This document shows positions 1 to 44,070 of a DNA stretch of 44,070 bases, piece after piece. The stretch is taken from assembly GCA_005887685.1 (NCBI GenBank), contig VBHJ01000082.1, positions 1-44,070 on the forward strand. Direction: 5' to 3'. The stretch comes from Chloroflexota bacterium. GTDB lineage: Bacteria > Chloroflexota > Dormibacteria > Dormibacterales > Dormibacteraceae. The position numbers were made by a program, and so were the translations under genes. The stretch's first letter is position 1. Each line of letters starts with the position of its first letter. The notes under the pieces were generated by a model, which did no database searches, had not been told where the DNA came from, and saw only the letters and a program-made list of their open reading frames with translations.

Positions 1-266
1 ACTTCGACGCTCGTGTGGCTGCGGCGCTGGATGACATCTTCCGTCGCCATCAACAGGGCGATGTGCTGGTGGTGACGCATGGCGGTGTGATCCAGGTTGC
101 GCTGCATCGCGTGGTCGGCAGGCCGAGTCGCGGCCTGTTCCCTTTCAAGATCCAGAATGCATCCATCTCCTTGCTCGAGAAACGAGATGGTCGAATGTTG
201 ATCGGCGGGGACAACGACATCGCGCATCTCGAGATTGCGCTCGTCACGGAAGTCGGCCCGGGATGA
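1..266 (+). CDS. Histidine phosphatase (phosphoglycerate-mutase-like) family protein, C-terminal part
   Basis: The gene is cut by the left window edge, with the frame open from base 3 to a TGA at 264-266. The visible 88 residues hold the C-terminal half of a histidine phosphatase fold. The segment VLVVTHGGVIQVAL carries the second conserved His of the family, which pairs with the N-terminal RHG His lying outside the window. Members remove phosphate from sugar phosphates, phosphoglycerate, cobalamin precursors or proteins, and nothing here fixes the substrate. The stop overlaps the FemAB start as ATGA, so the two are probably translationally coupled. An internal GTG at 15 is not a real start because homology continues upstream of it. 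Confidence 0.75.
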   Translation, partial: FDARVAAALDDIFRRHQQGDVLVVTHGGVIQVALHRVVGRPSRGLFPFKIQNASISLLEKRDGRMLIGGDNDIAHLEIALVTEVGPG

Positions 267-1237
267 GCAGCGAAGCCGAGCGATGGGACAGCGACCTCGA
301 TGAGCGCGCAACGCCCGCGCCCTTGTTGCAGACATTCGCGTGGGGCGAGGTGCAGGCACGCGTGGGATGGACTGTCGAACGGGTCAAGTCGCTTTCGCAC
401 GGAGCGATGGCGAGCGTGCTCGTGCGCAAGGTCGGTCCTGTGCGCGAGGCATACGTCCCGCGCGGGCCAGTCCCCGCGACTGCCGAAGCGATCGATTCGC
501 TCATCGGCTGGTCGCGCGAATTCGGGATCGCGAGGCTCGTCATCGAACCCGAAGCACCGGAGAGCTTCGCCGACGTCCTGACCGAGAAGCGATTCACGCA
601 GACCACGCCGATACAGCCGCAGCACACACGAATCCTGCAATTGCAAACTCCAGACGAGCTGCTGAAGGCGTTTCGCCACGGCCGTCGCTACAACATCCGC
701 ACCGGAATCAAGCGCGGCGTCGTTGTCGAAGAGGGCAAGGACGCTGCAGAGCTCGCGCGCCAGTCCGCGGCGGTCGAGCGCCGCGAGTCGATCCACCTGC
801 CTGACCGGCGTTACTACGAGCTTCTGCTGGATGCGCTGCCCTGGTGCCGGACATACACCGCGTTCGCGCCGGACAAGCGCGAGCCACTGGCGACGGTTCT
901 CGTGGCCCGCCATGCCGGCCGCGCGTACAGCCTGTTCGCCGGGCGCAGCGGGCGCCGCCGAGAGCTGCTGGGCAACGACCTCGCCTGGTGGTCGGCGATC
1001 TCCAGCGCGGCGGAGGCGGGCTGTAACGATTTCGACTTCTGGGGCGTGCCGCCGCCGAATGCTCGACCGGGTCATCCGCTGGAAGGGATCGGGCTTTTCA
1101 AGTCCGAGTTCGGCGGCGAGGAGGTGGCGTACGTCGGGAGCTGGGAGCTTGTCCTTTCCGCCGCCGGCGCAAGGTTGATCGCCGCCGAGCGTAAAACGAG
1201 AGCCTACATTCGGGGCCTGAAACGCAACATTCCCTAA
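263..1237 (+). CDS. FemAB/FemX-type aminoacyltransferase (peptidoglycan bridge or related)
   Basis: The 324-residue protein matches FemAB/FmhB-like transferases, tandem GNAT-fold enzymes that move amino acids from aminoacyl-tRNA onto the stem peptide of lipid II. Family signs are the N-terminal LLQTFAWGEVQ segment, the central RYNIRTGIKRGV segment (about residues 142-153), and near the C-terminus DFDFWGVPPPN followed by HPLEGIGLFKSEFGGE. The ATG at 263 overlaps the upstream phosphatase stop. A cell-wall role fits the nearby murE but is inferred. FemAB-like proteins also occur in exopolysaccharide clusters (PEP-CTERM associated), so the exact acceptor is unknown. Confidence 0.85.
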   Translation: MSSEAERWDSDLDERATPAPLLQTFAWGEVQARVGWTVERVKSLSHGAMASVLVRKVGPVREAYVPRGPVPATAEAIDSLIGWSREFGIARLVIEPEAPESFADVLTEKRFTQTTPIQPQHTRILQLQTPDELLKAFRHGRRYNIRTGIKRGVVVEEGKDAAELARQSAAVERRESIHLPDRRYYELLLDALPWCRTYTAFAPDKREPLATVLVARHAGRAYSLFAGRSGRRRELLGNDLAWWSAISSAAEAGCNDFDFWGVPPPNARPGHPLEGIGLFKSEFGGEEVAYVGSWELVLSAAGARLIAAERKTRAYIRGLKRNIP

Positions 1238-1266
1238 CAATCCTTCAAATCGATTAGGATTGTCCT

Positions 1267-1983
1267 ATGGCTGTGGCGGAATCCTCCCGCAAGGTCCTTG
1301 TCGTGGAGCCGGACACTTCGACCCGTCGCGAGATCAAGCTGGTCTGCGAGCAGGACGGATACCAGGTGGTGGAGGCGGATGCAGGCTCTGAGGCCCTTCG
1401 CCAGGTCGAGTCGGCTCGACCCAGCGTAGTGCTGCTCGAGGTGACGCTGCCCGACGCGGCCGGCTTCGACGTGTGTCGCGAGCTGCGCAAGGTGGACCCC
1501 TCGGTGCCGGTGATCATGATGAGCTCCAGGTCGGACGAGATCGACGCAGTCGTCGCCCTGGAGATCGGCGCCGACGACTACGTCACCAAGCCCCTGCGGC
1601 TCCGCGAGCTGGTCGCCCGGATGGCAGCGCACCTGCGGCGCGCGCGGCTGGAGAACGCGGAGGCGATGCGCAGCCGGCTCGAGTTTCGCGACCTCGTCAT
1701 CGACGTTAACGAGCGCCGCACCTACAAGGCGAACAAAGAGGTGGAGCTCACCCACACGGAATTCGACCTGCTGACATTCCTCGCCAGCAATGCCGGCAAG
1801 GTGTTGAGCAGGGAGAAGATCCTGAACTCCATCTGGGGCTATGAGTACCCGATCGAGACGCGCGTGATCGACGTCCACATCAGAAACCTGCGCCGCAAGA
1901 TCGAGACGCAGCCCTCGCGTCCTTATTACATCCTCGCGGTCCCAGGCATCGGTTACCGCTTCACCAACGCCCGTCCCGCTTAA
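1267..1983 (+). CDS. OmpR/PhoB-family response regulator with Glu at the phosphorylation site
   Basis: A 238-residue regulator: receiver domain at about 9-122, then an OmpR-type winged helix at about 140-235 ending in the usual GIGYRF turn. The receiver is atypical. The position that normally holds the phosphorylated Asp is Glu58 (PSVVLLEVTLP; codon 1438-1440 is GAG), and the acidic pair after the first strand is replaced by Glu14-Pro15. The conserved Lys108 (VTKPL) and a Ser near 86 remain. Glu here can mimic the phosphorylated state, so it may act without a kinase (inference). No histidine kinase gene is adjacent. Its 3' end overlaps the convergent folK by 23 bases. Confidence 0.92.
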   Translation: MAVAESSRKVLVVEPDTSTRREIKLVCEQDGYQVVEADAGSEALRQVESARPSVVLLEVTLPDAAGFDVCRELRKVDPSVPVIMMSSRSDEIDAVVALEIGADDYVTKPLRLRELVARMAAHLRRARLENAEAMRSRLEFRDLVIDVNERRTYKANKEVELTHTEFDLLTFLASNAGKVLSREKILNSIWGYEYPIETRVIDVHIRNLRRKIETQPSRPYYILAVPGIGYRFTNARPA

Positions 1984-2377
1984 GGCCTAGCTCCGACAGC
2001 GATTCGAGCACGAACGGCCTCTCCGCGATTCGCGGATGCGGGACGACCAGGCCTCGAAGCTTCAAACGCTCGTCGCCGTAGAGAAGGATGTCGATATCGA
2101 TGACCCGGGGTCCCCACCGCCGCGTCCGCACGCGCCCGCCTTCGCGCTCGACGTCCTGCGTGATTTTCAAAAGCTGACGCGGCGTGCCCTGCCAGTCGCC
2201 CTCGACCACCTGGTTGAGAAATCGAGGCTGGTCTTTCACCCCCCATGGCTCGGTCTCGATGACCCGGCTCCGACGCGTGATGCGCACTCCACGCTCGCGC
2301 AGGCGCCGCCGAGCCGCGCTCAGGTTGCGCGCGCGCCGGCCGAGGTTGGTCCCGAGGCCGAGGTACACCCTCGTCAC
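1961..2377 (-). CDS. folK: 2-amino-4-hydroxy-6-hydroxymethyldihydropteridine pyrophosphokinase (HPPK)
   Basis: HPPK transfers pyrophosphate from ATP to 6-hydroxymethyl-dihydropterin, the step before dihydropteroate synthase in folate synthesis. The 138-residue product has the family landmarks: YLGLGTNLG at the N-terminus, ETEPWGVKDQPRFLNQV in the middle, and the metal/ATP signature RWGPRVIDIDILLYG near 87-101, followed by VPHPRIAERPFVL. The start is GTG at 2377, overlapping the folP stop as GTGA, so folP and folK form a coupled pair. The last 23 bases overlap the end of the convergent response regulator. Length is slightly short for HPPK (about 160) but the fold appears complete. Confidence 0.95.
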   Translation of the reverse strand: MTRVYLGLGTNLGRRARNLSAARRRLRERGVRITRRSRVIETEPWGVKDQPRFLNQVVEGDWQGTPRQLLKITQDVEREGGRVRTRRWGPRVIDIDILLYGDERLKLRGLVVPHPRIAERPFVLESLSELGLKRDGRW

Positions 2378-3183
2378 TTCATTCGATCGGCGACGCGGAC
2401 GGCGCGCACCATCTGCATCACGTCGTGCACGCGGACGATGTCGGCTCCACGCAGCACGGCGGCGACGACGGTTGCCGTGGTCCCCTCGAGGCGGTCGCCC
2501 ACGGGAAGGTCGAGCAGCTTGCCGATGAACGATTTGCGAGACGTGCCGATCAGGACGGGGTGGCCGAGCTCCTTCAGCTCGTCGAGCCTCTGCATGACCT
2601 CCCAGTTTTGATCAGCGGTCTTGCCGAAGCCGATGCCGGGGTCGACGATGACCTTCTCCTTCGGCACGCCGGCCGCCATCGCCCGAGACGCGGCTACCGC
2701 GAGAAAGCGCATGACCTCGTCCATCAGGTCGCCCGAGTATTCGGTCCCGTCCTGGTTGTGCATCACGACCAGCGCGCATCCATGCCTGGCGGCGAGGTCA
2801 GCGATTGACGGCGACCTGGTGAGCCCCCAGACGTCATTGAGGATGGTCGCTCCCGCCGCGATACCCGCCGCTGCCACCTCTTCCTTGTAGGTGTCGATCG
2901 ACACCGGCACGCCCGCCTCATCGGCCAGGCGGCGCACCACCGATTCGACGCGAGCGATCTCTTCGGCGGTGGTGATCGGCACATGGCCAGGCCGCGTCGA
3001 CTCGCCGCCGACGTCCACCATGTCCGCACCCTCGCGGACCATGCGAAGACCCTGCTCGACGGCTGCCTCGAGATCAGCGCCCAGGCCATCCCCGCTAAAG
3101 GAGTCAGGCGTCACGTTGACGATCCCCATGACGTAGGTGCGCGATCCCCACTCGAAACTCCGACCGCCGATTTCAGCCACCAC
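2374..3183 (-). CDS. folP: Dihydropteroate synthase
   Basis: DHPS condenses p-aminobenzoate with dihydropterin pyrophosphate; it is the sulfonamide target. The 269-residue TIM-barrel protein shows the signatures MGIVNVTPDSFSGDG (about 19-33), MVDVGGESTRPG (about 56-67), NDVWGL, VDPGIGFGKT and GTSRKSFIG. All pterin- and phosphate-binding loops are present. Two successive GTG codons lie at 3183 and 3180, and the first is used here. It is co-directional with folK (4-base overlap) and divergent from murE, with only 21 bases between the start codons, so its promoter must lie within or overlap murE. Confidence 0.96.
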   Translation of the reverse strand: MVAEIGGRSFEWGSRTYVMGIVNVTPDSFSGDGLGADLEAAVEQGLRMVREGADMVDVGGESTRPGHVPITTAEEIARVESVVRRLADEAGVPVSIDTYKEEVAAAGIAAGATILNDVWGLTRSPSIADLAARHGCALVVMHNQDGTEYSGDLMDEVMRFLAVAASRAMAAGVPKEKVIVDPGIGFGKTADQNWEVMQRLDELKELGHPVLIGTSRKSFIGKLLDLPVGDRLEGTTATVVAAVLRGADIVRVHDVMQMVRAVRVADRMK

Positions 3184-3204
3184 GACGCGACTATTCTCAG
3201 CGAC

Positions 3205-4707
3205 ATGCGGCTTGACGAGCTCGCCCGCGGCGCCGGAGCGGTCCTCGAAGGCGATCCGGACGCGGAGATCAAGGGGATCGCCTACGACTCGCGCCGCGTC
3301 AGTCCCGGCGACCTTTTCGTCGCGGTCCAGGGCCTGCGCGTCGACGGCCAGAACTACATCGCGGAAGCCGTTGCGAAGGGCGCGGCTGCGGTAGCCGTCG
3401 AACCTTCGGTCAAGGTCTCGGCGGGAATTGCGGTCCTGCGGATGCCCTCAACGCGCATCGGGCTCGCGGAGCTCTCGGCCGAGTTCTACGGCAGGCCGTC
3501 GCGCCATCTGAAGCTCGCCGGCGTCACCGGGACCGACGGCAAGACCACAGTGACGCACATGGCCGAACACGTCCTCCAGACAAGCGGAGTCGTGGCCGGC
3601 GCGATGAGCACCGTGTCCTTCACGATCAGCGGTCGCGAGGTCGACAACGTGAGCGGCCAGACGACGAATGAGGCTCCCGAGGTGCAGGCCTGGCTGGCGC
3701 GCATGGTCGAGGCGGGGGCCGAGTGCGCGGTGATCGAGACCACCTCGCATGCGCTCGTCCAGGAACGTGTTCGGGCGTGCGAATTCGACGTCGCCGCCTT
3801 CACCAATGTCGGCCGCGACCACCTGGACTACCACGCGACCTGGGATGACTACCTCGAAGCCAAGGCGCGTCTCATCGACCTCACGGCCGATGCGGCCGAC
3901 AAGGGTGTCGAAAAGACCGCGGTGCTGAATCGCGACGACCTGAGCTACGAACGGCTTTCGCGCCGGCCTATAGCGCGGCGGTGGACGTACGGGATGACGA
4001 CCGCCTCCGACCTGCATCCCCTCGACCTCGCGATCACGGGCGCAGGCTCGCGATTTCGGATGAAGACCCCTCAAGGCGAGACCGAGGTCACGCTCAACGT
4101 GCCCGCGCGCTTCAACATCTACAACGCGCTGTGCGCGGCCGGCGTGTGCCTCGCGCTCGGTGTGCCGGTGGAGGATGTGGGCCGCGGGCTCGCCGGCTTC
4201 GAGGGTGTGCGCGGCAGGCTCGAGCCCGTCGATCTCGGCCAGGACTTTCGGGTCTACATCGACTTCGCCCACGCCGCGGGATCACTCGCCAGCGCGCTCG
4301 CCGAGCTCCGTCCATTCACGCGGGAGCGGCTGATCGCCGTCTTCGGTTCGACCGCGCGGTCTGACCACGACCGGCCGGGCATGGGACGCGCGGCCGCCGA
4401 GTTCTCGGACTTCTTCATCATCACGACCGACGACCCGCTGAGCGAAGACCCTGTTGAGATCGCGCGGGACGTGCAGGCCGGAGCGATCGGCAAGGAGCCC
4501 GGCCGCGACTTCGAGGTCGTGATCGACCGCCGGGCCGCGATCCGCCGGGCGATCGAGATCGCTCGACCCGGTGACACCGTTCTCCTGGCGGGCAAGGGGC
4601 ACGAGCGCTCGATGCGCACGGCGCGAGGCTCGGAACCCTGGGATGAAAGAGCCGAGGCCGAAACTGCCATCAGGGATCGTCTGGGCCAGGGCACCCTCTC
4701 CCCGTAG
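3205..4707 (+). CDS. murE: UDP-N-acetylmuramoyl-tripeptide synthetase (MurE-type Mur ligase)
   Basis: MurE adds the third amino acid to UDP-MurNAc-L-Ala-D-Glu using ATP. The open frame runs further upstream, but homology begins at MRLDELARGAG (ATG 3205), giving 500 residues, the usual length. The P-loop TGTDGKTT is at 108-115, followed by TTNEAP and ETTSHAL of the substrate pocket and a central FTNVGRDHLDYH. The residue-3 selectivity motif, DNPR in diaminopimelate-adding enzymes, reads DDPL here (409-412), so the added residue is probably not meso-DAP (ornithine or lysine is possible; inference). The usual DYAHTP reads DFAHAA. The stop codon lies within a perfect hairpin. Confidence 0.9.
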   Translation: MRLDELARGAGAVLEGDPDAEIKGIAYDSRRVSPGDLFVAVQGLRVDGQNYIAEAVAKGAAAVAVEPSVKVSAGIAVLRMPSTRIGLAELSAEFYGRPSRHLKLAGVTGTDGKTTVTHMAEHVLQTSGVVAGAMSTVSFTISGREVDNVSGQTTNEAPEVQAWLARMVEAGAECAVIETTSHALVQERVRACEFDVAAFTNVGRDHLDYHATWDDYLEAKARLIDLTADAADKGVEKTAVLNRDDLSYERLSRRPIARRWTYGMTTASDLHPLDLAITGAGSRFRMKTPQGETEVTLNVPARFNIYNALCAAGVCLALGVPVEDVGRGLAGFEGVRGRLEPVDLGQDFRVYIDFAHAAGSLASALAELRPFTRERLIAVFGSTARSDHDRPGMGRAAAEFSDFFIITTDDPLSEDPVEIARDVQAGAIGKEPGRDFEVVIDRRAAIRRAIEIARPGDTVLLAGKGHERSMRTARGSEPWDERAEAETAIRDRLGQGTLSP

Positions 4708-4716
4708 GGGAGAGGG
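4694..4716. terminator. Perfect 10-bp inverted repeat at the murE/thiS convergent junction
   Basis: Arms CCCTCTCCCC (4694-4703) and GGGGAGAGGG (4707-4716) are separated by GTA. The hairpin lies over the murE stop codon and 22 bases before the end of the convergent thiS gene. It could end transcription from both sides or be a member of a dispersed palindrome family. A partial second copy of the right arm follows at 4721-4730. No T-tract follows, so a classic intrinsic terminator is not certain. Confidence 0.5.
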
Positions 4717-4737
4717 ATCTGGGGAGAGGGGCGTTCG

Positions 4738-4950
4738 CTAGAGGAAACCGCCGCCCCCAACCATGCGCACGATCTCGACGCGGTCGCCGTCGCGCAAGGT
4801 GATCGACGCGTAGGCGGTACGCTCCAGGATCTCGCCGTTGTGCTCGACCGCGACCGTGCGTGGATTGACTCCGAGCTGCTCGATGTAGGCAAGCAGCGGA
4901 GTCGGGCCTTCGAGCTGGACGGCCTTGCCGTTGACCTCCAGAGAGATCAT
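4738..4950 (-). CDS. thiS: Thiamine biosynthesis sulfur carrier protein ThiS
   Basis: ThiS is a small ubiquitin-like protein that carries sulfur as a C-terminal thiocarboxylate to ThiG. The 70-residue product has the ThiS core (ISLEVNGKAVQLEG, NPRTVAVEHNGEIL, GDRVEIVRMVGGGG). Unlike textbook ThiS, which ends in Gly-Gly, the chain continues two residues past the glycine run (GGGGFL). A strict ThiF-type activation mechanism would need trimming, or use of an internal glycine would have to be possible. The ATG overlaps the thiE stop by 4 bases, making it last in the thiG-thiE-thiS operon. Confidence 0.9.
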   Translation of the reverse strand: MISLEVNGKAVQLEGPTPLLAYIEQLGVNPRTVAVEHNGEILERTAYASITLRDGDRVEIVRMVGGGGFL

Positions 4951-5459
4951 TCGAACGCGCTGATCGCCGCGTAGCCCGCCGCGCCCGCGGCGCGGAATGC
5001 CGCCACTCTCTCAACGGTCACGCCACCGATCGCAAGGACCGGTATGCGCACCGCGCGTGCCACTCTGGCGAGGGCCTCAACGCCGGCGGGCTGGACGTCC
5101 GGGTGGCTCGTGCTCGGCCACACCGGTCCGAAGATGACGTAGTCGGCACCTCCGGCCTCCGCGGCCACTGCGCTCTCGAGGGAGTGGACCGAGCGCCCGA
5201 CGAGCCGCTCACCAAGGAGGGTGCGAGCTTCGGCCGGCGAGATGTCGCGCTCCGGAAGATTGACTCCCGCGGCGCCGCAGGCGACCGCTACGTCGCAGCG
5301 CGATGAGATCACCACCGGCACCGGCGAAGAGGCGACCAGCCGCGTGGCGTCTTGCTCGAGGTCGCGCGTGCTCCGGCCGGGGGCACGCAGCTGGATGATG
5401 GTCGCGCGCGAGGCCGCTCGCAGGCCGGCTTCCGCACTGGAAACGATCGCCATCGCCAC
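4947..5459 (-). CDS. thiE: ThiE/TenI-family thiamine phosphate synthase or thiazole tautomerase
   Basis: A 170-residue TIM-barrel protein of the ThiE/TenI family. Recognisable parts are IIQLRAPGRST (ThiE usually QLREK), CGAAGVNLPERD (ThiE usually GADGVHLGQDD), GRSVHS, YVIFGPVWPSTSHP and VLAIGGV of the phosphate loop. Several ThiE substrate residues (the Lys after QLR, the Asn-Asp before the VHL strand, the His) are changed, which leans towards TenI-type thiazole tautomerase. It lies between thiG and thiS, so a thiazole-branch role is likely either way. GTG 5459 is the first usable start; a LVTP-like first strand seems encoded just upstream. Confidence 0.75.
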   Translation of the reverse strand: MAMAIVSSAEAGLRAASRATIIQLRAPGRSTRDLEQDATRLVASSPVPVVISSRCDVAVACGAAGVNLPERDISPAEARTLLGERLVGRSVHSLESAVAAEAGGADYVIFGPVWPSTSHPDVQPAGVEALARVARAVRIPVLAIGGVTVERVAAFRAAGAAGYAAISAFE

Positions 5460-5467
5460 GGGCGTGA

Positions 5468-6262
5468 CTAATTCGGCCGCGATACGCCCTCAGTGGGTGA
5501 GCTCGGGCTGGCTTCGGCTCGTTTCGGGATCCGGCCGGCGAGATAGGCCTTGCGTCCGGCCTCCACCCCTTGCTTGATCGCTTCCGCCATGAGCGGTGGA
5601 TCAGTGGCCAATGCGACCGCGGTGTTGACCAGGACAGCGTCCGCACCGATCTCCATCGCCAGCGCGGCGTCTGATGGGGCGCCGATGCCGGCGTCGACCA
5701 CCACCGGGACCCGCGCCTCCTCCACGATGATCCGGATCTGCTCCAGGGTCTGCACACCCTGACCCGATCCGATCGGCGAGCCGAGGGGCATGACGGTGAC
5801 GGTGCCGATCTCCTCGAGCTTGCGCGCCAGCACGGGGTCGGCGTTGATGTAGGGAAGGACCTGGAACCCCTCGGCGACGAGCACTCGAGCGGCCTTGAGC
5901 GTCTCTTCGGGATCGGGGAAGAGGTACCGAGGGTCGGGGATCACCTCGAGCTTCACCCAATCGGAAAGGCCCATCGAGCGGGCCAGGCGGGCGACCCTGA
6001 TCGCCTCGTCGGCGGTGCGGCAACCGGCTGTGTTGGGCAGGATGCGGTAGCGCTTCCAGTCGATCACGTCGAGGATCGTCTTCTTCTTCGGGTGGTCGAG
6101 GTCGAGCCGGCGCAGCGCCACGGTCACAAGCTCGCAGCCCGAAGCCTCGAGCGCGGCGATCATCGATTCGTCGGTCGGATACTTGCCCGTCCCGATGAAC
6201 AGTCGCGAGCGCAGCTCGACGCCGGCGACGACGAGCGGGTCCGCGTGTGTCAGGGTCTGCAC
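5468..6262 (-). CDS. thiG: Thiazole synthase ThiG
   Basis: ThiG builds the thiazole phosphate of thiamine from deoxyxylulose-5-phosphate, dehydroglycine and ThiS-bound sulfur. The 264-residue protein carries the Schiff-base lysine in DWVKLEVI (Lys104), the family start [48 protein letters not shown], and the phosphate-binding [13 protein letters not shown] and [10 protein letters not shown]. The C-terminal 20 residues are Ser/Pro-rich and may be disordered. It is first in the thiG-thiE-thiS operon (start GTG 6262). No TPP riboswitch motif was found in the roughly 80 bases upstream. thiO, thiF and thiC are not in the window. Confidence 0.95.
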
Positions 6263-6312
6263 GCGAGAAAGCTTACGAGAGCTTGGTCAGGCCTCGGGCC
6301 CCTCCGGGCCAG

Positions 6313-6330
6313 CGCCCCATGAATGGGGCG
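6313..6330. repeat. Short palindrome with CCCCATGAATGGGG core (copy 1)
   Basis: Arms CGCCCCAT (6313-6320) and ATGGGGCG (6323-6330) flank GA. The core CCCCATGAATGGGG and the following GGAG recur at 34741-34760, with the outer arm bases changed in a compensatory way (CG pairs here, CCT/AGG there). That pattern suggests a dispersed REP-like RNA/DNA hairpin family. It lies between the Nudix gene and thiG. Confidence 0.55.
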
Positions 6331-6341
6331 GAGCCTTCCTC

Positions 6342-6764
6342 CTACAGCTCTTGTTGTAGGAGCAGGGTTCTGTCCCGGCCGTAGGTCAGGCGCTTGACCG
6401 CGGCGTCGATCGGCAGCCAGAGCAGCTTGTCGACCTCGATGCCCGGTTTGAACTTTCCGCCGCGGACCTCCATCACCCAGTAGCACGCGACCTTGTCGCG
6501 GCCGCGGCGATCCACGTAGGCGGTGCAGCCGAGGGGTCGCACCAGGTCGCACCGGAGCCCCGTCTCCTCCCGCACCTCGCGCAGCGCGCAATCCTCCGGG
6601 CTTTCGTCGGGCTCGATCTTGCCTTTCGGCAGAGTCCAGTCGTCGTACTGCGGGCGGTGGATGACCGCGATCTCGGTTTCTCCGGATCGTGACTTGCGAA
6701 GCACAACGCCGCCTGCGGCTCTGATCACGCTTACTTCCGCAACCTCAAGGATCTTTGTTGCCAC
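6342..6764 (-). CDS. Nudix hydrolase
   Basis: Nudix enzymes cleave nucleoside-diphosphate-linked compounds. The Nudix box is intact (GX5EX7REUXEEXGU): it runs from GKIEPDES to REVREETGL. The surrounding WTLPKGK and VCY-type strands fit the MutT/Ap4A-hydrolase group, and RAAGGVVLR at the N-terminus is typical of Chloroflexota/Actinomycetota diadenosine-type Nudix proteins. The open frame extends upstream into the transporter gene, but homology starts near GTG 6764, preceded by AAGGAG 5 bases upstream, giving 140 residues. A small hairpin (TCCTACA...TGTAGGA) overlaps the stop. Substrate unknown. Confidence 0.88.
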   Translation of the reverse strand: MATKILEVAEVSVIRAAGGVVLRKSRSGETEIAVIHRPQYDDWTLPKGKIEPDESPEDCALREVREETGLRCDLVRPLGCTAYVDRRGRDKVACYWVMEVRGGKFKPGIEVDKLLWLPIDAAVKRLTYGRDRTLLLQQEL

Positions 6765-6783
6765 CGTTGCTCCTTCGTAGGCT

Positions 6784-6872
6784 GAAACGTTTGGATTCCG
6801 CTCTAAATTTCCCGCTGGCGGTCTAACGAATGTCGCCAGTTTACCGATGCCGCGCCAGAATTCAAACGTTCT
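6784..6872. repeat. Nested, concentric inverted repeats upstream of the Nudix gene
   Basis: The outer arms GAAACGTTTGGATTC (6784-6798) and GAATTCAAACGTTCT (6858-6872) are inverted copies with few mismatches. Inner arms CTGGCG (6815-6820) and CGCCAG (6834-6839) share almost the same centre (about 6827-6828). The structure occupies most of the space between the PiT stop and the Nudix start, so it may be an operator, a terminator for PiT, or a decayed mobile palindrome. Confidence 0.4.
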
Positions 6873-6888
6873 TTGCGCGAAGTAAGGG

Positions 6889-7908
6889 CTAACCGCGAAG
6901 ACCGGCAGTGTGCAATATGGCGAACGCGATCCACGCCATCGCACCGGAGGCAGGAATCGTCACGATCCACGCGAGCGCGATATTCGCGCCGAGTCCCCAA
7001 CGCACGGCGGACATCTTTCGGCTTGCACCGACGCCGATCACTGACCCGGTGACTACATGCGTGGTGCTTACCGGAAGGCCAATCACAGTGGCAGCTTGAA
7101 TAACGGTCGCGCCCATCAGCTGCGCGGACAATGCGGTTACCGGCTCGAGCTTGAGGATGCTCCAGCCCAACGTTCGGATGATTCGCCAACCCCCCGCGTA
7201 GGTACCGAACCCGATCGCGACCGCTGACAGGCCCACCACCCAAAGCGGGACCTGGAACTTCGGCAGGTCTCCGGACGCGACCAGGGCGAGCGTGATAGCC
7301 GCCATTGTCTTCTGCGCGTCATTGGCCCCGTGCGAGTACGAGAGGTACGCGGAGGTCACGACCTGTAAGCCGCGGAGAGTGCGGTTGACGGGTGCAGGCC
7401 GCCAGCCTGCGCGCTGAATGATGACGATCAACAAGATCGCGAAAATCCCGGCCGCAACAAAACCGAGCGGCGGCGAGATGACGAGGCTGGCGACCTGCTT
7501 GACCAGCGCAGACCACTTGACGCCGCCCAGCCCACCGGCAGCGGCTATCCCGGCGCCACACAAGCCGCCGATCAGGGCGTGAGTCGAGCTGCTGGGCAGC
7601 CCTCGATACCAGGTGATCAGGTTCCAGGAGATGGCTCCCAGCAGGGCGGCCATTACGACCACAAGCCCGGGCTTGATCGCAAGAGTGCTGGCAATGGTGT
7701 TCGACACCTTGGCCTGGAAGAACGCAACCGTGATTACAGCCCCGACCAGGTTGAAGACAGCGGCCAGACCTACCGCGGCCCGGGGAGAAAGGGCACGCGT
7801 GGAGATCGACGTGGCGATGGCGTTGGCGGTGTCGTGGAAGCCGTTGGTGAAATCGAAGGCAACCGCGATCGCTATCGTGATCCACAGCAGAATCGCGGTC
7901 TCACGCAT
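6889..7908 (-). CDS. pit: PiT-family inorganic phosphate transporter
   Basis: A low-affinity phosphate:cation symporter with about ten hydrophobic membrane segments over 339 residues. The two inverted PiT signatures are clear: DFTNGFHDTANAIAT near the N-terminus and SYSHGANDAQKTMAAI in the second half. GLPVSTTHVVTGSVIGVG and GLPSSSTHALIGGL are the paired STTH/SSTH loops. ATG 7908 is preferred over the longer frame because it fits the family start and overlaps the DUF47 stop by 8 bases. It forms an operon with the upstream DUF47 gene, a known PiT partner. PiT systems also admit arsenate, relevant to the ArsC-like domain encoded nearby. Confidence 0.93.
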   Translation of the reverse strand: MRETAILLWITIAIAVAFDFTNGFHDTANAIATSISTRALSPRAAVGLAAVFNLVGAVITVAFFQAKVSNTIASTLAIKPGLVVVMAALLGAISWNLITWYRGLPSSSTHALIGGLCGAGIAAAGGLGGVKWSALVKQVASLVISPPLGFVAAGIFAILLIVIIQRAGWRPAPVNRTLRGLQVVTSAYLSYSHGANDAQKTMAAITLALVASGDLPKFQVPLWVVGLSAVAIGFGTYAGGWRIIRTLGWSILKLEPVTALSAQLMGATVIQAATVIGLPVSTTHVVTGSVIGVGASRKMSAVRWGLGANIALAWIVTIPASGAMAWIAFAILHTAGLRG

Positions 7909-8509
7909 TCTTGATTGCGATCGTCTCCATAACATTGGCGGTGTGCTCGCAGGCGTCCATCGTCGCCTCGAGCAGGTCGTAGATGTCCTTCCACTTCACG
8001 AGCTCGGATGCTTCGGTGACGCGCGAGAAGAGCTCGCCGATCGCGTCGCGCATCAACCGGTCGCCCTCGTTTTCGAGGCGATGGATCTCGACGCGATGCG
8101 GTTTCAGCTCCGCGAACCCCTCAAAGCGGTCAAGCGCTGCCGCGATCTCGATCCCGGCCTTTGCAAGGTATTCACCCATCTGCTTGGCCGGGTCACTGAT
8201 TGAGTTGATGCGGTACAGATCGATTTTGTCGCCGGTTTCTTCGGCGAGGTCGACGACGTCGTCCAGGCTTGACGCCAGGAGCAAGATGTCGGACTCATCG
8301 ATTGGGGTGATGAATGCGCTGTTGACGAGGTTGTGGATCTGATGCGTCGCCTCGTCGCACTCGTGCTCGAGGTCTCGCAATCGGGCATGCCGGCTCTTGC
8401 CTTCGAGCAGAGACTTGCCGAGCTCGGTCAGCGTCTCGCTGACGAGAGTGCCCTGGGTTCGAAACAGGTCGTAAAACCGCCTTCCGGGTGTGAGTGGTGT
8501 GAGTTTCAT
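7901..8509 (-). CDS. DUF47 (PhoU-like) PiT accessory protein
   Basis: The 202-residue, all-helical protein belongs to DUF47, distant PhoU relatives that regulate PiT transporters. Conserved family stretches include FYDLFRTQG at the start, LEHECDEATHQI, ITPIDESDILLLASSLDDVVDL, and the C-terminal VKWKDIYDLLEATMDACEHTANVMETIAIKNA region. A GGAGGATGCG ribosome site precedes ATG 8509. The gene leads the PiT operon and is divergent from phoU, with a Pho-box-like repeat between them. A paralogue lies at 10258-10899. Confidence 0.93.
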   Translation of the reverse strand: MKLTPLTPGRRFYDLFRTQGTLVSETLTELGKSLLEGKSRHARLRDLEHECDEATHQIHNLVNSAFITPIDESDILLLASSLDDVVDLAEETGDKIDLYRINSISDPAKQMGEYLAKAGIEIAAALDRFEGFAELKPHRVEIHRLENEGDRLMRDAIGELFSRVTEASELVKWKDIYDLLEATMDACEHTANVMETIAIKNA

Positions 8510-8543
8510 CGCATCCTCCGGGAAAAGGCTATTCGGGCTTGGG

Positions 8544-8560
8544 TTAAGGCGTCGTTAACG
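8544..8560 (-). promoter_or_regulatory. Pho-box-like direct repeat between DUF47-pit and phoU
   Basis: On the minus strand, TTAACG and TTAACC are spaced exactly 11 bases apart (8560-8555 and 8549-8544), and a third weaker TTAGAG lies 12 bases further upstream. Eleven-base-spaced TTAACA-like units are the known layout of PhoP/PhoB sites. They lie 35-50 bases before the DUF47 ATG and just before phoU, so phosphate control of both directions is plausible (inference). Confidence 0.45.
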
Positions 8561-8580
8561 TCACCTCTAACATTCTGTGA

Positions 8581-9207
8581 GTGACGCACGGCGGCTTGAT
8601 GCGGCTCGGCGACCTGGTGGCGCAGGCTCTCGATGGAGCGCTGAAGGCGCTGGCGCGCAGTGATCTGGTGCTGGCCGATCGAGTCGTCCGCGACGACCTC
8701 GAGGTCAATCGTCTCCGTTACCAGCTGGAAGAAGAACTTGTGGGCGGACTTGCCGCCGCCGGCGGCGAGGAAATCCGCTCTCTTGTTGGCGCGCTTTATG
8801 TGCTGCCAGAACTCGAGCGGATGGGCGATCACGCGGAGGGGATAGCGAAGGTTGCCCTGATGCTCGGGCCGCACCCGACGCTTCCGCTACCCGGGGCAGT
8901 CGCCGAAATGGGCAAGCGAACACTTTCCATGGTCAATCGGACGCTGACTGCGCTGAACAAAGGCGACGCGAACCTGGCTCGGGCGTTGTGTCTTGAAGAC
9001 GACGACATCGACGCTCTCTACGACCGCGCGTACCAGGAGTTGATCTCGACCATGGTCGCGGAACCCCGCCACATCGCCGAGGCAACCTACATGCTGTGGG
9101 TCACCCACAACCTGGAACGCATCGCTGATCGGGCCACGAATGTTTGCGAGCGGGTCGTCTACCTCGTGACTGGGCGCGTGGAGGAATTGAACGTCTCCAA
9201 GTACTGA
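8581..9207 (+). CDS. phoU: PhoU-like phosphate signalling regulator
   Basis: PhoU is a cytoplasmic double three-helix-bundle protein that couples phosphate transport to PhoR/PhoB signalling. The 208 residues contain two PhoU repeats with the metal-binding E/D-rich motifs: LPELERMGDHAEGIAKVAL (about 78-96) and WVTHNLERIADRATNVCERVVYL (about 177-199). GTG 8581 is immediately preceded by an in-frame TGA, so the frame cannot extend upstream. The first helix is shorter than usual by some 15 residues. It is divergent from DUF47-pit and followed after a few bases by the regulator-ArsC fusion, which probably shares its transcript. Confidence 0.9.
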   Translation: MTHGGLMRLGDLVAQALDGALKALARSDLVLADRVVRDDLEVNRLRYQLEEELVGGLAAAGGEEIRSLVGALYVLPELERMGDHAEGIAKVALMLGPHPTLPLPGAVAEMGKRTLSMVNRTLTALNKGDANLARALCLEDDDIDALYDRAYQELISTMVAEPRHIAEATYMLWVTHNLERIADRATNVCERVVYLVTGRVEELNVSKY

Positions 9208-9262
9208 ACCGACACGCGTCCGGGTTGTCGTTATCGGCGCTGCATCCGGCACGACGGTTCAA

Positions 9263-10249
9263 TTGAAGAGCAGTCTCGCCGCCGGCGGTATTGAGGTGGT
9301 CGCCCACCGAAGCGTCGGTGGGCTCCAGCTAGAGCCGTTCGCCGACGCGATCCTCCTCCAGGGTATGGACCTCTTGGACGGAACTGCGGCTGTCCGGCGA
9401 GCAACCGCGGCGCCTCTGCTGGTGATGGGCCCGGACGAGCGAGTGGCAGCCACTTGCCTTGCCATGGGAGCGGATGCGTGGTTGCCGACCGGTAGCACGT
9501 TGAACCTGATTGCGGCCCAGGTTCAGGCGCTTCTGAGAAAAGCTTCGCCGGCGCCATCGCGGACACGGCTTGGTGCCGGCCGCATCCGCTTGGACTCCAG
9601 CGCCCGACGTGCGGAAGTCGATGGTCACGAGATCCAGCTTGCGCCGCGCGAGTTCGATTTGCTTCAGGTTCTCTTGATGAATCGCGGCGTGGTGTTGAGC
9701 CGAGATCGAATTCTCGCTGCAGCCTGGGGCACCCGCTTCGTGGGCGAACCGAAGACGGTCGACGTGCACATCGCCTGGCTCCGGCCCAAGCTCGAAGGGA
9801 GCCAGGTGCGGATCACTACCTTGCGCGGAATCGGCTACCGTCTCGATGTTCTGGAAGAGAGCAAGCCGCGTGTCCTGTTCGTATGCGTCCAGAACGCCGG
9901 CCGGAGCCAGATGGCGGCGGCTTTCTTAAATCGATTCTCGGAGGGTCGTGTAGTCGGAGAGTCGGCCGGCACTCGCCCAGCACCCAACGTCCATCCCGAA
10001 GTGGTAGCGGTGATGCTGGAGGTTGGCATCAACCTAAGCGATGTCCGACCTCGCGCTCTCACGCCTGAGCTCGGAGCCTCGGCCACGAGGGTCATCACGA
10101 TGGGCTGCGCAGAAGAAGACTGCCCGGTTTTTGCCGTACCAGTCGAGGACTGGCTCCTCCCCGATCCGGCCGGACTCCCGATCTCGGCCGTCAGAGAAAT
10201 TCGCGATGAGATCAAGCGGCGAGTGCGCAGCCTGCTCGCCACAGAATAG
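9263..10249 (+). CDS. Pseudo-receiver / OmpR winged-helix / ArsC-like (LMW phosphatase) fusion
   Basis: A three-part protein (328 residues from TTG 9263). Residues 1-95 resemble a receiver that lost its phosphoacceptor (Gln33 in AILLQGMDLLDG) and conserved Lys (LPTGS). Residues about 103-196 form an OmpR/PhoB winged helix (LAPREFDLLQVLL, GIGYRL). After a linker of about six residues, 202-328 form an ArsC/low-molecular-weight phosphatase domain with the P-loop C208VQNAGRS, the Cys pair TMGC282AEEDC287P and the catalytic-acid DP at 301. The family reduces arsenate or dephosphorylates Tyr. Its position after phoU suggests phosphate/arsenate-linked control. Receiver-like sequence continues upstream of the TTG (RVRVVVIGAASG) without a standard start codon. 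Confidence 0.88.
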   Translation: MKSSLAAGGIEVVAHRSVGGLQLEPFADAILLQGMDLLDGTAAVRRATAAPLLVMGPDERVAATCLAMGADAWLPTGSTLNLIAAQVQALLRKASPAPSRTRLGAGRIRLDSSARRAEVDGHEIQLAPREFDLLQVLLMNRGVVLSRDRILAAAWGTRFVGEPKTVDVHIAWLRPKLEGSQVRITTLRGIGYRLDVLEESKPRVLFVCVQNAGRSQMAAAFLNRFSEGRVVGESAGTRPAPNVHPEVVAVMLEVGINLSDVRPRALTPELGASATRVITMGCAEEDCPVFAVPVEDWLLPDPAGLPISAVREIRDEIKRRVRSLLATE

Positions 10250-10257
10250 GCTTGCCC

Positions 10258-10899
10258 TCAGGCTTTCTTGATGATGATCGACTCCAGGATTTCCGCGGCC
10301 GATTCACATTCATCCAGGGTGGCCTCGAGCAGCGCGTAGAGGTCCTTCCACTTGATCAGGTCCGCGGCGGACTGATGGTTCAGGTCAAATAGTTTTTGCA
10401 GGGCCTGCCGGGTAATGGCGTCGCCTTCGTTCTCGAGGCGGTGTATCTCCTCTAGCGCGGGAACAATGTCTTCCGAAGCGCTGAATCGCTCGAGCGCCGC
10501 AGCCAGCTCGATGCCGGCCTTCGCCAGGCACTGACCGAAGCTCTTCGCCGAGTCGGTTATAGAACGAACGCCGTACAGGTCGATTTTGTCAGACACCTCT
10601 TCAGCCAGATCGACCACATCGTCGAGCGAGTGAGCGAGCAGCAGGATGTCCTCCTGGTCGATCGGAGGCACGAATGTCCGGTTGGTGAGGTTGTAGATCT
10701 CGTGGGTGACAGCGTCACAGCGATGCTCGATGTCACGCAGCGTCGAGTGATGGCTCTGCTCTTCGCAAAGTGAACGGCTGAGCTCACCGAGCGCCTCGCT
10801 GATGAACTGGCCTTGCTGGTTGAAGAGCTCGTAAAAGCGGCGCTCCCGCAGAACGAGGTTCAGTTTCGTGATCCCACCCCACCGCAAGGTTAAGACCAT
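10258..10899 (-). CDS. Second DUF47 (PhoU-like) protein
   Basis: A paralogue of the DUF47 protein at 7901-8509: RRFYELFNQQGQFISEAL, LRDIEHRCDAVTHEI, VPPIDQEDILLLAHSLDDVVDL and LIKWKDLYALLEATLDECESAAEILESI align along the whole length. The open frame reaches ATG 10983, directly after the rsmG stop, but its first 28 residues are not conserved. ATG 10899 is chosen; TTG 10887 is also possible, since homology only begins near TKLNLVLRERRF. No PiT gene is adjacent, so it may act on the PiT at 6.9 kb or on another transporter. It ends 8 bases from the convergent regulator-ArsC gene. Confidence 0.88.
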   Translation of the reverse strand: MVLTLRWGGITKLNLVLRERRFYELFNQQGQFISEALGELSRSLCEEQSHHSTLRDIEHRCDAVTHEIYNLTNRTFVPPIDQEDILLLAHSLDDVVDLAEEVSDKIDLYGVRSITDSAKSFGQCLAKAGIELAAALERFSASEDIVPALEEIHRLENEGDAITRQALQKLFDLNHQSAADLIKWKDLYALLEATLDECESAAEILESIIIKKA

Positions 10900-10983
10900 C
10901 AGGGCCGGCGGGTCGGCCGTCCTCAGCTGGCAGCCTCCCCGCGAGGTCGACGCGGGTTCGAGCCTCGGGACGTCCTTCTTCAT

Positions 10984-11613
10984 TCAGAGAGGTCTGCGCG
11001 CCGGAACCCCGGTGCGCCGCGGATAGCCCGCAGGCGTCGGCCTGACCTTGTGGACAATGACCACGGTGCCGGACCCGCGCGCGGAGGAAGGCGCCGCCAC
11101 CACCGAGGCCGGTGATCCGCCGAGCATGTCGATCGCGTTTTGCGCCGCCGCCACATCCTCGGCGCTGGTTTTCTGCGCCAGCAACCTTCCGCCGACCCTG
11201 ACCAGCGGCAGGCAGAGCTCGACCAGGACAGGCATGGGTGCCAGGGCTCGGGCCACGGCCACGTCGAACTTTTCCCGGTACTGGGTGTCTCGTCCAACAT
11301 CCTCGGCACGTCGCGCGAGGACGTCCACATCGCGTAACCCCAGCTCGGCGCAGGCGCCGACCAGAAACGCGGCCTTGGCCTGGTCGGCCTCGACGAGGGT
11401 GACGGCCAGATCAGGCCGGGCGATCTTGAGCGGGAGGCCGGGCAGACCGCCGCCGGAACCCACGTCGACCAGTGTTTGCGCCTCCCCGAGGTGCGGGAGC
11501 AGCACCAGCGAGTCCTCGACCAGGCTCTCGGCGTTTCCCGCGACCAGCCCCGGCCAGCCGGCGATCAGCCGCGCGAGCTGCAACAACTTAGAATCGTTCA
11601 CTGAGATGCCCAT
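10984..11613 (-). CDS. rsmG: 16S rRNA (guanine-527-N7) methyltransferase RsmG
   Basis: RsmG (GidB) methylates G527 of 16S rRNA with S-adenosylmethionine; its loss gives low-level streptomycin resistance. The 209-residue product shows the motif I SAM loop DVGSGGGLPGLPLKI, the acidic ribose contact VEADQAKAAFL, and VARALAPMPVLVELCLPLV of the catalytic core. The N-terminus is shorter than in most homologues. ATG 11613 would overlap the divergent FmdB start by 8 bases; GTG 11601 is an alternative leaving 4 bases between the genes. The C-terminal 20 residues are Arg/Pro-rich and not part of the fold. Confidence 0.9.
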   Translation of the reverse strand: MGISVNDSKLLQLARLIAGWPGLVAGNAESLVEDSLVLLPHLGEAQTLVDVGSGGGLPGLPLKIARPDLAVTLVEADQAKAAFLVGACAELGLRDVDVLARRAEDVGRDTQYREKFDVAVARALAPMPVLVELCLPLVRVGGRLLAQKTSAEDVAAAQNAIDMLGGSPASVVAAPSSARGSGTVVIVHKVRPTPAGYPRRTGVPARRPL

Positions 11614-11851
11614 CTACGAGTATCGGTGCGAGAGCTGCGCTGAGAAGTTCGAGATTCTGACCCGGTTCGCGGAGCGAGACTCGGCGCAGGTGTGTCCGGC
11701 CTGCGAGTCGACCAGGACTAGGGTGCTCGTCTCGAGCTTTGCTTTTGCCGGCGGCGGCGAAACGTCGTCAGTCTCGGACTTCGCGAGCGAGACGGGCGGC
11801 GGTGGTTGCTGCGGCGGCGGGTGCGGCTCCTGCGGCTCGAGCCCCAACTAA
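11606..11851 (+). CDS. FmdB-family zinc-ribbon protein
   Basis: An 81-residue protein starting MPIYEYRCESC, the hallmark of the FmdB/CxxC_CxxC_SSSS regulatory family. A zinc ribbon is formed by CESC (about 8-11) and CPAC (about 32-35). The C-terminus is a Gly/Cys-rich tail (GGGGCCGGGCGSCGSS) common in these proteins, of unknown role. FmdB was first named as a putative regulator of formamidase, but the family function is not established. It starts inside the 5' end of the divergent rsmG gene and precedes lysA by 9 bases, so it may lead the lysA transcript. Confidence 0.9.
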   Translation: MPIYEYRCESCAEKFEILTRFAERDSAQVCPACESTRTRVLVSSFAFAGGGETSSVSDFASETGGGGCCGGGCGSCGSSPN

Positions 11852-11860
11852 CCGGCTAAT

Positions 11861-13089
11861 TTGCTCTTCCCGGTCACGTACCGGGTCAACGCCGCCGGCC
11901 ACATGGAGGTGGGTGGCTGCGACCTCGTCGAGCTTGCCCGCCGGCATGGAACTCCGCTGTACGTCTACGACGAAGCCACCTCTACTCGGCCAAGGCGTTC
12001 GCATCACCGCAATTTCTGCGTGTCATCGCCGATGAGGGCCTCGGCCTCGACGTGGTGTCGGCGGGCGAGCTCCACCTGGCGCTGAAGTCCGGATTCCCCC
12101 GCGACCGCATCCACTTCCTCGGCAACAACAAGAGCCTCGAAGACCTGCAGGCCGCATACGCCGCCGGCGCGACGATCGTCATCGACGGCGACCACGAATT
12201 CGATCTGCTGCGCAATGTCGTGCCCGACGGTAAGCGCGCGCCGGTGATGCTGCGCCTGTCGCCGGGTGTCAAGCCCGACACCCACGACCACATCTCCACC
12301 GGGCAGCTCGACTCCAAGTTCGGTTTCTCGATCGAGTCGGGCGCGGCCCGCAAGGCGGTGGAAACCGCGGTGAATCACCCGCGACTGGACCTCGTCGGCC
12401 TGCACTCGCACATCGGATCGCAGATCTTCGCGCTTGGCGCGTACGAGCAGGCGATGGACATCATGCTCGACCTGCTGGCCGAGCTCCGCGCTGAGATTGG
12501 TTTCGAGCCGCGAAAGCTCGGCGCCGGTGGCGGCCTGGGCATCGCGTACACGCAGCACGACGATCCGCCCACGCCGCGTCATTTCGTCGAGACGGTGCGT
12601 CACGCGCTGGAATCGGGGTGCGCGCGGCGTGACCTGAAAGTGCCGGAGCTCGTCGTGGAACCGGGGCGTTCGATCGCCGGGCCGGCGGGCATGGCGCTGT
12701 ACACGGTGGGCTCGATCAAGGACATTCCGGGCGTGCGTCGCTACGTGGCGGTCGACGGCGGCATGGGCGACAACATCCGGCCGAAGCTCTACGGCGCGCG
12801 ATACGAGGCGTTCCTGGCGTCAGATCCAGATCGCTCGCCGGATGGAAAGGTGACCATCGCGGGCAAGTACTGCGAGTCGACGGACATCCTCATCTCGGAC
12901 ATTCCAATGCCGCCGCTCGCGCCTGGTGACGTGATCGCTGTACCCGCCGCGGGCGCCTACTGCCTGGCGATGGCGAGCAACTACAACGGGATGCCGAGGC
13001 CGGAGGTGCTCATGCTGCGCGACGGTCAGGCGCGCGTCATGCGACGCCGCGAAACCCTGGACGACCTGGTGGCGGCCGAAGTCTTCTAG
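11861..13089 (+). pseudogene. lysA: Diaminopimelate decarboxylase, interrupted by internal deletion and frameshift
   Basis: LysA decarboxylates meso-DAP to L-lysine using PLP. The N-terminus is read in one frame from 11861 (VELARRHGTPLYVYDEAT). From about 11980 homology continues in another frame (LYSAKAFASPQFL, then LGNNKSL, HSHIGSQ, GGGLGI, VEPGRSI, CESTD, GAYC to the end at 13089). About 18 residues between DEAT and LYSAKAF are missing compared with other LysA proteins, and no start codon in the second frame precedes the PLP lysine (11992-11994). As read, no full enzyme can be made. This is either real decay or an assembly deletion. The stop overlaps the convergent kinase stop (CTAG). Confidence 0.85.
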
Positions 13090-14954
13090 AGAAGACCGAG
13101 GACGATGTTGATTTTGGCTGTGGCGCAGCCCTTGACGACTTCACAAGCCACGACCTTGTCAGTCCGAACTACGCCTCCGTTCGTAGTCACACTGGTTGTG
13201 AAGCTGCCGGAGCAGGAGGCCTTCACGGACCAAGTCTTGACTGGTGTCGGGGCCGTCTGTGGTGCGTAGTAGCTGAGGGTCACCGAACTGTAGGGTGTGA
13301 AGTTCGAACCGGTGAAGTTCGCGATCCCACCGAGCAGTACTGATTGCGTGGCAGGCGTCAGTGTGACCGCGTTCGAATTCCCAGGACACGGGTTCTGAGT
13401 CGGGGTTGGAGTTGGGGGCGGGGGCGGCGGGGGTGTCGACGTGGGCGTAGGTGAGGGCCTCGGGGTCGAACCGGGAGTCGACGTCGGACGGGGCGTTGAG
13501 CCCGAAGTTGGCGTGGGATGCGCGGTTGGAGTGGACGTCGACCCGGCGCTAGGCGTGACCCCTGGGGTCGGGGTCTGGTTGGCGACCGGGGTCGGCTGCG
13601 CTTCCGCCACGCCGGACACCACCTGAAGCGCTGCCTGCTTGTGGCAGGTGTTGCCCCAGCAGATCTTCACCACGTGATCGCCGAGAGCGATATCCCTCGG
13701 GATTGTCATGTCGAGTGACACGTTTCCGCCGGCGTCGGCGCGAAACGGATACGTGTGGACGACGCTCCACAGCTGGATCTCACCGACCTGGTTCGCCGGA
13801 ACATGGGTGGCCGAAATCCTCACCGTTTGGCCGAGCGTCGCTCTGTCCGGCGTCACTGTGAGGGTGGTCGCCTGGGCAACGATCGCGCAAACGCCCAGGA
13901 CGAGCAGCAGCACCAGGATCGCCGCGATTCCAACGAGGCGCCGCCGGTTCAGCCGCCTTGGGCGCCTTGCCGGCGGCGTAGCTTCCTGACCGTTGGGAGA
14001 CGGATATGCCATTGCGACCGTCGCGGGCTGAGTCGGAGCGACGACGCGCTCGGCGACCGCGGCGCGAGCGATCGGTACCGTCGAGGCGACGGCGGGCCCC
14101 AGCACCATGGTCTTCGCCGCGGCGGGCGCCGGCGCACCGCTCAACGCCGCGGCGAGCGCGTCCACGAACGCCTTCGATGACTCCCAACGCGCATCTGGGT
14201 CCTTGGCCAGACCGCGCATCACCACGGCGTCGACCTCGGGACCGAGGGATGGCTCGCGCGAGCTGGGCGCCGGCGGCTCGCGGTGGACCTGCGCGTAAAG
14301 CAGCTCCATCAGCGCCTCCCCGTCGAACGGGATGACGCCGGTGAGCATCTCGTAAGCGATCGTGGCGAGCGAGTAGCGGTCGGAGGCCGGTCCCACCCTG
14401 CTCCCCGTGACCTGTTCGGGCGCCATATAAGCCGGCGTGCCGGTGGTCACGCCCGTCATCGACTTCAAAGACGTGCCCTGGAGCAGCTTGGCCAGCCCGA
14501 AATCGGCGAGCACCGGCGCGTCGTCCGAGGTCAGCAGGACGTTGGCCGGCTTGACGTCGCGATGCACGACGCCGTGGTCATGGGCGTAATCGAGGCCGGC
14601 GGCGATCCCGTGCAGGTACTTCAGCGCGGTCGCCGGGTCGAGCTTGCCCTGGTTCATCCGGCCGGCCAGGCTGCCGCCGGGCACGTACTCGACGATCATG
14701 TACGGCGTCCCCTCGAACTCGCCGAAGTCGTAGACGTCGACGATGTTCGGATGCCGCATCTTGGCGATCGCCTGGGCCTCGTGGCGGAAGCGGGCCACCG
14801 TGTCCGCGTCGGGGCTGATCGCCTGCATCACCTTGACCGCGCCGGTCCGCTCGAGCTGCGTGTGATAGGCGCGGTAGACCAGACCCATGGCCCCCTGGCC
14901 GATGAAGTCCTGGACCTCGTACTGACCTAGTTTTGTCCCCTGCGCGACCGGCAC
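13086..14954 (-). CDS. Transmembrane serine/threonine protein kinase (PknB-like)
   Basis: A 622-residue receptor-like kinase. The catalytic domain (about 11-285) has the glycine loop IGQGAMGLVY, Lys41 in AVKVM, HRDVKPAN (131-138), DFG (151-153), a Thr-rich activation loop and APE (178-180), so it should be active. A juxtamembrane Ala/Pro-rich stretch and basic patch lead into one membrane helix (about 335-360). Outside follow a small beta domain with a Cys pair (CWGNTC), a long Thr/Pro/Ser linker (PTPTS repeats) and a second beta domain. PASTA repeats are absent, so the sensed ligand is unknown. The start is GTG 14954. Confidence 0.93.
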   Translation of the reverse strand: MPVAQGTKLGQYEVQDFIGQGAMGLVYRAYHTQLERTGAVKVMQAISPDADTVARFRHEAQAIAKMRHPNIVDVYDFGEFEGTPYMIVEYVPGGSLAGRMNQGKLDPATALKYLHGIAAGLDYAHDHGVVHRDVKPANVLLTSDDAPVLADFGLAKLLQGTSLKSMTGVTTGTPAYMAPEQVTGSRVGPASDRYSLATIAYEMLTGVIPFDGEALMELLYAQVHREPPAPSSREPSLGPEVDAVVMRGLAKDPDARWESSKAFVDALAAALSGAPAPAAAKTMVLGPAVASTVPIARAAVAERVVAPTQPATVAMAYPSPNGQEATPPARRPRRLNRRRLVGIAAILVLLLVLGVCAIVAQATTLTVTPDRATLGQTVRISATHVPANQVGEIQLWSVVHTYPFRADAGGNVSLDMTIPRDIALGDHVVKICWGNTCHKQAALQVVSGVAEAQPTPVANQTPTPGVTPSAGSTSTPTAHPTPTSGSTPRPTSTPGSTPRPSPTPTSTPPPPPPPTPTPTQNPCPGNSNAVTLTPATQSVLLGGIANFTGSNFTPYSSVTLSYYAPQTAPTPVKTWSVKASCSGSFTTSVTTNGGVVRTDKVVACEVVKGCATAKINIVLGLL

Positions 14955-14996
14955 GACCGCTGATTATGCGGTTGGACAGTTCGACTTCAGTTCGGG

Positions 14997-15698
14997 TTAA
15001 CCATTAGTTGATTTCCATCCTGCGTTGCCGCCGCGCCGGAGCGCCACAATGCCCGCCAAAATCGAGAGCGCGATCTCGGCGGCCGTCCTCGCACCCAGGT
15101 CGAGGCCGACCGGGCTCTGGATGCGGGCGATGACGTCTTCGGCGACACCCTTGGCGCGCAGCGCCTCGAGGTGGTGGCCGGTGTGGCGGCGGCTCCCGAC
15201 CAGCCCGATGAAGCGGGGATTGAGCGGCAGCACCTCTTCGAGGGCCGCCACCAGGTCCTCGGCGTCGTGGTTGGTGTGCACGACCTAGAGGTCGCCGGTC
15301 GGGAGAGAGGGCAGGTCGCGCGCCGACTCGACCAGCACCGTGCGGAAGCCAAGGTCGGGCGCCCAACCCGCCAGCGCCCGGGCCACCGGCGTGGCCGCAA
15401 AGATGACCAGTGTCGGGGAGGCCGCATAGGGCTCGAGGTAGACCTCGATCGAGCCCAGGTCGTGCCGGTAAGTGCGGAGCTGGGGTGCGCCGCTGGTCGC
15501 GATCCCGTTCGCGTCGGCGACCGCCGCCGAGTCGAACTCGCTGCAGCCCAGCGTGCCTGCGAGGGGTGCCGTCCGAGACATCAGGAGCTTTGCCCCCGGT
15601 TGGGAGGGTGGCTCGCCGTCGAGCTTGATCACGGTCGCCAGCACGACCTCATCACCGCGGCCGATCCGCTGCGCGAGCTCTTCCTCGACGCTAGGCAC
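14997..15698 (-). pseudogene. XdhC/CoxI-family molybdenum-hydroxylase maturation protein, split by an in-frame amber codon
   Basis: XdhC proteins bind molybdenum cofactor and help its sulfuration and insertion into xanthine/CO-dehydrogenase-type enzymes. The N-terminal XdhC domain (VVLATVIKLDGEPPSQPGAKLLM) and C-terminal Rossmann domain (VVHTNHDAEDLV, FIGLVGSRRHTGHHL, SPVGLDLGARTAAEIALSILAGI) are in the same frame, interrupted only by TAG at 15285-15287. Other genes here end in TAG, so general recoding is unlikely; this is a nonsense mutation or sequencing error. GTG 15698 overlaps the upstream cysteine desulfurase by 8 bases, a meaningful pairing because NifS-type desulfurases supply sulfur to XdhC-bound cofactor. 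Confidence 0.78.
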
Positions 15699-16791
15699 GC
15701 GCGGGCGCTCGGCTCAAAATCGTGCGGAGCACGTCGATGGCGCGGGAGATCTCGTCGTCCGTCGTCGCGTAGCCGGTCGTCAGACGCAGGCTGCCCAACG
15801 CCTGTTCCAGGCTCAGCCCCATCGCGAGCAGCACGTGCGATGGATCGAGCGAACCGGACGCGCAGGCCGAACCGCTCGAGGCGGCTACACCGGCCAGGTC
15901 GAGCGCGAGCAGCATGTCCTCACCGCGCCGGCCGGCAAATGCACACGTCGCGAAGTTGGGCAGTCGAGGCTCACCGCCGGTGATGGTCCCACCGAGCTCG
16001 AGCAGCGCATCCCGGAGCGAGTCCGCCTGGCGACGCGCCAGATGTGCGCGAGATTCGCGACCGGTGGACGCCGCAGACAAGGCGACGGCTAGCGCGGTCG
16101 CCGAGGCCGCGTCTTCCTGGCCCGCCCGCCGGCCCCACTCCTGCGGTCCGCCGAAGAAGAGGGGATCGATCCGCACGCCGTCTCGCACCAGCAGCAACCC
16201 GCCGCGGCCAGCGCCGAGCTTGTGGCCGCTGATCGAGACCAGGTCGGCATTCTCGGGTGGCCGCATCCAGCGTGTGCCGGCGCACGCGTCGACGTGTACC
16301 AGCGCGCCGACTTCGTGCGCCCGTTTGATCACATCGGCGACGGGCTGGATGGTGCCCACCTCGTTGTTGGCGAGCCCGACGGAAACGAGCGCTGTACCAG
16401 GGGTGATCGCATCCACGTCCACCGTGGCCGCGCCGTCCACGCCGGCTACGACCACCTCACGCCCCATCGCCTGCATCCGGCGCACCGCCGCCAGCACCGA
16501 CTGATGCTCCGCCGCCCACGTCAGGATCCGACCGCTTTTCGGCAGCCGGGCGGCGGCTCCGAACAGCGCGAGGTTGGTCGCCTCGGTGCCGGACGAGACG
16601 AACGTCACGTCGGTCCGATTTGTGCTGAGCGTCTCCGCGGCCAGGTCTCGCGCTCGATCGAGCGCGGCCCGCGCCGCTCGTCCTTCGGTGTGCGGGCTGG
16701 AGGGATTGCCGGCTGGAACGTTCCGGATCGCGGCCACGACCTCAGGGAGGACTGGAGCTGATCCGGCGTCGTCGAGATAGATCCGGCTCAT
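15691..16791 (-). CDS. Cysteine desulfurase (NifS/IscS class V aminotransferase family)
   Basis: A PLP enzyme that takes sulfur (or selenium from selenocysteine) off cysteine as an enzyme persulfide. The 366-residue protein has the PLP-Lys motif SISGHKLGAGRGG, the cofactor His in AEHQSVLA, NNEVGTIQP, VHVDACAG, and the mobile active-site Cys loop SSGSACASGSLDPSHVL. The N-terminal YLDDAGSAPVLPEV departs from the usual YLDNAATTP. It is coupled to xdhC, suggesting sulfuration of molybdenum cofactor (as for Rhodobacter NifS4) rather than general Fe-S assembly; this is inference. No iscU or sufU lies nearby. Confidence 0.92.
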   Translation of the reverse strand: MSRIYLDDAGSAPVLPEVVAAIRNVPAGNPSSPHTEGRAARAALDRARDLAAETLSTNRTDVTFVSSGTEATNLALFGAAARLPKSGRILTWAAEHQSVLAAVRRMQAMGREVVVAGVDGAATVDVDAITPGTALVSVGLANNEVGTIQPVADVIKRAHEVGALVHVDACAGTRWMRPPENADLVSISGHKLGAGRGGLLLVRDGVRIDPLFFGGPQEWGRRAGQEDAASATALAVALSAASTGRESRAHLARRQADSLRDALLELGGTITGGEPRLPNFATCAFAGRRGEDMLLALDLAGVAASSGSACASGSLDPSHVLLAMGLSLEQALGSLRLTTGYATTDDEISRAIDVLRTILSRAPARA

Positions 16792-16798
16792 GGCCGGA

Positions 16799-17140
16799 CT
16801 AGCCGCGGCTGTGGTCCGGCTGGTGGATGAGCTCGGTGAGCGTGCCCTGGAAGCCCTTCAGGAAAAGGTGCAGGTCGATGATCTCGTCGACGCTGATCGG
16901 CTCGGCGGCGGCCGCTGACGGGGCGAGCGCCTCGACAACTGTCTCGACCTCTTCCACGGCGCCACCCTGGATCGCGAGCACGACGACGAACGTCACCTGG
17001 CACTGCGCGCACGTCACCTGGAGGTGAAATCGCTCGTCCTCGTGGCTCAGGACCTGTACGGCACAGCCCTTCAGGCTGCGCCCGCAGACCGGGCAGTTGT
17101 AGAACCTCGCGCGGTCGCGAATGAAGTCGATGATGCTCAT
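16799..17140 (-). CDS. Small zinc-ribbon protein of unknown function
   Basis: A 113-residue protein with two Cys pairs, CPVC (about 16-19) and CAQC (about 44-47), spaced as in a treble-clef or zinc-ribbon fold, followed by beta strands (TFVVVLAIQGG), an Ala/Glu-rich linker and a C-terminal helix (ISVDEIIDLHLFLKGFQGTLTELI). I do not recognise a named family. It precedes the cysteine desulfurase by 7 bases, so co-transcription with the desulfurase and xdhC is likely. It could be an adaptor or regulator. Confidence 0.75.
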   Translation of the reverse strand: MSIIDFIRDRARFYNCPVCGRSLKGCAVQVLSHEDERFHLQVTCAQCQVTFVVVLAIQGGAVEEVETVVEALAPSAAAAEPISVDEIIDLHLFLKGFQGTLTELIHQPDHSRG

Positions 17141-17183
17141 CGTTCGCGGCCCATATTACGCCCCGAACCTCAGACGCGAGCTT

Positions 17184-17456
17184 CTAGCGATGGCCCTCGA
17201 TGCACGTGCACCCTGCCGGTCCGACGATGGCCGAATGCACCGTCCTGGCGGGCAGCTGCATGCGGTCTCCCGGCTTGAGCTCGAGGCGCCGACCCTCGCC
17301 CTCGAGGACGAATGTGATCGATCCGTCGACGCAGTAAAGGACCTTCTCAAAGCTATGGCTGTGGGCGGCATAGCGATCTCCTGGACTGTTCGACCACGAG
17401 TAGCAACCACTCGCTTCTGTCTGGAGCTTTGACATCAGCTCATCGAAGGTAGGCAC
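17184..17456 (-). CDS. Cupin-domain protein
   Basis: A 90-residue single-domain cupin. Motif 1 is degenerate but metal-binding histidines are present (DRYAAHSHSFEKVLYCVDG), and motif 2 reads LKPGDRMQLPARTVHSA with the third His. Such small cupins bind a metal and act as sensors, isomerases or dioxygenases; no substrate can be assigned. The GTG start at 17456 lies 14 bases from the divergent Mut7-C gene. It may lead the operon running through the zinc-ribbon, desulfurase and xdhC genes, with a gap of 43 bases to the next. Confidence 0.8.
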   Translation of the reverse strand: MPTFDELMSKLQTEASGCYSWSNSPGDRYAAHSHSFEKVLYCVDGSITFVLEGEGRRLELKPGDRMQLPARTVHSAIVGPAGCTCIEGHR

Positions 17457-17470
17457 GAGGCGATTCTAAG

Positions 17471-17941
17471 ATGGCTGACGTGAGACCCCGGTTCCTCGCC
17501 GACTGCAACGTCGGGCGGCTCGCGCGCTGGCTGCGCGCCCTCGGCTACGACGCCTCCTACCACGCGCGTATCGGCGATTCGGAGCTCGTGCGCGAAGCGG
17601 CCGCTGAGAACCGGGTGGTCCTGACGCGAGATCGAGACCTGACCAAACGCCGCGTCATCCAGAGCGGTGTCGTACGCGCGATCTTGATCCGCGACGACGA
17701 CGTGACGAAGCAGCTGCGCCAGGTCTTTGCAGAGCTCGGCCTCGAGCTGAAGGATGCGCTGACCCGCTGCATCGAGTGCAACTCCGAGCTCGAGTCGCGC
17801 ATGCCGGCGGTGATCGCGGAGCGCGTGCCCCCCTACGTGCGGCGGACACAGTCGCGCTACTCCGAGTGCCCTGAGTGCGGCCGCATCTACTGGGCGGGCA
17901 CGCACTGGCAGCGCATGCGCGAAGTGCTGCTCGGGCTGTGA
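17471..17941 (+). CDS. Mut7-C (DUF82) PIN-like RNase-domain protein
   Basis: A 156-residue protein of the Mut7-C family: a PIN-like nuclease fold joined to a C-terminal zinc ribbon. The N-terminal FLADCNVGRLARWLRALGYDA carries the first acidic residue, VVLTRDRDLTKRR the second acidic cluster, and the ribbon is made by CIEC (about 98-101) and CPEC (about 134-137). RNase activity is predicted for the family, but the biological target is not known. Its stop overlaps the larB start as GTGA, which implies coupling. Confidence 0.9.
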   Translation: MADVRPRFLADCNVGRLARWLRALGYDASYHARIGDSELVREAAAENRVVLTRDRDLTKRRVIQSGVVRAILIRDDDVTKQLRQVFAELGLELKDALTRCIECNSELESRMPAVIAERVPPYVRRTQSRYSECPECGRIYWAGTHWQRMREVLLGL

Positions 17942-18891
17942 GAGACGTCCTGCGCCGGCTGGTCGCCGGCGAGATGAGCGAGGAGGATGCACTGGCCGAG
18001 CTGCGACGGATGCAGCTGGACGAGCTGGGCGGGCGGGCGCGGCTCGACCTGGGACGGTATTTGCGTCGGGGCATCCCCGAGGTGGTGCTTGCCTCCGGCA
18101 AGTCGCCGCAAGATGCGGCCCGGCTTGTCCTGGCGATGGCGGAGCGGCAAGGGCAGGGACTGATCAGCCGAATGACCGAGGCGCACGGGTCGGCGCTGCG
18201 CGATGCGGCGCAGCGGGCCGGTATGCGAGTGACCGCATACCATGCCGCGGCCCGCGTGCTGCGCGAGGGCTTCTCCCCTGAACGGCTCGACGGAAAGGTC
18301 GGCATCCTGACCGCCGGCACCTCCGACCTGCCGGTCGCGGATGAAGCGCGCATGATCGCCGAGGCGTGCGGCCTGGACGCTCGAATCGAGGCTGACCTTG
18401 GAGTGGCGGGCCTGCATCGATTTGTCGGGCCGCTGGCCGCGGTGCTCGAATGGGGCGCCGACGTGGTCGTCGTCGCAGCCGGCATGGACGGTGTCCTGCC
18501 GGGTCTGGTCGCCGGCCTGATCGATGTGCCGGTGATCGGCCTTCCGGTCTCGACCGGCTACGGCCGCGGCGGTGCAGGCGAAGCGGCACTCACGACGATG
18601 CTGCAGTCGTGCTCGACCGGCCTGACCGTGGTGAACATCGACAACGGAGTGGGCGCCGGCGCGGCTGCGGCCCTGATTGCGGCGAGGGCTGCTCAGGGAC
18701 GCCGGCGAGGACGCAGCACCGCCAGGACCGCAAGTGCGATGGCGCCTGCCAACAACAAGCCGAAGACGATGGCGGCAACCGAGCGTGACGCGTCCGCCCC
18801 GCCTGGAACCGCGAAGACCAGCGCGAGCACGCCGGTCAGAAGCAGGACTCCCGCCAGCAGCCACGGAAAGCCGCGCCGCCGGCGGCCGTAG
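17938..18891 (+). CDS. larB: LarB, pyridinium-3,5-biscarboxylate mononucleotide synthase (nickel pincer cofactor)
   Basis: LarB carboxylates and hydrolyses nicotinic acid adenine dinucleotide in the first step of the nickel-pincer nucleotide cofactor of lactate racemase-type enzymes. Residues 1-250 match the family (VGILTAGTSDLPVADEA, ADVVVVAAGMDGVLPGLVAGL, VIGLPVSTGYGRGGAGEAAL, VVNIDNGVGAG), an AIR-carboxylase-like fold. The usual C-terminus would fall near 18690; here the frame runs on for about 65 Arg/Ala/Pro-rich residues that are antisense to the small membrane-protein gene. That tail looks non-coding in origin, as if the native stop was lost. larC and larE are not in the window. Confidence 0.88.
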   Translation: MRDVLRRLVAGEMSEEDALAELRRMQLDELGGRARLDLGRYLRRGIPEVVLASGKSPQDAARLVLAMAERQGQGLISRMTEAHGSALRDAAQRAGMRVTAYHAAARVLREGFSPERLDGKVGILTAGTSDLPVADEARMIAEACGLDARIEADLGVAGLHRFVGPLAAVLEWGADVVVVAAGMDGVLPGLVAGLIDVPVIGLPVSTGYGRGGAGEAALTTMLQSCSTGLTVVNIDNGVGAGAAAALIAARAAQGRRRGRSTARTASAMAPANNKPKTMAATERDASAPPGTAKTSASTPVRSRTPASSHGKPRRRRP

Positions 18892-18935
18892 AACAACAGC
18901 CACAGCCAGCTCGGCTGTTTCCTGGGCTCCGTCAC
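18693..18935 (-). CDS. Small two-helix membrane protein
   Basis: An 80-residue protein from GTG 18935 with a Trp-rich N-terminus (PSWLWLLFYGRRRRGFPW), two hydrophobic helices (LLAGVLLLTGVLALVFAV and IVFGLLLAGAIALAVLAVL) and a basic end. The start overlaps the HAD hydrolase stop as GTGA, so it is second in that operon. No family recognised. The reverse-strand larB frame covers most of it; this reading is preferred for the region because of the coupled start and clear membrane segments. Confidence 0.7.
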   Translation of the reverse strand: MTEPRKQPSWLWLLFYGRRRRGFPWLLAGVLLLTGVLALVFAVPGGADASRSVAAIVFGLLLAGAIALAVLAVLRPRRRP

Positions 18936-19645
18936 AGGAGCGAAGGCAGCTCCGCGAGGGATTTGATCGTCGGCACCCCGTCGCGCGGAGGCTCTTCCGC
19001 GTGTGCGGTCACGATCACAGCTCTCATGCCGAGCGCGCGCGGACCCTCGTAGTCCTCGCGAACACGATCGCCGACGAACATGGTTCGAGCGGGCCCGGTG
19101 CCGAGCGCGTCGAGCGCCGCCTGATAGACCTCGGGCGCCGGTTTGCGACGGCCGACCTCGCTCGAGAAGACGATCGCGTCCACCAGCTGGTCGATGCCGT
19201 TGCTCCGCACCTGCCGGCGCATCATCGCCGGAGGAAACGGTGCATTCGAGCATATGCCCCGACGCACTTCGTGCTCGCCCAGCCAGGACAGCACTCGCAG
19301 CGCATCGGGATCGACCTGAACGGCTTGGTCCCAGGTGCGCTGCTCGGCGTCGAGGATCTCGTGCAACAGGTCGTCCGGCAGCCGCATGCCTGCCCGCTGC
19401 CACGTTTCGCGGTAGACGTCCAGATAGTCCACCTCGTCCTCGCTCATGCTTGCGACGTACTCCTCGAGTGGAACCAGAACATCGTGCAGGATGGTCTCCG
19501 CCTCCGGCGCGGGCACTCCGAGCGCAGCCTCGATCCGCGGCCGGAACCCGGCCATCACCTGCAGCAGCCGGCCCGAGGGATAGTCAAAAGTCACGAGCGT
19601 CCGGCCGTAGTCGAACAGGACTCCGTCGATGCCGGGCATGCGCAT
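18932..19645 (-). CDS. HAD-superfamily hydrolase
   Basis: A 237-residue subclass IA HAD protein. Motif I reads VLFDYGRTLV: the nucleophile Asp is present, but the usual second Asp (DxDxT) is Gly, as in a set of DYGGTL-type HAD proteins. Motif II is ICSNAP, motif III lies in GRRKPAPEVY, and motif IV is MFVGDRVREDYEG. A helical cap lies between motifs I and II. It may be a phosphatase for a small metabolite. The open frame extends far upstream over moaC; ATG 19645 (MRMPGIDG) is chosen, with ATG 19663 as an alternative overlapping the moaC start codon. Confidence 0.88.
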   Translation of the reverse strand: MRMPGIDGVLFDYGRTLVTFDYPSGRLLQVMAGFRPRIEAALGVPAPEAETILHDVLVPLEEYVASMSEDEVDYLDVYRETWQRAGMRLPDDLLHEILDAEQRTWDQAVQVDPDALRVLSWLGEHEVRRGICSNAPFPPAMMRRQVRSNGIDQLVDAIVFSSEVGRRKPAPEVYQAALDALGTGPARTMFVGDRVREDYEGPRALGMRAVIVTAHAEEPPRDGVPTIKSLAELPSLL

Positions 19646-19661
19646 ATCCTGATGCTCAGCC

Positions 19662-20129
19662 ATGGCGAAACGGCTTACGCATCTTGACGAGAAGGGGGCG
19701 GCGCGCATGGTCGACGTCGCGGACAAGATCGCGACAGTGCGCGAGGCGACCGCCGAGTGCATCGTGCGGATGGCGCCGGACACGCTGCGTGCGGTGCGCG
19801 AAGGCACGGCAAAGGGCGATGCGCTTCAGGTCGCGCGCGTCGCCGGCATCATGGGCGCGAAACGCACGCCTGACCTGATTCCGCTCTGTCACCCTCTGCC
19901 CCTAACGAGCGTGACGGTTGATTTCGAGTTCGTCACCGGCGGGGTGCGCATAGTGACCATGGCGCGCGTCACCGGACAGACCGGCGTCGAGATGGAGGCT
20001 CTGACGGCGGCGGCCGTCGCGGGTCTGACGCTGATCGACATGACCAAGGGCGTCGAGCGCGGTGTCTACCTCGAATCGGTGCGCCTGCTCGAAAAATCAG
20101 GAGGCCGCTCGGGGACCTGGAAGCGCTAG
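19662..20129 (+). CDS. moaC: Cyclic pyranopterin monophosphate synthase MoaC
   Basis: MoaC rearranges the MoaA product to cyclic pyranopterin monophosphate, the first stable molybdenum-cofactor precursor. The 155-residue protein carries [20 protein letters not shown] (about 62-81), [17 protein letters not shown] and [20 protein letters not shown]; the catalytic lysines and His are present. The usual DMCKAVDRGM reads [10 protein letters not shown]. The stop codon TAG (20127-20129) is formed by the left end of the inserted palindromic element. It would otherwise adjoin mogA directly. Confidence 0.95.
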
Positions 20130-20350
20130 TGTCCCGGCCCAGAACTAGCTTGCCGGTTGCCGTGCCCTGCGGGCAGGGCAATTTTCGGCTGCGCCGAAAA
20201 CTCATCCCCTGGTGCGGCCGATCTGCGTTGTTGCCGGCTCCGCTCCTCACTCACGTATTTCCAATACGCACGTTCCGGTGCTCGCCGGCGCCTAGCATCT
20301 CGGCCACCCCAGGGGCGATCCGACAATCTATTTCTGTGCCAGGACACTAG
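20126..20350. mobile_element. MITE-like 225-bp element with 23-bp terminal inverted repeats
   Basis: The ends at 20126-20148 and 20328-20350 are inverted copies matching at 20 of 23 positions, both beginning CTAGTGTCC. Inside are perfect hairpins TGCCCTGC/GCAGGGCA and TTTTCGGC/GCCGAAAA on the left, a central CGTATT/AATACG dyad (20254-20268), and longer imperfect inverted similarity between the two halves. There is no reading frame of note. CTAG (or TA) at both tips may be the target duplication, as for IS5- or IS630-type elements. It fills exactly the moaC-mogA gap, giving moaC its stop and touching the mogA start. Confidence 0.75.
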
Positions 20351-20829
20351 TGCACCGCGCCCATGTGATCACCGTGAGCGACGGAGTTTCGGCCGGCACA
20401 CGGACCGACACCAGCGGTCCCGCCCTGCTCGACTTGCTAGAGCGCGCGCACTTCCAGATTTCAGGACCGGAGGTCGTCCCCGATGACCAGTCGCGCATCA
20501 ACGACGCGATCGTCGCCGCCGTGGGCGGCGGTGCAGACCTGGTCGTCACCACCGGAGGCACCGGCCTGGGCCCGCGTGACGTCACGCCGCAGGCGACGTC
20601 GATGCTGATCGACTACGAGGTGCCCGGGGTGGCCGAGCTGATGCGCAGGGCCGGTGCTTCGAGCACGCCGATGGCGGCTCTCTCGCGCGGGGTCGTAGGT
20701 GTGCGGGGCCGGTCGCTGATCATCAACCTGCCGGGCAGCGCGAGGGGCGCGAGCGAATCACTCGAAGCCGTGATTCCGGTGCTCGGCCATGCGATCCAGC
20801 TTCTGCACGGCAACACGAAGCACGAGTGA
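20350..20829 (+). CDS. mogA: MogA/MoaB-family molybdopterin adenylyltransferase
   Basis: The protein adenylylates molybdopterin ahead of molybdate insertion. The 159 residues show VITVSDGVSAGTRTDTSGP at the N-terminus, the nucleotide/substrate motif TTGGTGLGPRDVTPQAT (about 67-83) and LPGSARGASES near the C-terminus. The GTG start at 20350 is the last base of the inserted element plus TG, so any original upstream start or ribosome site has been replaced. The stop overlaps the pxpA start as GTGA. Confidence 0.93.
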   Translation: MHRAHVITVSDGVSAGTRTDTSGPALLDLLERAHFQISGPEVVPDDQSRINDAIVAAVGGGADLVVTTGGTGLGPRDVTPQATSMLIDYEVPGVAELMRRAGASSTPMAALSRGVVGVRGRSLIINLPGSARGASESLEAVIPVLGHAIQLLHGNTKHE

Positions 20830-21503
20830 ACATAAACGCGGATATCGGCGAGGGGGCGGGCGAGGACGAGGCGATCCTGGCCTGCGTCGACAGCGCGAAC
20901 ATCGCCTGCGGCGTGCACGCCGGCTCGGCGTCGATCACCATCGCCACCGCCTGGCGCTGCCGCACGCTCGGCGTGCAGGTCGGCGCCCATCCGGGCTATG
21001 ACGACCGCTCTGGATTCGGGCGCATCGAACGTTCGATGTCAGCCTCTGAGATCGAGGCATTGATCGCCTTCCAGGTCGCGAGCCTCGCCGCGGTCGCCCC
21101 GATCGCTTACATCAAGCCACACGGCGCGCTGTATCACCGGTGCCAGCGTGACCCGGAGGCGGCCGACGCGCTGGCGCGAGTCGCCAAAGCTCATGGCGTC
21201 GGAGTGCTGGGGCAGCCCGGCTTTGAGATCGTCGCCGCAGCCGAGCGGGCAGGCATCCCCGGCTATCGCGAGGGCTTCGCCGATCGCCTGATGCTGCCGG
21301 ACGGAAGCCTCGCGCCGCGGAGCCAGGCGGGCGCGGTTCTCGACCCGAACCTCGCCACTCAGCAGGCGGTGAGCCTTGCCCGTTCCGGCGGCTACGACAC
21401 CATCTGCGTGCACGGCGACACGCGGGGGGCCGGCCAGGTCGCGGCGGCGGTGCGCAACGCGCTCCGCGAGGCCGGCATCGAGACCATGCCCCTGCGGCCG
21501 TGA
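20826..21503 (+). CDS. pxpA: 5-oxoprolinase subunit A (LamB/YcsF family)
   Basis: PxpA works with PxpB and PxpC to hydrolyse 5-oxoproline to glutamate with ATP, repairing a common metabolic by-product. The 225-residue protein has the family marks INADIGEG, DSANIACGVHAGS, GAHPGYDDRSGFGR, YIKPHGALYH and CVHGDTRGA. The length is slightly short of the usual 245-255. The start (GTG 20826) is coupled to mogA. Its partners are separate, on the opposite strand at 23.3-24.9 kb, with three unrelated genes between. Confidence 0.95.
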   Translation: MNINADIGEGAGEDEAILACVDSANIACGVHAGSASITIATAWRCRTLGVQVGAHPGYDDRSGFGRIERSMSASEIEALIAFQVASLAAVAPIAYIKPHGALYHRCQRDPEAADALARVAKAHGVGVLGQPGFEIVAAAERAGIPGYREGFADRLMLPDGSLAPRSQAGAVLDPNLATQQAVSLARSGGYDTICVHGDTRGAGQVAAAVRNALREAGIETMPLRP

Positions 21504-21519
21504 ATCCCGCTGGCCTGGC

Positions 21520-22320
21520 ATGAGCGCGGAGATAAGGGAGCTCACCGAGCTCGAAGACCTCCGCCAGCTCGCCGAGCTCTTCGCGGTGGTGTGGGGACGC
21601 TCCGGCGCGCCGCCGATCAGCTCCGACATCCTGAGGGCGCTGGCGCACTCGGGCAACTACATCTCGGGAGCGTTTCTGGACGGGCGGTTGGCCGGCGGGC
21701 TCGTAGGTTGGCTGGGAGGCGCGCCGCCAGGTCAGCTGCTCATGCACTCCCACATCCTTGGCGTATCGCCGGAGCGCGAAGCCCGCGGCCTTGGTTTCGA
21801 GCTCAAGCAGCACCAGCGGCGCTGGTGTCTCGCGCGCGGAGTCACGTTGATGGAGTGGACGACCGATCCCCTGGTCCGCCGCAACGTCTACTTCAACCTC
21901 ACCAAGCTCGGTGCGGTCGCTCCGGTTTACCTCGTCAACTTCTATGGAGAGATGCGAGACGGCATCAACACCGGGGATGAGTCGGACCGCCTGCTCATCC
22001 AGTGGCGTCTCGACTCGCAGGCAGTGGAGGATGCGGCAGCGGGCCGGCCCATAGAGCTCGACGTGGAGAAGCTGCGCAGCTGGGGCAGCGACGCCATCGT
22101 GACCGTCGGCCCGGCGGGGGAGCCCGTGGTCAAGGCGTCGCCGGCTCGCGTCCTTATATGTCAGGTGCCCGAAGACATCGTCGCCCTGCGACATTCCGAC
22201 CGTGGCCTGGCACGCGAGTGGCGCATGGCGCTGCGCGATGCGCTCGGCGGATCGATCGACCGCGGTTACCGGATCACAGGTGCGACGCGCTCCGGCTGGT
22301 ACGTCCTGGAGAACCAATAG
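21520..22320 (+). CDS. GNAT-fold acetyltransferase-like protein (COG3375-like)
   Basis: A 266-residue protein starting MSAEIRELTELEDLRQLAELF, the N-terminal helix of a GNAT fold. It continues with HSHILGVSPEREARGLGFELK, which corresponds to the acetyl-CoA-binding turn (usually Q/RxxGxG/A), then WTTDPLVRRNVYFNLTKLGA, typical of the predicted GNAT group COG3375. The C-terminal half (about 160-266) forms a second domain without clear assignment. The ATG at 21520 follows pxpA by 16 bases. The substrate is unknown. It is followed by the UGA-containing peroxiredoxin after 10 bases. Confidence 0.8.
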   Translation: MSAEIRELTELEDLRQLAELFAVVWGRSGAPPISSDILRALAHSGNYISGAFLDGRLAGGLVGWLGGAPPGQLLMHSHILGVSPEREARGLGFELKQHQRRWCLARGVTLMEWTTDPLVRRNVYFNLTKLGAVAPVYLVNFYGEMRDGINTGDESDRLLIQWRLDSQAVEDAAAGRPIELDVEKLRSWGSDAIVTVGPAGEPVVKASPARVLICQVPEDIVALRHSDRGLAREWRMALRDALGGSIDRGYRITGATRSGWYVLENQ

Positions 22321-22330
22321 ACTTTTTCAT

Positions 22331-22813
22331 GTGCTGCAGGTAGGGGACCAAGCGCCCGACTTCAAGCTGCCGACCACGGGCGGGCAGGAGCTGACACTGG
22401 GCGACGCGCTCGAGAAATATCGAGCGCTCGTGTTTTTGTTCTATGTCCTCGACTTCACGGGTGGTTGAAGGACAGAGCTGACCGAGTTTCGGTCCAGGAA
22501 CGACGATGCGGTGGCAAACGGTGTTGGCATTTACGCGATCAGCGTCGATTCGGTTTTCTCGCATCAAGCTTTTGCCAAGGAGCTCGGCGGGCTGCCCTTC
22601 GACCTGATCGGCGATTTCGAGCGCAAGATGGTGACCGACTACGGCGTGCGCCGCGACGACGTTGCCGGCTACTCGGGCATGGCGCGCCGCACCATCTTCA
22701 TCATCGACCGCAGCAGAGTGATCCGATGGACGTGGGTCGCGAAGCGCGAAGAGCCCCAGCCCGACTACGACGCGGTGATCGCGGAAGCGAAGCGGATCGC
22801 GAGCGGCGCATGA
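22331..22813 (+). CDS. Peroxiredoxin (AhpC/TSA family), probable selenoprotein with Sec46 encoded by UGA
   Basis: The frame from GTG 22331 to TGA 22811-22813 encodes a complete 160-residue peroxiredoxin interrupted only by TGA at 22466-22468. Before it: VGDQAPDFKLPTTGG and FYVLDFTGG. After it: RTELTEFRSRNDD, IYAISVDSVFSHQAF, FDLIGDFERKMVTDYGV, ARRTIFIIDRS. The UGA falls on the peroxidatic Cys of the DFTGGC-x-x-ELTEFR motif, and the protein contains no cysteine. A hairpin with loop G lies 17 nt downstream. Selenocysteine insertion would give a one-Sec peroxidase reducing peroxides; without it only 45 residues form. The last bases overlap the DinB start (ATGA). A Cys-to-stop mutation is the alternative. 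selA, selB, selC and selD are not in the window. Confidence 0.85.
22469..22497 (+). promoter_or_regulatory. Candidate bacterial SECIS element after the peroxiredoxin UGA
   Basis: Immediately after the UGA, bases 22480-22485 (GACCGA) pair with 22489-22494 (TCGGTC) around the loop GTT (22486-22488). CT at 22478-22479 pairs with AG at 22496-22497, leaving C22495 bulged. Seventeen bases separate the UGA from the loop, and the first loop base is G. Both fit the published bacterial SECIS rule (16-37 nt, G in the first two loop positions). Confidence 0.7.
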
Positions 22814-23319
22814 GCGCGCCCAACAACGTTGTCGAACCGATCGAAAAATCGTGGAAAGAGCTCAACCAGCTGGTCGAGTCGCTCGGGCCGATGGGCCTGA
22901 CCATGACCGGCCCCGATGGTTGGGCGGTCAAAGACCACCTGGTCCACGTCGCCGCGTGGGAGCACTCGTTGATCGCATTGCTCGACGGGTCAGATCGCAG
23001 GTCGGCCATGGGCATCGGCCCGGAAGCGAGCGAAACGGATTCGATCAACGCGGCCGTGTGGTCGCTGCACAGGGAAGAGAAACCCGAGCAAGCACTGGCG
23101 TACTTTCGGCAGACACACACTTTGCTGATGAAGCTCCTGGGCGGGATGAGCGACTCCGACCTGGCGCTTCCGTACAACCACTACCAGCGGAACGACCCGC
23201 GCGACCCCGGCGACGACCGGCCCGCGCTGGATTGGGTGGCGGGCAACACCTACGAGCACTACGCCGAGCACATCACGTGGATCAATCAGCTGATGAGCAA
23301 GTCCAGCACGTCGCGCTGA
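22810..23319 (+). CDS. DinB/YfiT-family four-helix protein
   Basis: A 169-residue protein of the DinB-like family of metal-binding four-helix bundles, which include thiol S-transferases and mycothiol-dependent isomerases. The metal histidines are at HLVHVAAWEHSL (about 38-49) and YEHYAEHITWINQL near the C-terminus, and the family phrase GWAVKDHLVHVAAWE is intact. It is coupled to the peroxiredoxin by an ATGA overlap, so a redox or thiol-related task is plausible but not shown. The 3' end overlaps the convergent pxpC by 34 bases. Confidence 0.88.
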   Translation: MSAPNNVVEPIEKSWKELNQLVESLGPMGLTMTGPDGWAVKDHLVHVAAWEHSLIALLDGSDRRSAMGIGPEASETDSINAAVWSLHREEKPEQALAYFRQTHTLLMKLLGGMSDSDLALPYNHYQRNDPRDPGDDRPALDWVAGNTYEHYAEHITWINQLMSKSSTSR

Positions 23320-24218
23320 GCCGCCCGCATCCGCAGGGCTTCATCGATCGGCGTTTCGGCAAATCGGACCTCGTCGCCGGGCGCCAGCTGCGCGGCGACG
23401 GGAATCGATGCGCTCGCCACCGTGAGCACCATCGGGTATCCGCCGGCCGTCTGGTGGTCGGCCATGAGCAGGATTGGCTGCCCGCCGGCGGGCACCTGCA
23501 CCACACCCGCGACCAGGCCGAACGACAGCAGCTCGTCGCCAGGCGCCTCGAGGGGCGGACCTTCGAGCCGGTAGCCCATGCGATTGGAGTCGTGGCTCAC
23601 GGTAAACGTCGAGCCCAGAAGCGCCTCACGCGATTCGACGTGCAGGCGCGTGAAGTGAGGCCCCGGGATCGCGTGCAGGATGCGGTCGGCGTACCGCGGC
23701 TGGAGCCCATCGGCGAGGCTTCGCCCCGCGACAAGTGGACCTGACGGCTCACCGGCCGAGACCACATCGCCCGCGACCAGCGCGCGCCCGTTCATCCCTC
23801 CCCGGGCGCACATCAGGTTGGTCGACATCGACCCCAGCCAGCGATCCGCCACGATGCCACCGGCGACAGCGATGTACGCGCGCGCACCGGCGCGGCGCCC
23901 ACCGAATGTCAGCTGATCCCCAGCGCTGAGGAAGAAACCGGTCCACATCGGGGCCGCGGCGCCGTTGACGAGGGGCTGAAAGTCGGCGCCCGCGATCGCC
24001 ACCAGACGCGGACCCTCGGCGACCAGGTGCGGCCCGCTGAGCGTGCACTCGAGTGTGGCAGCGCCGCGATCGTTGCCCACGATGAGATTTGCCGCCGTGT
24101 GCGCGAAGCGGTCCATGGCACCCCCGGGTGGCACGCCAGACGCGACCGCCTGCGGCCGCCCGATGTCCTGGATGGTCGTCAACAGACCAGGCCGGATGAC
24201 GCGGAAAACCTCGGTCAT
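23286..24218 (-). CDS. pxpC: 5-oxoprolinase subunit C (biotin-dependent carboxyltransferase-like)
   Basis: The larger partner of PxpB in the 5-oxoprolinase complex, homologous to the allophanate hydrolase AHS2 domain. The 310-residue protein begins MTEVFRVIRPGLLTTIQDIGR and contains GVPPGGAMDRFAHTAANLIVGND, ARAYIAVAGGI, SHDSNRMGYRLEGPPL and ILLMADHQTAGGYP, all typical. The frame is open upstream, but ATG 24218 overlaps the pxpB stop as ATGA and fits the family start. Confidence 0.94.
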   Translation of the reverse strand: MTEVFRVIRPGLLTTIQDIGRPQAVASGVPPGGAMDRFAHTAANLIVGNDRGAATLECTLSGPHLVAEGPRLVAIAGADFQPLVNGAAAPMWTGFFLSAGDQLTFGGRRAGARAYIAVAGGIVADRWLGSMSTNLMCARGGMNGRALVAGDVVSAGEPSGPLVAGRSLADGLQPRYADRILHAIPGPHFTRLHVESREALLGSTFTVSHDSNRMGYRLEGPPLEAPGDELLSFGLVAGVVQVPAGGQPILLMADHQTAGGYPMVLTVASASIPVAAQLAPGDEVRFAETPIDEALRMRAAQRDVLDLLIS

Positions 24219-24871
24219 TCGCCGACCGAGAAGAACTTCACCCGGTCGCCAGCTCGAAAAAGCGAGGGAGGGTCCGAATCGGGAAGAAAGAGCTTGACCG
24301 AGGTGCGGCCGATGAGATGCCACCCACCCGGGCTTACCAGCGGGTAGATACCTGTCTGATGGCCCGCGATGGCCACCGAACCCGCAGGCACCTGGGTCCG
24401 CGGCACGGGCCGCCGCGGGAGGGCGAGCTCGTCGGGCAGCGGCCCGAGGTAGGCCCAGCCGGGCACGAAGCCGACCAGGAACACGCGGTAGATCGGGCGT
24501 CCATGGAGCTCGATCACCTGGTGGGTCGAGAGGCCCAGCTGCAGCGCCACGGCGTACAGGTCCGGACCGTCGTAGACGACCGGGATCCTGTGCAAGCGGC
24601 CAGGTTCGTCCAGGGGCGGACGCTTCGTGGCGAGGCGGTTGATCGCCGCGGCTAGGGCTTGGTGCGTGATCTGGTCGGGGTCGAAGTGCACGGTGACACT
24701 GGCGTGTCCGGCCACGGCCTGACGGACGTCGCGCCGTTTTTTCAGTGCAGCGGCAAGGGCGATGGCACGCGTGTTGAGCGCCGTGTCGAGCTTCGTGCCC
24801 AGCTCGGCGAGGACCGCCGTGTCACCGAGCGGATGGACGCGGACCCTCACGGTGGAGTGCTGCGGCGGCAT
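24215..24871 (-). CDS. pxpB: 5-oxoprolinase subunit B
   Basis: The AHS1-type partner of PxpC. The 218-residue protein shows HPLGDTAVLAELG near the start, VTVHFDPDQ, HRIPVVYDGPDL, VFLVGFVPGWAYLGPLP, PRTQVPAGSVAIAGHQTGIYP and SPGGWHLIGRT. It is coupled to pxpC. Its start region overlaps the 3' end of the upstream DUF4013 membrane-protein gene by 50 bases, which may mean that ATG 24871 is right and the membrane-protein tail is long, or that a later start is used. Confidence 0.94.
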   Translation of the reverse strand: MPPQHSTVRVRVHPLGDTAVLAELGTKLDTALNTRAIALAAALKKRRDVRQAVAGHASVTVHFDPDQITHQALAAAINRLATKRPPLDEPGRLHRIPVVYDGPDLYAVALQLGLSTHQVIELHGRPIYRVFLVGFVPGWAYLGPLPDELALPRRPVPRTQVPAGSVAIAGHQTGIYPLVSPGGWHLIGRTSVKLFLPDSDPPSLFRAGDRVKFFSVGE

Positions 24872-25454
24872 GTGCGCTCACAAGGATGGCGTAGAACACG
24901 CCGGGAACGAGTCCGAAGCAGAGCAGCCCGACGCACGCGATCCCGATCGCCCACGCGGTGACGATCGCGGCGGCCGTCACATTCCACGTCATGAAGTCGC
25001 GCCGCACACCGCGCAGCGCGGCTCGGACGTCGAACAGATCGCGTGGAGCACCGCTCGCCGCAAACGCCGCGGTCGCGTGAGGGATGACGGCGAGGGCGAC
25101 GAGTCCCCACGGCAGTGCGAGCACCAGCAGGGCGATCACATGGGCGTACGGCTCTCCGTGCGTCGCCCCGTGGAGTGCAGCCGCCAGCGGGTTGAGTGCG
25201 ATCGCGTATGGCAGCAACGTCAGCATCACCAGGAGGGATGTCCAGAATCCGTCTGACAGCAACCGGAGCGAGATCCGCCACGGCGGTGGCCCCCCGTGAG
25301 GGTCCTGCTCCGCTGCCCGCGTCGCCGCGATCGCGTAACCCAGCAGCGGGATGAACAGCACCGGAAGGAAGAGAACGCTGAAAAAGCCCGGGATCCAGGT
25401 CGACTTCCAGCTTGCGCGAAACGGCCACGCGAACGAGTCGGCGACCAGCCTCAC
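24822..25454 (-). CDS. DUF4013-like integral membrane protein
   Basis: A 210-residue protein with about five or six hydrophobic helices, including FFSVLFLPVLFIPLLGYAIA, VIALLVLALPWGLVALAVI and a C-terminal ACVGLLCFGLVPGVFYAILV. The layout (N-terminal SWKSTWIPGFFS, PPPWRISLRLLSDGF loop, GVRRDFMTWNV, C-terminal GLVPGVFY) resembles DUF4013. Function unknown; it may be a membrane-organising or sensor partner. The start is GTG 25454; the gene lies downstream of the HTH regulator on the same strand, 58 bases away. Confidence 0.7.
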   Translation of the reverse strand: MRLVADSFAWPFRASWKSTWIPGFFSVLFLPVLFIPLLGYAIAATRAAEQDPHGGPPPWRISLRLLSDGFWTSLLVMLTLLPYAIALNPLAAALHGATHGEPYAHVIALLVLALPWGLVALAVIPHATAAFAASGAPRDLFDVRAALRGVRRDFMTWNVTAAAIVTAWAIGIACVGLLCFGLVPGVFYAILVSAHAAAALHREGPRPSAR

Positions 25455-25512
25455 GCGGCAACCATAAGGCTCGGAATAATCGCTCCAGCGCGGCCCGCGC
25501 TAGGGCACGCGC

Positions 25513-26181
25513 CTACTGGGCTTGAGCCTCGAGCTCGTCTCCCAGAAGGTTCTCCTGCAGCATGTAGGCGCATCCGTACGGGTCGCGGAACCCAAGCGCC
25601 TTCACGCTCACGTTCATCTCGGTATGCAGGAAAAGCCCTTCGATGATGCCGGCGTGGAACCGGCAGATCACGGGCGCGCGTCTGCACACCTCGGCGAACA
25701 GGCAGTTGGTGCAGTGGATGATGCCGCCTCGATCCATGTCGTACTCCGAGCCCATCTCCTGCATCGGCTCGAGCGCCGCCACCGGTGACTTCGCGCCCGG
25801 CATTGATATCGCCTCTCCGAAGCTCCGGCCGGCCCGCCGCACCGCGTGGCTGCCGACGTCGCCCAGCTCGTCGAAGGCGCGGGCGAGGGATTCCCCCACG
25901 ATGTCATAGCGCCGCATCGGGTGGCTGATCTGCACCGGGCCGCCCGTGAGCTTGTAGATCTTGGCCGGCTTGCCCGGTAGGCCGCGCCGGTGGGCGACTT
26001 CAAGGTAGCCCAGCGCCACCAGGCGTTCCAGGTGCTCAAAGGCCACTGAACGATGAACACCGGATTCGCGCGCAACGTCCTCGACGCTCCGAGGTTTCCG
26101 GTCGGCGTAGAAGCGAAGAAGGATGTCGCGCCGCGTGAAGTCACGTAGCGCCCCCAGGGCGCGCTCCATGTCCCCAGCCAT
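25513..26181 (-). CDS. HTH transcriptional regulator with C-terminal Cys cluster
   Basis: A 222-residue regulator. The N-terminal winged helix (about 8-80) shows RRDILLRFYAD, SVEDVARESGVHRSVAFEHLERLVALGYLEV and RRGLPGKPAKIYKLT, as in the ArsR/SufR-like group. The C-terminal domain has HCTNCLFAEVC and APVICRFHAGIIEGLF, four cysteines and a His placed like the metal or Fe-S site of SufR-type proteins (NCPFxxLA...VC...LL). It may sense iron-sulfur status or redox stress (inference). ATG 26181 (MAGDMERAL) is chosen although the frame opens further upstream; the GGDEF gene is divergent, 126 bases away. Confidence 0.85.
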   Translation of the reverse strand: MAGDMERALGALRDFTRRDILLRFYADRKPRSVEDVARESGVHRSVAFEHLERLVALGYLEVAHRRGLPGKPAKIYKLTGGPVQISHPMRRYDIVGESLARAFDELGDVGSHAVRRAGRSFGEAISMPGAKSPVAALEPMQEMGSEYDMDRGGIIHCTNCLFAEVCRRAPVICRFHAGIIEGLFLHTEMNVSVKALGFRDPYGCAYMLQENLLGDELEAQAQ

Positions 26182-26307
26182 CTTTTCGCAGCATAGAACG
26201 CGTATGGAAGGTTTGTCGGCTACAGAGACAAGAATTGGAGCGTCTGTTCGATTGATAATGGAGGGAGCGCGGGTCCCTCGGGACCCCGCATCGGGGGGTG
26301 ATTCGAG

Positions 26308-27348
26308 ATGACGGCCGCGAGGTGGTCGTGGAGAACGATCGGCGCTCTGGCGGCGGCGGGCTATCTCGCCGTGCCCGTGCCTCCCGTGCCCATACCGTCC
26401 CTTCATCCCGCGCCGGTGGCCCTTCCTTCACCGTCGCTTCCGGCAGTGGTGGCGACGCCATCGCTTCCGGCGATCACTGCGCTGCCCACGCAGATTCCGG
26501 CGACAGCCGCCCCCACCCAGGGGGCGAGCGGCGGCGGGTCCCTTCCGGCCGGTAACGCGGGGAATACCGCGGGCGCCACGAACCGGCCCACCGCCAACCC
26601 CAGCCGAGGCATCGCGATCCCGTTCACCGCGATTTACGTGTCCTCGCCCCTGGACATCGCATTGCTCGGGGCGCTCGTGACGCTTCCACTCCTGTTCGGA
26701 ATCTGGATGCTTCTTTTCGGCAGAACCTTCGCCGAGGCGCGGCGCGCGCGCGATGCCCAGGTGAGGCTGATGCTCGCCGCCGACCTGGGGCTGAGGCCTC
26801 GAGATCTCACATCGATGAGCACGCGCGCGCTGTTCGGGCTGCGCGAGAAGTCGGCGTTCGACGAGCTGACCGGCGTGCTGCGGAGGGCCGCGGGCATCTC
26901 CGCCGCGGAGCGGGAGATCGTGCGCTCGCGCCGCCACGGTTTGCCGCTGACGGTGGCCTTCGTCGATCTCGACGGGCTGAAGGAGGAAAACGACAGCCAC
27001 GGCCATCCCGCCGGGGACGCCTTGCTTCGTGGCCTGATCCAGGCTCTGAAGGACGGCCTTCGCGCCGAGGACGTGGTGTTTCGCTATGGAGGCGATGAGT
27101 TCGTCTGCGTTCTGCCCGACACGACCACCAAGCGGGCGCGGATCCGGCTGAGCGAGATTCAGATGGAGGCGGCCAAGGCCGGCGTTCGCTTCTGCGTGGG
27201 TGTGGCCCAGCTCCAGAAGTCGGACGACGTGGTGTCGATTTTTGCCCGCGCCGACAGCGACCTGTACGAGTTCAAGGCCAACCGGGGAGAGATCGTGCAG
27301 CTCCGGTCGGCCGACCAGCAGCGTGGAGCGACGGCCTCGGGCACCTGA
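26308..27348 (+). CDS. Membrane-bound GGDEF-domain diguanylate cyclase
   Basis: Makes cyclic di-GMP from two GTP. The 346-residue protein has an N-terminal hydrophobic segment, a Pro/Ala/Thr-rich extracytoplasmic stretch (about 22-105), one membrane helix (about 112-135: LDIALLGALVTLPLLFGIWM), and a GGDEF domain (about 190-335) with FVDLDGLKEENDSHGHPAGD and the active-site FRYGGDEFV, so catalysis is expected. An RxxD inhibitory site was not seen in the five residues before GGDEF. A strong GGGGGGTGA ribosome site precedes ATG 26308. No PDE or effector gene is adjacent. Confidence 0.92.
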   Translation: MTAARWSWRTIGALAAAGYLAVPVPPVPIPSLHPAPVALPSPSLPAVVATPSLPAITALPTQIPATAAPTQGASGGGSLPAGNAGNTAGATNRPTANPSRGIAIPFTAIYVSSPLDIALLGALVTLPLLFGIWMLLFGRTFAEARRARDAQVRLMLAADLGLRPRDLTSMSTRALFGLREKSAFDELTGVLRRAAGISAAEREIVRSRRHGLPLTVAFVDLDGLKEENDSHGHPAGDALLRGLIQALKDGLRAEDVVFRYGGDEFVCVLPDTTTKRARIRLSEIQMEAAKAGVRFCVGVAQLQKSDDVVSIFARADSDLYEFKANRGEIVQLRSADQQRGATASGT

Positions 27349-27368
27349 GCCCCAAAGCCGAATCAGTG

Positions 27369-27392
27369 TTTAGTGGGTTGAAACCCGCTAAA
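27369..27392 (+). terminator. Hairpin between the GGDEF gene and the liv operon
   Basis: Arms TTTAGTGGGT (27369-27378) and ACCCGCTAAA (27383-27392) pair fully if one G-U is allowed, around the loop TGAA. It is placed 20 bases after the diguanylate-cyclase stop, so it likely ends that transcript. There is no clear T-run after it, so it could also be a processing or leader structure of the liv operon. Confidence 0.5.
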
Positions 27393-27489
27393 TAGTGCGG
27401 TGAATTCGGGTACAGGCTGGTACTCGCGCGTATCTGACAGAGGGAAGGGGGGTCTTTGCTGACCAACACCCTCAAGGGGGAGTGCCTGG

Positions 27490-28851
27490 ATGTCACGGGG
27501 CTTCCGAGAACGCATCGCGGTTTCGCTGCTCGGGGCGGCGCTTGTCATGGGAGCCGTGCTTGGTGTCATGACCGTCAGGTCTTTCACCCAGCCGGCCTCC
27601 ACCTCGCTGGTGTCCCAGGGCCAGGTGTCGGGCGCACAGGCCGGCGCCAGCCCGGCCGCCATGCCTGGCGCTCCCGGCACGGGCGGCGCTCCATCGGGTG
27701 GCAGTGGAGGCGCGGTGAGCGGCGGCACGATCACGATCGGCGGCTTTTTCGACATCACGGGACCAGTTGACTCATCGGTCGAGCGCGACACCGTGCGCGC
27801 CTACATGCAGGCGGTCAACGCCTCAGGCGGCATCAACGGCCGGCAGGTTCAGTACGTGTGGTGCGACTCGAAATACGACGCCAGCTCGGCCCACGCGTGC
27901 GCCCAGTACCTGATCTCGCAGAACGTGCTCGCGGTGGTCGGCCTCACGGCGCCGCTGGGCGAGAACAACGAGATCAGGACGCTGACCTCGCAGGGCATCC
28001 CGGTCATCGGCGGCCTCGGCACGCCGGCCGAGTACACAGATCCTCTGGCCTTCCCGACCTCCGCCAACTTCTACCGCTACGGCACGGCGATCGCCGATGA
28101 GGCACGGTCGCTCGGCGCGAAGCATCCCGCGGTGGTCGTCCTCGGCGACGTGCCTTGGGTGCACCCTGTCGAGGCAAACCTTCTCAACCGCCTCGCGGCC
28201 GACGGCATCGGCTACACGGACGTCGAGGAGGTGTCGGCGACCCAGGCCAACTACACGTCGACTGTTTTCAATCTCCAGCACTCCCACCATGGCCCGAGCG
28301 GCGGCGGCGCCTCGCCGAACTATTCGTGCGCCGCGGGCGACCGGTCGTGCCCGGACTACGTCATCGCCGCCCTCGACCCGTTCAGCTATCACCGTCTGTT
28401 CGACGCCATGGAAGCGGCCAACTGGTACCCCGGTGTCCTCGGGGCGGGGCTGGACAAGTTCAACGTGCAGAAGTCGTACGACGGGGAGCTGCGCAACGCG
28501 CATTCGCTGGTGCCCTTCCTTTCTCCTTACGACCACCAGGGCAACGCCACGGTGCGCCAGTACCTCGGTACTGTGCAGCATTTCTATCCGGGTCAGTTCC
28601 AGGCGCTCGACATCTACACGCAGCACGCCTGGACCGCGGCGATGGTTTTTGTGGAGGCGGCGCGCAAGGCCGGGAAGAACTTGTCGCGCGACTCATTGGT
28701 GCAGGCGCTGGACGGCATACAAGAATTCCAGACCGGATGGTCGGTGCCGTTGTCCTACGGCTCAGGCAACCATGACCCGAACCGTTGCTTCACCTACACG
28801 GCGAACAACGGCAACGGCTGGCACACGACGTCCGGTTGGGTCTGCACGTGA
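27490..28851 (+). CDS. Branched-chain amino-acid-type ABC transporter substrate-binding protein
   Basis: A 453-residue Leu/Ile/Val-binding-family (Peripla_BP_6) protein. An N-terminal membrane segment (VSLLGAALVMGAVLGVM) serves as signal or anchor; no lipobox Cys is seen. A Gly/Ala/Pro/Ser-rich linker (about 38-78) precedes the binding fold that begins ITIGGFFDITGPVDSSVERDTVRAY. VNASGGINGRQV, CDSKYDASSAHACAQYL and VLAVVGLTAPLGENNEI match the family. A PNYSCAAGDRSCPDY insertion may add a disulfide. It is first in an operon with two permeases and a fused ATPase. The ligand is unknown: amino acids, amides or aromatic acids are possible. Confidence 0.9.
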   Translation: MSRGFRERIAVSLLGAALVMGAVLGVMTVRSFTQPASTSLVSQGQVSGAQAGASPAAMPGAPGTGGAPSGGSGGAVSGGTITIGGFFDITGPVDSSVERDTVRAYMQAVNASGGINGRQVQYVWCDSKYDASSAHACAQYLISQNVLAVVGLTAPLGENNEIRTLTSQGIPVIGGLGTPAEYTDPLAFPTSANFYRYGTAIADEARSLGAKHPAVVVLGDVPWVHPVEANLLNRLAADGIGYTDVEEVSATQANYTSTVFNLQHSHHGPSGGGASPNYSCAAGDRSCPDYVIAALDPFSYHRLFDAMEAANWYPGVLGAGLDKFNVQKSYDGELRNAHSLVPFLSPYDHQGNATVRQYLGTVQHFYPGQFQALDIYTQHAWTAAMVFVEAARKAGKNLSRDSLVQALDGIQEFQTGWSVPLSYGSGNHDPNRCFTYTANNGNGWHTTSGWVCT

Positions 28852-28863
28852 CGGCGTAAGCGG

Positions 28864-29760
28864 ATGGGTGCATTCGCGGCGTACACGATCATCGGCCTGG
28901 GCCTGGGAGGCATCTTCTCCCTGGCCGCGCTCGGCATCGTCCTCATCTACCGCACGACCGGCGTCCTCAACTTCGCCCACGGGGCGATGGGCATGTTCTC
29001 GACGTTTGTCGCGTGGCAGGTCTTCTACGGATGGTCGCATCCGTTCTGGCCCACCTGGCTCTCGACCCTGCTCGCCGTCCTCGCCGGACTGATCTTCGCG
29101 GCGATCATGGGGCTGACCCTGGAGTTCGCGGTATTCCGCTGGGTCCGGACGCGAGAGCCCGTCGTGAAGGCGGTCATCACCATCGGCGTTTTGCTGGCTC
29201 TGCAGTCGGCCGCCTCGCTGATCTGGAAGAACAACCAGTACCACCTGCCGATCTATCTCGCGCCGCAGCAGGCGACATTCCAGCTCGCGGGCGTGCCCAT
29301 CGGAGCCAACTACATCGTCATCGTCGTGATGGCGCTCGGACTTGCCTTCGGCCTGGGCGCCTTCCTGCGCTACACGAGCTTCGGCCGCGCGATGAGGGCG
29401 GTGTCCGACAGCCCGACCTCGGCGTCGCTGTGGGGCGTCCCGGTCAACAAGGTGAGCGCGGTGAGCTGGATGCTGGGCAGCCTGGTGGCGGCGCTGGCCG
29501 GGATCCTGATCACCCCGTTCATCAACTTCGACACCACGAGCCTGACCCTGCTGATCATCGACGCCCTCGCGGCAGCTCTGATCGGCGGCCTCGTCTCGCT
29601 GCCCCTCACGGTGCTGGGAGGCTTCGTCCTCGGCCTGCTGGAGACCTATCCGACCATCTGGATCCAGTCGCTCGGATTTCCACGACTCGTCGCGCTGCTC
29701 GTGATCATCGCCGTCCTGATCGTCCGCAATCCGCGCGGTTTCGCGGTGGTGGCGAAGTGA
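28864..29760 (+). CDS. livH: Branched-chain amino-acid-type ABC permease (LivH-like)
   Basis: A 298-residue inner-membrane permease of the LivH type with about eight helices: IIGLGLGGIFSLAALGIVLIY at the start, FAHGAMGMFSTFVAW (the N-F-A-hydrophobic G family stretch), the cytoplasmic coupling loop TSFGRAMRAVSDSPTSASLWGVPVNKV with the EAA-like region, and ALIGGLVSLPLTVLGGFVLGLLE near the end. It begins 13 bases after the binding-protein stop, and its stop is coupled to livM by GTGA. Confidence 0.93.
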   Translation: MGAFAAYTIIGLGLGGIFSLAALGIVLIYRTTGVLNFAHGAMGMFSTFVAWQVFYGWSHPFWPTWLSTLLAVLAGLIFAAIMGLTLEFAVFRWVRTREPVVKAVITIGVLLALQSAASLIWKNNQYHLPIYLAPQQATFQLAGVPIGANYIVIVVMALGLAFGLGAFLRYTSFGRAMRAVSDSPTSASLWGVPVNKVSAVSWMLGSLVAALAGILITPFINFDTTSLTLLIIDALAAALIGGLVSLPLTVLGGFVLGLLETYPTIWIQSLGFPRLVALLVIIAVLIVRNPRGFAVVAK

Positions 29761-30794
29761 CGTCGCGCCTGATGTTCCGCGTGCTTGCGGCTCTTGTCGC
29801 CTTCACGGTGCTGGCGCGCATCCCGGTCGGCTTCGACGTCGGCTTCAAGTTCGACGCCGCGCTCGCGGTGATCTGGGCGTTCGGATTGTTGAGTCTCGTC
29901 CTCCTCACCGGGTACGTCGGCCAGATCTCGCTGTGCCAGGCGACGTTTGCCGGAGTGGGCGCTTACACGGCCGGTCTCATGGTCGCCGGCTTTCATGCCG
30001 ACTACCTGGTCGCGGTCGTTGCCGGCGTGGCCGCGGCCTTCGTGCTGGGCGTGATCGTCGGCATCCCCGCCCTGCGGCTGCGCGGCATCACGCTCGCGAT
30101 CGTGACGCTCGGCATCGCGCTGGTCTTCGACCGCTACGTGTTCCAGGACCACGCGTTCGAGTGGTTCACCGGTGGGACCGCCGGCTGGCGGGTCGACCAG
30201 GCCACCATGTTCGGCCTCCAGATGGATTCCTCGAAGCACCTGATGGCCGCCTACATCGTGCTGCTTGCGCTTTTCTGCGTGGTCGCCTTGCTGATGGTCA
30301 ACCTGCACGACTCGGGCGCGGGAAGGCGGCTGCGCGCGATTCGCGACTCAGAGCTGGCCGCGGCGACGATGGGCGTGAACCTGACGCGATACAAGCTGCT
30401 CGCATTCGGCATGTCGGCGGCGATCGCGGGCCTCGGCGGTTCGTTCTACCCGCTGGTCGCCGGCTCGGTCAGCCCCCAGCCGTTCTGGCTTTTCACGTCG
30501 CTGCAATTTGCGGCGATCGCCGTGCTGATGGGGGTCCGATACGTCCCCGCCGCCGCGCTCGGGGGCGTGTTCATGGCCGTTGTGCCCGACGTGCTGACCC
30601 GTTTCGGCCACGGGACTTTCATGGGCCGCGCGTACGACATCTCCTATGACTGGTTCCAGATCGCGGTCGGGGTGCTCCTGATCGTTCAGCTCATCGCGCT
30701 GCCGGATGGTGTCTGGGGCGACCTGCGCGCCCGGGCCCTCCATGCATGGTCCGCCGCCGGCGCCCTCGGTGGCAGAAAGGTGAAGGTGGCATGA
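29757..30794 (+). CDS. livM: Branched-chain amino-acid-type ABC permease (LivM-like)
   Basis: A 345-residue permease pairing with LivH. Helices are typical of LivM: LLTGYVGQISLCQATFAGVGAYTAGLMV, VGIPALRLRGITLAIVTLGIAL, and the coupling loop DSGAGRRLRAIRDSELAAATMGVNLTRYKLLAFGMSA. The open frame starts well upstream inside livH, but GTG 29757 overlapping the livH stop fits homology. The final residues (AGALGGRKVKVA) run over the next gene's start by 4 bases (ATGA). Confidence 0.93.
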   Translation: MTSRLMFRVLAALVAFTVLARIPVGFDVGFKFDAALAVIWAFGLLSLVLLTGYVGQISLCQATFAGVGAYTAGLMVAGFHADYLVAVVAGVAAAFVLGVIVGIPALRLRGITLAIVTLGIALVFDRYVFQDHAFEWFTGGTAGWRVDQATMFGLQMDSSKHLMAAYIVLLALFCVVALLMVNLHDSGAGRRLRAIRDSELAAATMGVNLTRYKLLAFGMSAAIAGLGGSFYPLVAGSVSPQPFWLFTSLQFAAIAVLMGVRYVPAAALGGVFMAVVPDVLTRFGHGTFMGRAYDISYDWFQIAVGVLLIVQLIALPDGVWGDLRARALHAWSAAGALGGRKVKVA

Positions 30795-32485
30795 CGATGC
30801 TGCGCGTGCGCGACGCGACGGTCCGCTTCGGCGGCATCGTCGCGCTCGATGGGATCTCGCTCGACCTGAATCGTGGCGAGATACTCGGCCTGATCGGTCC
30901 CAACGGGGCGGGCAAGACCACGCTTTTCAACTGCATCTCAGGCGTGATCCGGCCAGACCACGGCTCGATCCTTTTCGAGACCAACGACCTGACCTACGCG
31001 CCACCGCACGAGCGCGCGCGGCTCGGCATCGCGCGCACCTTCCAGAACCTCCAGCTGTGGGGCTCGATGACAGTCGAAGAAAACCTCATGGTGCCCATGG
31101 ACGCGCTGGGGCGGCGCAACACGTTCAGCGACGCGCTGTACCTGCCGTTCTCAGCCTACGCGGAGAGGGCGTCATCCGAGCGCGCGCGCGCGATCCTCCA
31201 CGTGCTCGACCTCGGGCGCTATGCGCGAACACCGGCGGGCGATCTGCCGGCCGGCATCCAGCGGCGCGTCGAGATCGCCCGCGCCCTGGCGATGCGGCCA
31301 AGGCTGCTGCTGCTGGACGAGCCCGCGGCGGGGCTTGACGCGCAGGAGACCGCGCACCTCGCTGACCTGCTGCACGCGGTGAGAGAACGCTTCCACGTGT
31401 CGATGCTGCTGGTCGATCACGACATGAGCCTGGTGATGCGGGTATGCGATTTTGTCTATGTCCTCGACTTCGGCAAGCTGCTGGCCCATGGCAGGCCCGC
31501 CGCGATCCGCGACGACCCGAAGGTCATCGCGGCGTATCTCGGCGAGGAGTCGAAGAAGCCGGCCGGCGACGTCGCGACAGTGGCGACGCCCAGGGAAGGG
31601 CCGCCGCTGCTCGAGGTCGACCGGCTCGCGGCCGGCTACGGAGGCCTGGAGGTCATTCGCGACGTGACCCTTTCCGTCCGGCCCGGCGAGGTGGTCGCCT
31701 GCATCGGGGCCAACGGAGCCGGGAAGACCACGACTCTGCGCGCCATCTCGGGCATGATCCACGCCCGCGGAGGCAAGGTCACGTTCGCCGGCAAGGATGT
31801 CACGGGCAGCTCGGCGGAGCGCATCACCAAGCTCGGGCTGGTCCACATCCCCGAGGGCCGCGGCCTGTTTCCGACGATCAGCGTCGAGGACACGCTGAGG
31901 CTTGTTTCCAACACCGCCGGCCACGAGGTCGATCCCGCGCCGGCGTTCGACCTGTTTCCCAAGCTCCGCCAGCGGCGTCGCCAGCTCGTCGGCACGCTGT
32001 CCGGCGGGGAGCAGCAGATGGTCGCGCTTGCCCGCGCGATCCTCTCCCAGCCGCGGCTCGTGATGATCGACGAGATGTCGCAGGGCCTCGCCCCAACCGT
32101 TGTCCGCCAGCTGTTCGACATCGTCCGCGTCTTCCGCGAGCAGGGCATCGCGGTCCTCCTGGTGGAGCAGTTCGTGGAGTCGGCGCTGGACGTCGCTGAT
32201 CGTGCGTACGTGTTTGAACACGGGACCATCGCCCTCAGCGGGCCGGCGGTCGAGCTGCGCAACGACCGCAAGCTCGTTACCGGCTCGTACCTCGGCACGG
32301 CCGTCGACGCGACGGCGATCGCTGCCAACGGCAACGGCCATCACATCGACCCTGCATTGATGGAGATCCTGTCGGTCAGGGTTCCAGCCAAGGTCAAGCG
32401 CGCGCTCGAGGAGCGCGCGGAAAACGAAGGCCGCCCCGCCGGAGCGGTCGTGGTCGAGCTCCTGGGAAAGGTGGACGATCAATGA
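30791..32485 (+). CDS. Fused LivG-LivF ABC ATPase with ribbon-helix-helix-like C-terminus
   Basis: A 564-residue tandem ATPase. The LivG half has Walker A GPNGAGKT (36-43), RTFQNLQLWG, Walker B LLLLDEP (172-178) and LVDHDMSLVM; its signature loop is degenerate (LPAGIQ, 152-157, instead of LSxGQ). After a linker (about 255-270) the LivF half has Walker A GANGAGKT (306-313), IPEGRGLFPTISVEDTL, a normal LSGGEQ (403-408) and Walker B LVMIDE. Residues about 528-560 (LSVRVPAKVKRALEERAENE, then GRPAGAVVVELLGK) resemble a CopG/Arc ribbon-helix-helix module. One full composite ATP site is therefore normal and the other altered. ATG 30791 overlaps livM. Confidence 0.9.
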   Translation: MTMLRVRDATVRFGGIVALDGISLDLNRGEILGLIGPNGAGKTTLFNCISGVIRPDHGSILFETNDLTYAPPHERARLGIARTFQNLQLWGSMTVEENLMVPMDALGRRNTFSDALYLPFSAYAERASSERARAILHVLDLGRYARTPAGDLPAGIQRRVEIARALAMRPRLLLLDEPAAGLDAQETAHLADLLHAVRERFHVSMLLVDHDMSLVMRVCDFVYVLDFGKLLAHGRPAAIRDDPKVIAAYLGEESKKPAGDVATVATPREGPPLLEVDRLAAGYGGLEVIRDVTLSVRPGEVVACIGANGAGKTTTLRAISGMIHARGGKVTFAGKDVTGSSAERITKLGLVHIPEGRGLFPTISVEDTLRLVSNTAGHEVDPAPAFDLFPKLRQRRRQLVGTLSGGEQQMVALARAILSQPRLVMIDEMSQGLAPTVVRQLFDIVRVFREQGIAVLLVEQFVESALDVADRAYVFEHGTIALSGPAVELRNDRKLVTGSYLGTAVDATAIAANGNGHHIDPALMEILSVRVPAKVKRALEERAENEGRPAGAVVVELLGKVDDQ

Positions 32486-33846
32486 GACGCCTCTTCATCG
32501 CGCTGAACTGCGTGGTGCTGGCCGTCGCTTCGGTGGTGCTGATCCCGGCATTTGCGCTTGCCGACGTCCCTTCCAGCTACACGAGCTACGGCTACGCGAC
32601 CGGGGTTCATGGCATCGCGGGCAGTGACGCGTTCCCCAACTTCCAGAACGGAGCGGTCAACAACCGATATCCGATGGCGGAGGTCCTGCAGGACGCAAGC
32701 CCGTCGTCGACGGCGAAGGCGACGTATTCGGACAGCGGTCCGGCCGTCGCGACGGTGGGGTCGTCATACAACCAGGGCTGCAGCCAGTCCGGCAGCCAAC
32801 CGCCTCCGCCGCAGATCTGCCAGAACCCGAACAACCAGGTGCCGTACGCCAACGCGACGTATCCAGGTCCGTCACACGGGCACATCGACCAATGCAACGG
32901 TTGCGGAAATGGGCCCTACGCTGACGCGAACGCGGGTCAGATGAACGCAGACGCATCGGGCTATTACGCGGGCGGCGGCACGCAACCGTTCAGCGGCGCA
33001 TCGGGCAAGACCAACACCGTCATGGACTCGGGCGGCACGCTGACAGTCACCACGCATTCGGAGGTCGACAGCTTTGTGATCGGCACCGTCAAGGTCAGCA
33101 AGGTGATGGTCGACATCAACGCGACCAGCACCCTGTCGGGCGGCGGTGGGGACGCGCACGTCACCGCTGGCCAGGTCACCGCCAACGGGCAGCCGGTGGC
33201 GGTCAACGACCAGGGAGTGACGATCCAGGACAAGCAGCCTGTTCCATGCACCTCGGCGCCGAAACCGCCCGCCGCTCAGCCGCCACCGGCTCCATCTCCG
33301 CCGTCGGGCCCGATACCGCCCCTGCCCGTGGGCGGCAACTCCGGGAGCTCCGGCAGCGCCTCCAGGCCAGGCTCTTCGTCCGGATGCGTCCCCGTCGTGA
33401 ACGTGACGTACATCACGATCTTCACGGTCGCGCCGACCAAGACGGTCGACGGCAGCCACGTGACGATCTGGGCGACCGGTCTTCACATCAAGGTCACCCA
33501 ACCATCGCCAGGCCCCGGCGTACCCAGCCAGAGCGCGGAGTATGTCCTGGGCGAAGGATTCGTGGACCTCCAGACCGGCAGCGGCGGGGTCATGGGCTTT
33601 GAGGCCTTTGGCGGATTCGGCGGCTTTGGCGGCGGCGACTTCGGAGGGTTCGGCGACCAGGGCGGCGCGGGCGGCGGCCCGGGCGCCGCGGCGAGTCAGC
33701 TGGGTGCCACGCTCACCGCGGACCGCATACCACTGGCCTTCATGTTCCTGACCCTCGAGGCGCTGCTGCTGGCGTCGGCCGCGGCCTGGGTCTGGGCGCG
33801 CAACGCTCCATCGGGCAAAGTCCCCGATGAGGTGCTCTCACCGTGA
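32482..33846 (+). CDS. Secreted, membrane-anchored low-complexity protein of the liv operon
   Basis: A 454-residue protein of unknown function. A signal peptide (about 1-27, VVLAVASVVLIPAFALA) is followed by an Asn/Gly/Ser/Gln-rich region with several Cys (QGCSQSG, CNGCGNG), a central beta-rich domain (about 180-240, TLTVTTHSEVDSFVIGTVKV), a Pro-rich hinge (PPPAPSPPSGPIPP), a second strand-rich part, then Phe-Gly-Gly repeats (FGGFGGFGGGDFGGF, about 374-392) and one C-terminal membrane helix (IPLAFMFLTLEALLLASAAAW). It is coupled to the ATPase gene by ATGA, so it belongs to the transporter operon; it may form a surface or envelope structure. Confidence 0.8.
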   Translation: MRRLFIALNCVVLAVASVVLIPAFALADVPSSYTSYGYATGVHGIAGSDAFPNFQNGAVNNRYPMAEVLQDASPSSTAKATYSDSGPAVATVGSSYNQGCSQSGSQPPPPQICQNPNNQVPYANATYPGPSHGHIDQCNGCGNGPYADANAGQMNADASGYYAGGGTQPFSGASGKTNTVMDSGGTLTVTTHSEVDSFVIGTVKVSKVMVDINATSTLSGGGGDAHVTAGQVTANGQPVAVNDQGVTIQDKQPVPCTSAPKPPAAQPPPAPSPPSGPIPPLPVGGNSGSSGSASRPGSSSGCVPVVNVTYITIFTVAPTKTVDGSHVTIWATGLHIKVTQPSPGPGVPSQSAEYVLGEGFVDLQTGSGGVMGFEAFGGFGGFGGGDFGGFGDQGGAGGGPGAAASQLGATLTADRIPLAFMFLTLEALLLASAAAWVWARNAPSGKVPDEVLSP

Positions 33847-34100
33847 TCGCGGGTCTTCGCCACCGACCGGTCACGGCGTACTGCGAGGCAGACAGGTGGA
33901 AATTCGATCCTCGCTACACGCAGGGGCGCTGCCCGATCTGCGGTTGGAAGCCGGAGGGTGCGCCGAACGCGCCTCGCTGGCTGGCCATCGCCAACCGGTT
34001 GGACTGGGAGATGCTCGGGCTTTTCCTGCTCGCCGACGTGCTCGTCCTGCTGGGCCTGATCGTGGCCCACGCGGCGGGAATCCTGCCGGCGAATCGCTAG
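33843..34100 (+). CDS. Small zinc-ribbon membrane protein
   Basis: An 85-residue protein from GTG 33843 (GTGA overlap with the preceding gene). The N-terminal half has CEADRW and a CPICGW knuckle, and the C-terminal half a membrane helix (EMLGLFLLADVLVLLGLIVAH). It is the last gene of the liv operon. No family is recognised; it could be an assembly or anchoring helper for the preceding secreted protein. Its end overlaps the convergent gene by 4 bases. Confidence 0.7.
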   Translation: MIAGLRHRPVTAYCEADRWKFDPRYTQGRCPICGWKPEGAPNAPRWLAIANRLDWEMLGLFLLADVLVLLGLIVAHAAGILPANR

Positions 34101-34696
34101 GTCTTCCTGCGCACCTGCACCGTAAATCCGTCATCCGAAGGGCTCACCTCGACGTCGCCCGCCCGGATGCGGATTCCATCTTCGACTCGCGTCGCGACGA
34201 GGGAGCCTTCGAAGACCAGCTCGGAGAACCGCCACTCCTTCGCGTGCTTGCGCATGCGCACGATCACGCCCTGCGGGCTGCGCCAGACCCCCTCGCCGGA
34301 GGGCTTGAACCCGCGGGTGACCAGCTCGCCGAGCTGGTCCGGGATCGCCTCGGGGGGCGGCTTCGCCGCCGGCCAGACCACGGGCTTGTCTCTCTCGGCA
34401 TGCGGGTTGGGCAGGACGCGGAGGTCCGGCTTGCGGCTGCGGGCCTGCTCGAGGGAGAGGCGTAGCAGCTCCGAACCCTCTTCCTGCTCGAAGAACGCCC
34501 CGGAGATGCGAGAGGGGTCATGCGACCGGCGGATGCAGTTGGCGCAGTCCGGCTCGCCGTCGACTGCTGTATAGCTACCTTCGGCGAGGGTCTGGCCGCA
34601 GAGAGTCGTGACCGTGCCCGCGCGCGGGACCTTTGGAGTGAGATGGATCCGCCCCCCGGACTTGCGGCGGACGGACTCGAGCTTGATCCTGTGCAC
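34097..34696 (-). CDS. Uncharacterised protein with a CGQ...CANC site
   Basis: A protein of about 199 residues from GTG 34696. The N-terminal part carries HRIKLESVRRKSGGRIHLTP, then TLCGQTLAEG and DCANCIRR, a possible zinc site of three or four Cys. The C-terminal part is beta-rich (GVIVRMRKHAKEWRFSELVFEG, GIRIRAGDVEVSPSDDGFTV). I do not recognise the family. The frame stays open to 34789, but the upstream 31 codons lie over the repeated CCCCATGAATGGGG palindrome and look non-coding, so GTG 34696 is preferred with low certainty. Confidence 0.55.
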   Translation of the reverse strand: MHRIKLESVRRKSGGRIHLTPKVPRAGTVTTLCGQTLAEGSYTAVDGEPDCANCIRRSHDPSRISGAFFEQEEGSELLRLSLEQARSRKPDLRVLPNPHAERDKPVVWPAAKPPPEAIPDQLGELVTRGFKPSGEGVWRSPQGVIVRMRKHAKEWRFSELVFEGSLVATRVEDGIRIRAGDVEVSPSDDGFTVQVRRKT

Positions 34697-34740
34697 GGCT
34701 TCAATAATGGGCGACCCAGCCCCACCCGCGCTTCGCGCCA

Positions 34741-34760
34741 CCTCCCCATGAATGGGGAGG
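34741..34760. repeat. Short palindrome with CCCCATGAATGGGG core (copy 2)
   Basis: Arms CCTCCCCAT (34741-34749) and ATGGGGAGG (34752-34760) around GA. It has the same core and following GGAG as at 6313-6330, with compensated arm bases. It lies in the divergent gap between the uncharacterised gene ending at 34097 and the HEXXH protein. Confidence 0.55.
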
Positions 34761-34832
34761 AGCTTATTGCTCATGCCGCTCGTTTTCACGGCATCGTCAA
34801 ACCCTGTGTCAACGCCGGGTAGAGGTACCGGC

Positions 34833-35519
34833 GTGGGCGCTTATCTAGCACAGTCCATGAGCCTGCTGATCGCGCCCTCCACCCGGACCGCCCTTCGCCG
34901 GCCAGCCCTGGCCCTGGCGGAGGAACCGCATTACGACCCGCGGGACGTGCGCCGCACGGTGGCCGCGCTCGAGAGGGCGGCCAACCGGGCTCCCTCGATG
35001 GGCCTCCTGGTGCGCAGCGACCTGTCGGGGCTCAAGGTCGCGGACGTCCGCCGGGCCCTGGGGGGCCTTCCCTCGCCAGGCGACTACCGCGTCGTGATCA
35101 AGCCGCTCCGCTTTCGGAAACGGCCTCACCTTTCCGGCCTCTGCGAGTTCGACGTGGGCCGGATCATCATCCGCGTACCGGAACCGTTCCGGCCGTTTGA
35201 CGAGGTCGTCTACGTCAACGCACGGCGCAAGCCGGGGGCCGCGATGAAGTTCGCCTGGTTGTCCGAAAAGGTCAGGTTCCGAAACCGGCGGGACGTGCTG
35301 CGGTTTGTCTACCTGCACGAATGGCTTCACTGGTACCTCCGCGAGATGCGGGGCCGACGGGCCGGCGCGGAGACGGCCTGTGACCGGTTTGCGCTGCGCA
35401 ACTTCCGGCGCCGCCAGGTGAGCGTCGACGACGCGCTCGAGGCGCTGCAGGGAACGCGGATGCAGGTGCTGCCGGAAGGGATCCCGCGCCGCTGGCGCCA
35501 ACCGTACCTATCGCGTTAG
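34833..35519 (+). CDS. Predicted HEXXH metalloprotein
   Basis: A 228-residue protein with the zinc-protease motif in FVYLHEWLHWYLREM (HEWLH) followed by GAETACDRFALRNF, whose Glu/Asp could complete the site. Upstream segments are RVVIKPLRFRKRPHLSGLCEFD, IIIRVPEPFRPFDEVVYVN and WLSEKVRFRNRRDVL. It has no signal peptide, so it is likely cytoplasmic. GTG 34833 is chosen because AGAGG lies 7 bases before it; ATG 34857 is the alternative. The substrate is unknown. It is a single gene between divergent and convergent neighbours. Confidence 0.65.
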   Translation: MGAYLAQSMSLLIAPSTRTALRRPALALAEEPHYDPRDVRRTVAALERAANRAPSMGLLVRSDLSGLKVADVRRALGGLPSPGDYRVVIKPLRFRKRPHLSGLCEFDVGRIIIRVPEPFRPFDEVVYVNARRKPGAAMKFAWLSEKVRFRNRRDVLRFVYLHEWLHWYLREMRGRRAGAETACDRFALRNFRRRQVSVDDALEALQGTRMQVLPEGIPRRWRQPYLSR

Positions 35520-35549
35520 GCGAATACGAGTCTTTGGCGCCAAAGGTAC

Positions 35550-36512
35550 CTATCGAGTCGGCGGAACTGCGGGTCCAGTAACGAGGCGCGTTGCGCTGGT
35601 CTGTCTCGGGGTCGGGAGAGGCGTGAGGGTTGCCTCGACCTGCTCCCGCAGATACTCGAACGCCGGCGGTAGGGACAGCCTCTCCCCCAGGTGCTCCTTC
35701 GCCTCGTCGGTGGAGAAGCCCGGGCCCATCGTCGCGATCTCGAACAGGACTCCGCTCGGTTCCCTGAAGTAGATCGAGCGGAAATAGAAGCGGTCGATGA
35801 CCGGCGTGGGACTGCCGCCCCCCGCAACGACCTGGTCGCGCCAGGCCGGGTGGTCGTCCATCGTCGAGGACCACGCGACGTGGTGGACGGTGCCTGAGCC
35901 GCCAAGGGCTCGAGCCTCGGGAGCCGCGTCGTAGACGTAAAAGGAGCCGCGCGTCTCGCCACGCGATTCGTAGCTGTCCGATCCAGTCCCCTCGAAACCG
36001 AGCGTTTCGGTGAGGAACTCGTGGCTCGCGTGGCGCCGGCTCTCAAACGCCCGCACGCCGGCAAAGCCCCGGAGGGCAAGGTGCGGCGGGATTTCCGGGT
36101 GGCGCGCGACGAGCGGCCTGTCCCGCGGCGCCTCGGCGATGAGCTCGAACCCAAGGCCTTCCGGGTCGTCGAAGCGAAGCCGATCCTCTTCGCGGACCGA
36201 GTCGATGCCGGAGGAGGCAAGGCGCCCCGCCCAGAACTCGAGCGCCTCGTCACCGGCCACCCTGAACGCGATACGGTGGATCATCCCCGCGCCGGCGCGG
36301 CCTCGGGCCAGGCCCGGGTACTCGAAGAACGTGAGGTCTGCGCCGGGGCTTCCGTCCTCGTCGGCGTAGAAGAGGTGGTAGACGGCGGGGTTGTCCTGGT
36401 TGACGGTCTTCTTGACCAGCCGGAGCCCCATCACGCCGGTGTAGAAGAGGACGTTTTTGGTGGCGTCGGCCGTGATCGCGCTGATGTGGTGGATTCCGTT
36501 GAGGGCCTTCAT
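35550..36512 (-). CDS. VOC-family ring-cleaving dioxygenase / glyoxalase-like protein
   Basis: A 320-residue two-module vicinal-oxygen-chelate protein similar to MhqO/PcpA-type hydroquinone dioxygenases. Module 1 begins LNGIHHISAITADATKNVLFYTGVMGLRLVKKTVNQDN with the first metal His; module 2 has GTVHHVAWSSTMDD and FREPSGVLFEIATMGPGF with the metal Glu. Fe(II)-dependent extradiol cleavage of a quinol is the usual activity in this family. ATG 36512 is preferred to the longer frame. It is divergent from the HAD gene, 56 bases apart. Confidence 0.88.
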   Translation of the reverse strand: MKALNGIHHISAITADATKNVLFYTGVMGLRLVKKTVNQDNPAVYHLFYADEDGSPGADLTFFEYPGLARGRAGAGMIHRIAFRVAGDEALEFWAGRLASSGIDSVREEDRLRFDDPEGLGFELIAEAPRDRPLVARHPEIPPHLALRGFAGVRAFESRRHASHEFLTETLGFEGTGSDSYESRGETRGSFYVYDAAPEARALGGSGTVHHVAWSSTMDDHPAWRDQVVAGGGSPTPVIDRFYFRSIYFREPSGVLFEIATMGPGFSTDEAKEHLGERLSLPPAFEYLREQVEATLTPLPTPRQTSATRLVTGPAVPPTR

Positions 36513-36568
36513 TCGCTCAGTTCTACCCATTCCCATGGCGCATTTGTTCCAGCCGACATAATCGGGCT

Positions 36569-37264
36569 ATGGCTGTGCGGGTGGTGGGGTTTGACGGCGA
36601 TGACACGCTCTGGCACAGCGAAACCCGATTTCACGTAACGCAGAGCGAATTCAGGGATCTGCTGAAGCGGCACGTCCCCGACGCGGACATCGACACGCGG
36701 CTGGCCGAGATGGAGATGAAGAACCTGAGCATCTACGGCTACGGGGTGAAGTCGTTCACGCTGTCGATGATCGAGACCGCGATCGAGCTGACGGAAGCGC
36801 GCATCCCCGCGGCCGACGTCGAGACCATCCTTGGCTGGGGCAAGCGGATGCTGATGGAACCGACCGCGCTTCTCGACGGGGTCGAAGAAACGCTTCGCGC
36901 GCTCGCCGGCCGCTACGACCTGCTGCTCATCACCAAAGGTGATCTCTTCGACCAGGAGAGCAAGCTGGCGCGGTCAGGGTTGGGTGAGATGTTCCTCGGA
37001 GTCGAGATCCTCAGCGAGAAGAACGTCGAGACGTATCGCGGTGTGTTCCACCGCCGTGGCATCAAGGCCGAGGACTTCGTGATGGTCGGCAACTCGCTGC
37101 GTTCGGACATCGTGCCTGTCGTGGCGCTGGGCGCGCATGCGTTTCACATTCCTTACGAGGTGACCTGGCACCACGAAAACGTGCCCGAGGATGAGCTGCC
37201 GGTGCAGGGCTGGCGCCCTCTCTCCGCGATCCGGGAGCTGCCGGCCGCGCTCGAAGAGCTCTAG
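36569..37264 (+). CDS. HAD-superfamily hydrolase
   Basis: A 231-residue HAD protein. Motif I VGFDGDDTLWHSE has the DxDxT form, so the nucleophile and general acid Asp are both present. Motif II is LLLITKGD, the Lys of motif III lies in ILSEKNVETY, and motif IV is VMVGNSLRSDIVP. A helical cap (about 20-95) is of type C1. It is probably a phosphatase or dehalogenase-like enzyme; the substrate is unknown. A palindrome (GCGGCA...TGCCGC) lies in the 139-base gap before the monooxygenase gene. Confidence 0.88.
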   Translation: MAVRVVGFDGDDTLWHSETRFHVTQSEFRDLLKRHVPDADIDTRLAEMEMKNLSIYGYGVKSFTLSMIETAIELTEARIPAADVETILGWGKRMLMEPTALLDGVEETLRALAGRYDLLLITKGDLFDQESKLARSGLGEMFLGVEILSEKNVETYRGVFHRRGIKAEDFVMVGNSLRSDIVPVVALGAHAFHIPYEVTWHHENVPEDELPVQGWRPLSAIRELPAALEEL

Positions 37265-37403
37265 GTCGCGTTTCCCAAGTCGGCGCCGGTGATAAGGACC
37301 ATTTTCAGTGTATCGCGCGCCCAGGGGCTTGCGGCAAGGCCCGGGTCGTGCCGCAGAATCTCCAGCCGCAACCTGAACCTACGGACGGAAATGGGGGTGG
37401 CGT

Positions 37404-38858
37404 ATGGCCGAACATGCCGTGGTCGTAGCCGGAGGCGGCCCGACGGGGCTGATGTTGGCGGGCGAGCTGGCGCTGGCGGGGGTCGACGTTGCCATCGTCG
37501 AGCGGCGCGCCGGCCAGGAGGTCATCGGCTCGCGGGCAGGCGGGCTGCACTCACGCACGATCGAGGTTTTCGATCAGCGTGGAATCGCTGATCGGTTCCT
37601 TTCGCAGGGGCAGGTGGCCCAGGTCGCGGGGTTCGCATGGATCCGTTTGGACATCAGCGACTTTCCCACCCGGCACCCCTACGGGCTGGGGCTGAGGCAG
37701 AACCACATCGAGCGCATTCTCGCCGGCTGGGTCGGCGAGCTCGAGGTGCCGATCCATTTCGGACGTGAGGTGACCGGTTTCGCGCAGGACGACACCGGCG
37801 TCGACGTCGCGTTGTCCGACGGCCTGTCGCTGCGGGCCCAATATCTCGTCGGGTGCGACGGCGGTCGCAGCCTGATCCGTAAAGCAGCCGGTATCGAGTT
37901 CCCCGGCTGGGATCCGACTGCCAGCAGCCTGATCGCTCAGGTCGAGATGGACCAGGAGCCGGAGTGGGGCCTCCGCCGCGACGCCGTCGGCGTCCATGCC
38001 CTGTCCAGGTTGGAGGATGGACCGGTGGGGGTCCTGGTCACCGAACAGGACCTCGGACACACCGGAGAGCCCACCCTGCGTGATCTCAGCGAGGCGCTCA
38101 TCGCCGTTTACGGGACCGATTACGGGGTCCACAGTCCTACTTCGATCTCGAGGTTCACCGACATGACCCGGCAGGCGGCGTCCTACCGCGCCAGACGGGT
38201 TCTGCTGGCCGGCGACGCCGCACACGTGCATCCCCCGGTGGGTGGACAGGGCCTCCAGATCGGTGTGCAGGATGCGGTGAATCTGGGATGGAAGCTGGCC
38301 CAGGTGGTCAAGGAGACGTCGCAGGAGAGCCTGCTGGATACCTACCACGCCGAGCGCCACCCGATCGCGGCCCGCGCGCTGCACAACACCATGGCGCAAA
38401 CAGCGCTCCTCCGCTCCGACGAACGTACCGAGGCACTGCGGGACACCATGTCCGAGCTGCTGAGCATGGACGAACCGCGCAAACGGATCGCCGCGATGAT
38501 GTCCGGCCTGGATATTCATTACGACCTCGGTGAGGGGCACCCACTGCTCGGGCGCCGCATGCCCGATCTCGACCTGGTCACGGCCAACGGCTCGCTGCGG
38601 GTATTCACCCTCTTGCACGATGCCCGGCCGGTGCTGCTCAACCTCCATAGGGCCGGCAGATTCGACGTCACGCCGTGGGCGGATCGAGTTCAGATGATCG
38701 ACGCCAAATATGCCGGTAATTGGGAGCTTCCGGTCCTGGGCCAGGTCGCAGCCCCCGCTGGCGTGCTGATCAGACCCGATGGATACGTCGCCTGGGTGGG
38801 GGACGGCACAGACACCGGATTGCGCGATGCGCTGGCTACCTGGTTCGGATCAGCCTAG
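37404..38858 (+). CDS. FAD-dependent aromatic monooxygenase (PheA/TfdB, rifampicin-monooxygenase-like)
   Basis: A 484-residue class A flavoprotein monooxygenase. The FAD dinucleotide fold is VVVAGGGPTGLMLAGELALAG at the N-terminus, the NAD(P)H/FAD DG motif is LVGCDGGRSLIRKAAGI (about 150-166), and the second FAD motif is LLAGDAAHVHPPVGGQGLQ (about 267-285). A thioredoxin-like C-terminal domain (about 395-484) ends GLRDALATWF, as in phenol hydroxylase and rifampicin monooxygenase relatives. It could detoxify an aromatic antibiotic or degrade phenolics, but the substrate cannot be read from sequence. The stop overlaps that of the convergent ABC ATPase (CTAG). Confidence 0.92.
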   Translation: MAEHAVVVAGGGPTGLMLAGELALAGVDVAIVERRAGQEVIGSRAGGLHSRTIEVFDQRGIADRFLSQGQVAQVAGFAWIRLDISDFPTRHPYGLGLRQNHIERILAGWVGELEVPIHFGREVTGFAQDDTGVDVALSDGLSLRAQYLVGCDGGRSLIRKAAGIEFPGWDPTASSLIAQVEMDQEPEWGLRRDAVGVHALSRLEDGPVGVLVTEQDLGHTGEPTLRDLSEALIAVYGTDYGVHSPTSISRFTDMTRQAASYRARRVLLAGDAAHVHPPVGGQGLQIGVQDAVNLGWKLAQVVKETSQESLLDTYHAERHPIAARALHNTMAQTALLRSDERTEALRDTMSELLSMDEPRKRIAAMMSGLDIHYDLGEGHPLLGRRMPDLDLVTANGSLRVFTLLHDARPVLLNLHRAGRFDVTPWADRVQMIDAKYAGNWELPVLGQVAAPAGVLIRPDGYVAWVGDGTDTGLRDALATWFGSA

Positions 38859-40393
38859 GCCGCCCCCGCCCGCGCGCCGCCGCCGGTCATCAGGAGCCCG
38901 AGGCGTTCCTCGGGCGTGTCCGGCGGCTCGATGCTGACGATCTTGCCCTCGTACATCACGGCGATCCGGTCGGACAGCGACCTCACCTCGTCCAGCTCCG
39001 CCGACACCAGCAGCACGGCGGCGCCCGCGTCGCGCTCTTTGACGATCTGGCGGTGGATGAACTCGATGGCGCCTATGTCGACGCCTCGTGTCGGCTGCGC
39101 GGCCAGCAGGACCTTCGGGTTGCTGCCCATCTCGCGCGCGACGATCACCTTCTGCTGGTTGCCACCGGAAAGGTTTCGCGCGGCGACGTCGATGCTCGGC
39201 GTCCTGATGTCGTAATCCTTGACCAGTCGCATCGCCCAATTCCGAATCGCCACGAGACGCAGGACGAACTCGTGCCAAGAAAACGTCGCCGTGCGCTCCC
39301 TTCCCAGGATCGAGTTCTCCGCGATCGAGAAGCCGAGCACGAGGCCAGTGCCCCGCCGATCCTCCGGGATGAACGCGACCCCTGCGTCGCGCTCGGTATT
39401 GGCGTCCATCGTGGTGATGTCGCGGTCGGCGAGCACGACCCGACCGCCTGTCGCGCGGCGAGTTCCCGCGAGCACCTCCATCAGCTCGCTCTGACCGTTG
39501 CCCTCCACGCCGGCGATGCCGAGTATCTCTCCATACCGAAGATCGAACGACACGCCTTTCAACGCGGGAACAGATCGATCCGAGCTGGCCGTCAGGTCTT
39601 CGACCTTCATCGCCACCGCGCCGGGTTGCGCGGGCTTCTTGTCCACGCGCAGAAGCACCTCGCGGCCGACCATCAGCGTGGCGATCTCCTCTTCGTTCGT
39701 TTCTCTGGTGGTCAGATGCCCGACCACCTTGCCGCGCCTCATCACCGTGATCCGATCGGAGATCTCGAGCACCTCTTTGAGCTTGTGGCTGATGAAGATG
39801 ATGGTCTTGCCTGACTTCACCAGGTCCCGCAGCACGACGAAGAGCTCCTTCGTCTCCTGCGGCGTGAGCACGCCGGTCGGCTCATCGAGGATGAGAATGT
39901 TGGCGCCGCGGTAGAGAACCTTCACGATCTCGGCGCGCTGCTGCAGGCCGACGGGCAGGTCGCCCATGCGCGCGTCCGGGTCGAGCGCCAGGCCGTAGCT
40001 CTTGGTCAGGTCGGCGATCGCCGCCCTGGCGTGAGAGTGGTCGTAAAAGTCCGGACCTGTCACCGGCTCGCGGCCGAGCATGATGTTCTCGCCGACGGAG
40101 AACACGGGGATCAGCATGAAGTGCTGGTGCACCATGCCGATGCCGAGCCCGATGGCGTCGCGCGGGCCGGTGATGTGGACGGTCTTCCCGTCGATCACGA
40201 TCTCGCCCGAGTCGGGGTGAATCAGGCCGTACAGGATGTTCATAAGGGTCGACTTGCCCGCGCCGTTCTCGCCGACTAGGGCATGGATCTCGCCATGGCG
40301 GACGCTGAAGTCGACGTGATTGTTGGCGAGCACGCCCGGAAACTGCTTGGTGATGCCGCGCATGTCGACCGCGAGCGGACTGGACTCGCTCAT
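38855..40393 (-). CDS. Nucleoside-type ABC transporter ATPase (tandem, RbsA-like)
   Basis: A 512-residue ATPase with two nucleotide-binding domains, as in sugar and BMP-type nucleoside importers. First domain: GITKQFPGVLANNHVDFSV, Walker A GENGAGKST, MVHQHFMLIPVFSVGENIMLG, VGLQQRAEIVKVL signature and ILILDEPTGVLTPQE. Second domain: EILGIAGVEGNGQSELM (the degenerate Walker A typical of domain 2), IPEDRRGTGLV and LSGGNQQKVIVAREM. ATG 40393 overlaps the permease stop; the longer frame upstream is a shadow of the permease. It is last in the bmp operon. Confidence 0.94.
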   Translation of the reverse strand: MSESSPLAVDMRGITKQFPGVLANNHVDFSVRHGEIHALVGENGAGKSTLMNILYGLIHPDSGEIVIDGKTVHITGPRDAIGLGIGMVHQHFMLIPVFSVGENIMLGREPVTGPDFYDHSHARAAIADLTKSYGLALDPDARMGDLPVGLQQRAEIVKVLYRGANILILDEPTGVLTPQETKELFVVLRDLVKSGKTIIFISHKLKEVLEISDRITVMRRGKVVGHLTTRETNEEEIATLMVGREVLLRVDKKPAQPGAVAMKVEDLTASSDRSVPALKGVSFDLRYGEILGIAGVEGNGQSELMEVLAGTRRATGGRVVLADRDITTMDANTERDAGVAFIPEDRRGTGLVLGFSIAENSILGRERTATFSWHEFVLRLVAIRNWAMRLVKDYDIRTPSIDVAARNLSGGNQQKVIVAREMGSNPKVLLAAQPTRGVDIGAIEFIHRQIVKERDAGAAVLLVSAELDEVRSLSDRIAVMYEGKIVSIEPPDTPEERLGLLMTGGGARAGAA

Positions 40394-41340
40394 TCCGAGC
40401 CTGGCACGTAGGGCAGGCCGTCGGCGGCCGGTGGCGTGCTCCGTCCGACCAGTCCCGCCAGCACGATGAGGGTCAGAAGATAGGGCAGCATGCTCAGCAG
40501 GTATGGCGAGACGTGGATGATGGAGTTGTTGGCGTAGATGGCTTCGCCGAGTCCGAAGATCAGGCAAGCGATGAACGCGCCAAAGGGCGTCCATTTGCCG
40601 AAGATCATCGCGGCCAGCGCAATGTATCCGCGCCCGTCGGTCATGCCGGGCACGAACGTGTTGGAGATCCCGATGGCCAGAAACGCGCCTGCAAGTCCCG
40701 AGAACAGGCCGCTTGTGATCACGGCGCCGTAGCGCAGCATGAAGACATTGATGCCCGCCGTGTCTGCGGCCTGAGGGTGCTCGCCGACGGCCCGGATGCG
40801 GAGGCCGAGCCGGGTCCTGAACAGCACGATATGCGTAAGGAACAGCAAGACAAGGGCGGCGTAGACGACCACATTCTGTTGAAACAGCACCTTGCCGAAG
40901 AACGGGATCTGCTCCAGGCCGGGGATGTTCAGGTTGGGCAGCAGATCGCTCTGTCCGAGGTGACCGACGTCCTGCAACCCGTAGATGCGGTTGACCAGGA
41001 ACACGGTCAGTCCGCCCGCGAAGATGTTGATGGCGATCCCGCTGACGATCTGGTCGGCTCGGAACTGGATCGACACCACCGCGTGGATGGATGCCATCAT
41101 CCCGCCGGCCAGGATCGCCACGCCTGTGGCGGCCCACACGTTGTGCCATGCCAGGTCAGCGACCACGCCGAAGAACGCGCCGGTCAACATCATGCCCTCC
41201 ATCGCGATGTTGACCACGCCGCTGCGCTCGGAGACCACGCCGCCCAACGCGGGTAACAGCAGCAGGACGGCCGCCGCGAGCGTCGCCTGCCACAGGTTCG
41301 CGGTGAAGAGCAGGTGAAGGATGTCTGTGAGGACGGTCAT
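40390..41340 (-). CDS. Nucleoside-type ABC transporter permease 2
   Basis: A 316-residue BPD_transp_2 permease with about eight to ten helices. Typical stretches are GVVSERSGVVNIAMEGMMLTGAFFGV, QIVSGIAINIFAGGLTVFLVNRIYG, LGLRIRAVGEHPQAADTAGINV (the coupling loop), FLAIGISNTFVPGMTDGRGYIALAAMIFGKWTPFG and a C-terminal YLLTLIVLAGLVG. It belongs to the BMP-family nucleoside importers such as the Bacillus NupQ type. It follows permease 1 by 4 bases and is coupled to the ATPase. Confidence 0.93.
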   Translation of the reverse strand: MTVLTDILHLLFTANLWQATLAAAVLLLLPALGGVVSERSGVVNIAMEGMMLTGAFFGVVADLAWHNVWAATGVAILAGGMMASIHAVVSIQFRADQIVSGIAINIFAGGLTVFLVNRIYGLQDVGHLGQSDLLPNLNIPGLEQIPFFGKVLFQQNVVVYAALVLLFLTHIVLFRTRLGLRIRAVGEHPQAADTAGINVFMLRYGAVITSGLFSGLAGAFLAIGISNTFVPGMTDGRGYIALAAMIFGKWTPFGAFIACLIFGLGEAIYANNSIIHVSPYLLSMLPYLLTLIVLAGLVGRSTPPAADGLPYVPGSE

Positions 41341-41344
41341 TGGC

Positions 41345-42532
41345 TCACGGCTCCACCGGCGGCACCGCCGCCTCGGTCATCATCGGAGCAGCGGGCGGCA
41401 TCTCGGGCGGGAGTGCGGCCGGCCTGCCGAGCCCGGGGATCAGCCGCCGGATCTGGCCGATGAAGTTGGCGGCGATGCTGAAGAGGATCAAAGCCTGGAG
41501 CACGAAGACAAGGCTGCCCGAGATGCCGGCGTCCGCCTGCATCACCGAGCCGCCGGCGTGCAGGGCGCCGAATAGAATCGCGGCGAGCACGATGCCGACC
41601 GCGCTGCCCAGTCCGAGCAGGGCAACCGCGATGGCGTCAAAGCCGGTCGTGTCGCTGAAGTAGATGTCCGTCAGATTGTGGTCGACGCCCGCGATCTGGA
41701 TCGCTCCGGCCAGCCCCGCGAACGCGCCGGCGATCAGCATCGTGACGATGATGGTGCGGGCCACGCTGACCCCCGCGTAGCGGGCCGCCCGCTGGCTCTG
41801 GCCGACGGCGCGAATCTCGTAACCGAGCGAAGTCCGCCAGAGCAGAAAAGCAAAAGCCGCCGCCGCCACCAGGGCGAGAAGCAGCCCGGTGTGGACGCGA
41901 AATACTCCGGCGGGCAAGCCGAAGATCACCAGGCTGTTGTCGTTGGGCAACACCCTCGCGAGCCATGCTCCCGGTCCGATGGTCAGAGACTTCGAGGTGC
42001 CGGGGGCAAGCTGCAGCGGCCCGCCGATGATCAGGTACCGCAGCAGCCACTGGGCTACGTAGTTGAGCATGATGGTGGTCACCACCTCGTGCGCCCCGAC
42101 GGTGGCTTTCAGGATGCCGGGGACCCCCGCCCATACCGCGCCGGCGGCCATGCCTCCCAGGAGCACCATTGGCAGAAGGATTGGCGAAGGCAGGTCGCTG
42201 AATTTGACCCCGATCGCGGTGCACGCCATCATCCCGGCCAGGAGCTGTCCCTCGGCGCCGATGTTGAACAGGCCCGCGCGAAATGGCAGCGCTACCGCAA
42301 CGCCGGTGGTGATGAGCGGGATGACGTAGACGATCGTGGTCGACACCTGCAAGGCGGGGTTCTCGCCCTGCGAGCAGGCGATGCCAAGACCCCCGCACAG
42401 CAATCCCGAGTAAGCGTCGAGCGGGTTGCCGCCGGTGACGGCCACGATCACGGCGCCGATGACGAACGCGAGGACGACCGAGCCGAGGGGCATCGCCAGA
42501 CCGCCGGCCAGGCGCCGGGCGATGGGCGGCAT
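41345..42532 (-). CDS. Nucleoside-type ABC transporter permease 1
   Basis: A 395-residue permease related to the NupP type: an N-terminal helix (PLGSVVLAFVIGAVIVAVTGGNPLDAY), GLFNIGAEGQLLAGMMACTAIG, VGAHEVVTTIMLNYVAQWLLRYLI, the coupling loop GYEIRAVGQSQRAARYAGVSV, and GFDAIAVALLGLGSAVGIVLAAILFGALHAGG. The Pro-rich tail (about 370-395) is cytoplasmic and variable. It is separated from the bmpA-type gene by 50 bases that hold a strong hairpin. Confidence 0.93.
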   Translation of the reverse strand: MPPIARRLAGGLAMPLGSVVLAFVIGAVIVAVTGGNPLDAYSGLLCGGLGIACSQGENPALQVSTTIVYVIPLITTGVAVALPFRAGLFNIGAEGQLLAGMMACTAIGVKFSDLPSPILLPMVLLGGMAAGAVWAGVPGILKATVGAHEVVTTIMLNYVAQWLLRYLIIGGPLQLAPGTSKSLTIGPGAWLARVLPNDNSLVIFGLPAGVFRVHTGLLLALVAAAAFAFLLWRTSLGYEIRAVGQSQRAARYAGVSVARTIIVTMLIAGAFAGLAGAIQIAGVDHNLTDIYFSDTTGFDAIAVALLGLGSAVGIVLAAILFGALHAGGSVMQADAGISGSLVFVLQALILFSIAANFIGQIRRLIPGLGRPAALPPEMPPAAPMMTEAAVPPVEP

Positions 42533-42545
42533 GCCTGGGGATCGA

Positions 42546-42570
42546 GGACGGGCGCGCTGGGCGCCCGTCC
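42546..42570 (-). promoter_or_regulatory. Intercistronic 10-bp hairpin between the binding-protein and permease genes
   Basis: Perfect arms GGACGGGCGC (42546-42555) and GCGCCCGTCC (42561-42570) with a 5-base loop, on the transcript between the lipoprotein gene and permease 1. Such hairpins often protect or terminate the abundant binding-protein message while passing less message to membrane genes. There is no T-run, so partial termination or 3' stabilisation is inferred. Confidence 0.55.
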
Positions 42571-42582
42571 CCGAATCAGTGG

Positions 42583-43617
42583 CTATGCCGGAATGTCCGC
42601 CGGCGGGGTCAGCGTGCCGTCGTGGATCTGCTTTTGGACCTTGTCCAGCTCGGCCTTCAGCTCGGCCGGGAGAGTCAGGTTGTCAAGCGCGTAGCCGGCG
42701 CCATCGTTGGCGATGCTGAAGGTCAGCGCGCCGCTGGAGAACTGTCCCTTGACCACGTTCTGGATCGCCGTGTAGGTCGCGACGTCGACCTTCTTAAGCG
42801 CGCTGGCGATGACGGACGGGTCGGCGTCCTTCTGGTCGGCGTCCACGCCGATGCTGTAAACGCCGGACTGGCCGGCCTGCTGCAGCACTCCGAGGCCGCA
42901 GCCCCCGGCGACCTGGAACTCGATGTCGGACTTCTGGTCGATCTGCGCTTTCGCCACGGTCTTGCACTTGGCCGGGTCCGTGAAGTCGTTCGAGTAGCCG
43001 ACCTGGACCTGGATACCGGGGTCCTCCATCTTGGCGGCCCACTTGTAGCCGGCGATGTAGTGGTTGACGGGCGGGATGCTCACCCCACCGACCGCACCGA
43101 TCACGTGCTGCGGCTTCTTCGACTTGCCGTTCTTCTCCAGCCAACCCGCCATGACGCCCACCATTGCGCCTGCGTCCTGCTCCTTGAAGTAGAGCGACTG
43201 GACGTTGGTGTGCTTCAGGTCGTTGCCTTTCGCGTCTGTGCCGGCGCCGTCGATGATCGCGAAGTGGATGTTCGGGAACTGGGTGGACACGGTGCCGACC
43301 GCCTCCTGCATGAGGAAGCCCACGCCGATCACCAGGTCGTAGCTTTTGGAGGCGAAGTTCGTGAGGTTGGGCACGTATTCGCTTCCGTTGTGCGATTCGA
43401 TCACGTCGTCCTTGATGCCGAAGTCCGCCTTCGCCTTCTCCAGGCCGACGAAAGCCAGGTGGTTGAAGCTCTTGTCGTTGAGGCCACCGATGTCGGTGAC
43501 GAGTCCGATCTTGTACTGCTTCGTGTTGCCGCCACCGCCGTTACTGCCACCACACGCCATGGCCAGCATCAATACCGCGGCAGCCACACCCAGGAACTTG
43601 AGCCGCTTGTGCGCCAT
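42583..43617 (-). CDS. BMP-family nucleoside-binding lipoprotein
   Basis: A 344-residue basic-membrane-protein (PnrA-like/TmpC) substrate-binding lipoprotein. The signal ends in lipobox LAMAC with Cys22 for lipidation. The mature part shows YKIGLVTDIGGLNDKSFNHLAFVGLEKA, YDLVIGVGFLMQEAVGTVSTQFPNIHFAIIDG, VGVMAGWLEKNGK and YSIGVDADQKDADPSVIASALKKVD, all typical of purine/pyrimidine nucleoside receptors. ATG 43617 is preceded by a GGGAGA-like ribosome site. It is divergent from the pyrimidine-nucleoside phosphorylase gene, which supports a nucleoside ligand. Confidence 0.94.
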   Translation of the reverse strand: MAHKRLKFLGVAAAVLMLAMACGGSNGGGGNTKQYKIGLVTDIGGLNDKSFNHLAFVGLEKAKADFGIKDDVIESHNGSEYVPNLTNFASKSYDLVIGVGFLMQEAVGTVSTQFPNIHFAIIDGAGTDAKGNDLKHTNVQSLYFKEQDAGAMVGVMAGWLEKNGKSKKPQHVIGAVGGVSIPPVNHYIAGYKWAAKMEDPGIQVQVGYSNDFTDPAKCKTVAKAQIDQKSDIEFQVAGGCGLGVLQQAGQSGVYSIGVDADQKDADPSVIASALKKVDVATYTAIQNVVKGQFSSGALTFSIANDGAGYALDNLTLPAELKAELDKVQKQIHDGTLTPPADIPA

Positions 43618-43633
43618 CCTCGTTCGCTCTCCC

Positions 43634-43665
43634 TTCACACGTGAAAGCCCAGCGTGAGGCTGGGC
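43634..43665 (-). promoter_or_regulatory. Two adjacent dyads in the bmp operon leader
   Basis: TTCAC/GTGAA arms (43634-43645) form an operator-like dyad, and GCCCAGC (43647-43653) pairs with GCTGGGC (43659-43665) around a 5-base loop. Both lie in the roughly 50 bases before the lipoprotein start codon, inside the divergent region shared with the phosphorylase gene. They could be a regulator site and an attenuator hairpin. Confidence 0.45.
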
Positions 43666-43735
43666 ACGGATTCGCTCGGTCGGCCGGATTGTACACCTGC
43701 ATTTCTGAGCCCGTCGGCGACGGAGAATTGCCTCG

Positions 43736-44070
43736 ATGAACCCGCTCGAAGTCATCGGTCACAAGCGCGACGGACGCGAGCATTCGCCGGACGAGATCCA
43801 GTTCTTGATCACCGGCTACCTACGGGGCGAGATCCCGGACTACCAGATTGCCGCCTGGCTGATGGCTGTCTGCATCCGGGGCATGACCGCCGCCGAGACG
43901 CTCGCGCTCACCCAGGCAATGGTCGCCAGTGGCGAGGTGCTCGACCTCCGCGCGATCCCCGGGATCAAGGTGGACAAGCACTCGACTGGTGGCGTCGGCG
44001 ACAAGGTGACGCTCGTGGCCGCGCCCCTCGCCGCCGCGTGCGGGGTCAAGGTGCCGAAGCTGAGCGGCCG
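43736..44070 (+). CDS. Pyrimidine-nucleoside (thymidine) phosphorylase, N-terminal part
   Basis: The gene is cut by the right window edge after about 111 residues. The start [25 protein letters not shown], the helical domain ([30 protein letters not shown]) and the phosphate/ribose signature [16 protein letters not shown] identify a Pdp/DeoA-type enzyme, which splits pyrimidine nucleosides with phosphate into base and (deoxy)ribose-1-phosphate. GGAGA 9 bases before ATG 43736 is a good ribosome site. Placed divergently from a nucleoside importer, it suggests a salvage unit. Confidence 0.93.

Follow-up and report, generated by a model that had tools for sequence, protein, structure and literature searches.

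A probable selenocysteine peroxiredoxin without the motif proline in a Dormibacteraceae genome

The locus and the closest described systems

A selenocysteine-containing peroxiredoxin of the TxxU type was reportedly described in Eubacterium acidaminophilum by Soehling in 2001. The TxxU peroxiredoxins form an established family of selenoproteins. Their motif is given as PxxxTxxU in a passage of a review citing Soehling et al. 2001 (PMC13188914), and excerpts of two other papers list 43 (PMC1088965) and 12 (PMC1794560) TxxU sequences. Prx-like UxxC thiol:disulfide oxidoreductases are also listed as selenoproteins in excerpts of PMC13188914 and PMC1088965. Since TxxU selenoperoxiredoxins have long been known, the gene described here, taken alone, adds one more member to them.

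We analysed a stretch of 44,070 nucleotides (the window), contig VBHJ01000082.1 of a Chloroflexota bacterium from the family Dormibacteraceae. An earlier note on this DNA had claimed a complete peroxiredoxin frame broken by a lone TGA, exactly at the peroxidatic cysteine, in a protein without other cysteines. All of this holds. The frame occupies positions 22331..22813 of the plus strand, starts with GTG, ends with a TGA stop at 22811-22813 and encodes 160 amino acids including residue 46, the candidate selenocysteine (Sec). The only in-frame stop before the terminal one is the TGA at 22466..22468 (plus strand), codon 46, and there are no cysteine codons. The read-through protein matches the Pfam family PF00578 (AhpC/TSA) over residues 4-133 with E = 1e-31 and 109.9 bits (cut-off 26). 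In alignments with PDB sequences, residue 46 stands opposite the cysteine of the T/SxxC motif in 2cx3 and 2ywn, and opposite a serine in 3hjp. The in-frame TGA thus very probably encodes a selenocysteine at the active centre of a peroxide-destroying enzyme. The gene would probably be cut or missed by ordinary gene calling, as the same note expected, since translation table 11 with a minimum length of 100 aa lists only a 100-aa ORF from 22511 in this frame.

The protein agrees with the known TxxU selenoperoxiredoxins in its AhpC/TSA family, putative peroxidatic Sec and T/SxxU motif. However, it has valine in place of the proline of PxxxTxxU, as the motif stands in the review passage (PMC13188914). 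The NCBIfam PrxU model NF040737 gives 57.3 bits, below its cut-off of 270, and no NCBIfam model reaches its cut-off on this protein. Archaeal Bcp4/PrxQ proteins (3hjp, 2cx3) are among the nearest solved structures by both sequence and fold, but they have the motif proline and no Sec; moreover, 2cx3 contains a second cysteine (CTKELC in the alignment), whereas our protein has none there. The UxxC oxidoreductases have a related fold and Sec, and TGA forms of them were read in three Dormibacteraceae genomes; however, they are separate genes with UxxC instead of T/SxxU. Finally, the PDB entry 1xxu, titled hypothetical protein Rv2238c, is presumably the mycobacterial 1-Cys peroxiredoxin AhpE. It would share a catalytic cycle with an external thiol, but it is a cysteine enzyme and a weaker sequence match (6.7e-11).

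Conservation of the TGA and the decoding components

The genome that contains the window is a draft of 3.05 Mb in 264 contigs, 94% complete. A search for selA, selB, selD and tRNA-Sec with the UCA anticodon, proposed earlier as a check, found all four. The selA gene (498.9 bits) adjoins selB (339.6 bits) on one contig (C20). The selD gene (339.8 bits) has its own Sec codon, TGA within HGAGUACK. The tRNA-Sec scores 69.4 bits (cut-off 47) and is identified by ARAGORN as tRNA-SeC with anticodon tca (TCA in the gene, UCA in the RNA). Scans of the whole window yielded no tRNA with ARAGORN and no Rfam matches. Two FdhA-like genes on contigs C259 and C223 have in-frame TGAs in the contexts UHAP and UHGP, which we take to be the Sec site of formate dehydrogenases; both score below the family cut-off, and one match is partial. 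Counting the peroxiredoxin, selD and the two FdhA-like genes, at least four genes thus contain TGA where Sec is expected. The selenocysteine trait looks very common in the phylum: selA was found in 322 of 400 genomes (321 over the cut-off). It was found in 32 of the 33 phylum genomes with a peroxiredoxin match and, at E<=1e-60, not in the remaining one (G095). Because selA is so frequent anyway, this co-occurrence is weak evidence.

These 33 genomes are those of the 400 that match the peroxiredoxin at E<=1e-25. All contain an in-frame TGA, one of them two, and TGA is the active-site codon in all 30 loci that were read out. Within the family, the gene is present in 40 of 42 genomes, the other two being 78% and 71% complete. 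Each of the 40 has exactly one in-frame TGA, directly seen as the active-site codon in 23. We also searched GTDB genome contigs for [ALT][FTA]Y[VH][LF]DF[TS][PGS]G, leaving the following codon free. This gave 64 stretches, 59 of which were relatives, and the next codon was TGA in 59 of 59. One of these loci (L111) contains an additional in-frame stop. By their taxon labels, 51 loci belong to Chloroflexi/Chloroflexota or Candidatus Dormibacterota (in several spellings). The other eight are labelled Terriglobia, Binatia/Binatota, Thermomicrobiales, Bacillota, Proteobacteria or unidentified, with one or two loci each. Many of the 59 records come from one sampling project and thus are not fully independent.

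In 15 close copies selected by 82-93% identity (105 pairs), the uncorrected pN/pS ratio is 0.125 before the TGA and 0.162 after it. By these ratios, purifying selection acts on both sides of the TGA, and the decay that might be looked for downstream does not occur. A random nonsense mutation had been considered unlikely from the window itself. This is borne out by the 40 family genomes, which all have a single TGA in the gene, and by the selection downstream.

One alternative is that the gene is a pseudogene or the TGA an assembly error, with a cysteine codon turned into TGA by mutation or misreading. Indeed, TGC or TGT becomes TGA by a single change, and a draft as fragmented as this one may contain errors. 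However, a read error in a single assembly does not explain a TGA common to the 40 gene-bearing genomes of the family; the TGA recurs in all 59 named loci, the downstream part is under purifying selection, and the peroxiredoxin stop overlaps the start of the next gene. We consider this explanation extremely improbable. Hardly less improbable is a genome-wide reading of UGA as another amino acid, such as tryptophan, or general readthrough. Any code in which TGA is a sense codon would leave the frame open. However, the terminator of the same gene is also a TGA, overlapped by the ATG of the downstream gene (ATGA), and the gene likewise ends with TGA in the 14 close copies compared. Moreover, the genome contains tRNA-Sec and the Sec genes, and the UGA occupies a cysteine position followed by a conserved hairpin. 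Given the 40 family genomes, the 59 loci and the purifying selection, we ruled out that the gene is a pseudogene, that the TGA is a sequencing error and that the genetic code is changed, and return to Sec as the reading of codon 46.

The candidate SECIS hairpin

A SECIS-like hairpin was found at 22479..22495 of the plus strand. Its stem GACCG/CGGUC pairs 22480-22484 with 22490-22494 around the loop AGUUU (22485-22489). The stem begins 11 nt, and the loop 16 nt, after the UGA; G is the second loop nucleotide, and the energy of the 17-nt hairpin is -7.6 kcal/mol. The position of the loop G and the 16-nt spacing lie just inside the published bacterial SECIS criteria, as given in the Fig. 2 legend of PMC13188914. 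However, when the 45 nt from the UGA are folded alone, a different hairpin is preferred (-9.8 kcal/mol), and the same 45 nt have no extra stability compared with shuffled sequences (z = -0.29). A simplified script for the published criteria passes 46 of 60 sequences, often via another hairpin, while some members fail; it also passes 689 of 1677 control codons. The thresholds therefore do not discriminate and were dropped as a test. Since the window sequence alone is not unusually stable and controls pass as well, the evidence for a SECIS element is comparative.

For the comparison, 16 representatives of the 60 sequences (at least four differences in 27 nt) were folded against synonymous recodings that encode the same peptide. 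Eleven of them fold better than 90% of their recodings, and two are not better than the mean. The lowest mean z values of the gene fall on codons +4 (-1.73) and +3 (-1.66) after the UGA; the background, taken from 126 positions elsewhere, has a mean of 0.00 (sd 0.24, minimum -0.70). By this measure the conservation of the hairpin exceeds what codon choice explains.

Base pairs were counted in the alignment A5, which contains 20 of 38 family-type sequences, hand-picked to differ. In the short hairpin, 91.7% of cells pair, and changes on both sides are seen at two of six pairs. Two of five measures of this count are not above the level of shuffles (116/500 and 117/500). If one arm is slid by -1, the covariation score is nearly the same (0.177 versus 0.178), but only 54.2% of cells pair. 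A longer competing hairpin (A5 columns 5-14 with 20-30) was rejected, as it has no both-side changes, unlike the short one. Hairpins near the same place, with different letters and loops, are also possible in many distant members. In eight of the more distant loci (L094, L095, L097, L098 and L102-L105) the possible post-UGA hairpin has a loop, for example CUUGC, without a G near its start, unlike the standard bacterial SECIS model. Taken together, the comparisons identify the structure directly after the UGA as a predicted SECIS hairpin.

The motif proline and the predicted catalytic cycle

The proline that opens the PxxxT/SxxC motif, seven residues before the peroxidatic residue, is Val39 in the window protein. 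In 30 sequences found by similarity, this position is occupied by valine (27), histidine (2) or leucine (1), and never by proline. The position three residues before the peroxidatic one, Thr43 here, has threonine in 26 of these sequences, serine in three and glycine in one. All 59 pattern-found loci also have valine at the proline position; however, the search pattern required V or H, and thus they are no independent count. A further pattern, YV[LF]DF[TS]xG-TG, which leaves the last letter of the codon free, matches once each in 28 of the 400 phylum genomes, with TGA in all 28; of these, 24 were known as TGA from the similarity search, and the remaining four were then read and also have TGA. 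Most proteins of this kind have no cysteine whatever (50 of the 59 pattern-found loci and 24 of the 30 similarity-found sequences).

More distant relatives were collected with a cysteine relative from a family member (G036), itself containing the proline. This query matches 140 of the 400 genomes at E<=1e-20. The best 30 loci of the longer list were read and 29 counted, as L145 has no active-site match. Twenty-four have cysteine, all with the proline; five have Sec, four with the proline and one with valine. Thus both cysteine and Sec occur among the proline-containing relatives. The Cys/Sec alternation at residue 46 that the earlier note had proposed to look for is therefore present among these distant relatives and absent among those with the same motif, where 59 of 59 have TGA. 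That note mentions neither the missing proline nor the hairpin. No cysteine form without the proline was found among the phylum and GTDB sequences examined, including the best 30 loci of this query.

In a tree of 50 rows, no branch separates all proline-less sequences from the rest (secV: four changes). When two long rows (L131 and L157) are dropped, the 27 proline-less and 21 proline-containing rows of the resulting 48-row tree part at one branch (support 92/82, not starred). A single origin of the proline-less Sec sequences is thus likely on the basis of these trees. As far as seen, what is new here is this proline-less, apparently Sec-only clade. No report on selenium or selenocysteine in Dormibacter, or on peroxiredoxins in Dormibacterota, was found among the openly licensed papers searched, and the words peroxiredoxin and Prx are absent from the main text of PMC12013277.

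The window genome has seven other AhpC/TSA matches (E<=0.01; the draft is 94% complete), none of which is a PxxxT/SxxC peroxiredoxin. By their motifs we take them to be proteins with FYRGAWCPYC and DCPIC, an SCO1-like and a TlpA-like match in one ORF, and TlpA-like, DUF899-like and glutathione peroxidase-like proteins. The first of these (L117) is the cysteine form of the UxxC-type gene mentioned above; three genomes of the same family have a second Prx-like gene of this type with TGA in FYRGDWUPYC (L128 in G087:C39, L129 in G027:C31 and L132 in G391:C231). It is conceivable, though we lean against it, that the clade is obligately Sec-based, having dispensed with the proline and mostly with cysteines too, that the protein is the only T/SxxC/U-type peroxiredoxin of its genome, and that peroxide defence of Dormibacterota-like bacteria depends on selenium. 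If so, Sec chemistry would make the proline unnecessary, and the return to cysteine would therefore be closed.

We hold with high confidence that the gene encodes a Sec peroxiredoxin, with UGA 46 decoded as Sec and a peroxide-attacking 1-Sec cycle served by an external thiol. Firstly, SelB and tRNA-Sec would decode UGA 46, guided by the hairpin whose stem lies 11 nt past it. Secondly, Sec46, in a thioredoxin-type fold, would attack peroxides and form selenenic acid, acting as a peroxidase with the likely support of Thr43 and Arg120. The roles of these two residues are assumed from what we know of the peroxiredoxin family; Arg120 is invariant, as a sequence position, in 32 sequences. Finally, as the protein has no cysteine, reduction of the oxidised Sec would require a thiol from another molecule. 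The enzyme is thus probably a one-selenocysteine peroxidase of the 1-Sec type. The AlphaFold model (pLDDT 96.1) has Sulfolobus Bcp4 as the best PDB match of its fold.

A different function of a Sec protein with this fold, such as thiol:disulfide exchange, selenenyl transfer or peroxide sensing, is unlikely but deserves more weight than the alternatives discussed above. The missing proline of PxxxT/SxxC and the absence of a resolving cysteine would agree with it. On the other hand, the protein retains Thr43 and the invariant Arg120 and contains no CxxC or UxxC motif, and its predicted fold is closest to PrxQ/Bcp structures. We therefore prefer the peroxidase.

Within 20826-24871 of the window, the peroxiredoxin lies between pxpA and the convergent pxpC/pxpB, presumably 5-oxoprolinase genes, as it does in most family-type loci. 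The PxpA-like LamB/YcsF gene (20826..21503, plus strand), a conserved neighbour in most of these loci, is followed by a GNAT-like gene with a weak Pfam match directly upstream of the peroxiredoxin (21523..22320, plus strand). The downstream gene whose ATG overlaps the peroxiredoxin stop belongs to the DinB superfamily/DUF1706 (22810..23319, plus strand). The order MoaC-MogA-PxpA-(GNAT)-peroxiredoxin-(DinB)-PxpC-PxpB is found, whole or in part, in 37 family-type loci, whereas none of these neighbours was found in 22 other loci. The DinB superfamily includes thiol transferases, and the DinB-like neighbour is a candidate reductant partner. However, it stands beside the peroxiredoxin in 20 of the 37 family-type loci and was not found beside the other 17, and thus is hardly required in general.

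This gene adds a well-supported candidate selenoprotein to Candidatus Dormibacterota and their kin. By title, the records of this group are largely from soil, whereas a table of PMC1794560 lists mostly anaerobic hosts for Sec peroxiredoxins. The peroxiredoxin is also an example of a gene that is probably cut by ordinary annotation. Finally, an apparently Sec-only site without the proline would offer a direct way to test the role of this conserved residue and to see if Sec makes it less necessary.
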